A DNA stretch of 64,000 nt from Brucella daejeonensis (lineage in GTDB: Bacteria; Pseudomonadota; Alphaproteobacteria; Rhizobiales; Rhizobiaceae), in assembly GCF_014199265.1 (NCBI RefSeq), contig NZ_JACIJG010000007.1:186001-250000 (forward strand). The letters run 5' to 3'. Made by a program: the position numbers and the translations under genes. Below are positions 1 to 64,000 of the stretch, in pieces. The notes under the pieces are model-generated. The model did not search any database. It was not told the origin of the DNA and saw only the letters and a program-made list of their open reading frames with translations. Each line of letters opens with the position of its first letter. Positions within the stretch are counted from its first letter, which is position 1.

Positions 1-481
1 GCCGCGCGAGGGCAACGCCCTTAGCAATTTTCTTCGTAACGATCAGATGAGACGCGGCGGCAGCCGCGCCGGCCCGGAGGCGAACGCGCTACCACATTGC
101 GCTGTAGAGAGCCGGAGAGCCGCCAGTGACAAAGCCCCGGCGCTTTAGCGCCGGGTCCGCAGAAACACATGGTGAAAACGTATCGACCGGAAACCCATTG
201 TAATACCATTGGTTTCCGGTCGATTCTCGGTCCCTGATTTATAGGGCTATGGAGTAAACGTAGTTGTCATCTTCACCCGGTGGGGCGCGCCATTTCTTCT
301 TCATCACTACAGTATAGTAGCTGTGCCTCGACAATAATCTTGGCCATTGGAAAGCTACTGCGTATTTTACCGCCGATAGCCGGTTTCGGCAGGGATCACG
401 TTTCGATCTGATTGAATCAGACCAGCGCTCTAACGTCTTTTTTGCTAAGGTCGCCCGAACATTACAAAATCCGGAAGTCAT
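1..481. other. Left-edge non-coding stretch with two hairpins
   Basis: I find no supportable gene here; the short minus-strand frames have no recognisable protein. The visible structure is a 9-bp hairpin at 136-155 (arms CCCGGCGCT and AGCGCCGGG) and a perfect 14-bp stem at 182-195/211-224 with a 15-base loop. The second could end transcription from a gene left of the window. The last ~100 bases should hold the promoter of the AraC-type regulator, but I cannot pick out convincing boxes. Confidence 0.5.
182..224. repeat. Perfect 14-bp inverted repeat, possible terminator
   Basis: Positions 182-195 and 211-224 are exact reverse complements (ATCGACCGGAAACC and its complement) around an AT-rich 15-base loop. 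There is no run of T after either arm, so it is a weak intrinsic terminator at best. It could also be a binding site, but it lies about 260 bases from the next start codon. Confidence 0.4.
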
Positions 482-1438
482 ATGTCCCAGGTCGACTGGC
501 TGAGCCAGCTTTCGCGCATGATCACCGTCACCGGTCAACTGGAGGTGCGCTGCGCCTACGGCGCGCCATGGCGCGTCGCCTGGGCCCGGTCCGCGGCGCA
601 TGAAATCCCCTATCACGTCGTGCTCAAGGGGCGCGCCGTTATCGAGGACCCGGAAACAAAAGCCGTCAGGGAGCTTGTGGGCGGCGATATCGTGCTTTTG
701 CCGCACGGGGCGGCGCATGTGCTGCACGACGGCAGCGGACACGAGCCGGGGCTTACGCACAATCGTCAGGGGTCGGCCGGATGGATGCTCAGCGAGAATG
801 ACGGTCAGGGCGAACATCTGGACATGCTGTGCGGACGTTTTTTTATCGCGCCGCCGCATGACCGGCTGATCCATAATTACCTGCCCACGAATCTCGTGGT
901 ACGGGCCATGGACGACCATGGTCAGGAAAACGTCGGAGGCGCTTCGGGCCAGTTGGCCAGCCTCGTGGGGCTGATGCGGATGGAGTCCGCCAGCGACCGG
1001 CCGGGCGGACGCGCCATTCTCAACGCACTTTCCTCGGCGTTGTTCACACTGGTCATGCGCGCGGCGAGCGAATCGGAACAGGCCCCGGAAGGCCTGCTCG
1101 CGCTGGCAGGCCATCCAAGACTGGCCCCCGCAATCTCGGCAATGTTCTCCGATCCCGCGCAGCCGTGGAAGCTGACCGAGCTGGCCGATTTGTGCCATAT
1201 GTCGCGCGCCACCTTCATGCGGCACTTTCAGAACAGGCTGGGGCGTTCGGCAGCCGAACTGCTAACCGATATCCGGATGAGTCTGGCTGCCAACGAGCTG
1301 AAAAAACCGGCAATGGCCACCGAAGCCGTGGCCGAACTGGTCGGCTATCAATCCATTTCGGCCTTCCGGCGCGTGTTCGCCGACAGAATGGGCATGACGC
1401 CGGGACAATGGCGGCATCTGGCCAGCGAACGCGAATAA
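482..1438 (+). CDS. AraC-family regulator with cupin_6 domain, RclR-like
   Basis: A 318-residue transcriptional regulator. Residues about 5-190 form the cupin_6-type sensing domain (GGDIVLLPHGAAH near 67-79) and residues about 215-315 the double helix-turn-helix of the AraC family (LTELADLCHMSRATFMRHF, then AVAELVGYQSISAFRRVF). In E. coli RclR, two cysteines in the cupin domain sense hypochlorous acid. By my alignment from memory, Cys24 (EVRCAYG) and Cys117 (DMLCGRF) here occupy equivalent places. It heads a block of oxidant-defence genes, one of them an RclC-like protein 4 kb downstream, which supports a redox-sensing role. A target cannot be assigned from sequence. The ATG at 482 gives the usual family length. 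Confidence 0.8.
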   Translation: MSQVDWLSQLSRMITVTGQLEVRCAYGAPWRVAWARSAAHEIPYHVVLKGRAVIEDPETKAVRELVGGDIVLLPHGAAHVLHDGSGHEPGLTHNRQGSAGWMLSENDGQGEHLDMLCGRFFIAPPHDRLIHNYLPTNLVVRAMDDHGQENVGGASGQLASLVGLMRMESASDRPGGRAILNALSSALFTLVMRAASESEQAPEGLLALAGHPRLAPAISAMFSDPAQPWKLTELADLCHMSRATFMRHFQNRLGRSAAELLTDIRMSLAANELKKPAMATEAVAELVGYQSISAFRRVFADRMGMTPGQWRHLASERE

Positions 1439-1619
1439 TACCAAAGCCCGTGCGGCGGCGCCCTCAATGACCGGGGAGCATTTCGCGCGGGCACCGCGCC
1501 GCGTGAGCTATCATCCGCAGATTTGATCCTTTTGAGCATTATATTGAGGTAATATCGTCTCGAAGTTAGCATTTCCGAGACCTAAAGTGGGGTTCCTAAC
1601 CAACTGATGAGGAACCGCC

Positions 1620-2237
1620 ATGACAAACGCCGTCATCGAGAATCTTTTAAGCCGCAGCGCCGCCAAATATTACGATCCCGCCGCAACCCTGAGCGACGAC
1701 CAGATTCGCGAACTCGTGCGGATCGGCACCTCGGCCCCGACTTCCTTCCACTTGCAGAACTGGCGCTTCATCGCCGTGCGGACGCCCGAAGCCAAGGCGC
1801 GGCTGCGCCCGATCGCCTGGGACCAACCGGCGATCACCGATGCCGCCGTCACCTTTATCGTCATCGGTCGGCTGGCCGATGCCAGCACAATACCGGACCG
1901 CCTCGCGCCGGTGGTTGAGGCCGGCATCATGCCGGCAGAGATGGTGCCGGACTGGGAGATCGCCGCGCGCGGCCTGTATTTCGAGCAGCCGCAGCGCCAG
2001 CGAGACGAGGCCGTCCGCACTGCAACCTTTGGCACGTCGGCAATCATCTATGCGGCCCGTTCGCTGGGCCTCGGTTCCACGCCGATGATCGGGTTCGATG
2101 CGGAGGCCGTACATCGCGAATTCGGCCTCGCCGAAGACGAAGTGCCCGTCATGCTTCTGTCGATCGGGCCGGAGCGCCCCGGAAACTGGCCGCAAAAGCC
2201 GCGCCTGCCGGTGATCGATGTCCTCGATCTCGCATAA
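1620..2237 (+). CDS. Nitroreductase-family FMN oxidoreductase
   Basis: A 205-residue flavin-dependent NAD(P)H oxidoreductase of the nitroreductase fold. The N-terminal SRSAAKYYDP (about 11-20) is the phosphate-binding start typical of the family, SAPTSFHLQNWRF (about 38-50) is the FMN-contacting loop, and the C-terminal GLGSTPMIGF (about 149-158) completes the active site. Such enzymes reduce nitro compounds, quinones or other electrophiles; the substrate is not readable here. GATGAGGAACC just upstream gives a good ribosome site for the ATG. It is followed after 33 bases by an AhpD-like gene, probably in one transcript. Confidence 0.85.
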   Translation: MTNAVIENLLSRSAAKYYDPAATLSDDQIRELVRIGTSAPTSFHLQNWRFIAVRTPEAKARLRPIAWDQPAITDAAVTFIVIGRLADASTIPDRLAPVVEAGIMPAEMVPDWEIAARGLYFEQPQRQRDEAVRTATFGTSAIIYAARSLGLGSTPMIGFDAEAVHREFGLAEDEVPVMLLSIGPERPGNWPQKPRLPVIDVLDLA

Positions 2238-2270
2238 CTTCCCAAAAAACAGCAACTTAAGGAGAATACA

Positions 2271-2816
2271 ATGTCCAGAATCACTGTGCCTAATCCGGAA
2301 AATGTGCCAGCCGCTTCCAAACCGACGCTCGATGCGTTCACCAAGAATATCGGGTTTACCCCGAACATGATGGCGGCTTTCGCGCTGAGCCCGATCGCGT
2401 TCAATTCCTGGGCCACCCTGCTTGGATCCCTGAGCAAGGCGCTCGACGTGAAAACGCGCGACAGCATCGGCCTTGCCGTCTCCGAGGTGAATGGCTGTGA
2501 CTATTGCCTGACGGTTCACAGCTTTACGGCCGAGCACATGGCCAAGTTACCGGCCGATGAAATCGTTCTGGCCCGCAAGGGCCATGCCAGCGACCCGAAG
2601 CGGGACGCCGCCGTCCAGTTTGCCCGCAAGGTCATCGAAACCCGCGGCAAGGTCAGCGATGCCGACATAAAAGCCGTTCGCGATGCCGGTTATACGGATG
2701 CGAATGTCATGGAGATCGTTTCGCTGGTTGCCATGTATTCGCTCACGAACTTCTTCAATAACGTGTTCGATCCGGAAAGGGATTTTCCGGCTGTCATACC
2801 GGCTGGCTCGATCTGA
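2271..2816 (+). CDS. Carboxymuconolactone decarboxylase / AhpD-like peroxidase-related protein
   Basis: A 181-residue all-helical protein of the AhpD-like family. The redox motif CDYCLTVH spans Cys76, Cys79 and His83, matching the CxxCxxxH active site used by alkylhydroperoxidase-type enzymes for thiol-dependent peroxide reduction. The flanking sequence (DSIGLAVSEVNG before, SFTAEHMAK after) is typical of the peroxidase-related branch rather than true decarboxylases. TAAGGAGAATACA directly upstream is a strong ribosome site. It follows the nitroreductase and is ended by a strong hairpin at 2901-2942. A role in peroxide or electrophile defence is inferred from motif and neighbours. Confidence 0.87.
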   Translation: MSRITVPNPENVPAASKPTLDAFTKNIGFTPNMMAAFALSPIAFNSWATLLGSLSKALDVKTRDSIGLAVSEVNGCDYCLTVHSFTAEHMAKLPADEIVLARKGHASDPKRDAAVQFARKVIETRGKVSDADIKAVRDAGYTDANVMEIVSLVAMYSLTNFFNNVFDPERDFPAVIPAGSI

Positions 2817-2900
2817 TCTCTCGTGTGGTTTACGGATTCGAAGTTCCTAAACGTGGATGCCAGACAAATGATAGAAACTTCAAATCCACCACACCAGCCC

Positions 2901-2942
2901 GGCCCGGATGCACCCGGAATTCTTTTCGGGTGCATCCGGGCC
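2901..2942 (+). terminator. Strong 16-bp hairpin after the AhpD-like gene
   Basis: The arms 2901-2916 and 2927-2942 are perfectly complementary (16 bp, GC-rich) around a 10-base loop, followed by TTTCGTATAT. It lies 85 bases after the AhpD-like stop codon and just before the next gene, so it probably ends the nitroreductase/AhpD transcript. The T-run is short. Confidence 0.65.
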
Positions 2943-2984
2943 TTTCGTATATAAAGTTACGCAAACCAAGTCCCGGAGAAAGAA

Positions 2985-3680
2985 ATGACGTTGGATCATC
3001 CGATTTTCGCACGCTGGCCCGCAAAGCATCCCGACAGGCTCCAGCTCTTTTCCCTGCCGACGCCAAACGGGGTAAAGGTCGGCATCATGCTGGAGGAGAC
3101 GGGCCTTGCCTATGAGCCGCACCGCATCGATATTGGAGCGAACGAGAGCCATGACCCGGCTTTCCTGGCGCTTAATCCCAATGGCAAGATACCCGCAATC
3201 TACGATCCTCACGGACCGAACGGAAAGCCGCTCGCGCTGTTCGAATCGGGCGCGATACTGCTCTATCTCGCCGACAAGACCGGACAGTTTATCGCCTCCG
3301 ATCCGAATAGCCGCTACGAGACGATCCAGTGGCTGATGTGGCAGATGGGCGGTGTCGGACCGATGTTCGGTCAGCTCGGCTTCTTCAACAAATTTGCCGG
3401 CAAATCGTATGAGGACAAACGTCCGCGCGACCGCTATGCGGCGGAATCCGCGCGACTGCTTGGCGTCCTCGACGAGCGGCTTGCAACTCGTGACTGGGTG
3501 ATGGGCGCCGATTACAGCATCGCCGATATTTCGCTGCTCGGCTGGGTGCGCAACCTGATCGGCTTTTACGAAGCGCGCGAACTTGTAGGCTTCGACCGTT
3601 TTCTTCATGTGCAGGCGTGGCTCGATCGCGGTCTGGAACGTCCGGCGGTGCAGCGCGGGCTGAAAGTGACCGAAGCTTGA
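2985..3680 (+). CDS. Glutathione S-transferase family protein (Nu/YfcG-like)
   Basis: A 231-residue cytosolic glutathione transferase. The thioredoxin-fold half (about 18-105) opens with LFSLPTPNGVKVGIMLEE, holds the cis-proline segment NPNGKIPAI and the glutathione gamma-glutamyl contact FESGAILLYLADK. The helical C-terminal half ends with ADISLLGW, the usual buried helix cap. The TPNG motif near the N-terminus is that of Nu-class enzymes (YfcG/YghU), which act as disulfide-bond reductases more than classical transferases. CGGAGAAAGAA precedes the ATG. Two more genes of this type lie at 6.2-7.8 kb, so the region carries three paralogues. Confidence 0.9.
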   Translation: MTLDHPIFARWPAKHPDRLQLFSLPTPNGVKVGIMLEETGLAYEPHRIDIGANESHDPAFLALNPNGKIPAIYDPHGPNGKPLALFESGAILLYLADKTGQFIASDPNSRYETIQWLMWQMGGVGPMFGQLGFFNKFAGKSYEDKRPRDRYAAESARLLGVLDERLATRDWVMGADYSIADISLLGWVRNLIGFYEARELVGFDRFLHVQAWLDRGLERPAVQRGLKVTEA

Positions 3681-3687
3681 GACAAAC

Positions 3688-3721
3688 TGCCATTTGCCGC
3701 CACCCATGGCGGCTTTTGGCA
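3688..3721. terminator. Imperfect hairpin between convergent genes
   Basis: Positions 3688-3702 and 3707-3721 pair at 12 of 15 places (TGCCATTTGCCGCCA against TGGCGGCTTTTGGCA). It sits in the 53-base gap between the stops of the plus-strand glutathione transferase and the minus-strand oxidoreductase, so it may terminate both. No clear T-run is present. Confidence 0.45.
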
Positions 3722-3733
3722 CAGGCTCTCGGG

Positions 3734-4651
3734 TCAGGGCTGGACCCGAATGATCGTCTTGCCCCTGCGCTTTTCGGACGGGTTGAAAGCCGCCACAGCA
3801 TCGTCAAGCGTGGAAATGCGGCCGATATTCGTTCTCAATCGCCCGTCCCGCACCCGCTGGACGATCTCGTTCAACTGGGCACGATTGGACTCGACAACGA
3901 AATCGACCGCGAGACCATCGACGGGTCTTGCCTCGACCGGTCCGACGACGGAAACCAGCGTCCCGCCTGCCCGAACCAGATTCGCGGAACGCTTGCCGAT
4001 ATCGCCACCGATGACATCGAACACCAGATCGATCCGACCAGCTTCCTCAAGGGGATCGTTGTCGAGGTCGACAAATTCCCGCGCGCCGATGTCGAGCACC
4101 GTCTGACGGTCGGCGGCGCGTCCGGTCCCGATGACGTAACCGCCAGCCTCGCGGGCGAGTTGCGTCACCATCGACCCGACAGCGCCAGCCGCACCATGCA
4201 CCAGAACGCTCTGGCCCGCCTGAAGGCGGCCATGATCGAACAGTCCCTGCCATGCGGTCAGCCCGGAAATCGGCAGGCTGGCGGCCACCGCGAAATCGAC
4301 ATCGCCCGGCAAGGGAGCGAGATTGCGCGCCTCGACAGCCACATACTCCGCAAGGGTTCCGTCGCGGGTCCAGTCCGTGAGGCCGAAAACGCGCTGCCCC
4401 ACCGTCAGTCCGGTCGTGCCGTAGCCAAGGGCGGTGACGACCCCGGCCACTTCGTGTCCGGGGATCGAGGGCGTCCGGTCCCGATCAAGACGATCGGTCC
4501 ATGTCGAAGGCCACTCCAGTTCGGTGGAAACAAATCCCGAGGCGAAAACCTGAACGACCACGTCGTTTATCGATGCCTGCGGCTCCGGGCGTTCGGCAAG
4601 TTTCATCCCGGCCGTTCCCGCGGCCTGCTCCGTCACTACGATAGCCTTCAT
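3734..4651 (-). CDS. NADPH:quinone oxidoreductase-like, zinc-independent MDR family
   Basis: A 305-residue medium-chain dehydrogenase/reductase. The GroES-like half contains IPGHEVAGVV (about 63-72) and the Rossmann half VLVHGAAGAVGSMVTQLA (about 145-162), the NADPH-binding AxxGxxG signature. The catalytic and structural zinc cysteines of alcohol dehydrogenases are absent, as in quinone oxidoreductases and zeta-crystallin. The frame is open further upstream, but the ATG ending at 4651 is chosen because GAGGAGG lies just before it and family homology starts there (MKAIVVTE). It is divergent from the MarR-type gene, 425 bases apart, and is a plausible target of it. The substrate is unknown. Confidence 0.85.
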   Translation of the reverse strand: MKAIVVTEQAAGTAGMKLAERPEPQASINDVVVQVFASGFVSTELEWPSTWTDRLDRDRTPSIPGHEVAGVVTALGYGTTGLTVGQRVFGLTDWTRDGTLAEYVAVEARNLAPLPGDVDFAVAASLPISGLTAWQGLFDHGRLQAGQSVLVHGAAGAVGSMVTQLAREAGGYVIGTGRAADRQTVLDIGAREFVDLDNDPLEEAGRIDLVFDVIGGDIGKRSANLVRAGGTLVSVVGPVEARPVDGLAVDFVVESNRAQLNEIVQRVRDGRLRTNIGRISTLDDAVAAFNPSEKRRGKTIIRVQP

Positions 4652-4682
4652 GTGTATTGCCTCCTCGGCCGAATATCCATGT

Positions 4683-4740
4683 GAGCCTGTTCCAGAAATC
4701 GCCATTTGCAGTCGCTCACGGCAATTTTTGAAACAGGCTC
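4683..4740. repeat. REP-like palindrome, family A copy 1
   Basis: The ends GAGCCTGTTCCAGAAATCGC and the complementary GCAATTTTTGAAACAGGCTC form an imperfect 58-base palindrome. The GCCTGTTCC...TCGCCATTT core recurs at 10949-11008, 26135-26236, 39002-39146 and 42170-42229. The rest of the 425-base gap between the oxidoreductase and the MarR gene is AT-rich and shows no gene. Confidence 0.6.
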
Positions 4741-5035
4741 CGACACTTTCAATGTCGATGGCCATTTGTCGCATGGCGAAATGGCAATTTCCAATGCGCG
4801 GAAAACATAGTTTCCATAGTTGCGATGTATATACCGGAAATACCATCGCCACTTGAGAAACATATTGAATTACAAAGCTTTCTTTTATGGAAACTATACA
4901 TTTCAGTCTTTGATAAAGTCGCATTTTTGACAGCTATTACCGCCCGAAATCAAACAGACCATGCCCCGATTCAAGTTTTCCGTGCAATTTTCCGATTTAT
5001 CGGCTTGCGCACATCAAGAGCGCCTGCTATCCATA

Positions 5036-5056
5036 ATATATGAGTGAGTCATATAT
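5036..5056. promoter_or_regulatory. Candidate MarR operator dyad
   Basis: Perfect 8-bp arms ATATATGA (5036-5043) and TCATATAT (5049-5056) flank a 5-base spacer. This 21-bp dyad lies 20 bases before the chosen ATG of the MarR-family gene, the usual position for an autorepressor operator. It overlaps the alternative GTG start at 5044, which argues for the ATG at 5077. Binding is inferred. Confidence 0.55.
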
Positions 5057-5076
5057 ATAATTCTGAGGGCAATACG

Positions 5077-5616
5077 ATGGAAGCGTCGGATCGGCTGGTA
5101 AATCTCCTTGGCGTCCTGGCTGTAGGCGTGTCGGACAGGATACGTTCGGCAGTGGCCGAGGCAATGCCGCAAGGGGGAGAGACCGTGTCGGCGGTGATTG
5201 TGATCGGACATGCGCCGGCAATGTCCATCGATCAGTTGAGCCGCGTCCTGAGATTGACTCATGCAGGAGCGGTTCGGCTCGTTGATCGTCTGATCGGGCG
5301 CCAGCTCGTCGTTAAACAACCCTCCGCGAGCGACCGCAGAATGATGACTTTGACCCTGACGCCGGACGGACTGCAATTGCGCGACAAAATACTCGCCCTT
5401 CGTCATGAGGCATTGGCCTCCCTGCTCGGGCATGTGTCCCCGGAAGATCTGGCCGTTCTCGAACGCATAGCCGAAACAATCGTCGGCACGTTGCCGGAGA
5501 ACGCTCTTACCGCGCTGACAACCTGTCGCTACTGCGACGAGAGGTGCTGCGGCGACTGTCCGATGGACGTCTTCGGGCCGATTGAAACTCCGGGTAGCTC
5601 AGGCGTGACGGTATGA
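5077..5616 (+). CDS. MarR-family regulator with C-terminal cysteine cluster
   Basis: A 179-residue winged-helix regulator. The recognition region is SIDQLSRVLRLTHAGAVRLV (about 50-69) and the wing carries SASDRRMM (about 84-90), the conserved Asp-Arg-Arg of MarR proteins. The last 30 residues hold five cysteines: 150, 153, 157, 158 and 161 (CRYCDERCCGDC). That would suit a metal site or a thiol switch, and is not part of a standard MarR core. I chose the ATG at 5077, after TGAGGGC, because the longer GTG frame starts inside the dyad at 5036-5056. The RclC-like gene follows 40 bases downstream, probably in the same transcript. Confidence 0.82.
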   Translation: MEASDRLVNLLGVLAVGVSDRIRSAVAEAMPQGGETVSAVIVIGHAPAMSIDQLSRVLRLTHAGAVRLVDRLIGRQLVVKQPSASDRRMMTLTLTPDGLQLRDKILALRHEALASLLGHVSPEDLAVLERIAETIVGTLPENALTALTTCRYCDERCCGDCPMDVFGPIETPGSSGVTV

Positions 5617-5656
5617 GCCGCCTTCCACCAGAAACCAACCTGAAAAGAGATTCCAG

Positions 5657-6163
5657 ATGACCAGTTCCCCCAGCCGGTTTCAACCCCGGATTGCCGAAAA
5701 GAACACGGGTTCCTACAGATCCCTCGCCCTGCTCCGATGGGCTCTCGTCGTAATCTTCCTTTGGTTCGGCGGCATGAAATTTACCGCATATGAAGCGGCC
5801 GGCATTGCTCCGTTCATTGAACACAGCCCGATCATGAACTGGCTGCACATGCTGTTCGGCGTTCAAGGCGCAAGTTATGTCATCGGCGCGCTTGAATTGT
5901 CGACCGCGGCGGCTCTCATCGTCGGGGCCTTTCAGCCCGTTTTTTCCGCCCTGGGAGCGGCGATGTCGGCTGCGACCTATCTCGTCACGCTCACGTTTTT
6001 CCTCAGCACGCCCGGCGTGGCCGAGCGAACGGCCGGCGGATTTCCGGCGATATCGGCAGCGCCGGGACAGTTTCTGCTCAAGGACCTCGTTCTGCTGGCC
6101 GCTTCGCTCCTGCTTCTCCATGCATCTGTCTCGGTTCCCGTTTCCAAGACAGTGAAGCCATAA
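5657..6163 (+). CDS. DUF417 (YkgB/RclC-like) inner-membrane protein
   Basis: A 168-residue membrane protein with about four hydrophobic segments, near residues 26-42, 75-95, 97-117 and 135-153. The first, ending FLWFGGMKFTAYEAAGI, is the DUF417 signature; PFIEHSPIMNWLH and GALELSTA follow in the expected order. E. coli RclC of this family belongs to the reactive-chlorine resistance operon, but its biochemical role is not established. Here it follows the cysteine-rich MarR gene and precedes two glutathione transferases, consistent with an oxidant response. The start at 5657 gives a hydrophilic N-terminal tail of about 22 residues. Confidence 0.85.
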   Translation: MTSSPSRFQPRIAEKNTGSYRSLALLRWALVVIFLWFGGMKFTAYEAAGIAPFIEHSPIMNWLHMLFGVQGASYVIGALELSTAAALIVGAFQPVFSALGAAMSAATYLVTLTFFLSTPGVAERTAGGFPAISAAPGQFLLKDLVLLAASLLLLHASVSVPVSKTVKP

Positions 6164-6235
6164 GTGGACAAAAACCCGAATAGGGTGACAGCCACACGCA
6201 AATCATGCTGAATTGCAGCCCCGAATGGAGAGATC

Positions 6236-6940
6236 ATGATCCGCTTCTATTTCCATCCGACACCAAACCCCGCCAAAATCGCTCTCTTTCTGGAAGAGTC
6301 CGGTCTGGACTATGAGGCTATTCCGGTCGACACCAGCAAGGGCGAGCAGCATATGCCATCCTTCCTTGCGATAAATCCGAACGGCAAGGTGCCCGCCATC
6401 GTCGACACCGAAGGCCCCGGCGCACGCGAGACACGGATTTTCGATTCCACCGCGATCCTGATCTATCTTGCCGAAAAGACCGGGAAATTTCTCGGCGCTC
6501 CCGAAGACCGGCCGGAGCTGCTTTCCTGGCTCCTGTTCATCGCCTCGGGCCTTGGCCCGTTTTCCGGTCAGGCCGTGCATTTCCAGTTCTCCGCGCCTGA
6601 GGGTCTCGACTACGCGGTGAACCGCTACCGGCGCGAGGCCGAGCGCCACTATCAGGTTCTCAACGATCATCTGGAAGGCCGAAACTATATCGTCGGCGAG
6701 ACCTATACGATCGCCGACATTTCCGCCTGGGGCTGGCTCGACCGCGCCTCGCGCGTCATGAAAGGCGCAGACGACCCGCTCGCGCCGTTCCCCAACCTCA
6801 AACGTCTGTTCGAAACGGTCGATGCGCGACCGGCCGTGGCCCGTGCGCGTGACATCGGCAAGGACCATCCCTTCAAGCGTGTGAACGATGAGGAAACCAA
6901 GCGCGCGCTCTTCCCGTCGAATTTCCCGCCCGCGGCATAA
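6236..6940 (+). CDS. Glutathione S-transferase family protein
   Basis: A 234-residue glutathione transferase. The N-terminal fold begins IRFYFHPTPNPAKIALFLEE, contains NPNGKVPAIVD (cis-Pro) and FDSTAILIYLAEKTG, and the helical half carries YTIADISAWGWLDR. It is most similar in layout to the paralogue at 2985-3680 (the TPN motif is kept) and is followed after 21 bases by a YghU-type gene. GGAGAGATC is a good ribosome site. Substrate is unknown; disulfide-bond reductase or conjugase activity is inferred from the family. Confidence 0.9.
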   Translation: MIRFYFHPTPNPAKIALFLEESGLDYEAIPVDTSKGEQHMPSFLAINPNGKVPAIVDTEGPGARETRIFDSTAILIYLAEKTGKFLGAPEDRPELLSWLLFIASGLGPFSGQAVHFQFSAPEGLDYAVNRYRREAERHYQVLNDHLEGRNYIVGETYTIADISAWGWLDRASRVMKGADDPLAPFPNLKRLFETVDARPAVARARDIGKDHPFKRVNDEETKRALFPSNFPPAA

Positions 6941-6961
6941 CCGGTTTCAGGAGAACATATC

Positions 6962-7840
6962 ATGAGCACTAACAGCGAATATACTCCACCGAAGGTCTGG
7001 ACCTGGGAGAAGGCCAGCGGCGGCACCTTTGCCAATATCAACCGGCCAATTGCCGGTGCGACCCATGAAAAAGAACTGCCCGTGGGCAAGCACCCGCTAC
7101 AGCTCTATTCGCAAGGCACCCCGAACGGCCAGAAGGTTACGATCATGCTGGAGGAGCTGCTGGCTCTCGGCCATGGCGGCGCCGAATACGATGCCTGGCT
7201 GATCAGGATCGGCGACGGCGACCAGTTCGGCTCCGGCTTTGTCGAAATCAATCCGAACTCCAAGATTCCGGCGCTGATGGATCGCAGCGGACCGTCGCCG
7301 ATCCGCATCTTCGAATCCGGCGCCATTCTGGTATATCTCGCCGAAAAGTTCGGCGCATTCCTGCCGACGGGTCCCGCAGCCCGCGCCGAAACGCTCTCGT
7401 GGCTGTTCTGGCAGATGGGTTCCGCACCTTTTCTCGGCGGCGGATTCGGCCATTTTTATGCTTATGCGCCGACCAAGCTGGAATATCCGATCAACCGTTA
7501 CGCCATGGAAGTAAAGCGGCAGCTCGACGTGCTCGACCGCCGTCTTGCCGACAATGAATTCATCGCAGGCAGCGACTACACCATCGCCGACATGGCGATC
7601 TGGCCCTGGTATGGCGGACTGGTAAAGGGCTGGCAATACGATGCGGCGGAGTTCCTTTCGGTGAGCGATTACAAGAACGTCATGCGTTGGGCAGACCAGC
7701 TCTTCGCACGTCCGGCATTGAAGCGCGGCCGAATGGTCAACCGCACCAGCGGCGCCCCGTCGGAGCAGCTTCATGAACGGCACGACGCCTCCGACTTCGA
7801 TACGAAGACCGAGGACAAGAACAAGGCGAAAACGGCATGA
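6962..7840 (+). CDS. yghU: YghU-type glutathione-dependent disulfide-bond oxidoreductase
   Basis: A 292-residue Nu-class glutathione transferase. It has the N-terminal extension characteristic of YghU (PPKVWTWEKASGGTFANINR, about 9-28) before the thioredoxin fold (LYSQGTPNGQKVTIMLEE), then NPNSKIPALMD and FESGAILVYLAEKFG. The C-terminal half includes YTIADMAIWPWYGGLV. Length is close to E. coli YghU. Such proteins bind two glutathiones and reduce disulfides. AGGAGAACATATC precedes the ATG. The C-terminus ends with a Lys-rich tail. The gene is 21 bases after another transferase and 35 bases before a LysR gene on the same strand. Confidence 0.92.
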   Translation: MSTNSEYTPPKVWTWEKASGGTFANINRPIAGATHEKELPVGKHPLQLYSQGTPNGQKVTIMLEELLALGHGGAEYDAWLIRIGDGDQFGSGFVEINPNSKIPALMDRSGPSPIRIFESGAILVYLAEKFGAFLPTGPAARAETLSWLFWQMGSAPFLGGGFGHFYAYAPTKLEYPINRYAMEVKRQLDVLDRRLADNEFIAGSDYTIADMAIWPWYGGLVKGWQYDAAEFLSVSDYKNVMRWADQLFARPALKRGRMVNRTSGAPSEQLHERHDASDFDTKTEDKNKAKTA

Positions 7841-7875
7841 ACGCCGCCGGTCGCGGGAGAGAAAGCTGACGTGCG

Positions 7876-8751
7876 ATGGAATTCAACCAGATCCGGTATT
7901 TCCTGAACCTGGCGGATACGCTGAACTTCACCGAAGCGGCCACGCGCAGCGGAGTGTCCCAGCCGACGCTTACCCGTGCCATACAGCGGCTTGAACAGGA
8001 GTTGGGCGGCACGCTGGTTTATCGCGACGGGAAAGACAGCCGGCTGACGGCGCTCGGCCGCGATATACGGTCCGAATTTACGGCTATCCTGGAAGGCGAG
8101 CAGCGTATTCGGGCCATCTCCCTCAATCGGGTGCGCGGCCGGCGGGAAACGCTTACATTGGGGGTCGCCAACACCATCGCGCCCTCGATGATTACCGGTT
8201 TCGCCGCTCATGCGCTGCGCCAGATGCCCATGCTCGAACTGGTTTTTCAGCCCACAAGCCGCGACGACGCGCTGGAACGGCTCCTGAACGGCCAGATCGA
8301 CGGTTGCTTCTGCACCGATCCCCCCACGGGAAACACGAAAGTCGCCACTGTGGAATTGGGCCGGGAGCGGTTGTTACTGGCCATGTCGAAAGGGCACATC
8401 CTGGCGGATCGAAGCTCGGTTTCACTTCCCGAACTGTCGGAGCAGCCCTATCTCGACCGCCTCAGTTGCGAATTCCGCACGCGCGTGCAAACGCATCTGC
8501 GCGACCGTGATATCATCATGCTTCCGCGGTTGCGATCCGAACGGGAGGATTTGATTCAGCAGGCGGTGGCCGAGGGTGCGGGCGTTTGCATGTTGCCCGA
8601 GCACTCCGCAATCGTGAACGGCCTGACATTGCGCCCGGTCGAAACGCTCAACCTGTCGCGCGTAATCGCATTCCAGTCGATTTCGGGGTCGGGAACAGCT
8701 ACGGCCCTGCGACAGCTCCGCATGTTGGTCGAGCGTTTTGCGTGGTCCTGA
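7876..8751 (+). CDS. LysR-family transcriptional regulator
   Basis: A 291-residue LysR regulator: winged helix-turn-helix in residues 1-60 ([20 protein letters not shown], about 17-36) and a periplasmic-binding-like effector domain from about 90. It lies 35 bases after the YghU-type gene in the same direction, not divergent as many LysR genes are, so it may be transcribed with the transferases. The 127 bases after it lead into msrB. Ligand and targets cannot be read from sequence; the neighbours suggest oxidative or electrophile stress. Confidence 0.88.
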
Positions 8752-8878
8752 ATTTGCAGGATTACCGGCGTTTTGGCCTTGTGACCGGGCAAAAGATCCT
8801 AAACATCGAAACTATAGCCGCGACGTATTGGATATCTTGAGATCGAACATCCATCTCTATGGCAGAAAGGAGTTTCAC

Positions 8879-9325
8879 ATGACGACCTACAGGAAAACAG
8901 AAGCTGCGATCGCCAATCTTTCGCCGGAAGAATATCGGGTGACCCAGCAAAGCGGAACCGAACGTCCGGGAACCGGCGCCCTTCTCCATAATCATGAGCC
9001 CGGCATTTATGTCGATATCGTTTCGGGCGAGCCGCTTTTTGCGTCTTCCGACAAATATGAATCGGGCTGCGGATGGCCGAGTTTCACCAAGCCTATCGAG
9101 CCTGCGAATGTGAACGAATTGCGCGATACCAGTCATGGCATGATCCGCACGGAAGTGCGCTCGACCCATGGAGACAGCCATCTTGGCCACGTTTTCCCGG
9201 ATGGACCGAGCGATCGGGGCGGCCTTCGATATTGCATCAATTCGGCTTCGCTGCGTTTCGTGCCGCGGGACGAAATGGTCGAACAGGGTTACGGTGAATT
9301 TCTCGATCAGGTGGAGGACATCTAA
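8879..9325 (+). CDS. msrB: Peptide-methionine (R)-S-oxide reductase, zinc-less form
   Basis: A 148-residue enzyme that reduces the R-epimer of methionine sulfoxide in proteins. Catalytic Cys119 lies in [11 protein letters not shown] and the probable resolving Cys64 in ESGCGWPSF; His101 and His104 are in [13 protein letters not shown]. The two CxxC pairs that bind structural zinc in E. coli MsrB are replaced here by DIVSGEPLF and STHGDSH, so this is the metal-free type. AGAAAGGAG before the ATG at 8879 decides the start; the frame is open further left without homology. The stop codon overlaps the msrA start by one base, so translation is probably coupled. Confidence 0.95.
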
Positions 9326-9837
9326 TGTCAACTGAACGCGCTGTACTCGCCGGCGGTTGTTTCTGGGGTATGCAGGACCTCATCCGCAAGCTGCCAGGCG
9401 TGATCTCGACCCGCGTCGGCTATACGGGTGGCGACGTGCCGAACGCGACATACCGAAATCACGGCACCCATGCCGAGGCAATCGAGATCGCTTTCGATCC
9501 GGCAAGGACCAGCTATCGCCGGTTGCTGGAGTTCTTTTTCCAGATCCACGATCCGACGACACGCAATCGTCAGGGCAACGACATCGGCACAAGCTATCGC
9601 TCGGCAATCTATTTTACCGACGAACAGCAGAAGGCCGTTGCGCTGGACACGATAGCCGATGTCGACGCGTCGGGGCTGTGGCCCGGCAAGGTCGTCACCG
9701 AAGTCGAGCCGGTCGGAGACTTCTGGGAGGCAGAACCGGAACATCAGGACTATCTCGAACGCATTCCGCACGGATATACCTGCCATTTTGCCCGGCCCGA
9801 TTGGGTGCTGCCACGCAGGACCGGCGACGCAGCCTAG
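9325..9837 (+). CDS. msrA: Peptide-methionine (S)-S-oxide reductase
   Basis: A 170-residue enzyme reducing the S-epimer of methionine sulfoxide. The active-site motif GGCFWG places the catalytic Cys at 12, and GYTGG (about 32-36) and the [10 protein letters not shown] segment follow as in the family. A further cysteine in GYTCHF near the C-terminus could resolve the disulfide. It overlaps msrB by one base. Its TAG stop codon falls exactly at the boundary of a repeat-element end (9837-9863), so the present C-terminus may have been set by that insertion. Confidence 0.95.
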
Positions 9838-9863
9838 GGTCTAAACCCAATTAGGATTTGGCG
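9837..9863. repeat. Solitary end of the 267-bp inverted-repeat element
   Basis: Starting after a TA dinucleotide, GGGTCTAAACCCAATTAGG and the following GATTTGG match the left end of the element at 39197-39463 with one mismatch, then the similarity stops. No second end is visible nearby, so this is a solo terminus or a decayed copy. Its first bases complete the TAG stop of msrA. Confidence 0.65.
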
Positions 9864-9870
9864 AATTCAC

Positions 9871-9895
9871 GGCGCGCGGTGCAACGCCGCGCGCC
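9871..9895 (+). terminator. GC-rich hairpin after msrBA
   Basis: Arms GGCGCGCGG (9871-9879) and CCGCGCGCC (9887-9895) form a 9-bp stem with a 7-base loop. It lies between msrA and the thioredoxin-fold gene. No T-run follows, so it could pause or attenuate transcription and not fully stop it. Confidence 0.4.
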
Positions 9896-9912
9896 GACCG
9901 AAGGAGAATTTC

Positions 9913-10401
9913 ATGAAAACGGGAATTGTCGGATTGCCTGCGCCCGAACTTGAGAATGTCCAGTGGATCGATCGAAACGGCAATGAGAGCCATCCCCTGA
10001 GCCTCGCCGACTTCGGGCAGGGCTTTAAAATACTGTATTTCTTTCAGGATTGGTGCGCGGGTTGCCATGCCCACGGCTTCCCCACATTCGTGAGAATTGC
10101 GGAGGGATTTCGTGACCAGAAGGTCGGGCTGGCGGCTATCCAGACCGTATTCGAGGGCTCGGACGTTAACACCATCGAGCGCCTGCGAGAAAATCAGCTG
10201 CGATACGGCCTGCATGTTCCTTTTGGGCACGCGGTTTCCAACGATGCTTCGGCAGATGCGGTTCCCGCCATCATGGAAGCATATCGAACCGGCGGCACCC
10301 CGTGGTTTGTCGTGATCGCGCCGAATGGGCGCGTCGTCTATGACGGGTTTCAGCTCGACGCAGAGAGCCTTATCCAGACGCTTCGACCACTTGCCGCCTG
10401 A
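9913..10401 (+). CDS. Thioredoxin-fold (TlpA/AhpC-TSA-like) protein with CAGC motif
   Basis: A 162-residue thioredoxin-fold protein without a signal peptide. The redox motif is WCAGC at Cys48 and Cys51 (YFFQDWCAGCHAHGFP), followed later by the cis-proline segment GTPWFVV (about 130-136) and a final strand GRVVYDGF. The CxxC in a YFF(Q/W)xWC context resembles TlpA/ResA-type reductants, but it appears cytosolic. AAGGAGAATTTC is a strong ribosome site. It lies downstream of msrBA and could recycle the reductases, which is an inference from position. Confidence 0.8.
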   Translation: MKTGIVGLPAPELENVQWIDRNGNESHPLSLADFGQGFKILYFFQDWCAGCHAHGFPTFVRIAEGFRDQKVGLAAIQTVFEGSDVNTIERLRENQLRYGLHVPFGHAVSNDASADAVPAIMEAYRTGGTPWFVVIAPNGRVVYDGFQLDAESLIQTLRPLAA

Positions 10402-10473
10402 GGGCCTGAATCAAAAAGCGACATAAACCGACAAAGAGGCCGGACTGTTTTTCAGATCGTGGGGACTTTGGAG

Positions 10474-10549
10474 TGGTGCCCGGAGGCGGATTCGAACCAC
10501 CGACACGCGGATTTTCAATCCGCTGCTCTACCAACTGAGCTATCCGGGC
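10474..10549 (-). tRNA. tRNA-Phe (anticodon GAA)
   Basis: The reverse complement folds into a 76-base tRNA: acceptor arm GCCCGGA/TCCGGGC, D-loop AGCTCAGTTGGTAGAGC, anticodon loop TTGAAAA with anticodon GAA (complement of 10514-10516), T-loop GGTTCGAATCC and an encoded CCA (10474-10476). The gene is downstream of yacG on the same strand, the order seen in Brucella-like genomes. Confidence 0.97.
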
Positions 10550-10719
10550 ATCCGTAACAAGCAACCAGCTTGTTCAGGGCGGTGTTGGTTCCCGCCGGAA
10601 GTGGGTGGGTTATAGCATTAAATTTCGCGCTGTCCAGCACCGGATCGCAATTTTTATCAGCTTTTCTCACAGTTTCGATAAATAGCTGATTTCGTTGGAT
10701 CAAATCGCCATAAAGAGGC

Positions 10720-10935
10720 TCAGTTTCCCTCTTCTTCCTCTTCATCGAGCGGCTTGCCGGGGATCACATAGCTGCCCGACAGCCAGCGATTGAGATCGAT
10801 GCTTTTGCAGCGCGGCGAGCAGAACGGATAGGATTCGCGAGCCGAAGGCTTGCCGCATTCCGGGCAAGGCCGCGTCGGGCGCAGCGGCGTCACACGCGAT
10901 CCCGCCGCCGCCGATATGTCCTTCTTGTCAGTCAT
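10720..10935 (-). CDS. yacG: DNA gyrase inhibitor YacG (zinc-binding)
   Basis: A 71-residue zinc-ribbon protein. Cys24 and Cys27 (CPECG) with Cys39 and Cys43 (FCSPRC) form the YacG metal site, followed by [17 protein letters not shown], the family core. E. coli YacG binds GyrB and blocks gyrase. The acidic tail EEEEEGN is common in alphaproteobacterial members. It follows maf by 68 bases; a REP-like repeat lies between. Confidence 0.92.
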
Positions 10936-10948
10936 TTCAGTCCTTCGG

Positions 10949-11008
10949 GGTCATTCCAAAAATCGCCATTTTCGCCGAGGCTGCCGCTTTTTGATTCAGA
11001 CGCTCAGA
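10949..11008. repeat. REP-like palindrome, family A copy 2
   Basis: CATTCCAAAAATCGCCATTT followed by TGCCGCTTTTTGATTCAG matches the repeat seen at 39002-39146 and 42170-42229. It fills the gap between maf and yacG and touches the last codons of maf. A half-copy (GGCCTGAATCAAAAAGCG) also lies at about 10403-10420. Confidence 0.6.
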
Positions 11009-11630
11009 CCTTGCCGCTGCCCCAGTTGGCATAGACCGGATAACCGGCGTCGCCGAGCAGGCTGACCGTTTCCTGAAGCGGCAAACCGACCACATTGGTG
11101 TAGGAACCGACCAGTTTCACCACGAAACTGCCCGCCAGCCCCTGGATCGCATAGCCGCCCGCCTTGCCGCGCCATTCGCCCGAGGCGAGATAGGCGTCCA
11201 TCTCGATACGGGACAGCCGCTCGAAGCGCAGGCGCGTTTCGACCAGCGTCTGGCGCAGATTGCCGTTCGGGAGAAGCAGGCTGACGCCCGTGAAAACCTT
11301 GTGCGTGCGACCGGAAAGCAGCCGCAGGCACTCCCGCGCCTCATCGGCAATTTCCGCCTTGGGCAGAATGCGACGTCCCACCGCCACAACCGTGTCGGCG
11401 GCAAGAACGAGGGCGCCGGAGAAATTCGCATCGTCCTTCAGCCGCTCTCCGGCCCTGCGCGCTTTTTCGCGCGACAGACGTCGCGCCAGCGAGCGCGGAT
11501 GTTCCGTGCGCTGGGGCGTCTCGTCTATATCCGCCGGGCAGATATGGTCCGGCTCGATGCCTGCCTGCCCCAGAAGCTCGATCCTGCGTGGAGAACCGGA
11601 GGCCAGAACCAGCTTGTGTTGCGCGCTCAT
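11004..11630 (-). CDS. maf: Maf-family nucleoside triphosphate pyrophosphatase
   Basis: A 208-residue Maf protein. [11 protein letters not shown] (about 11-21) is the phosphate-binding N-terminal motif, LAADTVV (about 77-83) carries the catalytic aspartate, and YAIQGLAG (about 160-167) is the conserved C-terminal block. Family members hydrolyse non-canonical or pyrimidine nucleoside triphosphates, cleaning the nucleotide pool; the exact preference is not predictable here. It lies 34 bases after infA on the same strand. Confidence 0.95.
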
Positions 11631-11664
11631 CGAATGGACATTTCCTGGAACGGGAACGGATCGC

Positions 11665-11883
11665 TTACTTGAAGCGGTAGGTGATGCGGCCCTTGGTCAG
11701 ATCGTAAGGGGTCATTTCGACCAGAACCTTGTCGCCTGCCAGAACGCGAATGCGGTTCTTGCGCATACGGCCTGCCGTATGAGCGATGATTTCATGTTCG
11801 TTTTCGAGCTTTACGCGGAACATTGCATTGGGCAGCAGTTCCGTAACAACACCCGGAAATTCGAGGACTTCTTCTTTCGCCAT
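11665..11883 (-). CDS. infA: Translation initiation factor IF-1
   Basis: A 72-residue S1-fold protein covering the whole IF-1 family length: [19 protein letters not shown], then [18 protein letters not shown] and [14 protein letters not shown]. It binds the ribosomal A site during initiation and aids IF-2 and IF-3. Position between the phosphatase gene and maf matches Brucella-type order. Confidence in both identity and start is very high. Confidence 0.98.
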
Positions 11884-11997
11884 GCGATACCTGTTTCTTT
11901 CTTCGGTAAAATGCCGCCCGCGGGCGGACTTCTGGTCTGAATTTGCGCGGAACCTATATGATTAGGCGGCATTTGTGAACAACGGAATTCGGCGAAC

Positions 11998-12495
11998 TTA
12001 TTGCTCACCAAAACGGTGCATGATCTGGCGCTTCAATCGATCGCGCACATCGCGATAGGCGGCCATGATCTGGTCGCGGCTGCCGGTCACAAGCGTCGGG
12101 TCCGGTGTCGGCCAGTATTCGACATCCACCGAGAAGCCCTGCATCCGTTCCAGAACCGTATGATGCGCGAGCGGCGTCAATGTCACGATGAGGTCGAAAT
12201 AGCCGTCCGCCAGTTCTTCGAGGCCGCGCGGCTGCCGGTTGTCGAGCGACAATCCTTCTTCCCGAAGCACGGCATCGACAAAGGGATCGCGCTCGCCCCG
12301 CATGACACCCGCGGAAGCGATATAAATATTGGGTGGCAGGGACCGTCTTGCAAGAAGTTCGGCAATCGGCGAGCGAATTGCATTCTTGCCGCAGACAAAA
12401 AGAAGCGACGTCGGCAATTGCCGTTTGTCGCGCCGTTTCAGGTCTTCCTCGTTTTCGGCGGCGCCGCTCGCGGCGGGCACATCGGCGACTGTCAT
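11998..12495 (-). CDS. Low-molecular-weight phosphotyrosine phosphatase family protein
   Basis: A 165-residue phosphatase-fold protein. The P-loop is CGKNAIRS, with nucleophile Cys35 and Arg41 (CX5RS), and a later PTPDPT near 128-133 supplies the candidate acid aspartate. ArsC-type arsenate reductases share this loop, but the extra redox cysteines of thioredoxin-linked arsenate reductase are not evident, so a phosphatase is the better reading. The N-terminal 25 residues are charged and poorly conserved. The gene is 6 bases after UPF0262 in an operon with hisD. Confidence 0.85.
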   Translation of the reverse strand: MTVADVPAASGAAENEEDLKRRDKRQLPTSLLFVCGKNAIRSPIAELLARRSLPPNIYIASAGVMRGERDPFVDAVLREEGLSLDNRQPRGLEELADGYFDLIVTLTPLAHHTVLERMQGFSVDVEYWPTPDPTLVTGSRDQIMAAYRDVRDRLKRQIMHRFGEQ

Positions 12496-12501
12496 CGTCG
12501 A

Positions 12502-12984
12502 TCAACCTCGCCAGTGCAGGACGCAGACCAGCGTGAAGAGCCGCCGCGCCGTGTTGAAGTCAACCTCGATCTTGCCCTTCAGGCGGGCCTGAAGGGTTTG
12601 CGATCCTTCGTTATGCAGGCCGCGCCGCCCCATGTCGATCGCTTCGATCTTGCTGGGCGAGGCCGACCGGATCGCCTGATAATAGCTCTCGCAGATCATG
12701 AAATAATCCCGCACCACGCGGCGCAAGGGCGTGAGCGAAAGAATATGGGTGGCAACCTCCTCGCCCGCTTCCCGCGTGATGGCGAAGATCAGCCGCGATT
12801 CCATCAGCGACAATTTCAGCCGGTAAGGTCCGCCGGTTTCGTCGCCGACGGGATGGAACGAATTTTCTTCGATGAGGTCGAAGATGGCGACCGCGCGTTC
12901 ATGCTCGACATCAGGCGTCGACCGCCCGATGGATTCATCGAGCTCGACATCAACAAGGCGGGCATTTGGAACACCGGCGCTCAT
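12502..12984 (-). CDS. UPF0262 family protein
   Basis: A 160-residue member of a family known almost only from alphaproteobacteria and of unknown function. Recognisable blocks are VELDE near the start, [36 protein letters not shown] and the terminal [19 protein letters not shown]. It has no membrane segment or catalytic motif I can name. It sits 6 bases after hisD and 6 before the phosphatase, so it is almost certainly co-transcribed with both, a gene order that recurs in related bacteria. Confidence 0.9.
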
Positions 12985-12990
12985 GTCACC

Positions 12991-14283
12991 TCATAGGTTC
13001 AGCCGGATCGCGACGGACTGCGCATGGGCGTCAAGCCCTTCCGCACGGGCGATCTCGATCGCCGCAGGTCCAAGCGCACGCAACTGATCCGGGCCGAGTT
13101 TGAGAAGCGATGTGCGTTTCATATAATCGAGCACCGACAGGCCCGACGAGAAACGCGCCGAACGCGCAGTCGGCAGCACGTGATTGCAGCCGCCGACATA
13201 ATCGCCGATCACTTCCGGCGTATAACCGCCGATGAAGATCGATCCCGCGTTGCGGATTCTGGGCAGCAGCGCTTCGGCGTCGACCGTGGCGATCTCCAGA
13301 TGCTCGGCCGCGATGCGATTGGCGAGGGGAATGGCCGCCTCGAAATCCTCGACCAGAATCACGGCCCCGAAATCACGCCAGCTTGCAGCCGCCGTTTCAG
13401 AACGCGACAAGGTCAGAAGCTGACGCTCAACCGCCGCCTCGACCGCTTCGGCAAGCGCCTCGTCATTCGTCATGAGGATCGATTGCGCGGCGGTGTCGTG
13501 CTCCGCCTGGGCCAACAGATCAGCGGCGATCCAGTCGGGATTGTTGTCCTTGTCGGCAATGACCAGAACTTCCGAGGGGCCTGCGATCATATCGATGCCG
13601 ACCGTGCCGAAAACGATGCGCTTGGCAGCGGCGACATAGGCATTGCCGGGGCCGACGATCTTTGCCACCGGGCGGATTGTCGGAGTGCCGTAGGCAAGCG
13701 CCGCCACGGCCTGCGCGCCACCGACCCGATAAATCTCGGAAACGCCTGCAAGGCGGGCGGCAACGAGCACCAGCGGATTGAGAATGCCATCGGGTGCCGG
13801 CACCACCATGACGATCCGGTCCACACCCGCCACCTTGGCCGGCACCGCATTCATCAGCACCGAGCTTGGATAGCTCGCCGTGCCTCCCGGCACATAAAGC
13901 CCGACGGCTTCGATTGCCGTCCAGCGCGAACCCAGCTCCACGCCAAGCGCGTCCGTATAGCGATCATCCTGCGGCAATTGCCGCGCATGGTGTTTTTCGA
14001 TGCGCTCATGCGCCAGCTTCAAAGCCTCGACGGTGGAGGCTGGCGCTGTTTCGAAGGCCGCGTCGATTTCAGCTTCCGTGACGGCGATTCCAGTCTTTTC
14101 GAGATCGATCCGGTCGAAGCGGCGGGAATAGTCGATCAATGCGCCGTCGCCTTCGAGGCGTACGCGCTCGACGATTTCACGGGCGGCGCGATCCACATCT
14201 TCCGACACTTCTCGCTTGCCGGCAAGAAATGCCGCGAACTGATTTTCAAAGTCGGGATCGGTTTGTCTGAGCGTCTTGGCCAC
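12991..14283 (-). CDS. hisD: Histidinol dehydrogenase
   Basis: A 430-residue enzyme for the last two steps of histidine synthesis, oxidising L-histidinol to L-histidine with two NAD+. It shows [32 protein letters not shown], the zinc-site segment [12 protein letters not shown], and the C-terminal catalytic region AEHLEI and [17 protein letters not shown]. Length is typical. It leads an operon with UPF0262 and the phosphatase and lies 37 bases after a DUF2948 gene. Other his genes are not in the window. Confidence 0.97.
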
Positions 14284-14320
14284 GCTTTCATTCCTTCATG
14301 TAATAATAAAAAGCTGCCTG

Positions 14321-14758
14321 TCAGACGTGCCGTGGGAGAGATTCCGTCTCCCAGGCCGCACCCAGATCGGTCAGTTGCGCCTCGATGCATTCCACTTCGA
14401 GACGGATAGCGGCGTTTGCGGAAAAAGTCAGTTCTATTGTTCCGGCGGGCGCCTCTTCGGCGACAAAACGGATCGCCAGCAGCGAAAGCACGTCATCCGG
14501 CTTCCGGCGGTCGATGCCCGTGGCCCTGGCGAATGTTACGCGATTGAAATGCAAGGCGGCGCGGCGACGCTGATATTGGGGCTTGCGCAGGAATTTGGGC
14601 TTGCTTTCTTCCCATGCAAAACGGTTTGCGGTGAGAAGGAAGCGCTTTTCGCCTGCAAGATACTGAAGATCGGATACTTTCAGAACCGCGTCCTGAAGAT
14701 GGGCTGACAGGACCTGCAAATCCTCCTCATCCAGCGCCACAAGCTTCAACATATCCAT
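14321..14758 (-). CDS. DUF2948 family protein
   Basis: A 145-residue protein of a family found in alphaproteobacteria beside hisD. It begins LKLVALDEEDLQVLSAHLQDAV and continues VSDLQYLAGEKRFLLTANRF, the hallmark of DUF2948, with a C-terminal strand-rich part. No catalytic residues or membrane segments can be pointed to and its function is unknown. It lies upstream of hisD on the same strand, so it probably starts the transcript that runs through the phosphatase. Confidence 0.85.
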   Translation of the reverse strand: MDMLKLVALDEEDLQVLSAHLQDAVLKVSDLQYLAGEKRFLLTANRFAWEESKPKFLRKPQYQRRRAALHFNRVTFARATGIDRRKPDDVLSLLAIRFVAEEAPAGTIELTFSANAAIRLEVECIEAQLTDLGAAWETESLPRHV

Positions 14759-14861
14759 ATTTCAGCACCAATTCCCTGTTGCATGTCTTTTCGGGAAAAC
14801 TGGCTCCCCCACCTTTCCCTGTCAAACCATAATCGTCAACTTGGCATGTCAGGGCAAAAAA

Positions 14862-14888
14862 ATCGACAGGCTTTTCAGGCCTGTCGAT
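14862..14888 (-). terminator. Intrinsic terminator after murA
   Basis: Read on the minus strand, a perfect 10-bp stem (ATCGACAGGC with GCCTGTCGAT, 7-base loop) is followed by seven T residues (complement of the A-run at 14856-14862). It lies 31 bases past the murA stop codon. This is the cleanest intrinsic terminator in the left half of the window. Confidence 0.85.
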
Positions 14889-14919
14889 GTCCGCGGCGAT
14901 ATTTGGCGCCGATACGGGA

Positions 14920-16212
14920 TCAGCCGCTGATACGTTCAACCTGCGCGCCGCACCGCGACAGTTTTTCTTCCAGTCGCTCGAAGCCGCGATCCAGATGATA
15001 AACGCGGTTGACCATGGTTTCGCCCTCGGCCGCCAGACCGGCGATCACCAGCGAAACCGACGCGCGCAGGTCGGTTGCCATGACCTGTGCGCCCTTCAGG
15101 CGCTCGACGCCTTCGACGGTCGCGGTCTGGCCGGAAAGAGAAATCCTTGCCCCGAGACGCGCCAGTTCCTGCACATGCATGAAGCGGTTTTCAAAAATGG
15201 TTTCGGTGATGCGCGAAGTGCCCTTGGCCTTGGTCATCAGGCCCATGAACTGCGCCTGAAGATCGGTCGGGAAGCCGGGGAACGGGTCCGTGGTGACATC
15301 GACCGGGTGAATGCCATGGCCGTTTCGCACCACGCGCAGGCCGCTATTGGTCTCGGTGATCTCGGCTCCGGCCTGCCGCAGCGTGTCCAGCGCCGACGAC
15401 AGCAGGCTTTCCTGCGCACCTTCGAGAAGCACGTCGCCGCCGGTCATCGCGACGGCCATCGCATAGGTGCCGGTTTCGATCCGGTCGGGAATGACGCGAA
15501 CGCGCGCGCCAGAAAGGCTGGTCACGCCTTCCACGTGGATGGTGCCGGTGCCCGCGCCGCTGATTTTTGCGCCCATGGCATTGAGGCAGTCGGCGAGATT
15601 GACGACTTCCGGCTCGCGGGCCGCATTCTCGATGGTCGTCTCTCCCCTGGCGAGCGCCGCCGCCATCAGCATGACATGGGTTGCGCCGACGGAGACCTTC
15701 GGAAAGCTGTAGCGGGCGCCGACAAGACCGCCCTTCGGCGCGCGCGCCCTGGCATAACCGTTTTCGATATCGATTTCCGCGCCCAGCGCCTGAAGGGATT
15801 CCAAAAGCAGGTCCACGGGACGGGTGCCGATGGCGCAACCGCCCGGCAGCGACACGGTTGCCTCGCCGGTGCGCGCCAGAAGCGGACCGATAACCCAGAA
15901 GCTCGCGCGCATCTTGGAAACGAGTTCGTAGGGAGCAGTCGTATCGACGATATTGCGGGCGGTGAAGTGAATGGTGCGCGAATAGGCGCCGTTCTGGTGC
16001 TCGCGACGCCCGTTCACCGAATAATCGACGCCGTGATTGCTGAGGATGCGTATCAACTGCTCGACATCGGCCAGATGAGGCACGTTTTCGAGTGTCAGCG
16101 TATCGTCGGTCAGAAGCGAAGCGATCATCAATGGCAGGGCGGCGTTTTTCGCGCCGGAGATCGGAATGATGCCATTGAGCTTGTTGCCACCGACGATTTT
16201 GATGCGATCCAT
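14920..16212 (-). CDS. murA: UDP-N-acetylglucosamine 1-carboxyvinyltransferase
   Basis: A 430-residue EPSP-synthase-fold enzyme that adds enolpyruvate to UDP-GlcNAc, the first committed step of peptidoglycan synthesis. [20 protein letters not shown] at the N-terminus includes the substrate Lys-Asn pair, and the active-site loop [11 protein letters not shown] places the fosfomycin-target cysteine at 126. [10 protein letters not shown] and the terminal [10 protein letters not shown] segment are also family blocks. It is followed by an intrinsic terminator at 14862-14888. Confidence 0.97.
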
Positions 16213-16432
16213 GCTGTTTCACCTTCTGGGCAGACCATTGCCCGATAATCGAATTTGTGTGCCGTATCCGGGCAGCCTTGCGGCACGGCGGCAATGCGTC
16301 ATGAAATTACGAGTCCTGCGGCCAAATTACGTCGATACGAATCACATTCGGACGATATCGCCGCCAAGAATAGAAATGAGCTTTTACCGCACAGCCCCCC
16401 AATCTTCAAGAAAGGGCTTGGGCGTATATCCG

Positions 16433-16615
16433 TCACTCTTCGGCGTCGTCGCGCGCCGCCTTGATGCCGTCATCGCGCTCGTCGGCATCGCCGGCGCGGC
16501 GCGAACGCAGCTGCGCCTTGCGGCGCATCAGATTCGCCCGCAATTCATCGGCGCGGCGCTTCTTGCGCTGGTCCGATTGCCTCTGTTTTTCCTTGTTGGT
16601 CGTATTTTCGCTCAT
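16433..16615 (-). CDS. Small highly charged hypothetical protein
   Basis: A 60-residue protein beginning MSENTTNKEKQRQSDQRKKR. It is almost wholly charged (Arg, Lys, Glu, Asp), with a probable basic helix at about 8-45 and an acidic end ERDDGIKAARDDAEE. I chose the ATG ending at 16615 because the longer frame upstream is unlike coding sequence. Similar tiny basic proteins upstream of murA occur in related rhizobial genomes as far as I recall, but no function is known. RNA or DNA binding is possible from charge alone. The 220 bases between it and murA show no other gene. Confidence 0.65.
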   Translation of the reverse strand: MSENTTNKEKQRQSDQRKKRRADELRANLMRRKAQLRSRRAGDADERDDGIKAARDDAEE

Positions 16616-16763
16616 GATCCGTGTTCTACAACGAGAAAAATGGCGGGAAAAGCGGCTTTCCGTGGCCCACCCCGGAGATTTCCACATTATGTGCAAAGAA
16701 ATGTAAATGCTCGCTTGCGATTCACGTAATGATGTGGCAGAAGTCCGCCGCACTCAAGAGATT

Positions 16764-16838
<75 letters not shown>

Positions 16839-17157
16839 GTCATCCTCCTGAAATGAGTGTCTTTTCCAGACAGAACCGACATTTTCCAGATGCACCGGGA
16901 TCGTGTGCCGGTCGTCTGGCGAACCATTCGCTCCCATATCGAGGGGGCGCTTCCCTTTCTTCAAGCGCAATTTCGGCGTATGATATTTCCATGTCCATAC
17001 CGGCTCTCCGGTGAGCCGGACCTGCCGGTCCCCGAAAGCGCGGCTTTCATTTGAGAACCGTCGGGAAACAGGAAATTGCGCACAGGCAGATGCCTTGGCC
17101 ATATCCCCGCTTGTCAGGGCTGCCCAAGGGCCTGCTCCAACACGCAGGAGGCGCATT
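16839..17157. other. Gap between tRNA-Thr and the DUF2189 gene
   Basis: About 320 bases without a supportable gene. There is a short hairpin CCGGCTC/GAGCCGG near 17000-17020 and a ribosome site (CAGGAGG) at the right end. The plus-strand reading frame is open leftwards to 17011, but that part lacks similarity to the family and a usable ribosome site. Confidence 0.5.
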
Positions 17158-17973
17158 ATGCCACAGTTTCATGCCATCGCAGGCCGCGATCACTCGGCTT
17201 TCTATCCTCAGGTCAGGCGTGTTCACCTGTCCGATATAAAGGATGCCTTGCGTCTCGGATTCGAAGATTTCTGGGCCAAGCCGTCGCATTATGTCTTTCT
17301 CTGTCTCATCTATCCCTTCGCGGGGCTGCTCATCACCTATTGGAGCACCAACGCAAACGCCCTGCCATTATTGTTTCCGCTGATGTCCGGCTTCGCGCTG
17401 ATCGGCCCGGTCGCCGCCCTGCCGCTCTATGAGATGAGCCGCCGTCGCGAAGAGCGCCTCGACACATCCTGGAAACGGGCCTTCGATGTCAGCCACTCCG
17501 CCGCCCTGCCGTCCATTCTGGTGGTCGGAGCCCTTCTTTTCGCGATCTTCGTGGCGTGGCTCCTGGTCGCGCAGAACCTCTACGTTCATTATTTCGGCCC
17601 CATGCCCCCCGAAAATCTCACGGTCCTCATGAATCAGGTCTTCGCGACCGAAGAAGGACGAAGCCTGATCTTTGCCGGTTGCGGCATAGGACTGCTGTTT
17701 GCGCTGGCGGTGCTCTGCCTCACAATCGTGGCTTTCCCCCTGCTGCTCGATCAGGACTGCGGCGCGGCAGCGGCAATCATGACCTCTATCCGGGTGGTCA
17801 TGCGCAATCCGGTGGAATCCCTTTTATGGGCAGTCATCGTGACCGCGATGCTGATCGTCGGCTTTGCGACCATGTTTGCCGGACTGGCGGTGGTCATACC
17901 TATCCTCGGTCACGCCACATGGCATTTCTACCGCAAGACGGTCGAGCGGTCGGCCACGACCGCCCGCAGGTAA
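17158..17973 (+). CDS. DUF2189 integral membrane protein
   Basis: A 271-residue inner-membrane protein. After a soluble lead (VRRVHLSDIKDALRLGFEDF), hydrophobic segments occur near residues 42-58, 66-88, 115-140, 165-190 and 220-255. The IKDALRLGFEDFWAKPSHYV block and IGPVAALPLYEMSRRRE are hallmarks of DUF2189. Function is unknown; a link to cytochrome-oxidase-related membrane proteins has been suggested by context in other genomes but is not shown here. The start at 17158 follows CAGGAGG directly. The gene stands alone between tRNA-Thr and the urease operon. Confidence 0.82.
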   Translation: MPQFHAIAGRDHSAFYPQVRRVHLSDIKDALRLGFEDFWAKPSHYVFLCLIYPFAGLLITYWSTNANALPLLFPLMSGFALIGPVAALPLYEMSRRREERLDTSWKRAFDVSHSAALPSILVVGALLFAIFVAWLLVAQNLYVHYFGPMPPENLTVLMNQVFATEEGRSLIFAGCGIGLLFALAVLCLTIVAFPLLLDQDCGAAAAIMTSIRVVMRNPVESLLWAVIVTAMLIVGFATMFAGLAVVIPILGHATWHFYRKTVERSATTARR

Positions 17974-18081
17974 CGGCACTCCCGCCCGGAGCGCGGCTCC
18001 GGGCGGAATTTCCATGCTTTTCAACCAGACATTTTCGAGAATAATGGAATGTGGCGGCGTCCCGCCGCGCACCCTCCCCTT

Positions 18082-18948
18082 ATGAATCAGCCGGACAAGA
18101 TTCCTCCCATGACGATAAACGACGACACGCCAGCAGACCTTTCCTCGCAGCGCATCGATGGGCTGGGCGGGCTTTCGGTGCAGTTCAAGGACGGACGTTC
18201 GCGCCTTTCCAGACTGTATCAGGAAGGCGCGGCCAAGATCCGTATGCCGCAGGTCGCAAACGATCCGATGGAAGCCATCCTGATCAACATATCGGGCGGG
18301 CTGACCGGCGGCGACCGCTTGCGTTGGGATGTGGCGCTTGGAGAGAACGCCGCCGCTGTCGTCACCACACAGGCCTGCGAGCGCATCTATCGCTCGGGCG
18401 GCGGCGAGGCGCGCATCGCCACACGCCTGAAAGCGGCAAAAGGCACGCATCTTGCATGGCTACCTCAGGAGACGATTTTGTTTAACGGTTCCGCGCTGTC
18501 GCGGACACTGGATGTCGATGTGGAGGAAGACGCGGAATTGCTGCTGGTGGAAGCGACCATATTCGGACGTCTCGCCATGGGGGAGCGGCTGGAACAGGCC
18601 TCCTTCCGCGACCGCTGGCGGGTGCGCATGGCGGGACGCCTCGTTCACGCGGAAGAATTCCGGCTGGGGCCTGATGTTGCCGCCGAATTGCAGGCGGGAG
18701 CGGTCGCGAACGGGGCCAATGCGGTCGCGACGGTGCTGCTGATCTCCGGCAATGCGGAAAGCCATATGCAGGCCGTTCGCGACATCGTTGGGGAAGAAGG
18801 CGGGGCGAGCCTGTGGCAGGTCGGGAAAGCCACCAAGCTCGCGGCGCGGCTTTATGCGCCGGACAGTTATACCTTGCGCAAGCGGCTCGCTCCTTTGCTG
18901 GCCCTGCTCAATGGAAAGGCAGGACTGCCTAAAGTTTGGACAATGTGA
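18082..18948 (+). CDS. ureD: Urease accessory protein UreD (UreH)
   Basis: A chaperone of about 288 residues that, with UreF and UreG, delivers nickel to apo-urease. Diagnostic blocks are [45 protein letters not shown] and the C-terminal [15 protein letters not shown] placed the start at ATG 18082; an ATG at 18109 is equally possible because no strong ribosome site separates them. First gene of the urease operon, 49 bases before ureA. Confidence 0.95.
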
Positions 18949-18997
18949 ATATGCGGCCTGCGCGCCGCCTTCGGGAAACAGGGTCTGGAATGAAGTC

Positions 18998-19300
18998 ATG
19001 AATTTGACGCCGAGAGAAAAAGACAAGCTGCTGATCGCCATGGCCGCGATGGTCGCCCGCCGCAGGCTGGAGCGTGGCGTGAAGCTCAATCACCCGGAAG
19101 CCATCGCGCTCATCAGCGATTTCGTCGTGGAAGGCGCGCGCGACGGGCGCACGGTGGCCGATCTGATGGAGGCGGGCGCGCATGTCATCAGCCGTGAGCA
19201 GGTGATGGAGGGCGTGCCGGAAATGATCCACGACATTCAGGTCGAGGCGACGTTTCCCGACGGCACCAAGCTCGTCACCGTGCACGAGCCGATCCGCTGA
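18998..19300 (+). CDS. ureA: Urease subunit gamma
   Basis: A 100-residue structural subunit matching the whole family length: [42 protein letters not shown], then [26 protein letters not shown]. It packs against the alpha subunit in the cytoplasmic (UreABC)3 complex that splits urea into ammonia and carbamate. The start at 18998 follows a poor ribosome site, but the N-terminus agrees exactly with other gamma subunits. Confidence 0.97.
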
Positions 19301-19331
19301 TTTTCAGTTTTGTTTTCAGAAGGGTAGCAAC

Positions 19332-19919
19332 ATGAAAAAGATGACGGTCCTGACGGCGGCGGCGTTCGCGCTCGTTGCAAGCCCCGCCTTCGCCCACCTC
19401 GATCCCGCCGAACACGGTTCGTTCGCCGCCGGTTTCACGCATCCGCTGTCGGGGGCGGATCATATCCTGGCGATGGTCGCTGTCGGTCTCTGGGCCGCGA
19501 TGCTCGGCGGGCGGGCGCTTTTCGCCGTACCCGCCGCCTTCGTGGGCGTGATGCTCATGGGCTTCACCGCCGCGCTTCTCGACATGTCGCTGCCCTTCGT
19601 CGAGCCGGTCATTCTGGCATCGGTGGTCGTGCTCGGCCTTTTGGTCGCGCTCGCCTTGCCGGTGTCTCCGGTGATCGGCGCGGCGATTGCCGGCTTCTTC
19701 GCCCTCTTCCACGGCCATGCCCATGGCGGTGAGATCGGTGGAGCGGCGTTCCTTTCCTATGCCGCCGGTTTCGCTCTCGCGACCGCCCTGCTTCATGTGG
19801 CGGGCATCGGCACGGCTTTTACCGCCGGTCGCCTTCTGGCTAGCCGCAACGGCCGCTTTGCGCTGCGTGTCGCGGGAGGCGCAACCGCGCTTGGCGGCCT
19901 GATGCTGATGGCCGGGTGA
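19332..19919 (+). CDS. ureJ: HupE/UreJ-family nickel permease
   Basis: A 195-residue membrane protein with a cleavable-looking signal (residues 1-21, ending SPAFA before HLDPAEHG) and about six hydrophobic segments. The HPLSGADH motif at 37-44 is the metal-binding signature of HupE/UreJ proteins, and a second histidine group (FHGHAHGGE) follows near 120. Members of this family facilitate nickel diffusion across the inner membrane. Embedded between ureA and ureB, it would feed nickel to urease; an alternative role as a cobalt route is less likely given the context. Confidence 0.92.
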
Positions 19920-19927
19920 GGTTCATC

Positions 19928-20233
19928 ATGATCCCCGGAGAAATCATTACCCAAGACGGCGAGATCGAACTCAATCAGGGCCAGCCGACGGTCACGATGA
20001 AGGTCGCCAATACCGGCGACAGGCCGATACAGGTGGGCAGCCATTACCATTTCTACGAGGTGAACGCGGCGCTTTCCTTCGACCGCGAGAAGGCGCGCGG
20101 CCTCAGGCTCGACATAGCGGCGGGCACCGCCGTGCGTTTCGAGCCGGGACAGGAACGGGACGTGACGCTGATCCCGATCGGCGGCAAGCGCGAAATCTAC
20201 GGATTTCGGCAGATGGTCATGGGCAAGCTGTAG
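19928..20233 (+). CDS. ureB: Urease subunit beta
   Basis: A 101-residue structural subunit: [20 protein letters not shown], then [36 protein letters not shown] and a terminal [15 protein letters not shown]. The GSHYHF block is invariant in urease beta subunits. The ATG at 19928 is preferred over a GTG at 19916 because GAGG lies 7 bases before it and the length then fits the family. It lies 8 bases after the nickel permease gene. Confidence 0.97.
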
Positions 20234-20256
20234 GATCAAGGTGACGGAGACATTTC

Positions 20257-21969
<1,713 letters not shown>

Positions 21970-21985
21970 CCTGGAAAGGACCAAA

Positions 21986-22474
21986 ATGTTTCGGGCAACA
22001 GCCATCATCCGCGCAGATCGGGTCATCGATGCCGTTCCGGCCGGTCATGCCGTTCTGGAGCGCGACGAACGCCATTTGCGGCGCAAGGCCATCCTTCTCG
22101 AAGGCGGCGAGAAAATTCTCGCCGATTTCGCCGAGCCCGTCGTGCTGGAACATGGCGACCGGCTCGTTCTGGACGACGGACGCGAGATCGAAATCCGCGC
22201 CGCAAGCGAGGAACTTTACGAAATCCACGGCCGCGACCAGCTTCATATCGCCGAACTTGCCTGGCATATCGGCAACCGGCATCTCGCCGCCCAGATCGAG
22301 ACCGACCGCATCTTCATCCTGCGGGACCATGTCATCAAGGCGATGCTCGAAGGGCTTGGCGCGACTGTAACCGAGGTGACGGCAATTTTCAGCCCGCTGC
22401 GCGGCGCCTATTCCGGCGGGCACACGCATCACGGCCATCATCACGATCATGACCACCATCACCACCACGACTGA
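21986..22474 (+). CDS. ureE: Urease accessory protein UreE with polyhistidine tail
   Basis: A 162-residue nickel-binding metallochaperone. The N-terminal domain includes [17 protein letters not shown], the C-terminal domain [19 protein letters not shown], and the tail is rich in histidine ([18 protein letters not shown]), which would bind several nickel ions. It delivers nickel to the UreDFG complex. Its end overlaps the ureF start by 26 bases, so the two are translationally linked and the histidine codons are shared with the beginning of ureF in another frame. Confidence 0.95.
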
Positions 22475-23135
22475 CGCCAGCACGGCCCTGCTGCGGCTGA
22501 TGGCATGGCTGTCTCCGGTCTTTCCGGTCGGCTCGTTCAGCTACAGCCATGGGCTGGAACGCGCCGTCCACGACGGCTTCGTGACCGATGCCGACACGCT
22601 GAGGGACTGGCTCCGCTGGCTCGTGACGCGCGGCTCCGGCTGGAACGATGCCGTTTTGTGCGCGCAAGGCTGGCGTCAGGCAGTTACGGATGACGGCGAC
22701 CTCACGGAAGTCGCGGAACTGGCGGAGGCGCTCGCAGGCTCGCGTGAGCGTCACATGGAAACCATGTTGCAGGGCGCGGCATTCCTGGCCGCGGCGCGAA
22801 GCTGGCCCGCCGCCGTTTTCGAGCGGCTTCCCGCCGAAACGCCCTATCCGGTAGCCGTCGGCGCCGTAGCCGGCGCCCATGGCGTTCCGCTGGCATCGAC
22901 GCTTGCGGCCTTTCTGCAAGCCTTCAGCATCAACCTGTTGCAGGCGTCGATCCGTCTCTCGGTCACCGGGCAGAACGGCGTGACGGCGACGATGGCGGCA
23001 CTGGAGCAGGCTATTGCCCGGACGGCGGCGCGGGCTGAAACGACCACGCTGGACGATCTCGGTTCCGCGACATACGTCGCCGATATGATGGCGATGAAAC
23101 ATGAAACACAGCATTCGAGGCTTTTCCGCACATGA
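22449..23135 (+). CDS. ureF: Urease accessory protein UreF
   Basis: A 228-residue all-helical accessory protein, acting with UreD and UreG as a GTPase-activating or gating component of urease maturation. [23 protein letters not shown] (about 15-37, shown here in part), [10 protein letters not shown] and [16 protein letters not shown] are family blocks. It starts inside the His-tail coding part of ureE and its stop codon overlaps ureG by 4 bases. Confidence 0.95.
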
Positions 23136-23758
23136 CCCAGAAAAACGGACCCTTGCGCATCGGCATCGGCGGACCGGTCGGCTCCGGCAAGACCACGCTG
23201 ACCGAAAAGCTCTGCAAGGCGATGCGCGACCGGTATTCGGTCGCGGTCATCACCAACGATATCTATACGCAGGAGGATGCGCTCATTCTCGCGCGGCGTC
23301 AGGCCCTGTCCGAAGACAGGATCATGGGCGTGGAAACCGGAGGCTGTCCGCATACGGCGATCCGCGAGGATGCGTCGATCAATCTTCAGGCCATCGCCGA
23401 GATGAACCGGCGCTTCCCCGATCTGGATATCGTGTTCATCGAATCGGGCGGTGACAATCTCGCCGCAACCTTCTCGCCCGATCTGGCCGACCTGACGCTT
23501 TACGTGATTTCGGTTTGCCAGGGCGAGGAAATCCCCCGCAAGGGCGGTCCCGGCATCACGCGGTCCGATTTTCTGGTCATCAACAAGAGCGACCTTGCCC
23601 CTTATGTCCATGTCGATCTCGACGTGATGGAGCAGGACGCCGCGCGGATGCGCGGCAAGCGCCCCTTCGGCTTTACCGACCTGCAACGCGGCAAGGGCGT
23701 TCAGGAGGTCATCGACTTCATCGTGAAAAATGGCGGGCTTGAATTCCGCCCGGCATGA
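23132..23758 (+). CDS. ureG: Urease accessory GTPase UreG
   Basis: A 208-residue SIMIBI GTPase that powers nickel insertion. The P-loop is [11 protein letters not shown] (about 13-23), the metal-binding Cys-Pro-His is in [15 protein letters not shown], and NKSDLAPYV supplies the base-recognition NKxD. A full-length copy, the last gene of the operon; a hairpin at 23850-23871 follows. Confidence 0.97.
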
Positions 23759-23789
23759 CACCGGAAATGGAAACAGAAAGCCGCGCCAC

Positions 23790-23842
23790 AGCATTTCCAG
23801 CAAAAGTGTGAAACGGTTTTGCGTTCGGAAATGCAGTAAAAA
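23790..23842. repeat. RIME-like palindrome, family B copy 1
   Basis: GCATTTCCAGCAAAAGTG, then CGGTTTTGCG and AAATGC form an imperfect palindrome. The copy at 39466-39525 shares the first 20 bases almost exactly. Related palindromes built on TCCCGAAA/TTTCGGG lie at 25175-25216 and 62963-63012. Such elements are common between genes in rhizobial genomes. Confidence 0.65.
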
Positions 23843-23849
23843 ACAAACA

Positions 23850-23871
23850 GCCGCGCTGTCACCAGCGCGGC
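23850..23871. terminator. Bidirectional terminator between ureG and the fuconate dehydratase gene
   Basis: A perfect 9-bp stem (GCCGCGCTG with CAGCGCGGC, 4-base loop) is followed on the plus strand by TTTT and preceded by an A-rich stretch that reads as T-rich on the minus strand. It lies between two convergent genes and probably stops both transcripts. Confidence 0.75.
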
Positions 23872-23879
23872 TTTTCCGA

Positions 23880-25157
23880 TCAACCCTTGAAGGTGTATTC
23901 CGCAATCGACTGCGGCTTCATTTCAATGGAGAAACCGGGCAATGACGGCGGCATATAGGCCGCGTCCCTGATCACGCACGGATCGAGGAAATGCTCGTGC
24001 AGGTGATCGACATATTCGATCACACGACCGTCCAGCGTGCCGGAAACGGCCACATAGTCGATCATGGAAAGATGCTGCACATATTCGCACAGGCCCACGC
24101 CGCCCGCATGGGGCCAGACCGGCTTGTTATACTTCGCGGCAATCAGCAGCACGGCCAGAACTTCGTTCAGACCGCCCATGCGGCATGAATCGATCTGCAC
24201 GATATCGATGGCGCCTTCCGCGATGAACTGCTTGAACATGATGCGGTTCTGGCACATTTCGCCGGTCGCGACCTTCACGTCGCCAATGGCTTCGCGAATC
24301 TTGCGATGGCCCGCCACATCGTCGGGGCTGGTCGGTTCCTCGATGAAGAAAGGCTTCGAAAAGGCCAGCTTGTTGACCCACTCAATCGCCTGATCGACTT
24401 CCCAGACCTGATTGGCGTCGATCATGAGATAACGGTCCGGGCCAATCACTTCACGGGCAATTGTTAGCCGGCGAATATCGTCTTCCAGATCGCGGCCAAC
24501 CTTCATCTTGACGTGGTTGAAGCCTTCGTCGATGGCTTCCTGGCAGAGGCGACGCAGCTTGTCGTCGTCATAACCGAGCCAACCGGCGGAAGTCGTGTAG
24601 CAAGGATAGCCCTTTTCTTCGAGCTTCGCGATACGCTCCGCCTTGCCGCTCTGCGCTTTAAGCAGAATTTCAACCGCCTCGTCGCGAGTCAGCACATCGG
24701 TCAGATAGCGGTAATCGACAATGTCGGCGATTTCTTCGGCCGACAATTCCGACACCAGACGCCAGACCGGCTTGCCGGACTGTTTGGCGAGCAGATCCCA
24801 GAAAGCATTGACCACTGCGCCGGTGGCCAGATGCATCGCGCCCTTTTCCGGGCCGATCCAGCGCAACTGGCTGTCGCTGGTCAGGTGCCGCCAGAATTTT
24901 CCGGGGGCGGCGCGAACCTCATCGAGATCGACGCCCACCACGAGGTGACGCATGGCAAGAATGGCCTGGCAACAAATATCGTTGCCGCGACCGATGGTGA
25001 AGGTCAGGCCGTGGCCCTTCAGCGCCTCGTCATCCGTATCGAGGATGACATAGGCCGCCGAATAATCCGGGTCCGGATTCATCGCGTCGGAGCCGTCCAG
25101 ACTTTGCGAAGTCGGGAAGCGCAGATCGAAGACGCGCAGGCCGGTAATTTTCGTCAT
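23880..25157 (-). CDS. L-fuconate dehydratase
   Basis: A 425-residue enolase-superfamily enzyme turning L-fuconate into 2-keto-3-deoxy-L-fuconate. Catalytic Lys217 and Lys219 (HVKMKVG), metal ligands Asp247 (LMIDANQ), Glu273 or Glu274 (FIEEPTSPDD) and Glu300 (ATGEM), and the histidine of PHAGGVGLCEYVQHL near 350 fit the Xanthomonas FucD pattern. The specificity is chosen because the other genes of the non-phosphorylating fucose route are adjacent. It ends the transcript that starts with the SDR gene. Confidence 0.9.
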   Translation of the reverse strand: MTKITGLRVFDLRFPTSQSLDGSDAMNPDPDYSAAYVILDTDDEALKGHGLTFTIGRGNDICCQAILAMRHLVVGVDLDEVRAAPGKFWRHLTSDSQLRWIGPEKGAMHLATGAVVNAFWDLLAKQSGKPVWRLVSELSAEEIADIVDYRYLTDVLTRDEAVEILLKAQSGKAERIAKLEEKGYPCYTTSAGWLGYDDDKLRRLCQEAIDEGFNHVKMKVGRDLEDDIRRLTIAREVIGPDRYLMIDANQVWEVDQAIEWVNKLAFSKPFFIEEPTSPDDVAGHRKIREAIGDVKVATGEMCQNRIMFKQFIAEGAIDIVQIDSCRMGGLNEVLAVLLIAAKYNKPVWPHAGGVGLCEYVQHLSMIDYVAVSGTLDGRVIEYVDHLHEHFLDPCVIRDAAYMPPSLPGFSIEMKPQSIAEYTFKG

Positions 25158-25174
25158 GATTTATCCGTGATCAA

Positions 25175-25216
25175 AGCATGGTCCCGAAAAGTTGCAGACC
25201 TTTCGGGGACCATGCT
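25175..25216. repeat. RIME-like hairpin, family C copy 1
   Basis: AGCATGGTCCCGAAAA pairs with TTTCGGGGACCATGCT across an 11-base loop, with one bulge. It lies in the 66-base gap between the fuconate dehydratase and FAH-type genes and so is probably transcribed. The TCCCGAAA...TTTCGGG core also occurs at 62963-63012. Confidence 0.65.
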
Positions 25217-25223
25217 CAAAAAA

Positions 25224-26069
25224 CTAAATGTCGGCGCGCACGTTCTGCTTCTGCGTGCCAAGGCCTTCGATGCCCAGTTCGACAACATCGCCCGCCTTGA
25301 GATAGCGCGGCGGCTTCATGCCCATGCCGACGCCGGGAGGCGTACCGGTGGAGATGATGTCGCCCGGCTGAAGCGACATGAACTGCGACAGATAGGAAAC
25401 CAGTTTGCGCACGCCGAAGACCATCGTCTTCGATGAACCATCCTGCATGGTTTCGCCATTGACCTTCAGCCACATGCCGAGATTTTCCGGGTCTGCGATC
25501 TCGTCCTTCGTCACCAGCCACGGGCCGGTCGGGCCAAACGTGTCGCAGGACTTGCCCTTGGTCCACTGGCCCTGACGCTCGATCTGGAAGGCGCGTTCGG
25601 AAACATCGTGAACCGTGCAATAGCCGGCAACATAATCGAGCGCGTCTTCCTCCGAGACATATTTTGCCGTCTTGCCGATGACGACGCCAAGCTCGACTTC
25701 CCAGTCGGTCTTTTCAGAACCGCGCGGGATCAGGAGATCGTCGTTCGGCCCGACGATGGCCGACGTGGCCTTCATGAAGATGATCGGCTCGGACGGTACC
25801 GCTGCGCCGGTTTCGGCGGCATGGTCGGAATAGTTGAGACCGATGCAGATGAACTTGCCGGTGCCTGCAACGCAAGGGCCAAGGCGCGGATTGCCTTCCA
25901 CCTTCGGCAGCGCATCCACGTCAAGCGCACCAAGCTTTGCCAGCGCTTCCGGGCTCAAAACCGCGCCCGACAGATCGCCGATATGCGCGGAAAGATCGCG
26001 GATATTGCCATCGGCGTCGAGAAGGCCGGGCTTTTCCTGTCCGGCTTCACCATAGCGAAGAAATTTCAT
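25224..26069 (-). CDS. FAH-family hydrolase, probable 2,4-diketo-3-deoxy-L-fuconate hydrolase
   Basis: A 281-residue fumarylacetoacetate-hydrolase-family enzyme. The conserved metal-site block is DWEVELGVVIG (about 119-129), with GLNYSDHAAE (about 75-84) and TGTPPGVGMGMKPPRYL (about 244-260). In the Xanthomonas and Burkholderia fucose routes this family splits 2,4-diketo-3-deoxy-L-fuconate into pyruvate and L-lactate. That fits its position between the SDR and dehydratase genes. An ureidoglycolate-lyase-like annotation would be the generic alternative. Confidence 0.85.
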   Translation of the reverse strand: MKFLRYGEAGQEKPGLLDADGNIRDLSAHIGDLSGAVLSPEALAKLGALDVDALPKVEGNPRLGPCVAGTGKFICIGLNYSDHAAETGAAVPSEPIIFMKATSAIVGPNDDLLIPRGSEKTDWEVELGVVIGKTAKYVSEEDALDYVAGYCTVHDVSERAFQIERQGQWTKGKSCDTFGPTGPWLVTKDEIADPENLGMWLKVNGETMQDGSSKTMVFGVRKLVSYLSQFMSLQPGDIISTGTPPGVGMGMKPPRYLKAGDVVELGIEGLGTQKQNVRADI

Positions 26070-26134
26070 AAGTTTGCTCCAAGTGAGGGTATGAAAGGGG
26101 TAGCTTTAGGGTGGTTGAGATTCTGGTTATGGCG

Positions 26135-26236
26135 TGCCGAAAATGGTGTTTTTCGAGAACCGGAGCGGAGTGTACTTAAGGTACATGAGCACCGGAAGCG
26201 AAGAAAAGCGCCATTTGCAGGCCGCCAGAGCCTGAA
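26135..26236. repeat. REP-like repeat, family A copy 3 with inner dyad
   Basis: The inner 36 bases (CCGGAGCGGAGTGTAC, then GTACATGAGCACCGG) are nearly the reverse complement of the inner part of the copy at 39002-39146, differing at about three positions. The outer part carries CGCCATTTGCAGGC and GAGCCTGAA. It occupies the 178-base gap between the FAH-type gene and the SDR gene. Confidence 0.7.
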
Positions 26237-26247
26237 TATCGATGACC

Positions 26248-26982
26248 CTAAATCGTCCAGCCGCCATCGATATTATAGGCCTGACCGGTCGTGTAGGTCG
26301 CGCCAGCCAGATAAACGGCAAGATCGGCGATTTCTTCGGGCTGGCCGATGCGGCCGATCGGCTGGCGCGCGATGAAGGCTGCACGCTGTTCTTCATAATC
26401 GCCCTGCGCACGCAGGCGGTCCTGCAAGGACGGGCTTTCGACCGTACCGGGGCAGATGGCGTTGCAGCGGATGCCCCTGGCGACATAATCGGCGGCGACG
26501 GCCTTGGTCAGGCCGATGACGGCGGCCTTGGTGACACCATAGGCAAACCGGTTCGGGACGCCCTTCACGCTGGACGCGACCGAAGCCATATTGACGATGG
26601 CGCCCTCTTCACGCTCCAGCATACCCGGCAGCACGGCGCGGATGGTGCGGATCATCGCCTTGACGTTGAGATTGACGGCGAAGTCGAGGTCTTCATCCTT
26701 CATCTCAAGGATCGAACCGCCGTGGACCACGCCAGCGCAATTGAACAGGATGTCGATCTGGCCGATCTCGGCCACCAGCGCATTGACTTCCGCTTCGTCG
26801 AGAACGTTGAGCTTGCGCGTCACGATGCCGGAAACGCCTTCGATTTCCTTCAGCGCTTCCATATTGATGTCGGTCGCATAGACTTTTGCGCCGGCTTCCG
26901 CGAAGGCCAGCGCGCTGGCGCGGCCGATCCCTTGCGCTGCCGCTGTCACCAGCGCGGTTTTTCCGTCAAATCTTATCGTCAT
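26248..26982 (-). CDS. SDR oxidoreductase, probable 2-keto-3-deoxy-L-fuconate dehydrogenase
   Basis: A 244-residue short-chain dehydrogenase. The cofactor loop TAAAQGIGRAS (about 13-23), NCAG (about 81-84), Ser134 in NMAS, Tyr148 and Lys152 (YGVTK) form the usual catalytic set. In the non-phosphorylating fucose route an SDR of this kind oxidises 2-keto-3-deoxy-L-fuconate with NAD+. The start at 26982 follows GGAAGG, and the MaoC remnant ends 2 bases upstream. A fucose dehydrogenase role is the alternative. Confidence 0.8.
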   Translation of the reverse strand: MTIRFDGKTALVTAAAQGIGRASALAFAEAGAKVYATDINMEALKEIEGVSGIVTRKLNVLDEAEVNALVAEIGQIDILFNCAGVVHGGSILEMKDEDLDFAVNLNVKAMIRTIRAVLPGMLEREEGAIVNMASVASSVKGVPNRFAYGVTKAAVIGLTKAVAADYVARGIRCNAICPGTVESPSLQDRLRAQGDYEEQRAAFIARQPIGRIGQPEEIADLAVYLAGATYTTGQAYNIDGGWTI

Positions 26983-26984
26983 CT

Positions 26985-27215
26985 TCAAGCCTTCCGTTCG
27001 ACAAGCAGGATGTGGCCGCAAGCCAGCACCACTTCATTCCGCTGATTGAGCATTTCGCACCGCTCGGTCACGCGGCCAAAATTTTCGCGTTTGGGATCGT
27101 CTTCCTTTGCGCTGATCGTCGCCCTTGTGCGAATCGTATCGCCAATATGCACCGGGCGCACGAAGCGCAGACGATCATAACCATAGGAAAAAGCAACCGG
27201 ATTGCACTCCTTTGC
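26985..27215 (-). pseudogene. C-terminal remnant of a MaoC-like dehydratase gene
   Basis: On the minus strand this reads 76 codons (NPVAFSYGYDRLRFVRP, VHIGDTIRTRATI, GRVTERCEMLNQ, VVLACGHILLVERKA, then TGA). The PVHIGDTI segment is the second half of a MaoC/hot-dog hydratase, whose full length is about 150 residues. Immediately upstream the frame meets TAG at 27216-27218 and AT-rich promoter-like DNA, and there is no start codon. The first half, including the catalytic region, is missing, so I read it as a truncated gene. It lies in the operon position just before the SDR gene. Confidence 0.75.
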
Positions 27216-27228
27216 CTATCCCGATTGT

Positions 27229-27260
27229 GAATTCTATATTTATATGCAAACATAGTATTC
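27229..27260. promoter_or_regulatory. AT-rich imperfect dyad upstream of the IclR gene
   Basis: GAATTCTAT (27229-27237) and ATAGTATTC (27252-27260) match as an inverted repeat at 7 of 9 positions. It sits 103 bases before the IclR start and next to the truncated MaoC frame. It could be an IclR operator or promoter element of either divergent transcript; this is a weak guess. Confidence 0.3.
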
Positions 27261-27362
27261 AAAACCGGTCAAGGCACTTTCCCGGAAACTGGCCAGTGCC
27301 CGACGGCTTTCACTGCCCGCTATATTCGTATATGAAGCCTTGAATTTACGAAGGGGACCGAT

Positions 27363-28142
27363 TTGGAAACGGACGACCGTTATCGCGCACCCGCGCTGGA
27401 CAAGGGACTCGATATTCTGGAACTGCTGGCCGGCGTCGATGGCGGGCTGACGCAGGCCGAGATCGCCAAGCAACTCGACCGCAGCCCCAACGAATTTTAC
27501 CGGATGCTCGATCGCCTGGTGAAACGCGGCTACGTGACCAAGCTGGAAGGCGACCGCTATTCGCTGACGCTGAAACTGTTCGGCCTTGCCCATCTTCATG
27601 CGCCGGTGCGCAGGCTCGCCTCCTTCGCCACGCCCTATATGCGCGACCTGGCCGACCGCTCGCGGCAGGCCAACCAGCTGGCGGTTTTCGACCGCGGCTC
27701 GGTGGTGGTCATCGCCCAGCAGGAAGCGCCCGACTACTGGGGCATTTCCATCCGCGTCGGCTCGCATATCAGCCTGTTCGACACCGGCTCCGGCCACGTG
27801 CTGCTTGCCTTCCGTTCGCCGGAAGAACGCAAGATGATGATCGCCGAATACGTCAAGGACAGCGACGGCGTGAAGCTCGACCAAAACTTTTACGAACGGC
27901 TCGACCAGATACGCGCGCGCGGCTATGAAATGATGCCGAGCGCGCAGGTTGCAGGCGTCTATAATCTTTCCGCCCCGATTCTGGGACCGGACGGAACCTG
28001 CATCGCTGCCATCACCTGCCCCTATGTCACGCTTGTCAATTCAGCCTCCGCTCCCGACATTACCCAGACGATCACCCTTTTGCAGAAAACGGTGGGCGAC
28101 CTGTCCCGGCTGGTGGGGTCGGATATTGGCGCGGCTGAATAA
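27363..28142 (+). CDS. IclR-family transcriptional regulator
   Basis: A 259-residue regulator with an N-terminal winged helix-turn-helix (LTQAEIAKQLDRSPNEFYRM, about 30-49) and a C-terminal effector domain from about 80, ending DITQTITLLQKTVGDLSRLV. The start is TTG at 27363 with AAGGGGAC just upstream. It is divergent from the SDR and downstream fucose genes and 54 bases before the lactonase gene, so it is the probable local regulator of fucose catabolism. Inducer unknown. Confidence 0.88.
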   Translation: METDDRYRAPALDKGLDILELLAGVDGGLTQAEIAKQLDRSPNEFYRMLDRLVKRGYVTKLEGDRYSLTLKLFGLAHLHAPVRRLASFATPYMRDLADRSRQANQLAVFDRGSVVVIAQQEAPDYWGISIRVGSHISLFDTGSGHVLLAFRSPEERKMMIAEYVKDSDGVKLDQNFYERLDQIRARGYEMMPSAQVAGVYNLSAPILGPDGTCIAAITCPYVTLVNSASAPDITQTITLLQKTVGDLSRLVGSDIGAAE

Positions 28143-28196
28143 TTCTTATTTGAAAACTTTCTTCTTTCTTGAAAAGATACGGGAAGGAGAAAACTC

Positions 28197-29045
28197 ATGA
28201 TTATCGATACCCATCTGCATCTGATCGACAAAAGCGCGCTTGACTATCCGTGGCTTGGCGGCGTTCCCGCGCTCGACCGGGATTTTCTGTTTGCGACCTA
28301 TCGCACACAAGCCGAACGCTGCGGCGTAAGTGCTGCCCTGCATATGGAAGTGGATGTCGCGCCCGACGCCATGCAGGCCGAAACGGACCATGTGCAGGAG
28401 ACCGCCGTCCAGTCCGGCGGATTCATCAAGGGCGCGATTGCATCCTGCCGCCCCGAGGAACCCGGCTTTGCCGACTATCTGGAGCGGCAACGCGGCAATC
28501 CTTTCGTGAAAGGCTTTCGTCGCGTGCTGCATGTCGTGCCCGACGACCTGTCCGAAGGCGCGCTGTTTCGCGAAAACATCCGGCGACTTGCAGGCACCGG
28601 ACTGACCTTCGATCTCTGCACCCTGCCGCATCAGATCGACAAGGCGATAGCGCTCGTCGATCTCGCGCCCGACGTGCAATTCATCCTCGACCATTGCGGC
28701 GTGCCGGACATCAAATCGGGCGCGCTGGGAAGCTGGCAGAAGGGCATTGCCGACATCGCCCGCCGACCCAATGTCACGGCAAAAATTTCCGGCGTCGTGG
28801 CCTATGCAGACGCGCAGGACTGGACCGTCGAAACGATCCGGCCCTATGTGGAACACGTTATCCGGTCATTCGGCTGGGATCGCATCGTCTGGGGCAGCGA
28901 CTGGCCGGTCTGCACGCTTGCGAGCTCTATCGATGCCGGGCTTTCGACATGGGTTGCGGCCACCCACGCCCTGCTCGAAGGATGCAGCAACGACGAGAAG
29001 ACGCGTCTTCTGTCACTCAATGCGCGCCGCATCTGGAAGCTTTAA
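28197..29045 (+). CDS. Amidohydrolase-family lactonase, probable L-fuconolactonase
   Basis: A 282-residue amidohydrolase-2 family protein (COG3618 type). The metal-site motif DTHLHL (His6, His8), HCGVPD (about 165) and WGSDWPV (about 235) are present and complete. In the fucose route this family opens L-fucono-1,5-lactone or 1,4-lactone to L-fuconate, the substrate of the dehydratase at 23880-25157. The assignment to that lactone is from context; other sugar lactones are possible. GGAAGGAG is a strong ribosome site, and the gene follows the IclR gene by 54 bases. Confidence 0.85.
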   Translation: MIIDTHLHLIDKSALDYPWLGGVPALDRDFLFATYRTQAERCGVSAALHMEVDVAPDAMQAETDHVQETAVQSGGFIKGAIASCRPEEPGFADYLERQRGNPFVKGFRRVLHVVPDDLSEGALFRENIRRLAGTGLTFDLCTLPHQIDKAIALVDLAPDVQFILDHCGVPDIKSGALGSWQKGIADIARRPNVTAKISGVVAYADAQDWTVETIRPYVEHVIRSFGWDRIVWGSDWPVCTLASSIDAGLSTWVAATHALLEGCSNDEKTRLLSLNARRIWKL

Positions 29046-29070
29046 GCCAACGACATGCCTCCTTCCCTGC

Positions 29071-29192
29071 CCCTCATCCTGAGGAGGTTCCTGAGCCTGG
29101 CTCAGGAACCGTCTCGAAGGACGAGGGCAAGCACCGTGCGTTTTCCCTCAGCCCTTCGAGACGCCGTTTTCAACGGCTCCTCAGGATGAGGG
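29071..29192. repeat. Two inverted copies of a rhizobial-type palindrome
   Basis: Unit 1 (29071-29127) runs from CCCTCATCCTGAGGAGG to TCTCGAAGGACGAGGG and holds an inner 10-bp stem GGTTCCTGAG/CTCAGGAACC. Unit 2 (29145-29192) is the same kind of unit in the opposite direction, from CCCTCAGCCCTTCGAG to CTCCTCAGGATGAGGG. Both fold, and together they form a larger stem. They fall between the convergent lactonase and soxG genes. Confidence 0.75.
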
Positions 29193-29252
29193 AAAAGAAA
29201 GGCGGTAGAGCCATGCGACTGAATTTGAAATCGTCCCGCTCTAAAACGTCAT

Positions 29253-29807
29253 TCAGATCGCGAGTTCGACTTCGTTGCTGGCAAGCTCCAGCAGGGTCCA
29301 GACATGATCGGCAAAGGAGTTCCACACTTCGATGCGATAATGTTCGGCATCCCATTTCATCAGGATAATCTGGGCATGGTCGAAGATGGTGCGGGCAGCG
29401 CCCGGCGCCGACATTTCGGCCAGATTGAGCGGAGACGCGGCATTGAGCAGCCACTCGGCCTGCGGGCCGGTAATATCTATTCCCGTCTCGCGATGGCTGA
29501 CATCGACAAGGCTATGCGGCTCGCTTTCGTAAAGCTTTGCAAAAGCCTCAACGACGGCCACCGCCTTGCTCTCATCGGCCCAGATATACCATTCGTCCGG
29601 GCCGAGACAGGCGACTGCAATATCGCCGGTGCGGACAAGCGCACCGATCTTTACCGGAATTTTCGCGCCCAGCGCCTTTTCAGCCGATGACAGCTTTTCC
29701 GGCGCGATGCGCAGGCTGAAGCGGGCGGCATCGTCGGCAGCGTGGATTTCCAGACGGCCGGGAATGACGGTCTTGCGGTTCGAATAAGGTTTTGTCTCTT
29801 GCAGCAT
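29253..29807 (-). CDS. soxG: Sarcosine oxidase gamma subunit
   Basis: About 184 residues of the small gamma subunit of heterotetrameric sarcosine oxidase. The region includes LGPDEWYIWADES, LVDVSHRETGIDITGP, AEWLLNAASPLNLAE and YRIEVWNSFADHVW, which are the recognised gamma blocks. I place the start at the ATG ending 29807, because the longer form overlaps soxA by 11 bases and adds only five residues. It is last in the soxBDAG operon. Confidence 0.93.
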   Translation of the reverse strand: MLQETKPYSNRKTVIPGRLEIHAADDAARFSLRIAPEKLSSAEKALGAKIPVKIGALVRTGDIAVACLGPDEWYIWADESKAVAVVEAFAKLYESEPHSLVDVSHRETGIDITGPQAEWLLNAASPLNLAEMSAPGAARTIFDHAQIILMKWDAEHYRIEVWNSFADHVWTLLELASNEVELAI

Positions 29808-29811
29808 GATC

Positions 29812-32800
29812 TTATCCTTCACCGTTCAGCCTTTTGCCTTCCACGTCATAGAAGACCATTCCCGAAACGACAGCCTCATGCACGGTGCCATCCGGCATCG
29901 GCATATACATGGTTTCGCCCATCCGGTCCTTGCCACCGGCAATGACTGCAAGTGCGATGGAACGGCCAAGCACCTCGCTCCAGTAGGATGACGTCACATG
30001 ACCGAGCATGGTCATCGGCACGGCCTGCTTCGGATCGGCGACGATCTGCGCGCCTTCTTCCAGCACCAGTTTCGGGTCCCTGGTCAAAAGCCCGACCAGA
30101 TGCTTGCGGTCGTTCTTCAGCATGTCCGGGCGGCTAAGCGAGCGTTTTCCCACGAAATCCGGCTTCTGCTTGCCGATGGCCCAGCCGAGGCTGGCATCGT
30201 CGGGCGTAATGGTTCCGTCCGTATCCTGGCCTACGATGATATAGCCCTTTTCGGCGCGCAAGACGTGCATGGTTTCGGTGCCGTAAGGTGTGATGCCATA
30301 TTGCTGGCCAGCCTCGTAAAGCGCCTTCCACAGCGACAGGCCATAGCGCGACGGAACGTTGATCTCGAAACCCAGTTCGCCGGTAAAGCTCATGCGGAAC
30401 AGCCGCGCCGGAACACCGAGGAACTTGCATTCGGCGACCGACATATGCGGGAACGCCTCATTGGAAATATCCAAGCCCTCGACCATCGGCTCGATCAGCT
30501 TGCGCGCATTGGGCCCGTTGATCGCCACCACCGCCCATTGTTCGGTGGTCGAGGTCAGCGACACTTTCAGGTCCGGCCATTCGGTCTGGAGATAGTCCTC
30601 CATCATGTTCAGGACACGCGCCGCGCCGCCGGTGGTGGTGGTGACGTGGAAGCGGTCCTGCGTCAGCCTGCCGACCACGCCGTCATCGCGGATAAAGCCG
30701 TCTTCGCCCAGAAGCAGGCCATAACGGCAGCGTCCGACGCCGAGCTTCGTCCACGGATTGGTATACATGCGGTTCATGAATTCCGCAGCATCCGGGCCGA
30801 CAACCTCGATCTTGCCGAGCGTGGAGGCGTCGAACATGCCAAGCGTTTCCCGTGTGGCCCTGCATTCGCGGGCGACCGCCTGATGCATGTCTTCGCCGGA
30901 TTTCGGGAAATACCAGGCGCGACGCCATAGCGACACCGGCTCGAAAGCTGCGCCATGCTGTTCGGCCCAGCTATCGATCGGCGTCTTGCGCGTCACATCG
31001 AACAGCTTTCCACGATTATAGCCACAGAATGCGCCGAAAGTCGTCGGCGTATAGGGCGGGCGGAACGTCGTCAGCCCCACTTGCGGGACGGAGCGCTTGA
31101 GCGCATCGGATGCAACCGCCAGACCGTTGATATTCGAGGTCTTGCCCTGATCGGTCGCCATGCCGGTGGTGGTATAGCGCTTGACATGCTCGATGGAATG
31201 GAACCCCTCGCGCACGGCCAGACGAATATCCTTGGCGGTGACATCGTTCTGGAAGTCGATGAAAGCCTTGGCCTTGCCGGGATCGCAATCCGTCGGCAAT
31301 TCGCGGCAGCTTACGCCATCGCAGATGAAATCACCGGCCACCGCATAGTCGGAAGCCCTGGCCTTGTAGCCCGCATCGCCTGCGGCGGCGCTACCGGCTT
31401 TCGTCCCTTCCGCAAGAGCGGAAGCCAGATCGAAATTGCCGTTGCCAGCACCGGCGCAGCGGGTTTCCTCGGTGCGTTCGCCCGGAAGATAAATCTGCCG
31501 CTCTTCGTCCCAGACGAGCTTGCCCTTGGTATGCGAGAACAGATGCACGCTCGGGTTCCAGCCACCGGACATCAAAAGCACATCGCAGGCGATGATGCGA
31601 GCCGCGCCCACGACGCCATTCTTGACCGGATTGGCGCGAACGGACGATACGCGATGCCGCCCGCCCGTATCGCTGACGGTCCAGCCGGTCAGCGTTTCAA
31701 TGCCGAGCATTTTTGCGCGATTGACGAGACTGTCGGCCACATTGTCGCGCACGTCGATGATCGCCGGAACTTTTACGCCCGCCACCGCGAGATCGAAGGC
31801 GGCAAGCCATGCGCTGTCATGCGACGTCACGACAACGGCCTTGTTGCCAACCTTGACGCCATAGCGATTGAGATAGGTGCGCGCGGCGGAAGCCAGCATG
31901 ACGCCGGGGCGATCATTGCCCGCGAAGACCAGCGGCTTTTCGATTGCGCCCTGCGCCAGCACAACCTGTTTTGCGCGTACGCGCCACAGGCGCTCACGCG
32001 GCGCATTGGAGGCGGGGTTGGCCTGATGATCGGTCAGGCGCTGGCAAAGCCCGACCATGTTCTGGTGATAATAGCCAATCGCCGTGGTGCGCGGCAGAAG
32101 CGTGACATTGGGCATGGAGCCGAGCGCGGCCAGCGTTTCATTGAGCCAGTCCCAGCTTGCGCGACCATTGATGACCGGCTCCGGCTCGGACAGAAGCGAG
32201 CCGCCCATTTCCGCCTGTTCGTCGCAGAGGATCACCTTCGCGCCGCTTTTTGCCGCTTCAAGGGCTGCGGCAAGACCGGCAGGCCCGCCGCCCGCCACCA
32301 GCACGTCGCAATAGGCATAGCGGCTGGCATAGGTGTCGGGATCAGGCTCGGACGGCGACTTGCCAAGACCGGCAGCTCCACGGATGAAAGGCTCATAGAC
32401 CTTGTTCCAGAAGCTTTTGGGCCACATGAAAGTCTTGTAATAAAAGCCTGCCGAGAAGAACGGGAAGAATGCATCGTTGATCGCGCCGACATCGTGCTTC
32501 AGCGACGGCCAATGGTTCTGGGTTGTCGCGTTCAAGCCGTCATAGAGCTCCAGAACCGTGGCGCGGGTGTTCGGCTCGAAACGGCCAACACCACGCGAAA
32601 CGCCCATCAGAGCATTCGGCTCTTCGGAACCGGCGGAAAGGATGCCGCGTGGCCGGTGATATTTGAACGAACGCCCGGCGAGGTGTTCGCCGTTGGCAAG
32701 CATCGCGGATGCAAGCGTGTCGCCTTCAAAACCGGAGTAGGTCTTGCCGTTGAAGGTGAAACGTACCGGCTTGGATGTGTTGATGCGGCTTTTATTGTTC

Positions 32801-32817
32801 ACGCGCATATCGGTCAT
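29812..32817 (-). CDS. soxA: Sarcosine oxidase alpha subunit
   Basis: A 1001-residue subunit of the sarcosine oxidase that demethylates sarcosine to glycine, giving methylenetetrahydrofolate and hydrogen peroxide. An N-terminal ferredoxin-like segment (FTFNGKTYSGFEGDTLASAML), a Rossmann NAD+ site VLVAGGGPAGLAAALEAAKS (about 170-190) and a C-terminal aminomethyltransferase-like half (TSTTEQWAVVAINGPNARKL, FTGELGFEINVP) follow in order. It overlaps soxD by one base. Full length and complete. Confidence 0.96.
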   Translation of the reverse strand: MTDMRVNNKSRINTSKPVRFTFNGKTYSGFEGDTLASAMLANGEHLAGRSFKYHRPRGILSAGSEEPNALMGVSRGVGRFEPNTRATVLELYDGLNATTQNHWPSLKHDVGAINDAFFPFFSAGFYYKTFMWPKSFWNKVYEPFIRGAAGLGKSPSEPDPDTYASRYAYCDVLVAGGGPAGLAAALEAAKSGAKVILCDEQAEMGGSLLSEPEPVINGRASWDWLNETLAALGSMPNVTLLPRTTAIGYYHQNMVGLCQRLTDHQANPASNAPRERLWRVRAKQVVLAQGAIEKPLVFAGNDRPGVMLASAARTYLNRYGVKVGNKAVVVTSHDSAWLAAFDLAVAGVKVPAIIDVRDNVADSLVNRAKMLGIETLTGWTVSDTGGRHRVSSVRANPVKNGVVGAARIIACDVLLMSGGWNPSVHLFSHTKGKLVWDEERQIYLPGERTEETRCAGAGNGNFDLASALAEGTKAGSAAAGDAGYKARASDYAVAGDFICDGVSCRELPTDCDPGKAKAFIDFQNDVTAKDIRLAVREGFHSIEHVKRYTTTGMATDQGKTSNINGLAVASDALKRSVPQVGLTTFRPPYTPTTFGAFCGYNRGKLFDVTRKTPIDSWAEQHGAAFEPVSLWRRAWYFPKSGEDMHQAVARECRATRETLGMFDASTLGKIEVVGPDAAEFMNRMYTNPWTKLGVGRCRYGLLLGEDGFIRDDGVVGRLTQDRFHVTTTTGGAARVLNMMEDYLQTEWPDLKVSLTSTTEQWAVVAINGPNARKLIEPMVEGLDISNEAFPHMSVAECKFLGVPARLFRMSFTGELGFEINVPSRYGLSLWKALYEAGQQYGITPYGTETMHVLRAEKGYIIVGQDTDGTITPDDASLGWAIGKQKPDFVGKRSLSRPDMLKNDRKHLVGLLTRDPKLVLEEGAQIVADPKQAVPMTMLGHVTSSYWSEVLGRSIALAVIAGGKDRMGETMYMPMPDGTVHEAVVSGMVFYDVEGKRLNGEG

Positions 32818-33101
32818 TATTTCGTCTCCACCGGGCGCGTTTCGCCTGCCTTATAGGTCATCGCAAACTTGTCGCTCACCGTGTCGCGCACCGCATTGAA
32901 AAAGCGGCCGCAGCCGTTGATATGCCGCCAGCGCTCATAATGGGTGCCGCGCGGATTGGAGCGCGTGAACAGGAAATCGCGCCATTCATCGTCGGTCAGC
33001 GTCGAAGGATCGGCAGGACGCGCAATATGCGCCTCGCCCGCATAGGCGAATTCGAGTTCGGGACGTTCCATCTCGCAATAAGGGCAACGGATCAGAAGCA
33101 T
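32817..33101 (-). CDS. soxD: Sarcosine oxidase delta subunit
   Basis: A 94-residue zinc-containing subunit. MLLIRCPYCEMERPE places the CxxC at Cys6 and Cys9, and HINGCGRFFNAVRDTVSD supplies the other ligands (His60 and Cys63 by count, approximately). NPRGTHYERWRH is also diagnostic. It is encoded between soxB and soxA with a one-base overlap to soxA, as in other soxBDAG operons. Confidence 0.95.
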   Translation of the reverse strand: MLLIRCPYCEMERPELEFAYAGEAHIARPADPSTLTDDEWRDFLFTRSNPRGTHYERWRHINGCGRFFNAVRDTVSDKFAMTYKAGETRPVETK

Positions 33102-33113
33102 TTTATTTCTCTC

Positions 33114-34367
33114 TTAGTGCGCAACAGCGGCGGCAGCGGCTTCGTCGATCAGGCGACCCGTCTTGAAACGGTCAAGCGTGAACGGCGCGTTGATCCAGTG
33201 CGGCTCGTCGCGGGCAATCGTATGGGCGAACACATGCGCCGAGCCGGGCGTGGCCTTGAAGCCGCCGGTGCCCCAGCCACAATTGACGTAAAGTCCAGGA
33301 ACCGGCGTCTTGCCGATGATCGGCGAGCGATCCGGCGTGACATCGACAATGCCGCCCCATTTGCGCAACATGCGCATGCGGGTGAAAATCGGAAATATCT
33401 CGCAGATTGCCGCCAGCGTATGCTCGATCAGCGGCAGGCCGCCACGCTGGCTGTAGGACGTGTATTGATCCGTCCCCGACCCGATGACCAGCTCGCCCTT
33501 GTCGGACTGGCTGATATAGGCATGAACCGTGTTCGACATGACCACGCAGGGGAAGATCGGCTTGACCGGCTCGGACACCAGCGCCTGCAACGGAAAACTT
33601 TCCAGCGGCATGCGCACGCCTGCCGTGTCCATAACCACCGAGGTGCTGCCCGCAACCGAGACGGCAACCTTTTTCGCCTTGATGAAGCCGCGCCCGGTTT
33701 CAACGCCGGATACACGGCCAGACGCATCGCGGCGGATCGCCAGCACCGGGCAGTTCTGGATAATATCGACACCGCGCTGCGTTGCGCCACGCGCATAGCC
33801 CCACGCCACCGCATCGTGACGCGCCACGCCGCCGCGCCGCTGCAAGGTCGCGCCCACCACCGGATAGCGCGCATTGGGCGAAATATCGAGCGGCGGGCAA
33901 TAGTCCTTCGCCTCTTCCTTCGTCAGCCACTCATTGTCGATGCCGTTAAGGCGATTGGCATGAATATGGCGCTTGAAGCTCTGCACGTCATGCACGGTGT
34001 GCGCCAGCATCATGACGCCGCGCTGCGAGAACATGACATTGTAGTTGAGATCCTGGCTCAGCCCTTCCCACAATTTCACCGCATGTTCGTAAAGATGCGC
34101 GCTTTCATCGTAGAGATAGTTGGAGCGGATGATGGTGGTGTTGCGCCCGGTATTGCCGCCGCCGAGCCAGCCCTTTTCGATCACCGCGACGTTGGTGATG
34201 CCGTGCTCCTTGGCCAGATAATAGGCAGCACCCAGGCCATGACCGCCCGCGCCGATGATGACGACATCATACTCAGCCTTGGGTTCGGCATCGGGCCATT
34301 GCTTCTCCCAGCCCTTGTTGCCGGAAAGTGCATTTTTGATAATCGAAGCGGCAGAAAATCGGGACAT
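33114..34367 (-). CDS. soxB: Sarcosine oxidase beta subunit
   Basis: A 417-residue flavoprotein bearing the FAD and covalent FMN and the sarcosine site. [20 protein letters not shown] (about 36-55) is the dinucleotide-binding motif and [14 protein letters not shown] (about 185-198) carries the histidine expected to bind FMN covalently. [14 protein letters not shown] near the C-terminus is the closing FAD motif. The ATG ending at 34367 is chosen over a TTG three codons upstream; neither has a strong ribosome site. It begins the operon, divergent from the betaine-type importer. Confidence 0.95.
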
Positions 34368-34624
34368 GGGCAACAACCAGTTCAGGCATCAAAACATCTG
34401 GCGTTATTTCTATTGTCTCGGCGCGTGTTCCGACAGCAGGCTTGCGTCAAAAGACGCCACAAATACGACATCCCCTCCATTTCGCGACATGAGGGGCCGA
34501 ACAAAATCGCCCCTCCTGCCAGCATTCTGTCAGGAGGGCTGGCACCAGTGGTTTCCTTTTCCCGGCAGCGCTATAGTTTAGCCCGCAAGGACTCATGAGC
34601 GACGAGACGAAACGGGAGACGAAA

Positions 34625-35554
34625 ATGCTTTTCAAAAGCCTTCTCAAAGGGGCGGCGCTGACGCTTACCCTTTTGACCGGGACTGCGAGCCTGAGCGCTA
34701 CCGCCGAGGCGCAGGTGGTCGTCTCGTCGAAGATCGACACCGAAGGGGGTGTGCTCGGCAATATCATCCTGGCCGTTCTCAACGCCAATGGCATCGAGAC
34801 GACAGATCGCATCCAGCTTGGCGCGACGCCGGTGGTGCGCAAGGCCATCACGGCGGGCGAGATCGACATCTATCCCGAATATACCGGCAATGCGGCCTTT
34901 TTCTTCAACAAGGCCGACGACCCGCTCTGGAAAGACCCGGCCAAGGCCTTTGAGACTGCGAAAAAACTCGATTACGACGCGAACAAGATCGTCTGGCTCA
35001 GCCCCTCTCCCGCCAACAACACATGGGGCATCGCCATCCGCAAGGATGCGGCCGACGAGAACAAGCTCGCGAGCCTCAGCGATTTCGGCAAATATGTCGC
35101 GGACGGCGGCACGGTGGTTCTGGCCGCTTCATCAGAATTCGTGAACTCCGCCGCGGCGCTGCCCGCTTTCCAGACCGCCTATGGCTTTACCCTGAAGCCC
35201 GACCAGCTCATCACGCTTTCGGGCGGCGATACGGCAGCGACCATCGCCGCCGCGGCCAACCAGACAAACGGCGCCAATGCGGCGATGGTTTACGGCACCG
35301 ATGGCGGTATCGCGCCGTCCGGGCTGACCGTTCTGGACGACGACAAGCATGTGCAGCCGGTCTACCAGCCTGCCCCCATCATCCGCGAGGAGGTTTTGAA
35401 GACGAACCCGAAGATCGAGGAACTGCTGAAGCCCGTTTTCGAAAAGCTCGACCTCACCACCTTGCAGGACCTCAACGGCCGCGTGCAGCTTGGCGGCGAA
35501 CCGGCAAAGGCGGTGGCGGAAGACTTTCTGAAAAAGAACGGCTTCCTGAAATAA
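34625..35554 (+). CDS. Betaine/choline-type ABC importer substrate-binding protein (OsmF/YehZ family)
   Basis: A 309-residue periplasmic protein with a signal peptide (residues 1-28, LFKSLLKGAALTLTLLTG ending near AEA). VVVSSKIDTEGGVLGNII and LGATPVVRKAITAGEIDIYPEYTG are the OsmF/YehZ blocks; the YPEYTG tyrosines contribute to the cation-binding box for quaternary amines. GGGAGACGAAA before the ATG at 34625 decides the start. It is the first gene of a four-gene importer divergent from soxB, so glycine betaine or a related methylamine is the likely ligand. Confidence 0.9.
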   Translation: MLFKSLLKGAALTLTLLTGTASLSATAEAQVVVSSKIDTEGGVLGNIILAVLNANGIETTDRIQLGATPVVRKAITAGEIDIYPEYTGNAAFFFNKADDPLWKDPAKAFETAKKLDYDANKIVWLSPSPANNTWGIAIRKDAADENKLASLSDFGKYVADGGTVVLAASSEFVNSAAALPAFQTAYGFTLKPDQLITLSGGDTAATIAAAANQTNGANAAMVYGTDGGIAPSGLTVLDDDKHVQPVYQPAPIIREEVLKTNPKIEELLKPVFEKLDLTTLQDLNGRVQLGGEPAKAVAEDFLKKNGFLK

Positions 35555-35574
35555 GCGGATAAGGCAACAGGCCC

Positions 35575-36789
35575 TTGCCGGATAACATCGCAGCATCGGG
35601 CACAGCTTCCCGCCTGACCGGTCGCATGGCCGGTCGCCTGTCCGGGCGGCTCGACAAGCTCGGCTTCGTCATCGCCATGCTCGCGGCGGGCGGGCTGGCG
35701 CTGCCCTTCGCAACCGCGCGCGCCAACCGGATCGTGCCGGGCGAAGCGCGATTTCTATTCGACGCCCTGCCCATGGCAACCGCGTTCCTGCTGGTCGCCG
35801 TCGTGACGGCGGGTCTTCTCGTCGGGCTTTTTTCAAGGCGCCGCCTGATGCGGCTCGTCGCGAGCCTTGCCAGCCTCGCTTTCCTGACGGTGGCCATCGG
35901 GCTTGCCGCATCGCATCTTGCGCCGGACGGCAACAGCTATGCCCGCGTTTCTCCGGCATCGGGCTTCTGGCTCCTGCTCTTTGCCAGCGCGCTATATGTG
36001 GCCGACAGCCTGGTGCGCCTCGAAGTCCGCTCGCTGCTGCGCCTTGCCCTGCTGGTCGCGGCGGCGCTGTTTCTCGCCCTCCTGCTGTCCTCCGGCCTCT
36101 GGGACGATATTTCCTTCATGAAGGAATATCGCAGCCGCGCCGACAGTTTCTGGAATGAAGCGCAACGCCATATCGCCCTGGCGCTCGGCTCGCTCGTCGC
36201 GGCGACCGTGGCCGGCATTCCGCTCGGCCTTCTCTGCCATCGCCTGCCGCGCCTCCGGGCGCTGGTCCTCAACAGCCTCAACATCGTGCAGACCATCCCG
36301 TCCATGGCGCTGTTCGGCATATTGATCGCGCCGCTCGGCTGGCTCGCCGCGCAGTTTCCATTGGCGGCGAGCCTTGGCATACGCGGCATCGGCGCGGCCC
36401 CGGCCTTCGTCGCGCTGTTCCTCTATTCGCTCCTGCCCATCGTCGCCAACACCGTGGCCGGACTGGCGCAGGTGCCCGACCCCGTGACCGACGCCGCGCG
36501 CGGCATGGGCATGACGCGGCTGCAACGGCTGTTCAGGACCGAGTTTCCGCTGGCCTTTCCGGTCATTCTCACCGGCATTCGCATCGTCATGGTGCAGAAT
36601 ATCGGCCTGACCACCATCGCCGCGCTGATCGGCGGCGGCGGGTTTGGAACATTCGTCTTTCAGGGCATCGGCCAGACGGCGATGGATCTCGTTCTGCTCG
36701 GCGCGCTGCCCACCGTGCTTCTCGCCTTTGCCGCCGCCGTCATCCTCGATGCCGCCATTGAAATTGCCGAAAGAGGGAAAACCTCATGA
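35575..36789 (+). CDS. ABC importer permease (YehY-like)
   Basis: A 404-residue inner-membrane permease with many hydrophobic segments: about four in the N-terminal extension (residues 20-190) and a BPD_transp_1 core (about 195-400) with the coupling loop DAARGMGMTRLQRLFRTEFP. The long N-terminal extension matches YehY. The TTG at 35575 is used; an ATG at 35626 gives 387 residues, close to YehY, and is equally plausible. It overlaps the ATPase gene by 4 bases. Confidence 0.88.
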   Translation: MPDNIAASGTASRLTGRMAGRLSGRLDKLGFVIAMLAAGGLALPFATARANRIVPGEARFLFDALPMATAFLLVAVVTAGLLVGLFSRRRLMRLVASLASLAFLTVAIGLAASHLAPDGNSYARVSPASGFWLLLFASALYVADSLVRLEVRSLLRLALLVAAALFLALLLSSGLWDDISFMKEYRSRADSFWNEAQRHIALALGSLVAATVAGIPLGLLCHRLPRLRALVLNSLNIVQTIPSMALFGILIAPLGWLAAQFPLAASLGIRGIGAAPAFVALFLYSLLPIVANTVAGLAQVPDPVTDAARGMGMTRLQRLFRTEFPLAFPVILTGIRIVMVQNIGLTTIAALIGGGGFGTFVFQGIGQTAMDLVLLGALPTVLLAFAAAVILDAAIEIAERGKTS

Positions 36790-37724
36790 TCGAGTTCGAC
36801 CAGATCACCAAGCGCTACAACGGACGCGCGGCTGTGGATGCGGTAAGCTTCATGGTGGAACCCCACAGCATCGCGGCAATCGTCGGCACGTCCGGTTCCG
36901 GCAAGACGACGCTCCTGCGCATGGTGAACCGCCTCGTCGAACCGACGGAAGGCGAAATCCGCATCGACGGCCAGAGCATCCTCAACGAGCCGGGGCATGT
37001 ATTGCGGCGGCGGATCGGCTATGCGATCCAGCAGCACGGCCTGTTTCCGCATCGCACCGTGGCGGAAAATATCGCAACCGTTCCGGTGCTCCTGCGCTGG
37101 CCGAAGCAGCGCATCGACACGCGGGTCGACGAGCTTCTTTCCCTGTTCCAGCTTGAGCCTGCGGATTATCGCAACCGCTATCCGCACGAGCTTTCCGGCG
37201 GGCAGCAGCAGCGCGTCGGCGTGGCGCGGGCGCTTGCCGCCGAGCCGAACATCCTCCTGATGGACGAACCCTTCGGCGCGCTCGATCCGGTGATCCGCGC
37301 CAAGGCGCAGGAAGACCTGAAAGCCATCCAGCGCCGTTTCGGCACCACCATCCTTCTGGTCACGCACGATATGGAGGAAGCGATTTCGCTCGGCGACCGC
37401 ATCGCCGTGATGGATGACGGCAGGCTTCTGCAATACGGCTCCCCCGCCGATATCCTGACCCGCCCCGCCACCGAATTCGTCGAGCGGCTCGTCGGGACCG
37501 GAGAGCGTCCGTTCCGCCTTCTCTCGCTGGCTGATCTCAAGACGGTTCTACAGCCGGGCGCCGCCGGCGGCGAAGCCTTGCCGGTCACCGCCTCGCAGCG
37601 CGATGCCCTCGCCGCGCTCCTGTGGTCGGGACGCAAGGCGCTTCCGGTGCTCGACGGCGAAGGACGGCCGCTCGGCCGGGTGACGCTGGAAACGCTGCTT
37701 CATCAGGCAGAGCGCCCCGCATGA
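36786..37724 (+). CDS. ABC importer ATP-binding protein (YehX/OpuCA-like)
   Basis: A 312-residue ATPase. Walker A is GTSGSGKTTL (about 36-45), the signature LSGGQQQRVGVARAL (about 136-150), Walker B LLMDEPFGALD (about 156-166), and the C-terminal 60 residues resemble a partial CBS regulatory part (LPVLDGEGRPLGRVTL). It links to both permeases by 4-base overlaps, so it is translationally coupled with them. It should energise both YehY- and YehW-like permeases. Confidence 0.92.
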   Translation: MIEFDQITKRYNGRAAVDAVSFMVEPHSIAAIVGTSGSGKTTLLRMVNRLVEPTEGEIRIDGQSILNEPGHVLRRRIGYAIQQHGLFPHRTVAENIATVPVLLRWPKQRIDTRVDELLSLFQLEPADYRNRYPHELSGGQQQRVGVARALAAEPNILLMDEPFGALDPVIRAKAQEDLKAIQRRFGTTILLVTHDMEEAISLGDRIAVMDDGRLLQYGSPADILTRPATEFVERLVGTGERPFRLLSLADLKTVLQPGAAGGEALPVTASQRDALAALLWSGRKALPVLDGEGRPLGRVTLETLLHQAERPA

Positions 37725-38467
37725 AACGGCTGCTCTCCCTTCTTCCCCGCATTGCCCTTCTGGCGGTGCTTCTCCTGTTTCTCCTCTATCCGCATCTCTT
37801 CGAGCCGGTTTTCCGCCCGCTGGTCGAAAATGGCGCGCCCGCCATCTACGACCGTGCGAACCTGATGACGCTGACCTTGCAGCATCTGGGTCTGGTGGCG
37901 CTTGCCACATCCGGCTCGGCCCTTCTCGCCATCGCCATGGCGATCCTCGTGACGAGGCGGCAGGGCGCGGAATTCCTGCCGCTTTCACGCAGTCTGGTGA
38001 ATATCGGCCAGACCTTTCCGCCGGTTGCCGTGTTGGCGCTTGCCGTGCCGGTTTTCGGCTTTGGCGACAAGCCGACGCTGATCGCGCTGTTTCTCTACGG
38101 GCTGCTGCCGATTTTCGAGAACACGCTGGCCGGGCTGACCTCGCTGCCTGCGCCGATCACGGAAGCCGCGCGCGGCATGGGCATGACGGGTATGCAGCGG
38201 CTTGTCAGGGTGGAACTGCCGCTGGCCCTGCCGGTGATCCTTGCCGGGGTCCGGCTGTCCGCCGTCATCGGCCTCGCCACCGCCACCATCGGCTCCACCG
38301 TTGCGGCGAAAACGCTGGGCGAGGTCATTATCGCCGGGCTTATTTCCAGCAATCTCGCCTTCGTGCTGCAAGGCGGCCTGGTCGTGGCGGCGCTCGCCAT
38401 TCTCATCTTCGACGCCTTTCAGGCAATCGAACGCTATCTGATGAAGCGAGCGGGCCGGGTTGCCTGA
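37721..38467 (+). CDS. ABC importer permease (YehW-like)
   Basis: A 248-residue permease with about five or six hydrophobic segments and the BPD_transp_1 coupling loop EAARGMGMTGMQRLVRVELP (about 148-167). The start at 37721 is fixed by the ATGA overlap with the ATPase stop. With the YehY-like protein it forms the heterodimeric membrane channel. Last gene of the importer; a weak hairpin (GCCTCTTT/AAAGAGGC, 38475-38491) without T-run follows. Confidence 0.9.
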   Translation: MKRLLSLLPRIALLAVLLLFLLYPHLFEPVFRPLVENGAPAIYDRANLMTLTLQHLGLVALATSGSALLAIAMAILVTRRQGAEFLPLSRSLVNIGQTFPPVAVLALAVPVFGFGDKPTLIALFLYGLLPIFENTLAGLTSLPAPITEAARGMGMTGMQRLVRVELPLALPVILAGVRLSAVIGLATATIGSTVAAKTLGEVIIAGLISSNLAFVLQGGLVVAALAILIFDAFQAIERYLMKRAGRVA

Positions 38468-38551
38468 AAGATCAGCCTCTTTGAAAGAGGCCGCAGAAAT
38501 CCTATATTCCGGGCCTATATTCCTGCAAATGAACAGCCAGCGAGGCACGGG

Positions 38552-39001
38552 ATGAATATCGGGCAGGCGGCAGCCGCATCGGGCATATCAGCAAAGATGA
38601 TCCGCCATTATGAGACTATCGAGCTTATCGGCGCTGCCGAGAGGACCGGTTCGGGCTATCGTGTCTACACACAGAAAGATGTCGAGACGCTGCGCTTCAT
38701 CCGCCGCAGCCGCGACCTTGGATTTCAGGTCGATCAGATCAGGGAGCTTCTGGCGCTGTGGCGCGACCGGAACCGCGCCTCCGCCGATGTGAAGAAAGTG
38801 GCTCTCAGCCATGTGGAGGAGCTGGAAGCGAAAATGCGCCAGCTTCAGGATATGGCCGATACGCTGCGCTATCTGGCGAAGAATTGCCATGGCGACAACC
38901 GCCCCGATTGCCCGATCATTCACGAACTTTCCGAAGACAGCGGTGAAAGCCGCAACCGACCGGCCGCGCGGAAGGGTGAATTGCTGCACAGCAAGGTCTG
39001 A
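38552..39001 (+). CDS. cueR: Cu(I)-responsive MerR-family regulator
   Basis: A 149-residue MerR protein. The N-terminal winged helix is NIGQAAAASGISAKMIRHYE, a long dimerisation helix spans about 75-110, and the metal loop CHGDNRPDC holds Cys112 and Cys120, the CueR positions for Cu(I). A proline-directed tail follows. CueR activates copA by twisting a promoter with a 19-bp spacer, and exactly such a promoter stands before copA at 47535-47565. The two genes are separated by 6 kb carrying unrelated genes. Confidence 0.94.
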   Translation: MNIGQAAAASGISAKMIRHYETIELIGAAERTGSGYRVYTQKDVETLRFIRRSRDLGFQVDQIRELLALWRDRNRASADVKKVALSHVEELEAKMRQLQDMADTLRYLAKNCHGDNRPDCPIIHELSEDSGESRNRPAARKGELLHSKV

Positions 39002-39146
39002 GAACCTGTTCCAAAAGTCGCCACGAGCGGCTGCAAATGGCAATTTCCTGCGCTCCGGTGCTCATGTACCCAAAAGTACACTCCGCTCCGGTACTCGAAA
39101 ATCACCATTTTCGCACGCACATGCCGCTTTTTGATTCAGGCTCTGA
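39002..39146. repeat. REP-like repeat, family A copy 4 (longest copy)
   Basis: GAACCTGTTCCAAAAGTCGC at the left and TGCCGCTTTTTGATTCAGGC at the right frame an inner dyad (CCGGTGCTCATGTAC, then GTACACTCCGCTCCGG) nearly identical to that at 26135-26236 but reversed. It follows cueR directly and may act as its transcription end. Confidence 0.72.
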
Positions 39147-39196
39147 CACCAAAGCTCATGCGGCGATTGAGCATTTTCAAGGCTTGGATAGCGTTA

Positions 39197-39463
39197 GGGT
39201 CTAAACCCAATCAGGATTTGGAGCGTGGTATGGTCGAAAATGGCACAGTTTCAGGAGCGAAACCGAAGGTGGGGTGGTTCCCCATCGAGGTTTCGCGACG
39301 CCAAAATGGGTTATTTTCGTCATATCCCTTCGGGACGTGGCGGATTTTGCCCCCGAATGCGTCGAAAAACCCTCGTGGTGGGGGACACCACGTCGGCCTT
39401 TCCTCCTGTTCAGGAACAAAATCCGGCTCACGCCACGCCCGAAACCTGATTGAGTTTAGACCC
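39197..39463. mobile_element. MITE-like element with 19-20-bp terminal inverted repeats and TA flanks
   Basis: The ends read GGGTCTAAACCCAATCAGG at the left and, reversed, GGGTCTAAACTCAATCAGG at the right, one mismatch apart. TA stands on both sides (39195-39196 and 39464-39465), which fits a TA target duplication. The two halves of the 267-bp body are themselves imperfectly complementary about a centre near 39330, so the whole is a long palindrome. It has no gene. The TA duplication resembles the habit of IS630/Tc1 or the IS427 group of IS5; the parent element is not in the window. A lone end lies at 9837-9863. Confidence 0.72.
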
Positions 39464-39465
39464 TA

Positions 39466-39525
39466 GAGCATTTCCAGCAAAAGTGCGAAGCGGTTTTGCG
39501 TAGGATAATGCGTAAAAACAAATAG
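39466..39525. repeat. RIME-like palindrome, family B copy 2
   Basis: GAGCATTTCCAGCAAAAGTG followed by GCGGTTTTGCG is the same unit as at 23790-23842. It abuts the right TA of the MITE-like element. Confidence 0.65.
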
Positions 39526-39609
39526 TTAGAGCGGTTCCAACGATCCAGTTAAAACAGGAACCGATCTAGCATCGGAGCCGCCTTGGTATGAGTGTCCATA
39601 CCAGAAGAA

Positions 39610-39633
39610 AATGCCGGGATTGCTCCCGGCATT
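39610..39633 (-). terminator. Intrinsic terminator after the glucose dehydrogenase gene
   Basis: Read on the minus strand, a perfect 10-bp stem (AATGCCGGGA with TCCCGGCATT, 4-base loop) is followed by TTTTCTTCT. It lies 21 bases beyond the stop codon of the dehydrogenase gene. Confidence 0.75.
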
Positions 39634-39653
39634 CCTGTTTTCATGTCGCCGGT

Positions 39654-41975
39654 TCAGCTCCTGGGCAAGGTATAGGCAATCACATAATCGCCGGGCTTCG
39701 TTCCGACAGAGCCGTGACCGCCCGCCACCATCAGCACGAACTGCCGGTCGCCGACAGTATAGGTCATGGGCGTGGACTGGCCGCCTGCGGGAAGCCGGGC
39801 TTCCCAGAGCTGCCTGCCCGAAGTCAGGTCGTAAGCGCGCAGATAATCGTCCACCGCAGCGCCCAGGAAGGCGACGCCGCCAGCGGTGATCATCGGCCCG
39901 CCGATGCCCGGAACGCCCACCTTCAACGGAAGCGGAACCGGCGACATATCGCGGATCGTTCCGTTGCGGTGCTTGTAGGCGATCTTTCCGGTGCGCAGGT
40001 CCACACCCGCCACATAACCCCATGGCGGGGTCTGGCACGGAATGCCCAGGGGGCCGAGGAACGGTCCCATGAAGACGCCATAGGGTGCGCCCTCGTTGCG
40101 GTTCAGGCCCTGCTCGCTGCCCTTTTCGCCCTCGCCCTTCGGCGGGATTTCCGCACGCGGCACAAGCCGGGAGGTGAAGGCCAGATAGGTCGGCATTCCG
40201 AACATGACCTGCCGCACCGGATCGACCGCGACACTGCCCCAGTTGAACACGCCGAAATTGCCGGGATAGACGATGGTTCCACGCAGTGAAGGCGGCGTAT
40301 AGCGGCCCTCGTAGAAGAGCTTGTGAAACTTGATGCGGCAGGCGAGCTGATCGAACATCGTCACGCCCCACATATCGCTTTCGCGCAGCGGCGGCGGGCT
40401 GAATGTGAGGTCCGAAATCGGCTGCGTCGGCGCCGTATGGTCTTCCGGGATCGCCCCGGTCGGCGCCGGGATTTCGTTGACCGGAACGATCGGCTCGCCG
40501 GTGCGGCGGTCCAGAACGTAAAGGTCGCCCTGTTTGGTGGGACCGACCAGCGCCGGGACGCCGTCAATGTCGAGCAGGACGGGCTGGGCGGGAACGTCCA
40601 TGTCCCAGAGATCGTGATGCACCGTCTGGCGCACCCAGCGCACCTGCCCCGTATTCACATCGAGCGCCACGATGGAAGACGAATATTTCTCGACATTCTC
40701 GCTGCGGTCCATGCCGAGCTGGTCCGGCACCTTGTTGCCGAGAGGCACATAGATCAGGCCGAGCTTTTCATCCACGCTCGACACGGACCAGCTGTTCGGC
40801 GAATTGGTGGTGTAATGCTGGCCTTCGGGCAGCGGGGTCGTGACATCGGGATTGCCCGAATCCCAGTTCCACAGAAGCTGGCCGGTGCGGATATCGAAAG
40901 CGCGGATGACGCCCGACTGTTCCTCGGTCGAATAATTGTCGTTGACGGCGCCGCCGACGATGATCCTGTCGCCCACCACCACGGGCGGCGATGTCGAGTA
41001 ATAATAGCCGGCCGGGTTATACTTCATGCCGTGGCCGAGATCGAGCGTGCCGCCATCGGCGAAATCGGCGCAGATTTCGCCGGTCGCGGTATCGAGCGCG
41101 ATCAGGCGGGCGTCGGACGTCGGCAGATAGACCCGCTCGGCGCATTTGGCCCCGGCGACGGCCGTCGCATCCTTCCAGTAGCTGACGCCACGGCAGGTCT
41201 GGTGCTGGCGATCCGTGTTGAAGCCGACCTTGGGATCGAATTTCCACTTTTCCCTGCCGGTCGCCGCGTCGAGCGCAATGGCCCAGTTGTGCGGCGTGCA
41301 CAGATAAAGGGAATCGCCGATCTTCAGCGGCGTCACCTGATAGGTGGTTTCGCCGATATCCTGCGGCTGTTTCACGTCGCCCGTCCGATATTGCCAGGCG
41401 ACCTGCAAGCCGGAGACGTTTTCCGCCGTGATCTGCGTCAGTGGCGAATAGCGCTGGCCGTAAGGCGTGCGCCCGTACTGGTGCCATTCGCCGTCGGGAA
41501 CATTGCCGCCAAGATCGGGCGTCGCAGCCGCTTTTTCGGTCGGCAGTTCCCCGCCGATATCGTAGGGGTCCTGCGTCACGGAATAGCCCGCGACCACGAG
41601 CGCGACCAGCGACGCCACGCCGAGCGGCAGACCGCCGCCACCCGCGCCCGCGCCCGCGCCTGCATTGAGCGGCTTCCTGATCCACGGCGCCAGCATCCAC
41701 AGGCCGAGAAGGACGATAAGCCCGCCGCGCGCGCCGAGCTGCCACCAGTCGAAGCCGACCTCATAGACCGCCCAGCCGAGCGATCCGAGAACGATCAGGG
41801 CATAGACCCAGAGGGCGGCCGCGCTGCGCCGGAAAAGCAGGACGGCGGTCAGCAGGAAGCCGATCGCCGCCACGATGTAATACAAGCTGCCGCCAAGCAC
41901 AGCCAGCCAGATTCCCCCTGCACCAAGTGCAAGTCCGATGAGAAGCAGAATGATGGATGTCAACCAGATAAGCAC
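39654..41975 (-). CDS. gcd: Membrane-bound PQQ-dependent glucose dehydrogenase
   Basis: A 773-residue quinoprotein. Residues 1-130 hold about five membrane helices; from about 155 onward the periplasmic beta-propeller carries the PQQ repeat motifs. Blocks are GRTPYGQRYSPLTQITAENV, CTPHNWAIALDAATGREKW, VVGDRIIVGGAVND, and GYVAGVDLRTGKIAYKHRNG. The enzyme oxidises glucose to gluconolactone in the periplasm and passes electrons to ubiquinone. PQQ synthesis genes are not in the window. The upstream gap of 746 bases is the probable promoter region. Confidence 0.95.
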   Translation of the reverse strand: MLIWLTSIILLLIGLALGAGGIWLAVLGGSLYYIVAAIGFLLTAVLLFRRSAAALWVYALIVLGSLGWAVYEVGFDWWQLGARGGLIVLLGLWMLAPWIRKPLNAGAGAGAGGGGLPLGVASLVALVVAGYSVTQDPYDIGGELPTEKAAATPDLGGNVPDGEWHQYGRTPYGQRYSPLTQITAENVSGLQVAWQYRTGDVKQPQDIGETTYQVTPLKIGDSLYLCTPHNWAIALDAATGREKWKFDPKVGFNTDRQHQTCRGVSYWKDATAVAGAKCAERVYLPTSDARLIALDTATGEICADFADGGTLDLGHGMKYNPAGYYYSTSPPVVVGDRIIVGGAVNDNYSTEEQSGVIRAFDIRTGQLLWNWDSGNPDVTTPLPEGQHYTTNSPNSWSVSSVDEKLGLIYVPLGNKVPDQLGMDRSENVEKYSSSIVALDVNTGQVRWVRQTVHHDLWDMDVPAQPVLLDIDGVPALVGPTKQGDLYVLDRRTGEPIVPVNEIPAPTGAIPEDHTAPTQPISDLTFSPPPLRESDMWGVTMFDQLACRIKFHKLFYEGRYTPPSLRGTIVYPGNFGVFNWGSVAVDPVRQVMFGMPTYLAFTSRLVPRAEIPPKGEGEKGSEQGLNRNEGAPYGVFMGPFLGPLGIPCQTPPWGYVAGVDLRTGKIAYKHRNGTIRDMSPVPLPLKVGVPGIGGPMITAGGVAFLGAAVDDYLRAYDLTSGRQLWEARLPAGGQSTPMTYTVGDRQFVLMVAGGHGSVGTKPGDYVIAYTLPRS

Positions 41976-42721
41976 GACAGTGTCCCCTTTTCAGGTGTGT
42001 CACTAGTGTCAGGACCGATAAGACTGCGCGGGATAACCCCGCCATGCAATAAAAGACATTCTCCGGCCATGGCCATGACAGGCCGTGACAGACCTATGAC
42101 AGACACATGACTGGCCTGGCTTCGGTCGCGGATTCTGCGTCAGCCACAACGCGTCGTCACATGCCGCCTGAGAGCCTGCTTCCAAAGCCGCCATTTCCGC
42201 ACGCGCATGACGCTTTTCGATTCAGGCTCCAATTGTTGACATAGGCGGCCACGGAAAAAATCCAGAGTCGTGACCGGTCGATGCAGGCAACTGCCCGGAT
42301 GGTGACACGGGAGACAATTGGCGGCAACATCCCCGCCGGCTTGTCGCAAGTCATGGTAAACGGCGGGCGAAGCGTGAAGGTGTGAATGGCGTTCCTTTCG
42401 GGCGCCGCCGCCAATTAAGGCAAAACGAAGACAAGGTGGCATTTCACGGTCAAAAGGCGCGCAACGGCACATGAGTGAACCCGTCTCCGGCCACGAAATA
42501 TGGCAAATACATGGCAAAATTGTGTGAAATGTGTCATTTATAGGTCTTTTCAGCGGCGACCCGCTTCGCTTTCAAAGAGTGCCCGATTTCTGTTCGGCAG
42601 CGGCAAATGCCTGCCGCATAATTTTTACGCGCGAAAAACTTTATGTTGACTCGGGAAACAAGCTCCAGCAAATCTAGGAACCACAGCTTCTGCCGTCATC
42701 AAAACGGGGTCGGATAGATTC
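41976..42721. other. Divergent intergenic region before gcd and tagatose kinase
   Basis: About 745 bases without a convincing gene. It holds a REP-like repeat at 42170-42229 and must carry the promoters of both divergent genes. Near 42650, TTGACT followed 17 bases later by an AAATCT-like block is a possible promoter for the kinase, weakly supported. A 125-codon frame on the minus strand (42140-42517) has no family features and runs through the repeat. Confidence 0.45.
42170..42229. repeat. REP-like palindrome, family A copy 5
   Basis: GAGAGCCTGCTTCCAAAGC and GCCATTTCCGCACGCGCATG, ending in CTTTTCGATTCAGGCTC, match the outer parts of the copy at 39002-39146 without the inner dyad. Confidence 0.6.
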
Positions 42722-43663
42722 ATGAAGAAAATCATCACCATCGGTGAAATCGTCGTCGAGATCATGGCCGTCGAACCCGGTTACGGTTTCAGGACCACCA
42801 TTCCCCTGATCGGTCCTTTCGCATCCGGCGCGCCCGCGATCTTCATCGATCAGGCGGCGAAGCTCGGCCAGCCATGCGGTCTGGTCAGCGCGGTCGGCAA
42901 TGACGATTTCGGGATGCTCAATATCGAGCGCCTGCGCGAAGACGGCGTGGACGTATCGGCGATCGGCGTGCATCCGACAGCCGCCACCGGCAGCGCCTTC
43001 GTGCGCTATCGCCCGGACGGAAATCGCGATTTCATCTTCAACATCAAGCACAGCGCGTGCAGCGCCATCGGCCTGACGCCGGAAGCGGAAAAGCTGATCG
43101 AAAGCGCCGATCATCTTCACATCATGGGGTCGGCGCTGTTTTCGCAAAGCATCGTCGCGGCGATCCACGAGGCGACCGTGCGCATCAAGGCGAAGGGTGG
43201 TACGGTTTCCTTCGATCCAAACATCCGCAAGGAGATGCTGGACCTGCCCGGCATGCGCGAAGCGCTCGTCCATGCCCTTGAGAACACGGACCTTTTCATG
43301 CCGAGCGGCCCGGAAATCTTCCTCTTCACCAAAGCGCGTGAAGAAAAGGCGGCCATTGAAGAACTGCTCGCGCGCGGCGTCAGGGCCGTGGTCGTCAAGC
43401 GCGGCGCGGAAGGCGCCAGCTATTTCGACCGGTCCGGCGAAGTATTCGCGCCGGCCTTCGCGGTCGACGAAGTCGATCCCACCGGCGCGGGCGACAGCTT
43501 CGGCGCGGCATTCGTCACCTGCTGGCTGCGCGGCATGGCGCCGAAGGAGGCGCTCATTTTCGCCAACGCGACCGGCGCGCGCGCCGTCGGCGTGAAAGGT
43601 CCCATGGAAGGCACTTCGACCATGGCCGAAATCCAGTCGTTTCTTGCAAAACACGGAGCTTAG
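42722..43663 (+). CDS. PfkB-family sugar kinase, probable tagatose kinase
   Basis: A 313-residue ribokinase-type kinase. The N-terminal GEIVVEIMAVEPGYGF substrate lid, GQPCGLVSAVGNDDFG, and the terminal DPTGAGDSFGAAF (about 250-262) with the catalytic aspartate of the PfkB signature are complete. It is followed after 2 bases by a GatZ/KbaZ-type gene. In Agrobacterium, a homologous pair was shown to phosphorylate D-tagatose and epimerise the product, so tagatose kinase is the best reading; another ketohexose is possible. Confidence 0.82.
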   Translation: MKKIITIGEIVVEIMAVEPGYGFRTTIPLIGPFASGAPAIFIDQAAKLGQPCGLVSAVGNDDFGMLNIERLREDGVDVSAIGVHPTAATGSAFVRYRPDGNRDFIFNIKHSACSAIGLTPEAEKLIESADHLHIMGSALFSQSIVAAIHEATVRIKAKGGTVSFDPNIRKEMLDLPGMREALVHALENTDLFMPSGPEIFLFTKAREEKAAIEELLARGVRAVVVKRGAEGASYFDRSGEVFAPAFAVDEVDPTGAGDSFGAAFVTCWLRGMAPKEALIFANATGARAVGVKGPMEGTSTMAEIQSFLAKHGA

Positions 43664-43665
43664 GC

Positions 43666-44952
43666 ATGAGCAGCACCGGGTCCCTCAGAGATATTCCCGC
43701 CCGTTACAGGAACGGCATGCGCGGCGGAATAACATCCATCTGCTCCGCGCATCCGGTCGTCATCGAAGCCGCCCTTCTGGAAGGCGTTGCGACGAACACG
43801 GACGTCCTGATCGAAGCCACCTGCAATCAGGTCAATCAGGATGGCGGCTATACGGGCATGACCCCTGCCGGTTTCCGGCGCTTCGTGGAAGAGATCGCGG
43901 CCCGCGTCGGCTTCGACGCGAAACGCCTCATCCTCGGCGGCGATCACCTCGGCCCCAATCCGTGGAAGCATCTGCCCGCCGAAGAGGCGATGCTGAAATC
44001 GGAAGTCATGATCGATGCCTTCGTGCGCGCCGGTTTCACCAAGATCCACCTCGACACGTCGATGGGCTGCGCGGGCGAGCCGGTAGCCCTGCCCGACGCC
44101 GTGACCGCCGAACGCGCCGCACGTCTGGCCAGGGTTTCGGAGGCAGCGGCTCGCGAGGCCGGTTACGACCTGCCCGTCTATATCATCGGCACGGAAGTTC
44201 CGATCCCCGGCGGGGCGATGGAAGAAATCGAGGAACTGGAACTGACCAGACCGGAAGCGGCCCTCGAAACGGTCGCCGTTCACCGCAAGGCTTTCGCGGC
44301 GCTGGGACTGGACGACGCATTTTCGCGCGCCATCGGCGTGGTGGTGCAGCCGGGCGTGGAGTTCGGCAATGAGAACGTCGTCTATTACAACAGCGACAAG
44401 GCGACCGCCCTGAGCGGCGTGCTCGACCGGATGCCGCAATTTGTCTTCGAGGCGCATTCGACCGACTACCAGCCAGTGCAAGCGCTTTCCGATCTCGTCC
44501 ATGACGGCTTCGCCATTTTGAAGGTCGGTCCCGGCCTGACCTTCGCGCTGCGCGAGGCGCTTTACGGCCTCGACCAGATCGCGGCTTTCCTCTATCGCCT
44601 GCCGGAAGAAGAGACGCTGCGGGGCAGGATGGAACGCCTGCTCATGGCCGAGCGCAAGAACTGGGAAAAATACTATCATGGCGATGCGGAAGAACTCCGC
44701 CTCCAGCGCCATTTTTCCTATAGCGACCGTATCCGTTATTACTGGCCTCATGCGGAAGCGACGGCGGCGGTCGAAGCGCTTCTGGCGCGGCTCGACGGAC
44801 GCAGAATCCCGGAAACGCTCATCAGCCAGTATCTGGGAACGCTCTATCCGGCGGTTGCCGCAGGGACGGTCGAAGCGACGCCGCACGCGCTGATGGTGGA
44901 AGCGGTGCGAAACGTGGTGCGTGTTTACGGCAGGGCCGTTGGCACCCACTGA
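43666..44952 (+). CDS. GatZ/KbaZ-family protein, probable D-tagatose-6-phosphate 4-epimerase
   Basis: A 428-residue TIM-barrel protein of the family once named tagatose-bisphosphate aldolase non-catalytic subunit. GGITSICSAHPVVIEAAL, LILGGDHLGPNPWK, KIHLDTSMGC, FEAHSTDYQ and LKVGPGLTFALREALYGLDQ are its conserved blocks, and the histidine and acidic residues expected for metal binding are kept. Agrobacterium homologues interconvert tagatose 6-phosphate and fructose 6-phosphate. No GatY-type aldolase partner is present here, which supports that reading. A terminator follows at 44966-44994. Confidence 0.84.
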   Translation: MSSTGSLRDIPARYRNGMRGGITSICSAHPVVIEAALLEGVATNTDVLIEATCNQVNQDGGYTGMTPAGFRRFVEEIAARVGFDAKRLILGGDHLGPNPWKHLPAEEAMLKSEVMIDAFVRAGFTKIHLDTSMGCAGEPVALPDAVTAERAARLARVSEAAAREAGYDLPVYIIGTEVPIPGGAMEEIEELELTRPEAALETVAVHRKAFAALGLDDAFSRAIGVVVQPGVEFGNENVVYYNSDKATALSGVLDRMPQFVFEAHSTDYQPVQALSDLVHDGFAILKVGPGLTFALREALYGLDQIAAFLYRLPEEETLRGRMERLLMAERKNWEKYYHGDAEELRLQRHFSYSDRIRYYWPHAEATAAVEALLARLDGRRIPETLISQYLGTLYPAVAAGTVEATPHALMVEAVRNVVRVYGRAVGTH

Positions 44953-44965
44953 ACAGAACGCAGGA

Positions 44966-44994
44966 AAAAGGCGCGGGAATTGCCCGCGCCTTTT
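44966..44994. terminator. Bidirectional intrinsic terminator
   Basis: A perfect 12-bp stem (AAAAGGCGCGGG with CCCGCGCCTTTT, 5-base loop) carries a T-run at the right end and an A-run at the left, which reads as T on the minus strand. It sits between the convergent epimerase and copA genes and should stop both. Confidence 0.88.
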
Positions 44995-45002
44995 CTTTTC
45001 GG

Positions 45003-47486
45003 TCAGCTTTCCATCGGACTCCTGAACCTCTTGAGCCGCAAGGCATTGCTGAGCACGAAGATGCTTGAGAATGCCATGGCGCCCGCCGCCAGCACCGGCG
45101 ACAACAGCGTGCCGGTGAACGGATAGAGGATGCCCGCCGCGACGGGGATCAGCGCCACATTATAGGCGAAGGCCCAGAACAGGTTTTCGCCGATATTGCG
45201 GATCGTCGCCTTGGATATGGCGATTGCATTGACCACGCCGCGCAAATCGCCCGACATCAGCACGACATCGGCGCTTTCAATCGCAATATCCGTGCCGGTG
45301 CCGATGGCAATGCCCACATTCGCCGCAGCCAGCGCCGGCGCATCGTTGATGCCGTCGCCCACGAAAGCCACCTGCTTGCCGCCGGCAGAAAGGCGCTTCA
45401 GCGCGTCCACCTTGCCGTCGGGCAGAACTTCCGCCACGACTTCATCGATGCCGAGACGTCCGGCGATTGCCTCCGCCGTGCGGCGATTGTCGCCGGTGAT
45501 CATCGCCACTTTCAGCCCCTGTTCGTGCAGGGCGGCAATGGCGGCGGGCGTCGTTTCCTTCATCGGATCAGCAACGGTGAGGATCGCCGCCAGCCTGCCG
45601 TCAACGGCAGCATAAAGCGGCGACTGCCCCTCGCTGCCGAGACGCGTCGCGTCATCGGCAAAGGCAGCGACATCGTGTCCAAGCTTTGCCATGTAACGGT
45701 CAGCACCGATGGCGACCTCATGACCGGACACTTGCGCTTTCAGGCCGAAACCGGGCACGGCCTCGAATGCCGAAACGTCCGCGAGCTTCAACCCCTTCTC
45801 CTTCGCCGCTTCCACGATGGCATCGGCAATCGGATGCTCCGAACGCGCCTCGACCGCCGCGACAAGCGCCAGAAGTTCATCCTCTTCGAAACCCTCGACC
45901 GTCCTGAAATGCGCCAGGGCGGGCTTTCCTTCAGTCAGTGTGCCAGTCTTGTCGACCGCAATGACCGATGCGTCACGCAGCGTTTGCAGCGCATCGCCAC
46001 GGCGGAACAGAACGCCGAATTCGGCGGCCCGGCCGGTGCCGACCATGATCGAGGTCGGCGTGGCCAGCCCCATGGCGCAAGGGCAGGCAATGATGAGGAC
46101 GGCAATAGCGTTGACCAGCGCATAGCCGAGCATGGCCGTCCCGCCAATCGCGAGCCACAAGACGAAGGTGAGCGCGGCGGCGGCCATCACCGCAGGCACG
46201 AACCAGCCGGTCACCTTGTCGACCCTGGCCTGAATGGGCAGCTTGTCGGCCTGTGCATCCTCGACCATGCGGATGATCTGCGAGATCACCATGTCGCGGC
46301 CAACCTTGGTGGCGCGGAAGGTGAAGGCGCCCGTCTTGTTGATCGTGCCGCCGACGACTTCGGCTCCGTTTTCCTTGATCACGGGCACCGGCTCGCCGGT
46401 AATCATCGATTCATCCACATAGGAGGAACCCTCGATCACCGCGCCATCGACCGGCACTTTCTCGCCGGGGCGCACCTGCACGATATCGCCTGCGCGAACG
46501 TCTTCCAGCGGCACATCGACCGCCTGACCGTCGCGCACCACACGAGCCGATTTCGCTTGCAGGCCGACCAGACGGCTGATCGCGGCGCTGGTGCGGCCCT
46601 TGGCGCGCGCCTCCAGAAAGCGGCCGATCAGGATGAGCGTCACGATCACCGCCGCGGCCTCGAAATAGACATTGACCGTTCCGTCCGGCAGGACGCCGGG
46701 AAAGAAGGTGGCGACGATGGAAAAGCCCCAGGCGGCGAGCGTGCCGACAACGACCAGCGAGTTCATGTCCGGCGTGCCGCGCAAAAGCGACGGGACGCCC
46801 TTCTTGAAGAAGCGCAGGCCCGGACCGAACAGGACAAGCGTGGTCAGCACGAATTGCAGATACCAGCTATTCTGCACCCCGATCCGCTCCATCACGAACA
46901 TATGGACAGCCGGAATGAGGTGCGATCCCATTTCCATGATGAAAACAGGCAGGGTCAAAATGGCGGCAAGCAGGACGCTTTTCTTCAGTTCCGCCGCTTC
47001 CGCATCGCGTTTTTCGCTCTGCGTTTCCGGCTTTGCATCGCTCTCGGCCTCGGCCAGCGCGCGCGCCTCGTACCCGGCCTGTTCGACCGCCTTGACGAGA
47101 TCGGACGTCTGGACCGGGCCTGCCAGTTCCACATGGGCGCGCTCGGTGGCCAGATTGACGCTTGCCCGCGTCACGCCCGGCACGGCGTTCAGGGCCTTTT
47201 CAACGTTGCTGACGCAGGACGCGCAACTCATGCCCTCGATGGCAAGATCGATGCTGCCCGCCGGAACATCGTAGCCCGCCTTGCGGATGGCCTCGACCAC
47301 CGACGGCAAATCCGGCGTTCCCCTGAACACGACATCCGCGCGCTCGGTCGCCAGGTTCACAGAAACCCTGTCCACACCCGGAACTCTGGAAACGGCTTTT
47401 TCAACCGATGAGACACACGATGCGCAGCTCATCCCTTCGACGGGTACGGGGAAACTGATCGCTTCGTGATTGACAGGCTTGTTCAT
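45003..47486 (-). CDS. copA: Cu(I)-exporting P1B-type ATPase
   Basis: An 827-residue copper pump. Two N-terminal heavy-metal domains each have GMSCASC (the first with Cys21 and Cys24), followed by eight membrane helices with the CPC motif ([13 protein letters not shown]), the phosphorylated aspartate in DKTGTLT, the HP motif in SEHPIADAI, and [10 protein letters not shown]. All transport residues are intact. The ATG ending at 47486 follows AAAGGGA and removes ten upstream codons. The promoter at 47535-47565 is of CueR type, so copper induces it. Confidence 0.96.
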
Positions 47487-47534
47487 GGCAATCCCTTTCA
47501 CTGCCCATGCGGGCACAATTCGAGAATTGCTCCT

Positions 47535-47565
47535 TAGATAATCCTTCCCACCGTTGGAAGGTCAA
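47535..47565 (-). promoter_or_regulatory. CueR-type copA promoter with 19-bp spacer
   Basis: On the minus strand, TTGACC (complement of 47560-47565) and TATCTA (complement of 47535-47540) are separated by exactly 19 bases. The spacer holds the dyad CCTTCC...GGAAGG typical of MerR-family copper operators. The long spacer is the defining feature of promoters that MerR-type activators untwist. It lies 48 bases before the copA start and 9 after the end of the GGDEF/EAL gene. Confidence 0.88.
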
Positions 47566-47573
47566 GCCCTTTT

Positions 47574-49691
47574 TTAAGCTGGCAGGCGGTTGGATGCCGG
47601 CGGTATGTGCAGAGCGGTTGCCGCACGATTATGAATGAAATCGCACACATCGCTTGCGGGCATTGGCCGCCCCGTCAGAAAGCCCTGCACTTCCCCGAAC
47701 CGTTCCGACCGCAACCGTTCGAGCTGTTGGGCGGTTTCGACACCTTCGGCGGTGGTCACGATGTTGAAGCCCGCGCCCAGCGTCGCCACCGCCTGGATAA
47801 TGGCAAGGTCGCGCGTGTCCACTTCGATGCCGGAGACGAAGCTGCGGTCGATCTTGATCTTGTCGAAGGGGAAGGATCGCAGATAGCTGAGCGACGAATA
47901 GCCGGTGCCGAAATCGTCCATGGCGATGCGCACGCCAAGCCTGCGCAGTTCGAACAGAAGCTCGATATTGTTCTTGCTGTTCGACAGGAAGACCGATTCC
48001 GTGATTTCAAGTTCCAGACGTTCCGGCGAAATCCGCGCGGCCTCCAGCGCATCGGTGACGGAACGCAAGAGCGTGGTCTGGCTGAACTGGACCGGCGAGA
48101 GATTGACCGAGACCTTGATGTCCTCCGGCCAGAGCGCGGCTTCCCGGCAGGCGGTGCGCAAAACCCATTCGCCAATCGGGCCGATCAGCCCGGTTTCCTC
48201 CGCCAGAGGAACGAACTCGGCCGGTGAAACGATGCCGCGTTCGGGGTGGAGCCAGCGGATAAGGGCCTCAAAGCCCGAAATCCTGCCGCTCTCAAGGTTG
48301 AAGATCGGCTGGTAATGAAGCTCGAACTGTCCCGCCAGCAAGGCCTGACGAAGTTCGCCGGTCATGACGTGCCGCTTTTCCGCCGCCAGACGCAGCGAGT
48401 GCTGATAGAAGCGGAACGTGCGCCGTCCGCCGGATTTGGATGCATAAAGCGCCAGATCGGCATTGCGCATCAGGACATCAGGATTGTCGCCGTGCAGCGG
48501 CGCCTGGGCGATGCCCATGCTGCAAGTGACGAATTCCGAATTCTTCACCAGCATGAAAGGGTCCTGAAAGGCCGACAGGATGCGGTCCGCGAACATGGCG
48601 ATCTGCGCCAGCGCGCCGCTGCGATAGACGATGGCGAATTCGTCGCCGCCGAGCCAGGCTACGAAATCCTTCGACGTGGTGATCTGTTTGAGGCGGCGCG
48701 CAACCTCCTGCAAAAGCTGGTCGCCCGCCTGATGGCCGATACTGTCATTGATGTTCTTGAAATGATCTATATCGAGATAAAACAGCGCGAAAGGCTCGGC
48801 GTCCGCGCCCTTCTTCAGCAGGCCCTCGACATGGCGCGTGAAACAGGCGCGGTTGGGCAGGCCGGTCAGGCTGTCGTGCATGGCGATATAGGCCATGCGT
48901 TCCTCGATCTCGCGACGCTCGGTAATATCCTCGACAAGGCCGATGAGATAGCGGGGTTCGTCGGCATCGACGGGGGGAATCGGACATTTGATGATCCGCA
49001 CGGCCCGCGCCGTTCCGTCCTCCCGCTCGATCTCGTATTCGGCGTTCAGCACCTCGCGGCGGCGCATCGCCGCCCGGTCCTGCCGGGTGAACGCGATCGC
49101 ATCGCGCTGCGGAAAGATTTCGCTGTCGGTCGAACCGATGGCCCTGTCCACCGGGTGGCCGCTGACCGTCGAAGCGGCCTGATTATAGAGCACGTAGCGG
49201 CCTTCATCGTGCATGTCCTTGACGAAGACCCCGAGCGGCAGGTTGTTGACGAGACTGTCGAGCAACGACTGCGCGTGACTGGCCTGCCGGTTGGCCTGCG
49301 TCAGTTCCGTCCGGTCCTGCACGATGGCGAGGATCGTGGGCCTGCCGTCGAAGACGATCTGACGCCCATAGGTCAGGACGTCGATGATTTCGCCGTTGGC
49401 GCACAAATGCTGCCAGCGCTCGGGCCGTTCGAGATCGCTCCGGTCGCGAATGGCGGCCAGCATTCGATCCCGCTCGGCCTGCGGGCGGATATCGAGAACC
49501 GTCATGCCGGGAATTTCGTCCGCCGTATAGCCGTAAAGCTGGTAGGCGGCGTCGTTCATCACGATGAAATGGAGGGTTTCGGGATCATAGACCCACATGG
49601 GCGTTGGATGGGTCGTGAAAAGAATGCGGAAATCCTGCTCGGATGTGCGCGCCATCGTGCCTTCCGCCGAAGCGCCCTTCCGCTTCTCCAT
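47574..49691 (-). CDS. PAS-PAS-GGDEF-EAL cyclic-di-GMP signalling protein
   Basis: A 705-residue cytosolic protein with no membrane segment. Two PAS domains lie at about 20-130 (HPTPMWVYDPETLHFIVMND) and 145-265 (LPLGVFVKDMHDEGRYVLYN), then a GGDEF domain (WLGGDEFAIVY, catalytic motif intact) and an EAL domain (GFEALIRWLHPE, with MDDFGTGYSSLSYL and TTAEGVET). Both catalytic halves look complete, so it may make or degrade cyclic-di-GMP, and the direction cannot be told from sequence. A GAGGGGG ribosome site precedes the ATG. Confidence 0.92.
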   Translation of the reverse strand: MEKRKGASAEGTMARTSEQDFRILFTTHPTPMWVYDPETLHFIVMNDAAYQLYGYTADEIPGMTVLDIRPQAERDRMLAAIRDRSDLERPERWQHLCANGEIIDVLTYGRQIVFDGRPTILAIVQDRTELTQANRQASHAQSLLDSLVNNLPLGVFVKDMHDEGRYVLYNQAASTVSGHPVDRAIGSTDSEIFPQRDAIAFTRQDRAAMRRREVLNAEYEIEREDGTARAVRIIKCPIPPVDADEPRYLIGLVEDITERREIEERMAYIAMHDSLTGLPNRACFTRHVEGLLKKGADAEPFALFYLDIDHFKNINDSIGHQAGDQLLQEVARRLKQITTSKDFVAWLGGDEFAIVYRSGALAQIAMFADRILSAFQDPFMLVKNSEFVTCSMGIAQAPLHGDNPDVLMRNADLALYASKSGGRRTFRFYQHSLRLAAEKRHVMTGELRQALLAGQFELHYQPIFNLESGRISGFEALIRWLHPERGIVSPAEFVPLAEETGLIGPIGEWVLRTACREAALWPEDIKVSVNLSPVQFSQTTLLRSVTDALEAARISPERLELEITESVFLSNSKNNIELLFELRRLGVRIAMDDFGTGYSSLSYLRSFPFDKIKIDRSFVSGIEVDTRDLAIIQAVATLGAGFNIVTTAEGVETAQQLERLRSERFGEVQGFLTGRPMPASDVCDFIHNRAATALHIPPASNRLPA

Positions 49692-49920
49692 TATGACCCC
49701 CTCGTCAGATTGACCTTCAAGGACATTCCATTCCCCATGGGGACCGCCTCGCGCTCATAACATCATGAGCCGCACAAGGAAGATGCCCCCATCCAATTTA
49801 AATCCGATATTTTAAAAAAATCATATATAATTTGACGTCTTATCTGACGATTTTCTTCGAAGTCCTCCAATTTCTGTCCCTTGACCGGCCTTCCGATCCG
49901 GCCTATGCCTTAAAATACAA

Positions 49921-50062
49921 AATTCGTTGGGGTGCCTTTTCAAAGGCTGAGAGACGCTGATCGCGCCAACCCATTGAACCTGATCCGGGTAATACCTGCG
50001 TAGGGAACGGAGTTTGGCGCGTCGCGGACAAGGAGGAGCCTTCCTCCGGGGCAGCACCCCAA
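49921..50062 (+). promoter_or_regulatory. TPP (THI-box) riboswitch and expression platform
   Basis: The aptamer core spans about 49921-50016: GGGGTGC, GGCTGAGAGA, ACCCATTGAACCTGATCCGG and GTAATACC, TGCGTAGGGAACGG, all in the order of the THI box. Downstream, TTGGGGTGC (49927-49935) is exactly complementary to GCACCCCAA (50054-50062), a 9-bp helix that cannot coexist with the folded aptamer. A GGAGGAGCC/TTCCTCC hairpin lies just before it. This is a clear switch between thiamine-bound and unbound forms controlling the thi operon. Confidence 0.95.
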
Positions 50063-50096
50063 AACCCGCTCATGACGTCTCAATTTTCCGTTCGGA

Positions 50097-50975
50097 ATGA
50101 GAGACGACATGATGGAGCAGAGACAGAACCTCTCCCGAACCACACCCAGCAACGGCCATGGCACGGCGCCCGTTCCCATTTGCGTCACCATTGCCGGTTC
50201 CGACAGTGGCGGCGGCGCGGGTATCCAGGCCGATCTCAAGACCTTTTCGGCGCTTGGCGTTTACGGCGCGAGCGTCATCACGGCGATCACCGCGCAGAAC
50301 ACCCTGACCGTCGCCGCCGTCCACGACGTCCCGTCCGACATCGTTGCGGCGCAGATCGATACGGTCTTCAGCGATCTCAATGTCGCCGCCGTCAAGATCG
50401 GCATGGTTTCGGTGCCCGAAACCATCGAGGCAACAGCCGCGGGTCTTGGTCATTTTTCCGGCCCCATCGTCCTCGATCCGGTGATGATCGCCAAGTCCGG
50501 CAGCCGCCTGCTCAGCGAAACGGCCATATCGACCTTGCGCGAAAAGCTGATCCCGCTTGCAAGCGTGCTTACCCCCAATCGTCCGGAAGCCGCCTGCCTG
50601 CTCGATTGCGCAATCGCCCGCAATGACGGCGAAGCCGAGGAACAGGGCCGCGCCCTGCTCACGCTCGGCGCAAAGGCGGTCTTGATGAAAGGCGGCCACG
50701 CGGAAGGCGACATCTGCGCCGACCTGCTCGTCCGCCCCGGCCAGCCGGTGTTCCGGCTGGAAGCGCCGCGCATCTACACGCAAAACACCCATGGCACGGG
50801 CTGCACGCTTTCCTCCGCGATTGCGGCCGGTCTCGGCAAGAACCTGTGTCTGGAACAGGCGCTTCGCGAAGCCCATGCCTATCTGCAAGCCGCGATCCTC
50901 TCTGCAAACAGGCTGCACGTCGGCAGCGGCCACGGCCCCGTGCATCATTTTCATAATCTGTGGGAGACGGTGTGA
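50097..50975 (+). CDS. thiD: Hydroxymethylpyrimidine/phosphomethylpyrimidine kinase
   Basis: A 292-residue ribokinase-fold kinase phosphorylating HMP and [24 protein letters not shown] (about 33-52), [14 protein letters not shown] and [17 protein letters not shown] (the anion-hole and catalytic segment) are the ThiD blocks. It has an N-terminal tail of about 25 residues; the ATG at 50109 is a possible shorter start with a better ribosome site. First gene after the riboswitch; its stop overlaps thiO by one base. Confidence 0.95.
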
Positions 50976-51967
50976 TGCGCGTCACGATCATCGGCGCCGG
51001 TGTTGCGGGCCTTGCCTGCGCCGCGGAATTCAACGACCGGGGCCACGCCGTCACCGTCATTGCGAAAAGCACGGAAATCGGCTCCGATAGCTGTTCGTGG
51101 TTTGCGGGCGGAATGCTGGCGCCCTGGTGCGAAGGCGAAAGCGCCGAGGAACCCGTCGTCCGGCTGGGACAGGAAGCCATCGGCTGGTGGGAACGGCACG
51201 TCTCGACCGTCCGCCGCAAGGGAACGCTGGTGCTTTCGCACACGCGCGATGCGACCGAACTGCGCCGCTTCGCCCGCCGGACCGAAGCCTTCGATACGAT
51301 CGGCCAGGAGAAGATCGACGCCCTGGAGCCGGATCTGGCGGGACGCTTCCGGCAGGGGCTGTTCTTTGCGCAGGAAGGCCATCTCAACCCGCGCGAGACG
51401 CTGATCGAGCTTGCCGAAAGATTGCAGAAGAAAGGCGTGGTCCTTCATCTGGGGCAGGATGCGAAAGACGTCAAAATCGAAACGGACGTGACCGTCGATG
51501 CACGCGGCCTTGCGGCCCGCGACCAGTTGCAGGACCTGCGCGGCGTGAAGGGCGAAATGCTTGTGGTCCGCTCCCGCGATATCAATCTTGCCCGTCCCGT
51601 GCGCCTGCTGCATCCGCGCATTCCGCTCTATATCGTGCCGCGCGGCGACGGCATCCACATGATCGGCGCGACCATGATCGAAAGCGACGAGCGAAGCGGC
51701 ATCAGCGTCCGCTCGACGCTGGAAATGCTCAGCGCCGCCTATGCCCTGCACCCGGCATTTGGCGAGGCGGAAATTCTGGAAACCGGCGTCGATGCCCGCC
51801 CCGCCTTTCCCGACAACCTGCCGCGCGTGCGCAAGCGCGGCCAGACCATCTATGTCAACGGGCTTTACCGGCACGGCTTCCTGCTGTCGCCAGCGGTTGC
51901 GCGCATGGCGGTCGCGGCTGCCAGCGAACCGGAACAAAGACCTGAATTCCTGGAGGAACTGGCATGA
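50975..51967 (+). CDS. thiO: Glycine oxidase ThiO
   Basis: A 330-residue FAD amine oxidase that makes dehydroglycine from glycine for thiazole synthesis in aerobes. [19 protein letters not shown] is the dinucleotide-binding motif, SCSWFAGGMLAPWCEGESAEE and IYVNGLYRHGFLLSP (near the C-terminus) are typical. The start at 50975 uses TGATG coupling with thiD; the longer frame adds five residues without a ribosome site. It overlaps thiS by 4 bases. Confidence 0.93.
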   Translation: MRVTIIGAGVAGLACAAEFNDRGHAVTVIAKSTEIGSDSCSWFAGGMLAPWCEGESAEEPVVRLGQEAIGWWERHVSTVRRKGTLVLSHTRDATELRRFARRTEAFDTIGQEKIDALEPDLAGRFRQGLFFAQEGHLNPRETLIELAERLQKKGVVLHLGQDAKDVKIETDVTVDARGLAARDQLQDLRGVKGEMLVVRSRDINLARPVRLLHPRIPLYIVPRGDGIHMIGATMIESDERSGISVRSTLEMLSAAYALHPAFGEAEILETGVDARPAFPDNLPRVRKRGQTIYVNGLYRHGFLLSPAVARMAVAAASEPEQRPEFLEELA

Positions 51968-52161
51968 CCATCGTTCTCAATGGCGAGGCCGTCGAGACTG
52001 CCGCATCCGATCTCGCGGCCCTGCTCGCGGAAATCGAACTCGACGCGGCCGTGGTGGCGACCGCGCTTAACGGCGAATTCATCGCGAGCGACGAGCGCGG
52101 GGCAACCCCGATCGGCGAGGGCGACCGCATCGAGGTTCTGGCCCCGATGCAGGGAGGTTGA
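51964..52161 (+). CDS. thiS: Sulfur carrier protein ThiS
   Basis: A 65-residue ubiquitin-like protein ending in the required Gly-Gly (APMQGG), through which it carries sulfur as thiocarboxylate to ThiG. The start overlaps thiO. ThiF, which adenylates ThiS, is not encoded in the window and would be supplied elsewhere, perhaps by MoeB. Confidence 0.95.
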
Positions 52162-52162
52162 G

Positions 52163-52933
52163 ATGCTTGAACTTTATGGAAAGACATTCGAAAGCCGCTT
52201 GCTGCTCGGCACGGCGCAATATCCGTCACCGGCCATTCTGGCGGATAGCGTCCGTTCGTCGAAGACGGAAATCGTGACCGTCTCGCTCCGGCGCGAAAGC
52301 GGCAACATGCGCGCCGGTCAGGATTTCTGGACGCTGATCAAGGATATGGGCGTATCCGTCCTGCCGAATACGGCCGGATGCCACACGCCGCGCGAAGCGG
52401 TCACCACGGCGAAGATGGCGCGGGAAATCTTCGGCACCAACTGGATCAAGCTCGAAGTCATCGGCGATCACGACACGCTGCAACCCGATCCTTTCGGGCT
52501 TGTGGAAGCCGCCCGCATTCTCTGCGATGACGGGTTTGAGGTCTTTCCCTATATGAACGACGATCTCATCGTCGCGGAAAGGCTGCTGGAAGCGGGCTGC
52601 AAGGTGCTGATGCCCTGGGGCGCGCCGATCGGTTCGGGCCGCGGCCTCAATAACCCTTATGCGCTCAAAACCATGCGCGGGCATTTCCCGGATGTTCCGC
52701 TGGTGGTGGATGCGGGCATTGGCGTGCCGTCCCATGCAGCGGCGGCAATGGAACTTGGCTTCGACGCCGTGCTGATCAACACCGCCGTCGCCAAGGCGGG
52801 CGATCCCGCCGCCATCGCGCGCGCATTCGCGCTCGCGGTCGAGGCCGGTCGCCTTGCCCATGAGGCCGACCCCATCGAGGCGCGCGACATGGCGGTGCCC
52901 TCCACGCCCCTTATCGGAAAGGCTTTTCTGTAA
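52163..52933 (+). CDS. thiG: Thiazole synthase
   Basis: A 256-residue TIM-barrel enzyme joining deoxyxylulose phosphate, ThiS thiocarboxylate and dehydroglycine into the thiazole phosphate. [20 protein letters not shown], the Schiff-base Lys96 in WIKLEVIGD, and [16 protein letters not shown] are its blocks. GGGAGGTTGAG is a strong ribosome site for the ATG at 52163; the longer frame upstream lies inside thiS. Its stop codon overlaps thiE by one base. Confidence 0.96.
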
Positions 52934-53556
52934 TGGCCCTCGATCCGTTCTATCCGATCTTCGACAGCGCCGACTGGCTCAGGCGCATGGTGCCGCTCGG
53001 CATCAGGCTGGTGCAACTGCGCATCAAGGACAAGGACGATGCCGAACTGCGCGCGGAAATCCGCGCGGCGCGCGAAATCTGCGCGAGACATGACTGCCAG
53101 CTCATCGTCAACGACTACTGGAAACTGGCCATCGAGGAAGGCTGCGATTTTGTTCATCTGGGTCAGGAAGACCTTGACGATGCCGATCTCGACGCCATTC
53201 GGAAAAGCGGTCTGAAGCTTGGCGTTTCCAGCCATGACGAGGCGGAGCTTGGCCGCGCGCTCGCGCTGAAACCTGCCTATATCGCGCTCGGCCCCGTCTA
53301 TCCGACCATTCTCAAGAAGATGAAATGGCACGAACAGGGGCTGGACCGCGTGCGTGAATGGAAAACAGCGCTCGCAGACATTCCGCCCGGAGACATTCCT
53401 CTTGTCGGCATTGGCGGCATGAATGTCGACCGCGCGCCCGGCGTTTTCGACGCCGGAGCCGATATCGTTTCCGTCGTCACCGACATCACCCTCAACCCCG
53501 ATCCAGAGGCCCGCGTGCGGCAATGGATCGAAATTACACGGCCCTACGTAATTTAG
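52933..53556 (+). CDS. thiE: Thiamine-phosphate synthase
   Basis: A 207-residue TIM-barrel enzyme coupling HMP-pyrophosphate to thiazole phosphate. VQLRIKDKDDAEL (with the Arg-Lys pyrophosphate contacts), LIVNDYWKLA, FVHLGQEDL, LGPVYPT and GIGGMN are the ThiE hallmarks. The start overlaps thiG. It directly follows the thiazole genes and precedes the uptake genes in one operon. Confidence 0.95.
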   Translation: MALDPFYPIFDSADWLRRMVPLGIRLVQLRIKDKDDAELRAEIRAAREICARHDCQLIVNDYWKLAIEEGCDFVHLGQEDLDDADLDAIRKSGLKLGVSSHDEAELGRALALKPAYIALGPVYPTILKKMKWHEQGLDRVREWKTALADIPPGDIPLVGIGGMNVDRAPGVFDAGADIVSVVTDITLNPDPEARVRQWIEITRPYVI

Positions 53557-53571
53557 TTTCTGGAGGAAACA

Positions 53572-54552
53572 TTGAAAAAACTGGTTTTTGCAGCGCTGTT
53601 CAGCGCCACGGCTTCGTTCGCCCTGATTTCGACTCAGGCCGCGCAGGCAAACGATAAATTCAAGCTCATACTCGACTGGTATGTGAACCCCGATCATGGC
53701 CCGATCATCGTCGCCGACAAGCTCGGCTATTTCAAGGATGCGGGCCTCGATGTCGATATCGTCGCCCCGGCAGATGCTTCCGTGCCGCCGAAGATGGTGG
53801 CCGCCGGACAGGCGGATCTCGCGATCTCCTACCAGCAGCAGGTGCATCTCGACGTTCATGCCGATATTCCGCTGATCCGGGTCGGCACCCTGGTCGATTC
53901 CCCGCTCAACTGCCTGATGACCCGTGACGACGGATCGGTGAAATCCATCGCGGACCTCAAGGGCAGGAAGATCGGCTTCTCGGTCGCGGGCGTCGAGGAG
54001 ACGGTGCTCGGCACCATTCTCAAGAAGCATGGCATCCAGCTCTCGGACGTCGAACTGATCAATGTGAATTTCTCCCTCGCCCCGTCGCTGATGTCGAAGC
54101 AGGTCGATGCGGTGATGGGCGCCTATCGCAATGTCGAACTGAACCAGATGGCGGTTGAAGGCGTCGCCGGCAAATGCTTCAATGTCGAAGAGGAAGGCGT
54201 GCCGGTCTATGACGAGCTTGTCTATGTCGCCAATCCCGGCAAGCTCGACGCTGCCGAAAAAGAGCGGATTTCACGCTTCCTCGCGGCGACCGAAAAAGGC
54301 GCGCAATATATCGTCAATCACCCGGAACAGAGCTTCGACGTGTTTGCGTCCTACAGTTCCGAACTCAAGGACGAACTGTACAAACGCGCCTGGAAAGACA
54401 CGGTCGCCCGCTTCTCGCGCTCGCCCGCGAGCCTCGATTATGGGCGCTGGAGCCGCTACGAGGCCTATCTGAAGGAAAACGGCCTCGTCCCTTCGATCCT
54501 GCCTGTCGAAAAATTCGCCATCGACGTGAACGCGGAAGGAAACAGGCCATGA
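53572..54552 (+). CDS. thiY: Pyrimidine-precursor ABC transporter substrate-binding protein (NMT1/THI5-like)
   Basis: A 326-residue periplasmic protein with a signal peptide (KKLVFAALFSATASFALIS, ending near AQA). The NMT1/THI5-like blocks are LILDWYVNPDHGPIIVADKL, VPPKMVAAGQADLAISYQQQ and GRKIGFSVAGVEETVLG. ThiY of Bacillus binds formylaminopyrimidine, the substrate feeding TenA, and TenA is the next gene here. The TTG at 53572 follows GGAGGAAACA. It overlaps tenA by 4 bases. Confidence 0.9.
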   Translation: MKKLVFAALFSATASFALISTQAAQANDKFKLILDWYVNPDHGPIIVADKLGYFKDAGLDVDIVAPADASVPPKMVAAGQADLAISYQQQVHLDVHADIPLIRVGTLVDSPLNCLMTRDDGSVKSIADLKGRKIGFSVAGVEETVLGTILKKHGIQLSDVELINVNFSLAPSLMSKQVDAVMGAYRNVELNQMAVEGVAGKCFNVEEEGVPVYDELVYVANPGKLDAAEKERISRFLAATEKGAQYIVNHPEQSFDVFASYSSELKDELYKRAWKDTVARFSRSPASLDYGRWSRYEAYLKENGLVPSILPVEKFAIDVNAEGNRP

Positions 54553-55250
54553 CCATGCCACAGCCGCATTATTCTTCCGAACTGTTTACCCGTCTGCGCG
54601 CCGCGACGCCCGATGACTGGAAATCCTACATCGATCACCCGTTCGTGCACGGGCTTGGCGACGGCACTCTGCCGAAATCCGCTTTCCTGCATTATCTCCG
54701 GCAGGATTATGTCTATCTGCATCACTATGCCCGCGCCTTTGCGCTTGGCGTGATAAAGGCGGGCAACCTCAACGAAACACGGCTTTGCGCCGACATCATG
54801 CATCGGCTTGCAGTGACCGAACTGCCGCTGCATGTCGGCATTTGCGGGCGCGAGGGCATCGGCGAAGAGGAGCTTTACAACACGCGCGAGGAGCCGGAAA
54901 ACCTCGCCTATACGCGCTATGTGCTCGATTGCGGGCAGTCCGGCGACTTTCTCGACCTGCTCACCGCCCTCGTGCCCTGCGCGCATGGCTATGGCGAGAT
55001 CGGGCTGAAGCTTGCGGCGACGGCCAAGCCCGGCACGCCCTATCGGGAGTGGATCGACACCTATGCCGGGTCCGGCTATCAGGACATGTGCCACACGGTC
55101 GGCAAGCTGTTCGATCAGGCCGCGAAGGACCGCATCGGCGCGGATTTCGAGAACAGTCCGCGCTGGCCGAGGCTTTGCCGGATTTTTGCAACCGCCAGCA
55201 GGCTTGAAGCCGATTTCTGGGGCATGGGTCTCAAGGGAGCGGAAAGCTAG
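54549..55250 (+). CDS. tenA: Aminopyrimidine aminohydrolase TenA
   Basis: A 233-residue all-helical TenA_C family enzyme that deaminates aminomethyl-HMP so the pyrimidine can be salvaged. DHPFVHGLGDGTLP near residues 29-42, YLRQDYVYLHHYARAFA, and catalytic Cys144 in LVPCAHGYGEIG, with the Glu in ASRLEADFWGMGL near the end, are in place. Following thiY and preceding the permease gene directly, it points to a salvage-with-import unit. Confidence 0.94.
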   Translation: MTMPQPHYSSELFTRLRAATPDDWKSYIDHPFVHGLGDGTLPKSAFLHYLRQDYVYLHHYARAFALGVIKAGNLNETRLCADIMHRLAVTELPLHVGICGREGIGEEELYNTREEPENLAYTRYVLDCGQSGDFLDLLTALVPCAHGYGEIGLKLAATAKPGTPYREWIDTYAGSGYQDMCHTVGKLFDQAAKDRIGADFENSPRWPRLCRIFATASRLEADFWGMGLKGAES

Positions 55251-56021
55251 GTGAACACTCTCGTTCGCTCCCGCAAGAAACGCATCGCCGACGGGTTGCT
55301 GTCGGCGATTGCCGTACTGGGTCTATGGCAGGCGGTGGTGACGGTCTGGCAGATGCCGCGCTTCATCCTGCCCGGTCCGCTCGATGTGGCGCTCTCGCTC
55401 GTCACCAATGCGCGGCTGATTGCCGATAATGCCATCGTGACCGCTGGCGAAGTGCTGGGCGGGCTTTTTCTCGGCTCGGCCATCGGCGTGCTGACCGCCA
55501 TCGGGCTGATGATGTCGCCGCTTGCGCAACGCCTCGTCATGCCGGTGATGGTGTTCAGCCAGGCGATCCCGATCTTCGCGCTCGCCCCGATCCTCACGCT
55601 CTGGCTCGGCTATGGTCCCGCATCGAAGATCGCCGTCACCATTTTGATGATCTTCTTTCCCGTCGTTTCCACCTTTCTGGACGGAATGCAGCGTACCGAT
55701 CAAACCCTGATCGACGCGGCGGAAAATCTCGGCGCCGGGCGGATGCATATTCTCTTCAGCGTGCGCATACCGGCAGCCTTCCCTTCGCTTGCCTCGGGAC
55801 TGAGCCTTGCCAGCGTCTATGCGCCGATTGGCGCCGTGGTCGGCGAATGGGTCGGGGCTTCGAAGGGGCTTGGCTATCTGATGCTGCTTGCCAATGGCCG
55901 CGCCAAGGTGGACCTGATGTTCGCAAGCCTTTTCGTGCTCGCGGCCTTCACCATGCTTCTACATGCGACGGTTTCGTATTTTGCGCGCAAGCTCGCCGCA
56001 TGGCCGCGCAAAACGGCATGA
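55251..56021 (+). CDS. thiX: ABC transporter permease ThiX
   Basis: A 256-residue permease with about six hydrophobic segments and the BPD_transp_1 coupling region (AENLGAGRMHILFSVRIPAA, about 164-183, and EWVGASKGLGYLM). It starts with GTG at 55251, directly after the tenA stop codon. No ATPase gene (ThiZ) follows on this strand; the neighbour is a convergent dehydrogenase. Confidence 0.92.
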   Translation: MNTLVRSRKKRIADGLLSAIAVLGLWQAVVTVWQMPRFILPGPLDVALSLVTNARLIADNAIVTAGEVLGGLFLGSAIGVLTAIGLMMSPLAQRLVMPVMVFSQAIPIFALAPILTLWLGYGPASKIAVTILMIFFPVVSTFLDGMQRTDQTLIDAAENLGAGRMHILFSVRIPAAFPSLASGLSLASVYAPIGAVVGEWVGASKGLGYLMLLANGRAKVDLMFASLFVLAAFTMLLHATVSYFARKLAAWPRKTA

Positions 56022-56024
56022 AAA

Positions 56025-56046
56025 AACCGGCGGTCGCCCGCCGGTT
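56025..56046 (-). terminator. Intrinsic terminator of the dehydrogenase gene
   Basis: A perfect 9-bp stem (AACCGGCGG with CCGCCGGTT, 4-base loop) is followed on the minus strand by six T residues (complement of the A-run at 56021-56026). The convergent thiX stop lies just beside it. It serves the minus strand best. Confidence 0.8.
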
Positions 56047-56067
56047 CTCGCATTCACGCATCTGGGG

Positions 56068-57501
56068 TCAGGCCAGCGTATAGGCCGTCTTGACGGTGGT
56101 GTAGAACTCGGCTGCGTAACGGCCCTGTTCGCGCGGGCCGAAGCTCGAACCCTTGCGTCCGCCGAACGGCACATGGAAATCGACCCCTGCGGTCGGCAGG
56201 TTGACCATGACCATGCCCGCTTCCGAATTGCGCTTGAAGTGGGTAGCGTGTTTCAGGCTCGTCGTGCAGATGCCCGACGACAAGCCGAAGCTCGTATCGT
56301 TGGCCGTGGCAAGCGCTTCCTCGTAATCCTTGACGCGGATGACCGAAGCGACCGGGCCGAAGATTTCCTCGCGGCTGATGCGCATCTGGTTGGTCGCTTC
56401 CGTGAACAGCGCGGGCTGGAGATAGAAGCCCGGCGTTTCGCGGTTGAGGCGTTCGCCGCCAAAGGCAAGCTTGGCGCCTTCCTTGCGGCCGATTTCGATA
56501 TAGTCCATGTCCTGCTGGAGCTGGCTTTCGTCCACGACCGGGCCGATATGCGTGCCCTGCTTCAGGGCATTGTCGACCGTCACGCTCTTCAGCTTTTCGA
56601 TGGCGGCGGCGACGAACTTGTCGTGGATGCCCTCGGTCACGATGACGCGCGAGGAAGCCGTGCAGCGCTGGCCGGTTGAGAAGAAGGACGAATTGACGAC
56701 CGATTCCACGGCGACATTGAGATCCGCATCATCGAGGACCACGACCGGGTTCTTGCCGCCCATTTCAAGCTGGAAGCGGCGATTATGCTCGATGGAGGCC
56801 GTCGCGACGCGCTTGCCGGTGCCCGTCGAGCCGGTGAAGGTGACGGCGTTGACGTCGGCGCTGTCGAGGATGGTCTGACCGACCACGGAACCCTTGCCCA
56901 TGACGAGATTGAGAACGCCCTTCGGCAGACCGCAGCGATGCAGGATGTCGACAATCGCCCAGGAGCAGCCCGGTACCAGATCGGCCGGCTTGAAGACGAC
57001 GGTGTTGCCGTAGCAAAGCGCGGGCGCGATCTTCCATGCCGGGATGGCGATCGGGAAATTCCACGGCGTGATGATGCCGACGACGCCGACAGGCTCACGC
57101 GTGACTTCGACGCCGATGCCCGGACGCGCGGACGGCAGAACCTCACCCGCAAGGCGAAGGCACTCGCCCGCGAAGAAATCGAAAATCTGGCTGGCGCGGA
57201 TGGTTTCGCCGATGCCCTCGGCAAGCGTCTTGCCTTCCTCGCGCGACAGGAGGCGGCCAAGTTCGTCCTTGCGCGCCAGAATCTCGTCGGCGGTTTTGCG
57301 CAGGATCGCATGGCGCTCCAGAATACCGGACCGCGACCAGGCCGGGAACGCCGCCTTGGCGGCAGCAATCGCAGCCCTGGTGTCGTCGGCGGTCGCCCGC
57401 GCATAGGTGCCCACGACATCATTGGTGTCCGACGGATTGATGTTGGCGATCCCGTCGCCGCCTACCCATTCGCCCGCAATCAGATTTTGATGGATGGTCA
57501 T
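56068..57501 (-). CDS. Aldehyde dehydrogenase, probable 2-ketoglutarate semialdehyde dehydrogenase
   Basis: A 477-residue NAD(P)+ aldehyde dehydrogenase. PWNFPIAIPAWKIAPALCYG, FTGSTGTGKRV, the glutamate of LEMGGKNPVVVLDDAD and the nucleophile in STGQRCTASSR are the usual catalytic set. Its closest layout is the ketoglutarate-semialdehyde type of the pentose, hexuronate or hydroxyproline routes; the substrate is inferred from that similarity alone. The ATG ending at 57501 follows GGGAGAGATC. It is convergent with thiX. Confidence 0.85.
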   Translation of the reverse strand: MTIHQNLIAGEWVGGDGIANINPSDTNDVVGTYARATADDTRAAIAAAKAAFPAWSRSGILERHAILRKTADEILARKDELGRLLSREEGKTLAEGIGETIRASQIFDFFAGECLRLAGEVLPSARPGIGVEVTREPVGVVGIITPWNFPIAIPAWKIAPALCYGNTVVFKPADLVPGCSWAIVDILHRCGLPKGVLNLVMGKGSVVGQTILDSADVNAVTFTGSTGTGKRVATASIEHNRRFQLEMGGKNPVVVLDDADLNVAVESVVNSSFFSTGQRCTASSRVIVTEGIHDKFVAAAIEKLKSVTVDNALKQGTHIGPVVDESQLQQDMDYIEIGRKEGAKLAFGGERLNRETPGFYLQPALFTEATNQMRISREEIFGPVASVIRVKDYEEALATANDTSFGLSSGICTTSLKHATHFKRNSEAGMVMVNLPTAGVDFHVPFGGRKGSSFGPREQGRYAAEFYTTVKTAYTLA

Positions 57502-57785
57502 GATCTCTCCCTGTGCATCGCACGGCCTGATATATCTCGCCAAGACCCTTCACCCATGAGCGGCGGAATTGCAAGACTGTAGCGTCGTTGTAACGAAAAA
57601 AGTGAAATACACGCCGTTCTTTCACGATGAATGATTGCATATCGGCGTTTTCTTCTACCTGAAGTCCAGGCTTGCAAATTTGCCACAGTCAAACAATCAC
57701 GCGGAAAATAGCGATTTTCCGTCTTGGCAAAAATCAATGCTCATTTATTGTGCAAACATCTGCAACACTGGCAAGGAGGTATGAG

Positions 57786-57848
57786 ATGCGTGTCTATTAC
57801 CCAACCCCAATGGTGCCCAGTGTTCGCGCGGGCGCCGCAAATTTCTAG
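57786..57848 (+). CDS. Candidate 20-codon leader peptide
   Basis: A short frame reads MRVYYPTPMVPSVRAGAANF and stops at TAG 57846-57848. AAGGAGG at 57773-57779 gives near-perfect ribosome complementarity with 6 bases to the ATG. An ATG at 57781 in a second frame (about 30 codons) is too close to that site. Tandem hairpins follow at 57864-57896. The Tyr-Tyr-Pro and Pro-rich run might slow ribosomes. It lies 153 bases before the ABC exporter start. Whether it is translated is not known, and no family is recognised. Confidence 0.5.
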   Translation: MRVYYPTPMVPSVRAGAANF

Positions 57849-57863
57849 GTTCGCGGCCCGCAA

Positions 57864-57896
57864 TTCAGGCTAAGGCCTGAACGCCCGTTTCGGGCG
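57864..57896 (+). terminator. Tandem hairpins after the leader ORF
   Basis: TTCAGGC/GCCTGAA (57864-57870 with 57875-57881, 4-base loop) is followed immediately by CGCCCG/CGGGCG (57882-57887 with 57891-57896, 3-base loop) and then CATTTTC. The second resembles an intrinsic terminator upstream of the exporter gene. The two are contiguous, so they could also stack as one structure. Confidence 0.55.
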
Positions 57897-58001
57897 CATT
57901 TTCAAAATCATCGCTTATCGTGGCCCTCTTCGGCGGGCCGATAGTCCTGTTTTCTCTCTTGAAGGGCCAGCACCGTCTTCGCGCGGGCTGGTGGTATCAA
58001 T

Positions 58002-59804
58002 ATGACTCGGTTTCGCATCGATTTCCGGGGACCGGCGTTTCGCAACGTCCTCGGCTACACTTTCAGTCATTGGCGAAGTCAGCCTCTGCGGCTGGCGCTG
58101 ATGATAATCGGCATGCTGCTTGCAACGGCCGCAGATGTTCTCACCCCGCTTTATTCCGGGCGTCTGGTCGACGCGCTTTCGCTTGGCAGCGACAGCGCGT
58201 GGAACGCCGCGATCAGCGCGCTTGTCGTTCTGCTTGCGCTGGGCGCTTTGGCGCTGATCACGCGTCAGCTGACCTTCTATGTCATCACGGATTTCACGCT
58301 GAAGATCATGAGCGACATGGCGGCAAGCTCGTTCCGCAGGCTACAGCGGTTTTCAACCGACTGGCACGCAAACGCCTTCGCCGGATCGACGGTGCGCAAG
58401 GTGTCGCGCGCCATGTGGGCGCTCGACCTGCTCAACGACACGCTGATCATCGCCCTGCTTCCGTCGTTGCTCATGCTGATGGGTTCGGTTGCCCTGCTTT
58501 CGTGGTACTGGCCGGTCATGGGCCTGATGGTCGCGATCGGCTCGGCGCTTTTCATCGCCTGCACCGCCGCTATTTCGCTCGGCTTCGTCGCGCCTGCCGC
58601 AACGCTCGCCAATAGCTGGGACACGCGCATGGGCGGCGCGCTCGCCGACGCCATTTCATGCAATGCCGTCGTCAAGGCTTTCGGCGCCGAAGCCCGCGAA
58701 GACGTGCGCCTTGCGAAAGTCGTCACCAAATGGCGCAGCCGGACACGCCGTACCTGGCTGATCGGCACGCTGAACGGCTTCATTCAGGGCGCGAACCTTC
58801 TGGTGATGCGCGGTGTCGTCATCGTCTTTGCGCTCTATCTGTGGAGCCAGGGCAAGGCAACGGCCGGTGACATCACCTTCGTCCTGACCGCCTTCTTCAT
58901 GTTGCAGGGCTATCTGCGCGATGTGGGTATGCATATCCGCAACCTGCAACGCTCGGTCAACGACATGGAGGAACTGGTCGATATAGAGGCACAGCCCTAC
59001 GGCATTGCCGACAGGCCGCGCGCGCCTGCGATCAGGATCGGAAATGGCGAGATCACCTTCGATCACGTCACCTTCCATTACGGCAATCACGAAGCCGCGC
59101 TCTATCGCGACTTTTCAGTCAGGATCGAAGCCGGAGAGCGTGTCGGTCTGGTCGGTCATTCGGGTTCGGGCAAGACAACATTCGTCAAGCTGATCCAGCG
59201 GCTCTATGACGTCAACGACGGCGCGATCCACATCGACGGGCAGAACATAGCCGAGGTCACGCAGGCATCGCTCCGGTCGCAGATTGCCATCGTGCAGCAG
59301 GAGCCGATCCTGTTTCACCGCACGCTGGACGAGAACATCGCCTATGCCCGCCCCGGCGCGACACAGGCCGAGATCGAGGAAGCGGCACGGCTTGCAAGCG
59401 CGCACGACTTCATCAGCCGCCTGCCGAAGGGCTATGCAACGCTCGTCGGCGAACGCGGCGTGAAGCTTTCGGGCGGCGAGCGCCAGCGCGTGGCGATTGC
59501 CCGTGCGTTTCTGGCCGATGCGCCGGTCCTCATTCTGGACGAGGCAACGTCGAGCCTCGATTCGGAATCGGAGGTGCTGATCCAGCAGGCAATGGAGCGC
59601 CTGATGGTCGGCCGCACGACGCTCGTCATCGCGCACCGGCTTTCGACGGTTCGCGCGCTCGATCGGCTGCTGGTCTTCGACAAGGGCAAAATCCTTGAAG
59701 AAGGCGACCACGATGCGCTCATCCGCAAGCCGGACGGCATTTATCGCCGTCTGTTCGAGCGGCAGGCGCTGGAACTGACCAAGGGGCTGGAGGATATAAT
59801 TTAG
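58002..59804 (+). CDS. ABC exporter, fused membrane and ATPase domains
   Basis: A 600-residue half-transporter. Residues about 20-330 form the six-helix membrane domain (first helix about 31-49), and the C-terminal ATPase has Walker A GHSGSGKTTF (about 386-395), signature LSGGERQRVAIARAF, Walker B VLILDEATSSLD and the H-loop VIAHRLST. It acts as a homodimer or with a partner to export lipids, peptides or drugs; the substrate cannot be told. The gene is preceded by the leader ORF and hairpins and followed by the convergent LacI gene. Confidence 0.92.
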   Translation: MTRFRIDFRGPAFRNVLGYTFSHWRSQPLRLALMIIGMLLATAADVLTPLYSGRLVDALSLGSDSAWNAAISALVVLLALGALALITRQLTFYVITDFTLKIMSDMAASSFRRLQRFSTDWHANAFAGSTVRKVSRAMWALDLLNDTLIIALLPSLLMLMGSVALLSWYWPVMGLMVAIGSALFIACTAAISLGFVAPAATLANSWDTRMGGALADAISCNAVVKAFGAEAREDVRLAKVVTKWRSRTRRTWLIGTLNGFIQGANLLVMRGVVIVFALYLWSQGKATAGDITFVLTAFFMLQGYLRDVGMHIRNLQRSVNDMEELVDIEAQPYGIADRPRAPAIRIGNGEITFDHVTFHYGNHEAALYRDFSVRIEAGERVGLVGHSGSGKTTFVKLIQRLYDVNDGAIHIDGQNIAEVTQASLRSQIAIVQQEPILFHRTLDENIAYARPGATQAEIEEAARLASAHDFISRLPKGYATLVGERGVKLSGGERQRVAIARAFLADAPVLILDEATSSLDSESEVLIQQAMERLMVGRTTLVIAHRLSTVRALDRLLVFDKGKILEEGDHDALIRKPDGIYRRLFERQALELTKGLEDII

Positions 59805-59810
59805 CCCTGG

Positions 59811-60833
59811 TCAAGCTGGCGGTTTGCCGGCGGACTGGCGGACGATGAGTTTGTAATCGATCTGGCGGGACGGAGACGCCTCGCCGGTTTCGATATGGCG
59901 CAAAAGCATGTCCGCCGCACCGCGCGTCATCTCGAAGATCGGCTGGCGCACGGTGGTAATCTGCGGCGAGATCATACGAGCGATGGCGCTGTCGTCGAAG
60001 CCCACCACGGTGAGGTCGCCCGGAATGGAAAGGCCGCGATCATGCGCGATCTGCATGACCGCAGCCGCCATATCGTCATTGGATGCGAAAATTGCCGTCG
60101 GCCTGTTTTCCAGCGCCAGCAGTTTTTGCCCGGCGGCAAGGCCGCTGGCGAAACTGAAACCGCCCTGCACTTCATAATCCGGGTTGCGCGCAATGCCTGC
60201 CTTTTGCAGAGCATGGCGATAACCGGCAAGGCGCAATTCCGCCGAACGGTGAGTCGGATCGCCAATGACTATGGCGATTTTCCTGTGACCAAGCTTCAGA
60301 AGATAGTTCACAAGCTCTATCGCCGCCGCCTCGTCATCGATGGAGACGCTATCGGTCGGCAGCACGCTGATATCGCCCGCCACGCGGGCAAAAGGCATGG
60401 CCGAGGCGGTCAGTTCGCGCAGGATTTCGGGATCGTCCGACATGGGCGGCGTTACGATAATGCCATCGAGACCGGAGGCATGGGCCGTTTCAATCAGGGC
60501 GCCGCGAATATCATTGCGGTTTTCAACCGGGAAGATCAGCAGACGATATCGCGTATCGCGCAGGCGGTCGAGCGCCCCCATCTGTAGTTCCGTGACATAG
60601 CTGGCGCTCGGATTCTCGAAGAACAGCCCGATCAGGTGCGAGCGCCGCTCCACCAGATTGCGCGCCGCCGCATTGGGCCGATAGCGCAGTTCGGCGCCTG
60701 CCTGCCTGACCTTTTCCCGAATGGCTTCGCGCACATTCGGCTCGTCATTATAGACGCGCGAAACGGTTTTTATCGACACGCCCGCAAGGCGCGCCACATC
60801 ATGTATCGTCGCTCTTTTGCCCGTTGCGGCCAT
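59811..60833 (-). CDS. LacI-family transcriptional regulator
   Basis: A 340-residue LacI repressor. The helix-turn-helix ATIHDVARLAGVSIKTVSRV (about 8-27) and hinge PNAAARNLVERRSHLIGL are followed by a periplasmic-binding-like sensor domain (about 65-330). It lies last on the minus strand after DUF779 (73 bases away) and convergent with the ABC exporter. Effector and target are not readable, and a carbohydrate route is likely. Confidence 0.9.
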   Translation of the reverse strand: MAATGKRATIHDVARLAGVSIKTVSRVYNDEPNVREAIREKVRQAGAELRYRPNAAARNLVERRSHLIGLFFENPSASYVTELQMGALDRLRDTRYRLLIFPVENRNDIRGALIETAHASGLDGIIVTPPMSDDPEILRELTASAMPFARVAGDISVLPTDSVSIDDEAAAIELVNYLLKLGHRKIAIVIGDPTHRSAELRLAGYRHALQKAGIARNPDYEVQGGFSFASGLAAGQKLLALENRPTAIFASNDDMAAAVMQIAHDRGLSIPGDLTVVGFDDSAIARMISPQITTVRQPIFEMTRGAADMLLRHIETGEASPSRQIDYKLIVRQSAGKPPA

Positions 60834-60905
60834 TGCCCGTCATGATCCTCCTCAAAATATCTGTCTTCGTAACCCGTTGGCCGGGAAACGAAAAGGACAA
60901 ACATT

Positions 60906-61262
60906 TCAAGGGATGGAACATATCCTGGATCGGGTGAGGAAACGCACCTCGCGCCCGTTATCGAGCGAGAACATGCCGCCGCGCCCCGGAACGACATCGA
61001 TGATGAGTTCGGTATGCTTCCAGGCTTCATATTGCGGGCCGCTGATATAGACCGGCGCACCGCCGATTTCACCCAGTTTCACGTCGGTGTCGCCGACGAT
61101 GAATTCGCCCTGTGGATAGCACATGGGAGAAGACCCATCGCAACAGCCGCCCGACTGGTGGAACATGATCGGCCCGTATTCGGCCTGCAATTCGCGGATG
61201 AGATCGAGAGCGGCGGGCGTGGCGCTGACCTGTCCCATGCCATCGTTACGATCCTGCTGCAT
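60906..61262 (-). CDS. DUF779 family protein
   Basis: A 118-residue protein. FHQSGGCCDGSSPMCYP (with four cysteines) and VYISGPQYEAWKHTELIIDVVPGRGG are the DUF779 hallmarks. Members are often beside alcohol- or aldehyde-dehydrogenase genes, and here one lies 169 bases upstream on the same strand. Function is unknown; the cysteine-rich start may bind a metal. The ATG used gives eight extra residues over an inner methionine (MGQVSAT). Confidence 0.85.
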   Translation of the reverse strand: MQQDRNDGMGQVSATPAALDLIRELQAEYGPIMFHQSGGCCDGSSPMCYPQGEFIVGDTDVKLGEIGGAPVYISGPQYEAWKHTELIIDVVPGRGGMFSLDNGREVRFLTRSRICSIP

Positions 61263-61395
61263 TTCCTCCTCCTCTTATCAAGGAAGCCACGCGGTTGCCC
61301 GGGCAGACACGCCCGGGCCCCTTGGGAGGGTAAACCGAAATCGCTTTTCCCGCACTTTTTTCACAAGCGCGGAGTTCGCCAGTTGGCGTAGGGGG

Positions 61396-61425
61396 TAAAT
61401 TCCGGCTCTGATGAGCCGGAATTTA
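61396..61425 (-). terminator. Perfect 13-bp hairpin after the aldehyde dehydrogenase gene
   Basis: TAAATTCCGGCTC (61396-61408) and GAGCCGGAATTTA (61413-61425) pair perfectly over a 4-base loop. It lies just after the stop codon of the aldehyde dehydrogenase on the minus strand, before DUF779. There is no T-run, so DUF779 may still be read through. Confidence 0.6.
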
Positions 61426-61431
61426 AGTTCT

Positions 61432-62949
61432 TTAAAAGAATCCGAGCTTCTTCGGGCTATAACTCACCAGCATGTTCTTGGTGTTCTGGTAGTGATCGAG
61501 CATCTTCAGGTGGTTTTCGCGCCCGATACCGGACTGCTTGTAGCCGCCGAAGGCCGCATGGGCCGGATAGGCGTGGTAGCAGTTGGTCCACACACGACCG
61601 GCCTGAATGGCGCGGCCGAAGCGATAGGCGCGTGTGCCGTCGCGGGTCCAGATACCGGCGCCCAGACCGTAAAGCGTGTCATTGGCGATCGACAGCGCTT
61701 CGGCATCGTCCTTGAAGGTCGCGACCGACACGACCGGGCCGAAGATTTCCTCCTGGAAAACGCGCATCTTGTTATGGCCCTTGAACACGGTTGGCTTGAC
61801 GTAATAGCCGCCCGCCAGATCGCCCGGCAGCATGTTGCGCTCGCCGCCTGTCAGGACTTCCGCGCCTTCCTGACGTCCGATGTCGAAATAGCTCAGGATC
61901 TTTTCAAGCTGCTCGCTGGACGCCTGCGCACCGATCATCGTGGCCGGGTCGAGCGGGTCGCCCTGCACGATGGCCTCCACGCGTTTCAGGGCCTTTTCCA
62001 TGAATTCGTCATAGATGGATTCCTGCACAAGGGCGCGGCTCGGACAGGTGCAGACCTCGCCCTGATTGAGCGCGAACATCACGAAGCCTTCAATGGCCTT
62101 GTCGAGAAAATCGTCGTCCTCGGCAGCCACGTCCTTGAAGAAGATGTTGGGCGATTTGCCGCCCAGTTCCAGCGTGACCGGAATGAGGTTCTGGCTGGCA
62201 TATTGCATGATCAGGCGCCCGGTCGTCGTCTCGCCGGTAAAGGCGATCTTGGCGATGCGCGGGCTCGATGCCAGCGGCTTGCCCGCTTCCAGACCGAAAC
62301 CGTTGACGATATTGAGCACGCCCGCAGGCAGAAGATCGGCGATCAGTTCGGCCAGAACAAGGATCGAGGCCGGGGTCTGTTCGGCGGGCTTCAGCACCAC
62401 GCAATTGCCTGCTGCCAGCGCCGGGGCGAGCTTCCACGTCGCCATCAGAAGCGGGAAGTTCCACGGGATGATCTGGCCCACGACACCGAGCGGTTCGTGG
62501 AAATGATAGGCGACCGTATCGTGGTCAAGTTCGGAAATGCCGCCCTCCTGCGCGCGGATCACGCCCGCGAAATAACGGAAGTGATCGACCGCCAGCGGCA
62601 GGTCGGCAGCGGTGGTTTCGCGGATCGGCTTGCCGTTGTCCCAGGTTTCAGCCGCCGCGAGAGCAGGCAGGTTTTCCTCAATCCGGTCGGCAATGCGATT
62701 GAGGATGAGCGCGCGTTCAGCCGCGCTCGTCTTGCCCCAGGCATCCTTGGCGGCATGCGCTGCGTCGAGAGCCGCTTCCACATCGGCGGCCTCCGAACGC
62801 GCCACTTCGCAGAGCACCTGACCGTTGACCGGCGAGATGTTGTCGAAATAGCGGCCCGACTTTGGCTCGACCCACTTGCCCCCGATGAAATTTCCATAGC
62901 GTTTGGCAAAAGCCGGTTTCACCGTCCGGCTGAATTCAACCTTGTTCAT
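61432..62949 (-). CDS. Aldehyde dehydrogenase (ExaC/AcoD-type)
   Basis: A 505-residue NAD+ aldehyde dehydrogenase. [20 protein letters not shown] at the N-terminus, [20 protein letters not shown], the catalytic cysteine in [11 protein letters not shown] and the glutamate in [12 protein letters not shown], and the C-terminal [14 protein letters not shown] are those of the acetaldehyde and aldehyde-oxidising ExaC/AcoD branch. The ATG ending at 62949 follows GGGAGGAAGTC and removes 43 upstream codons. It is likely controlled by the AcoR-like gene next to it; a dyad lies at 63107-63124. Confidence 0.94.
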
Positions 62950-62962
62950 GACTTCCTCCCGA

Positions 62963-63012
62963 AACAGCGCGTCCCGAAACGTGCAAAACGGTTTTCGGGC
63001 AAGATGCGCGTT
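62963..63012. repeat. RIME-like palindrome, family C copy 2
   Basis: CAGCGCGTCCCGAAACGTGC and CGGTTTTCGGGCAAGATGCG form an imperfect palindrome with the TCCCGAAA/TTTTCGGG core shared with 25175-25216. It lies in the leader of the aldehyde dehydrogenase transcript. Confidence 0.55.
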
Positions 63013-63106
63013 ATGATAAAAGAGCCGCTCCTCCGGCGCTTCGGTCTTCAGGATGTCGCCGCGAGGGCAAAGTGTCACCTGCCCTTCATGCGCTCACACC
63101 GCCATC

Positions 63107-63124
63107 TGTCGCAATATTGAGACA
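63107..63124. promoter_or_regulatory. 18-bp near-perfect dyad, candidate AcoR-type operator
   Basis: TGTCGCAATATTGAGACA is an inverted repeat with only one mismatched pair. It lies 30 bases past the regulator gene and 158 bases before the aldehyde dehydrogenase start, a usual upstream-activator distance. The TGTC...GACA ends resemble sites reported for AcoR-like activators, as I recall. Binding is inferred. Confidence 0.55.
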
Positions 63125-63154
63125 GTTTCGCCCGCCTATTTCAGCATGGCTTCA

Positions 63155-64000
63155 TCAGTGCGAGCGGATGATCTTCAGACGGTTCAGCTTGCGGTGCAGC
63201 GTCGCCCGGCTGATGCCAAGAAGCTGCGCGGCAGAGGAAATATTGCCTTCCGCGCGCGCCAGCGCCCGCAGGATCACGCCGCGCTCCGATTCCGCCATGT
63301 CCTCGCGCGGATCGGCCGACGTTCCAAGAAGATCGGCCGCAGGCAGCGGATCTGCCAGCGCGTCGTCGTCCAGTTCCAGCGCAAGCCGCGCGGCGCGCGT
63401 TGCGCCGATGACGAGGTCGTCCTTGTCGACGGCGATCAGCGCCCCTCCGGTCCGGTCGGGACTCGGCGCCAGCATGATACGGGCTTCGGGAAAGGCCTGA
63501 CGGAAATTCTCCGCCTCGATCCGCCGCGCGGCGTCGATGACGGCCACCGATATGAGCTGTACGAAAGCTTCGGTCAGATCGGCGCGGCAGGAAGAAACAT
63601 CGAGCGCCGCCATCAGCCGTCCCCGGTGATCGTGGATCGGCGCGACAGTGCAGGAAAGCCCGATATTGCGCGTGTGGAAATGCTGTTCGCGATGGATCGT
63701 CAGGGGGCGCTGCTCGACGATGCAGGTGCCGATGCCGTTGGTGCCTTCGCTCTGCTCGCTCCAGACCGCGCCGGTCCACAAACCCCATCGATAGAAAGTA
63801 TCGTCATCGCCGGGAGCGCCGCGCCGTTCCACCGGCACGCCTTCGCTATCGGCCAGAAGCACGCAGCAGCCCACGCCGCCGACGGCCAGATAAAGCCGGT
63901 CCATGCTGGCCTGCGCGATGCTGGACAGCCGTTCGAGACGCTGGTGCGCCGTTCGAAATTCTCCGTCGGAAAGTGTTCGAACCGAACCCGGCTCGGCCGG
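63155..64000 (-). CDS. AcoR-like GAF/Fis regulator without AAA+ domain (partial, runs off the right edge)
   Basis: At least 281 residues; the reading frame is open through the last base, so the N-terminus is missing. A GAF-type sensor (AVGGVGCCVLLADSEG and WSEQSEGTNGIGTCIVEQ, AcoR-type) is followed by a PAS-like part and then a Fis-type helix-turn-helix (EGNISSAAQLLGISRATLHR). The central AAA+ ATPase that contacts sigma-54 in ordinary AcoR/NtrC regulators is absent between them. It probably governs the adjacent aldehyde dehydrogenase, and how it would activate without AAA+ is open. Confidence 0.86.
   Translation of the reverse strand, partial: PAEPGSVRTLSDGEFRTAHQRLERLSSIAQASMDRLYLAVGGVGCCVLLADSEGVPVERRGAPGDDDTFYRWGLWTGAVWSEQSEGTNGIGTCIVEQRPLTIHREQHFHTRNIGLSCTVAPIHDHRGRLMAALDVSSCRADLTEAFVQLISVAVIDAARRIEAENFRQAFPEARIMLAPSPDRTGGALIAVDKDDLVIGATRAARLALELDDDALADPLPAADLLGTSADPREDMAESERGVILRALARAEGNISSAAQLLGISRATLHRKLNRLKIIRSH

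What the first reader, a model, noticed from the sequence alone, without database searches (positions are those of the whole stretch)
57730..58001. Leader ORF with strong ribosome site and tandem hairpins before an ABC exporter
A 20-codon frame follows AAGGAGG at ideal spacing and is followed by two contiguous hairpins, the second ending in CATTTTC like a terminator, 105 bases before the exporter ATG. The sequence shows this directly. The peptide has a Tyr-Tyr-Pro and proline-rich run that could stall ribosomes. Inference: a translation-dependent attenuator, or a small RNA with an ORF, tuning export in response to a drug, amino acid or translation stress. I know no named leader with this peptide.
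Basis: partly seen in the sequence, partly recalled or inferred. Interest (0 to 1): 0.72.

Follow-up and report, generated by a model that had tools for sequence, protein, structure and literature searches.

The report
Conserved leader ORF before ABC exporter
A tiny, apparently translated gene in the RNA leader ahead of a bacterial pump gene keeps its place across many alpha- and beta-proteobacteria although its peptide differs from genus to genus, which suggests a switch that lets the cell's protein-making machinery tune the pump.

Summary
The 20-codon ORF (57786-57848) behind AAGGAGG is under coding selection in relatives (pN/pS 0.35 and 0.48 in frame, 1.03-1.81 in other frames). An SD-led short ORF lies 150-300 nt upstream of the orthologous exporter in 77 of 80 named loci (41 of them Mesorhizobium; 11 named genera, Burkholderiales included), against 6 of 1271 control windows. 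Peptides differ wholly between most genera. Tyr-Tyr-Pro is kept in 10 of 31 close relatives, but a PxPxVP run is kept in that clade, so a clade-specific stall stays possible. New: the exporter's SD-like site and AUG are bridged by a hairpin ending 7-14 nt before AUG in 125 of 131 distinct sequences (30% of shuffles), with compensatory changes. Best reading: a cis-acting leader in which translation of the short ORF tunes exporter expression, working like bmrB-bmrCD. That coupling is inferred; folding with ribosome masks did not show it. No Rfam match.

The parts
57724..57751 (+). Predicted promoter TTGGCA-16-TATTGT
   Evidence: Scan (9 of 12; 3 promoter-like sites in the region, 0.4 expected). 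CTTGGC and TGCTCATTTATTGTGCA nearly invariant in 29 loci; CTTGGCG..TATAA at the same place in Mesorhizobium- and Sinorhizobium-type loci. Start site not measured.
57764..57824 (+). Helix 1:2, AACACTGGCA (57764-57773) with TGCCCAGTGTT (57814-57824), enclosing the leader SD and start codon
   Evidence: 99.4% of cells paired in 31 relatives, 8 of 10 pairs invariant, one with one-sided change, no both-sided change
57773..57779 (+). Shine-Dalgarno of the leader ORF, AAGGAGG
   Evidence: AAGAGG or AGGAGG in relatives
57786..57848 (+). Leader ORF, 20 codons, MRVYYPTPMVPSVRAGAANF
   Evidence: layout in 77 of 80 named loci
57812..57872 (+). Alternative helices 2:3 (57812-57822 with 57827-57836) and 4:5 (57854-57858 with 57868-57872), which exclude helices 1:2, 3:4 and part of 5:6
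   Evidence: 98.3% of cells paired but no excess co-variation (57 of 500 shuffles as high)
57828..57861 (+). Helix 3:4, GCGGGC (57828-57833) with GCCCGC (57856-57861), spanning the stop codon
   Evidence: 97.8% of cells paired, only one-sided changes
57864..57881 (+).
   Evidence: 97.8% of cells paired; C-G to G-C at one pair in 3 sequences
57882..57903 (+).
   Evidence: 85.5% of cells paired, 2 of 6 pairs with both-sided changes; tail not U-rich in relatives
57922..57960 (+). Hairpin GGCCC/GGGCC with tail GATAGTCCTGTTTTCTCTCTT; terminator candidate
   Evidence: In relatives GCAGCC..GGCTGC TTGTTTTGTCTT: 2 of 6 pairs with both-sided changes, 87.9% of cells paired. Scan picked a different overlapping stem (57932-57951; 2 sites found, 0.9 expected). 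Against: strength hardly above shuffles over all loci.
57961..57992 (+). Exporter ribosome site: GAAGGG (57961-57966) followed by bridging hairpin 57966-57976/57983-57992; the last G of GAAGGG may pair
   Evidence: fold; 125 of 131 distinct sequences; co-variation in other clades
58002..59804 (+). ABC exporter, 600 aa half-transporter (membrane domain plus ATPase)
   Evidence: none of the 25 NCBIfam models shown reaches its cut-off; best solved relatives: P-glycoprotein/ABCB family

Best explanation
The region is a conserved cis-regulatory leader of the exporter mRNA. A promoter near 57724-57751 starts an RNA whose first feature is a short ORF with a strong SD. Shown by comparison: the ORF is kept as a translated frame, it is tied to this exporter, the RNA around it folds into conserved stems, and the exporter's own ribosome site is an SD followed by a hairpin that brings SD and AUG together. 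Inferred: ribosomes on the short ORF decide which of the overlapping leader helices form, and this sets how much exporter is made, by letting RNA polymerase pass the 57922-57960 hairpin or by changing access to the exporter ribosome site. Because the peptide is exchanged between genera while the ORF stays, the sensed variable is most likely ribosome traffic itself (translation inhibition or starvation), as in bmrB-bmrCD, rather than one amino acid.
For: Short SD-led ORF at -300..-150 in 77 of 80 named loci against 6 of 1271 flank windows, 1.7% of shuffles and 3 of 80 on the opposite strand; 73 of 77 family loci with SD>=4; 27 of 28 further loci with looser criteria. Same genus: 29 of 35 genomes have the leader by DNA; of the 6 without, 4 have no exporter closer than 33-39% identity and 2 carry the exporter (88-90%) with a diverged leader ORF. 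pN/pS 0.35 (20-codon class), 0.48 (19-codon class), 0.61 (Mesorhizobium type) in frame, 1.03-1.81 in other frames. Stem co-variation. Alternative helices 98.3% paired. Bridging hairpin. bmrB precedent: PMC4191407, abstract and one results section read.
Against: No expression, ribosome-profiling or start-site data. Folding with ribosome masks: the terminator-like hairpin (0.70-0.76) and the exporter-RBS hairpin (0.65-0.73) hardly move with ribosome position in 31 sequences. In 28 Mesorhizobium-type leaders (of 82 loci given to the script; the rest failed its motif filter or were duplicates) mean terminator pairing was 0.17-0.31 without a clear pattern. Alternative helices show no excess co-variation. 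Terminator hairpin: energy scan better than shuffles on average (-9.4 against -6.1) but only 15 of 64 loci had at most 1 of 12 shuffles as good; second scan 20.5 against 20.0; no co-variation in Mesorhizobium. Leader-SD sequestration weak (0.17 against 0.26 unpaired; 27% of 146 at the 10% level). The proposed pairing of a mid-leader element with the exporter site has no both-sided change.
Confidence: 0.5

Rival explanations
1. Mainly a terminated small RNA or small mRNA with its own role (encoded peptide or base-pairing RNA), with read-through to the exporter as by-product, in the way rnTrpL/peTrpL has trans roles.
For: Leader has its own promoter-like pair and a hairpin with U/C-rich tail before the exporter; rnTrpL precedent in S. 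meliloti (passages of PMC10117765).
Against: Peptide is not kept between genera; one copy per genome by DNA search and beside this exporter; terminator signal weak in general.
Confidence: 0.15
2. Peptide-specific stalling in the Brucella-Ochrobactrum-Pseudochrobactrum clade: the PxPxVP nascent peptide or a drug-peptide pair arrests the ribosome.
For: P-(F/T)-P-x-V-P is kept in the 31 aligned peptides and in L099; in-frame selection.
Against: YYP in only 10 of 31; most other genera with the same layout have no such motif.
Confidence: 0.12
3. Rho-dependent or mRNA-stability control: translation of the short ORF shields a Rho-loading or RNase site; hairpins are spacers.
For: Positional conservation with free peptide sequence; weak intrinsic-terminator signal.
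Against: Conserved co-varying stems are not needed for it; no Rho site tested.
Confidence: 0.15
4. The short ORF is a passive by-product; only the bridging hairpin at the exporter ribosome site matters.
For: Bridging hairpin is the best supported RNA feature; by inspection it persists in L148 and L182, which lack an ORF that meets the criteria.
Against: 77 of 80 against 6 of 1271 for the ORF and in-frame selection.
Confidence: 0.08

Closest known systems
bmrB leader of bmrCD (Bacillus subtilis)
   Same: Translated short ORF ahead of an ABC exporter, with alternative stem-loops; translation of the leader needed for induction (PMC4191407, abstract and one results section).
   Different: bmrB is 53-54 codons with the terminator inside its coding region and serves a heterodimeric exporter; here 10-31 codons, hairpins mostly downstream, a single half-transporter, a bridging hairpin at the exporter start, and no known inducer.
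trpL/rnTrpL of Sinorhizobium meliloti
   Same: Short leader ORF in a structured 5' UTR of the same bacterial order (passages of PMC10117765).
   Different: No run of regulatory codons (a tryptophan run for trpL is recalled); SD-led, not leaderless; transporter instead of biosynthesis.
Phage T4 genes 38 and 25 ribosome sites
   Same: A hairpin between SD and AUG shortens the effective spacing (one passage of PMC3014915).
   Different: Here conserved with compensatory changes across alpha- and beta-proteobacterial chromosomes and plasmids and combined with an upstream ORF; effect on translation not measured.
mgtL/corL proline-codon leaders (recalled, no call)
   Same: Proline-containing leader peptide ahead of a transporter.
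   Different: Proline codons absent from most genera with this layout.
ilvB and fthC uORF motifs (PMC11109978, passages)
   Same: uORF plus hairpins found by comparison.
   Different: Other genes and phyla; in the main text 'Brucella', 'Rhizobi', 'Sinorhizobium' and 'Burkholderia' do not occur (supplements not seen).

Membership tests
Ribosome-mediated attenuation of an ABC exporter (bmrB type) | Leader ORF is translated | tested here: inconclusive
   In-frame purifying selection and SD argue for translation; no ribosome data
Ribosome-mediated attenuation of an ABC exporter (bmrB type) | Mutually exclusive RNA structures overlapping the ORF | tested here: inconclusive
   Both sets about 93-98% paired; co-variation in excess for one set only
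Ribosome-mediated attenuation of an ABC exporter (bmrB type) | Intrinsic terminator whose formation depends on ribosome position | tested here: inconclusive
   Terminator-like hairpin co-varies in the Brucella-type set but not in Mesorhizobium, is weak in general, and no dependence was seen in folding
Ribosome-mediated attenuation of an ABC exporter (bmrB type) | Induction by translation inhibitors that needs leader translation | not testable with these tools
   Needs reporter experiments
Amino-acid biosynthetic leader (trpL type) | Run of codons for the regulated amino acid | tested here: not met
   No common codon run across the peptides
Known Rfam RNA family | Match above the gathering score | tested here: not met
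   window 54000-62000, two sub-threshold matches, neither in the leader; 20 relative loci, 0 matches
SD-hairpin-AUG ribosome site (T4 gene 38/25 type) | Stable, conserved hairpin between SD and AUG leaving a short gap | tested here: met
   125 of 131 distinct sequences, 91 of them with an 8 or 9 nt gap; an SD-like tetramer within 7 nt 5' of the stem in 110 of 125; both-sided changes
SD-hairpin-AUG ribosome site (T4 gene 38/25 type) | Hairpin raises translation | not testable with these tools
   Needs reporter experiments

The most novel reading that the evidence does not exclude
A leader class common to alpha- and beta-proteobacteria in which the short ORF is a pure ribosome counter: its peptide is free to change, and ribosome occupancy refolds the leader so that the exporter's split ribosome site (SD, hairpin, AUG) is assembled or broken, a translational switch acting on a bridging hairpin instead of on a hidden SD.
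Probability: 0.15. Interest if true: 0.78.

Novelty: new variant of a known kind. Interest (0 to 1): 0.58.

Why it matters
Leader ORFs that control exporters are known from a few cases, mostly Gram-positive (recalled). This one is present in Sinorhizobium meliloti 1021, where start-site maps and ribosome profiling have been published, so it can be tested at once. It separates the position of a leader ORF, which is conserved, from its peptide, which is not, and so gives a natural experiment on whether such ORFs sense the peptide or only ribosome traffic. The bridging hairpin gives a chromosomal, compensatory-evolution case of a ribosome-site design otherwise cited here from phage T4.

Tried and rejected
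Tyr-Tyr-Pro arrest as the general sensor: weakened. Anti-terminator linked to ribosome position: looked for by masked folding, not seen. Base pairing of a mid-leader element with the exporter ribosome site in Mesorhizobium (CCGGTC with GAYCGG): 96.1% of cells paired but 0 both-sided changes and 52-78 of 500 shuffles as high, so not supported. Closing helix CCGC/GCGG of the terminator-like hairpin in Mesorhizobium: no co-variation. Sequestration of the leader SD: weak. In-frame N-terminal extension of the exporter instead of a bridging hairpin: rejected by inspection, because 2-nt length changes in L025 and L029 break the frame. First alignment of mixed strands and first peptide listing, off by one base, were discarded and redone. 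Rows dropped: L184 (insertion) left out of alignment A7, so 51 of 52 distinct sequences were used; L088 and L106 had no usable ATG and were left out; alignment A2 uses 28 loci of the window's genus and 3 of a sister genus (L034-L036). Literature: ten searches of the open PMC set; none listed a paper that I could recognise from its title or the passages seen as describing this leader. The locus tag searched was recalled, not taken from a call.

Full report
What is there. The exporter begins at 58002 and encodes a 600-residue half-transporter of the P-glycoprotein/ABCB type; none of the 25 NCBIfam models shown reaches its curated cut-off. The window lies in a genome of 4.64 Mb. The closest named exporter relatives (90-94% identity) are Brucella, Ochrobactrum and Pseudochrobactrum species.

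Conservation near home. A DNA search found the leader in 29 of 35 same-genus genomes and in none of 25 other genomes. All 29 peptides read MR-x-(x)-Y/H/D/Q/L-type starts followed by P-(F/T)-P-x-V-P and sit ahead of the same exporter (L003 first appeared to lack it, but its start was found). Of the six genomes without a DNA match, four have nothing closer to the exporter than 33-39% identity; the other two carry it at 88-90% identity and have a diverged leader ORF of the same kind. In 31 aligned sequences (28 of the window's genus, 3 of a sister genus) the ORF is 20 codons in 17 and 19 in 14, separated by a gap of exactly one codon. Nei-Gojobori counts give pN/pS of 0.35 and 0.48 in frame for the two classes against 1.16, 1.81, 1.60 and 1.03 in the shifted frames; for the Mesorhizobium type 0.61 against 1.14 and 1.12. 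RNA stems overlap the frame, so part of this may be RNA constraint.

Conservation far from home. Of those 80 named loci (41 Mesorhizobium, 11 Paraburkholderia, 6 Brucella, 5 Achromobacter, 4 Aminobacter, 3 Chelativorans, 3 Burkholderia, 2 Ochrobactrum, one each of Pseudochrobactrum, Sinorhizobium and Phyllobacterium, and 2 unnamed metagenome genomes), 77 have an ATG ORF of 10-31 codons with an SD match of at least 5 bases, starting 150-300 nt before the exporter. The same rule is met by 6 of 1271 other 150-nt windows of the same loci, by 1.7% of dinucleotide shuffles and by 3 of 80 opposite strands. The three misses are L148, L165 (which has a TTG-start candidate) and L182. The 80 are not independent. 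In the unnamed family set 73 of 77 qualify with SD >= 4, and 27 of 28 further loci have a candidate under looser rules. The peptides fall into genus-wise types that share almost nothing (MAGFDIVMRGREA, MPEYDMSSRGSNRGH, MPAFGSSSLVGSGLGFPRR, MAAFSMSPRGGVRS, MFAVHIALPRMVPRSPSRP, MIHPMPNAVPRVSPRRH).

RNA structure. On alignment A2, six named stems have 93.0% of cells paired (91.3% in shuffles, 0 of 500 as high), seven pairs with both-sided changes (4.6 in shuffles, 20 of 500 as high) and 31 such cells (11.3, 0 of 500), and far less pairing when slid by 1-3 columns. A second set of helices that excludes parts of the first is 98.3% paired but shows no excess co-variation. Together they form a chain (1:2, 3:4, 5:6 against 2:3, 4:5) of the kind found in attenuators. 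When ribosome footprints are masked in silico, the chain shifts (2:3 rises to about 0.6 with an initiating ribosome), but the terminator-like hairpin stays at 0.70-0.76 and the exporter-RBS hairpin at 0.65-0.73, so no output of the switch is demonstrated. In 28 Mesorhizobium-type leaders the corresponding test was also without pattern.

Terminator question. A later hairpin, GGCCC/GGGCC in the window and GCAGCC/GGCTGC followed by TTGTTTTGTCTT in relatives, co-varies in A2 (two pairs). Over all clades its strength is little above shuffles, although 52 of 130 best stems end 50-59 nt before the exporter AUG, and it does not co-vary in Mesorhizobium. A functional intrinsic terminator is therefore possible, not shown.

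The exporter ribosome site. Ahead of the exporter AUG a purine-rich SD-like core (AAAGGA, GAGG, GGAG, GGGA, TGGAA) is followed at once by a hairpin and then by some 8-9 nt and the AUG. Among 131 distinct sequences the best stem ends 7-14 nt before the AUG in 125, against 30% of shuffles; an SD-like tetramer lies within 7 nt of the stem in 110 of those 125. The fold energy of the 50-nt region alone is only modestly below shuffles (median z -1.15, 32% below -1.5). Both-sided changes: 3 cells against 0.6 in shuffles (12 sequences; the number of pairs with such changes is not unusual, 257 of 500), 4 against 1.4 (9 sequences) and 20 against 8.1 with 3 pairs against 1.1 (51 sequences). A passage in a T4 review describes the same design for genes 38 and 25, where the hairpin shortens the SD-AUG distance and raises translation (PMC3014915).

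Interpretation. The ORF's position, SD and frame are under selection while its residues are exchanged, so what is selected in most lineages is probably that ribosomes load and travel there, not what they make. With an exporter downstream, the best-tested precedent is bmrB-bmrCD, where leader translation is needed for induction by lincomycin (PMC4191407, abstract and one results section). I propose the same logic here and rate it 0.5; the sensing step and the output step are inferred. The proline run kept in the Brucella-type clade leaves room for an added peptide effect there.

Known or new. Rfam has no match in the window region or in 20 relatives. In the annotated records looked at, the leader is not annotated (Pseudochrobactrum; S. 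meliloti RCAM1115), but that gene table is incomplete by its own description and the 1021 record carries no features. Ten literature searches showed no description of it that I recognised. The S. meliloti small-protein paper was seen only in passages, its main text does not contain the peptide, and its supplements were not readable. The S. meliloti start-site paper was searched for five terms with no occurrence.

Noticed in passing
window 57671-57687: CTTGCAAATTTGCCACA lies upstream of the promoter; TTGCAAA-TTG-CACA is largely kept in relatives and could be a regulator site or a second -35 region (one search lists TTGCCA-18-GAAAAT there).
   Followed up: no
L221 (S. meliloti RCAM1115) and L220 (S. 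meliloti 1021 pSymB): The exporter stands between galE and queC/queD/queE in RCAM1115, with a leader ORF M(K/Q)AFSSPYGADPRS at -215 in both strains.
   Followed up: partly
L088 and L096: Second, more distant exporter copies (66-68% identity) in two genomes that also have a closer copy lack the SD-led short ORF by the rule used.
   Followed up: no
L148 1150-1500 and L182 1150-1500: Two loci without a qualifying leader ORF still show, by inspection, an SD-hairpin-AUG arrangement at the exporter; in L182 a tRNA-like sequence lies upstream.
   Followed up: no
L156, L158, L160, L162-L186 (Achromobacter, Paraburkholderia, Burkholderia loci): Exporter orthologues at 70-72% identity in Betaproteobacteria with the same leader layout; transfer or ancient inheritance was not tested.
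   Followed up: no
window 59811-60833 (-) and 61432-63078 (-): A LacI-type regulator and an aldehyde dehydrogenase lie downstream of the exporter on the other strand, and another aldehyde dehydrogenase (56068-57543, -) is divergent upstream (names from reading the translations).
   Followed up: no
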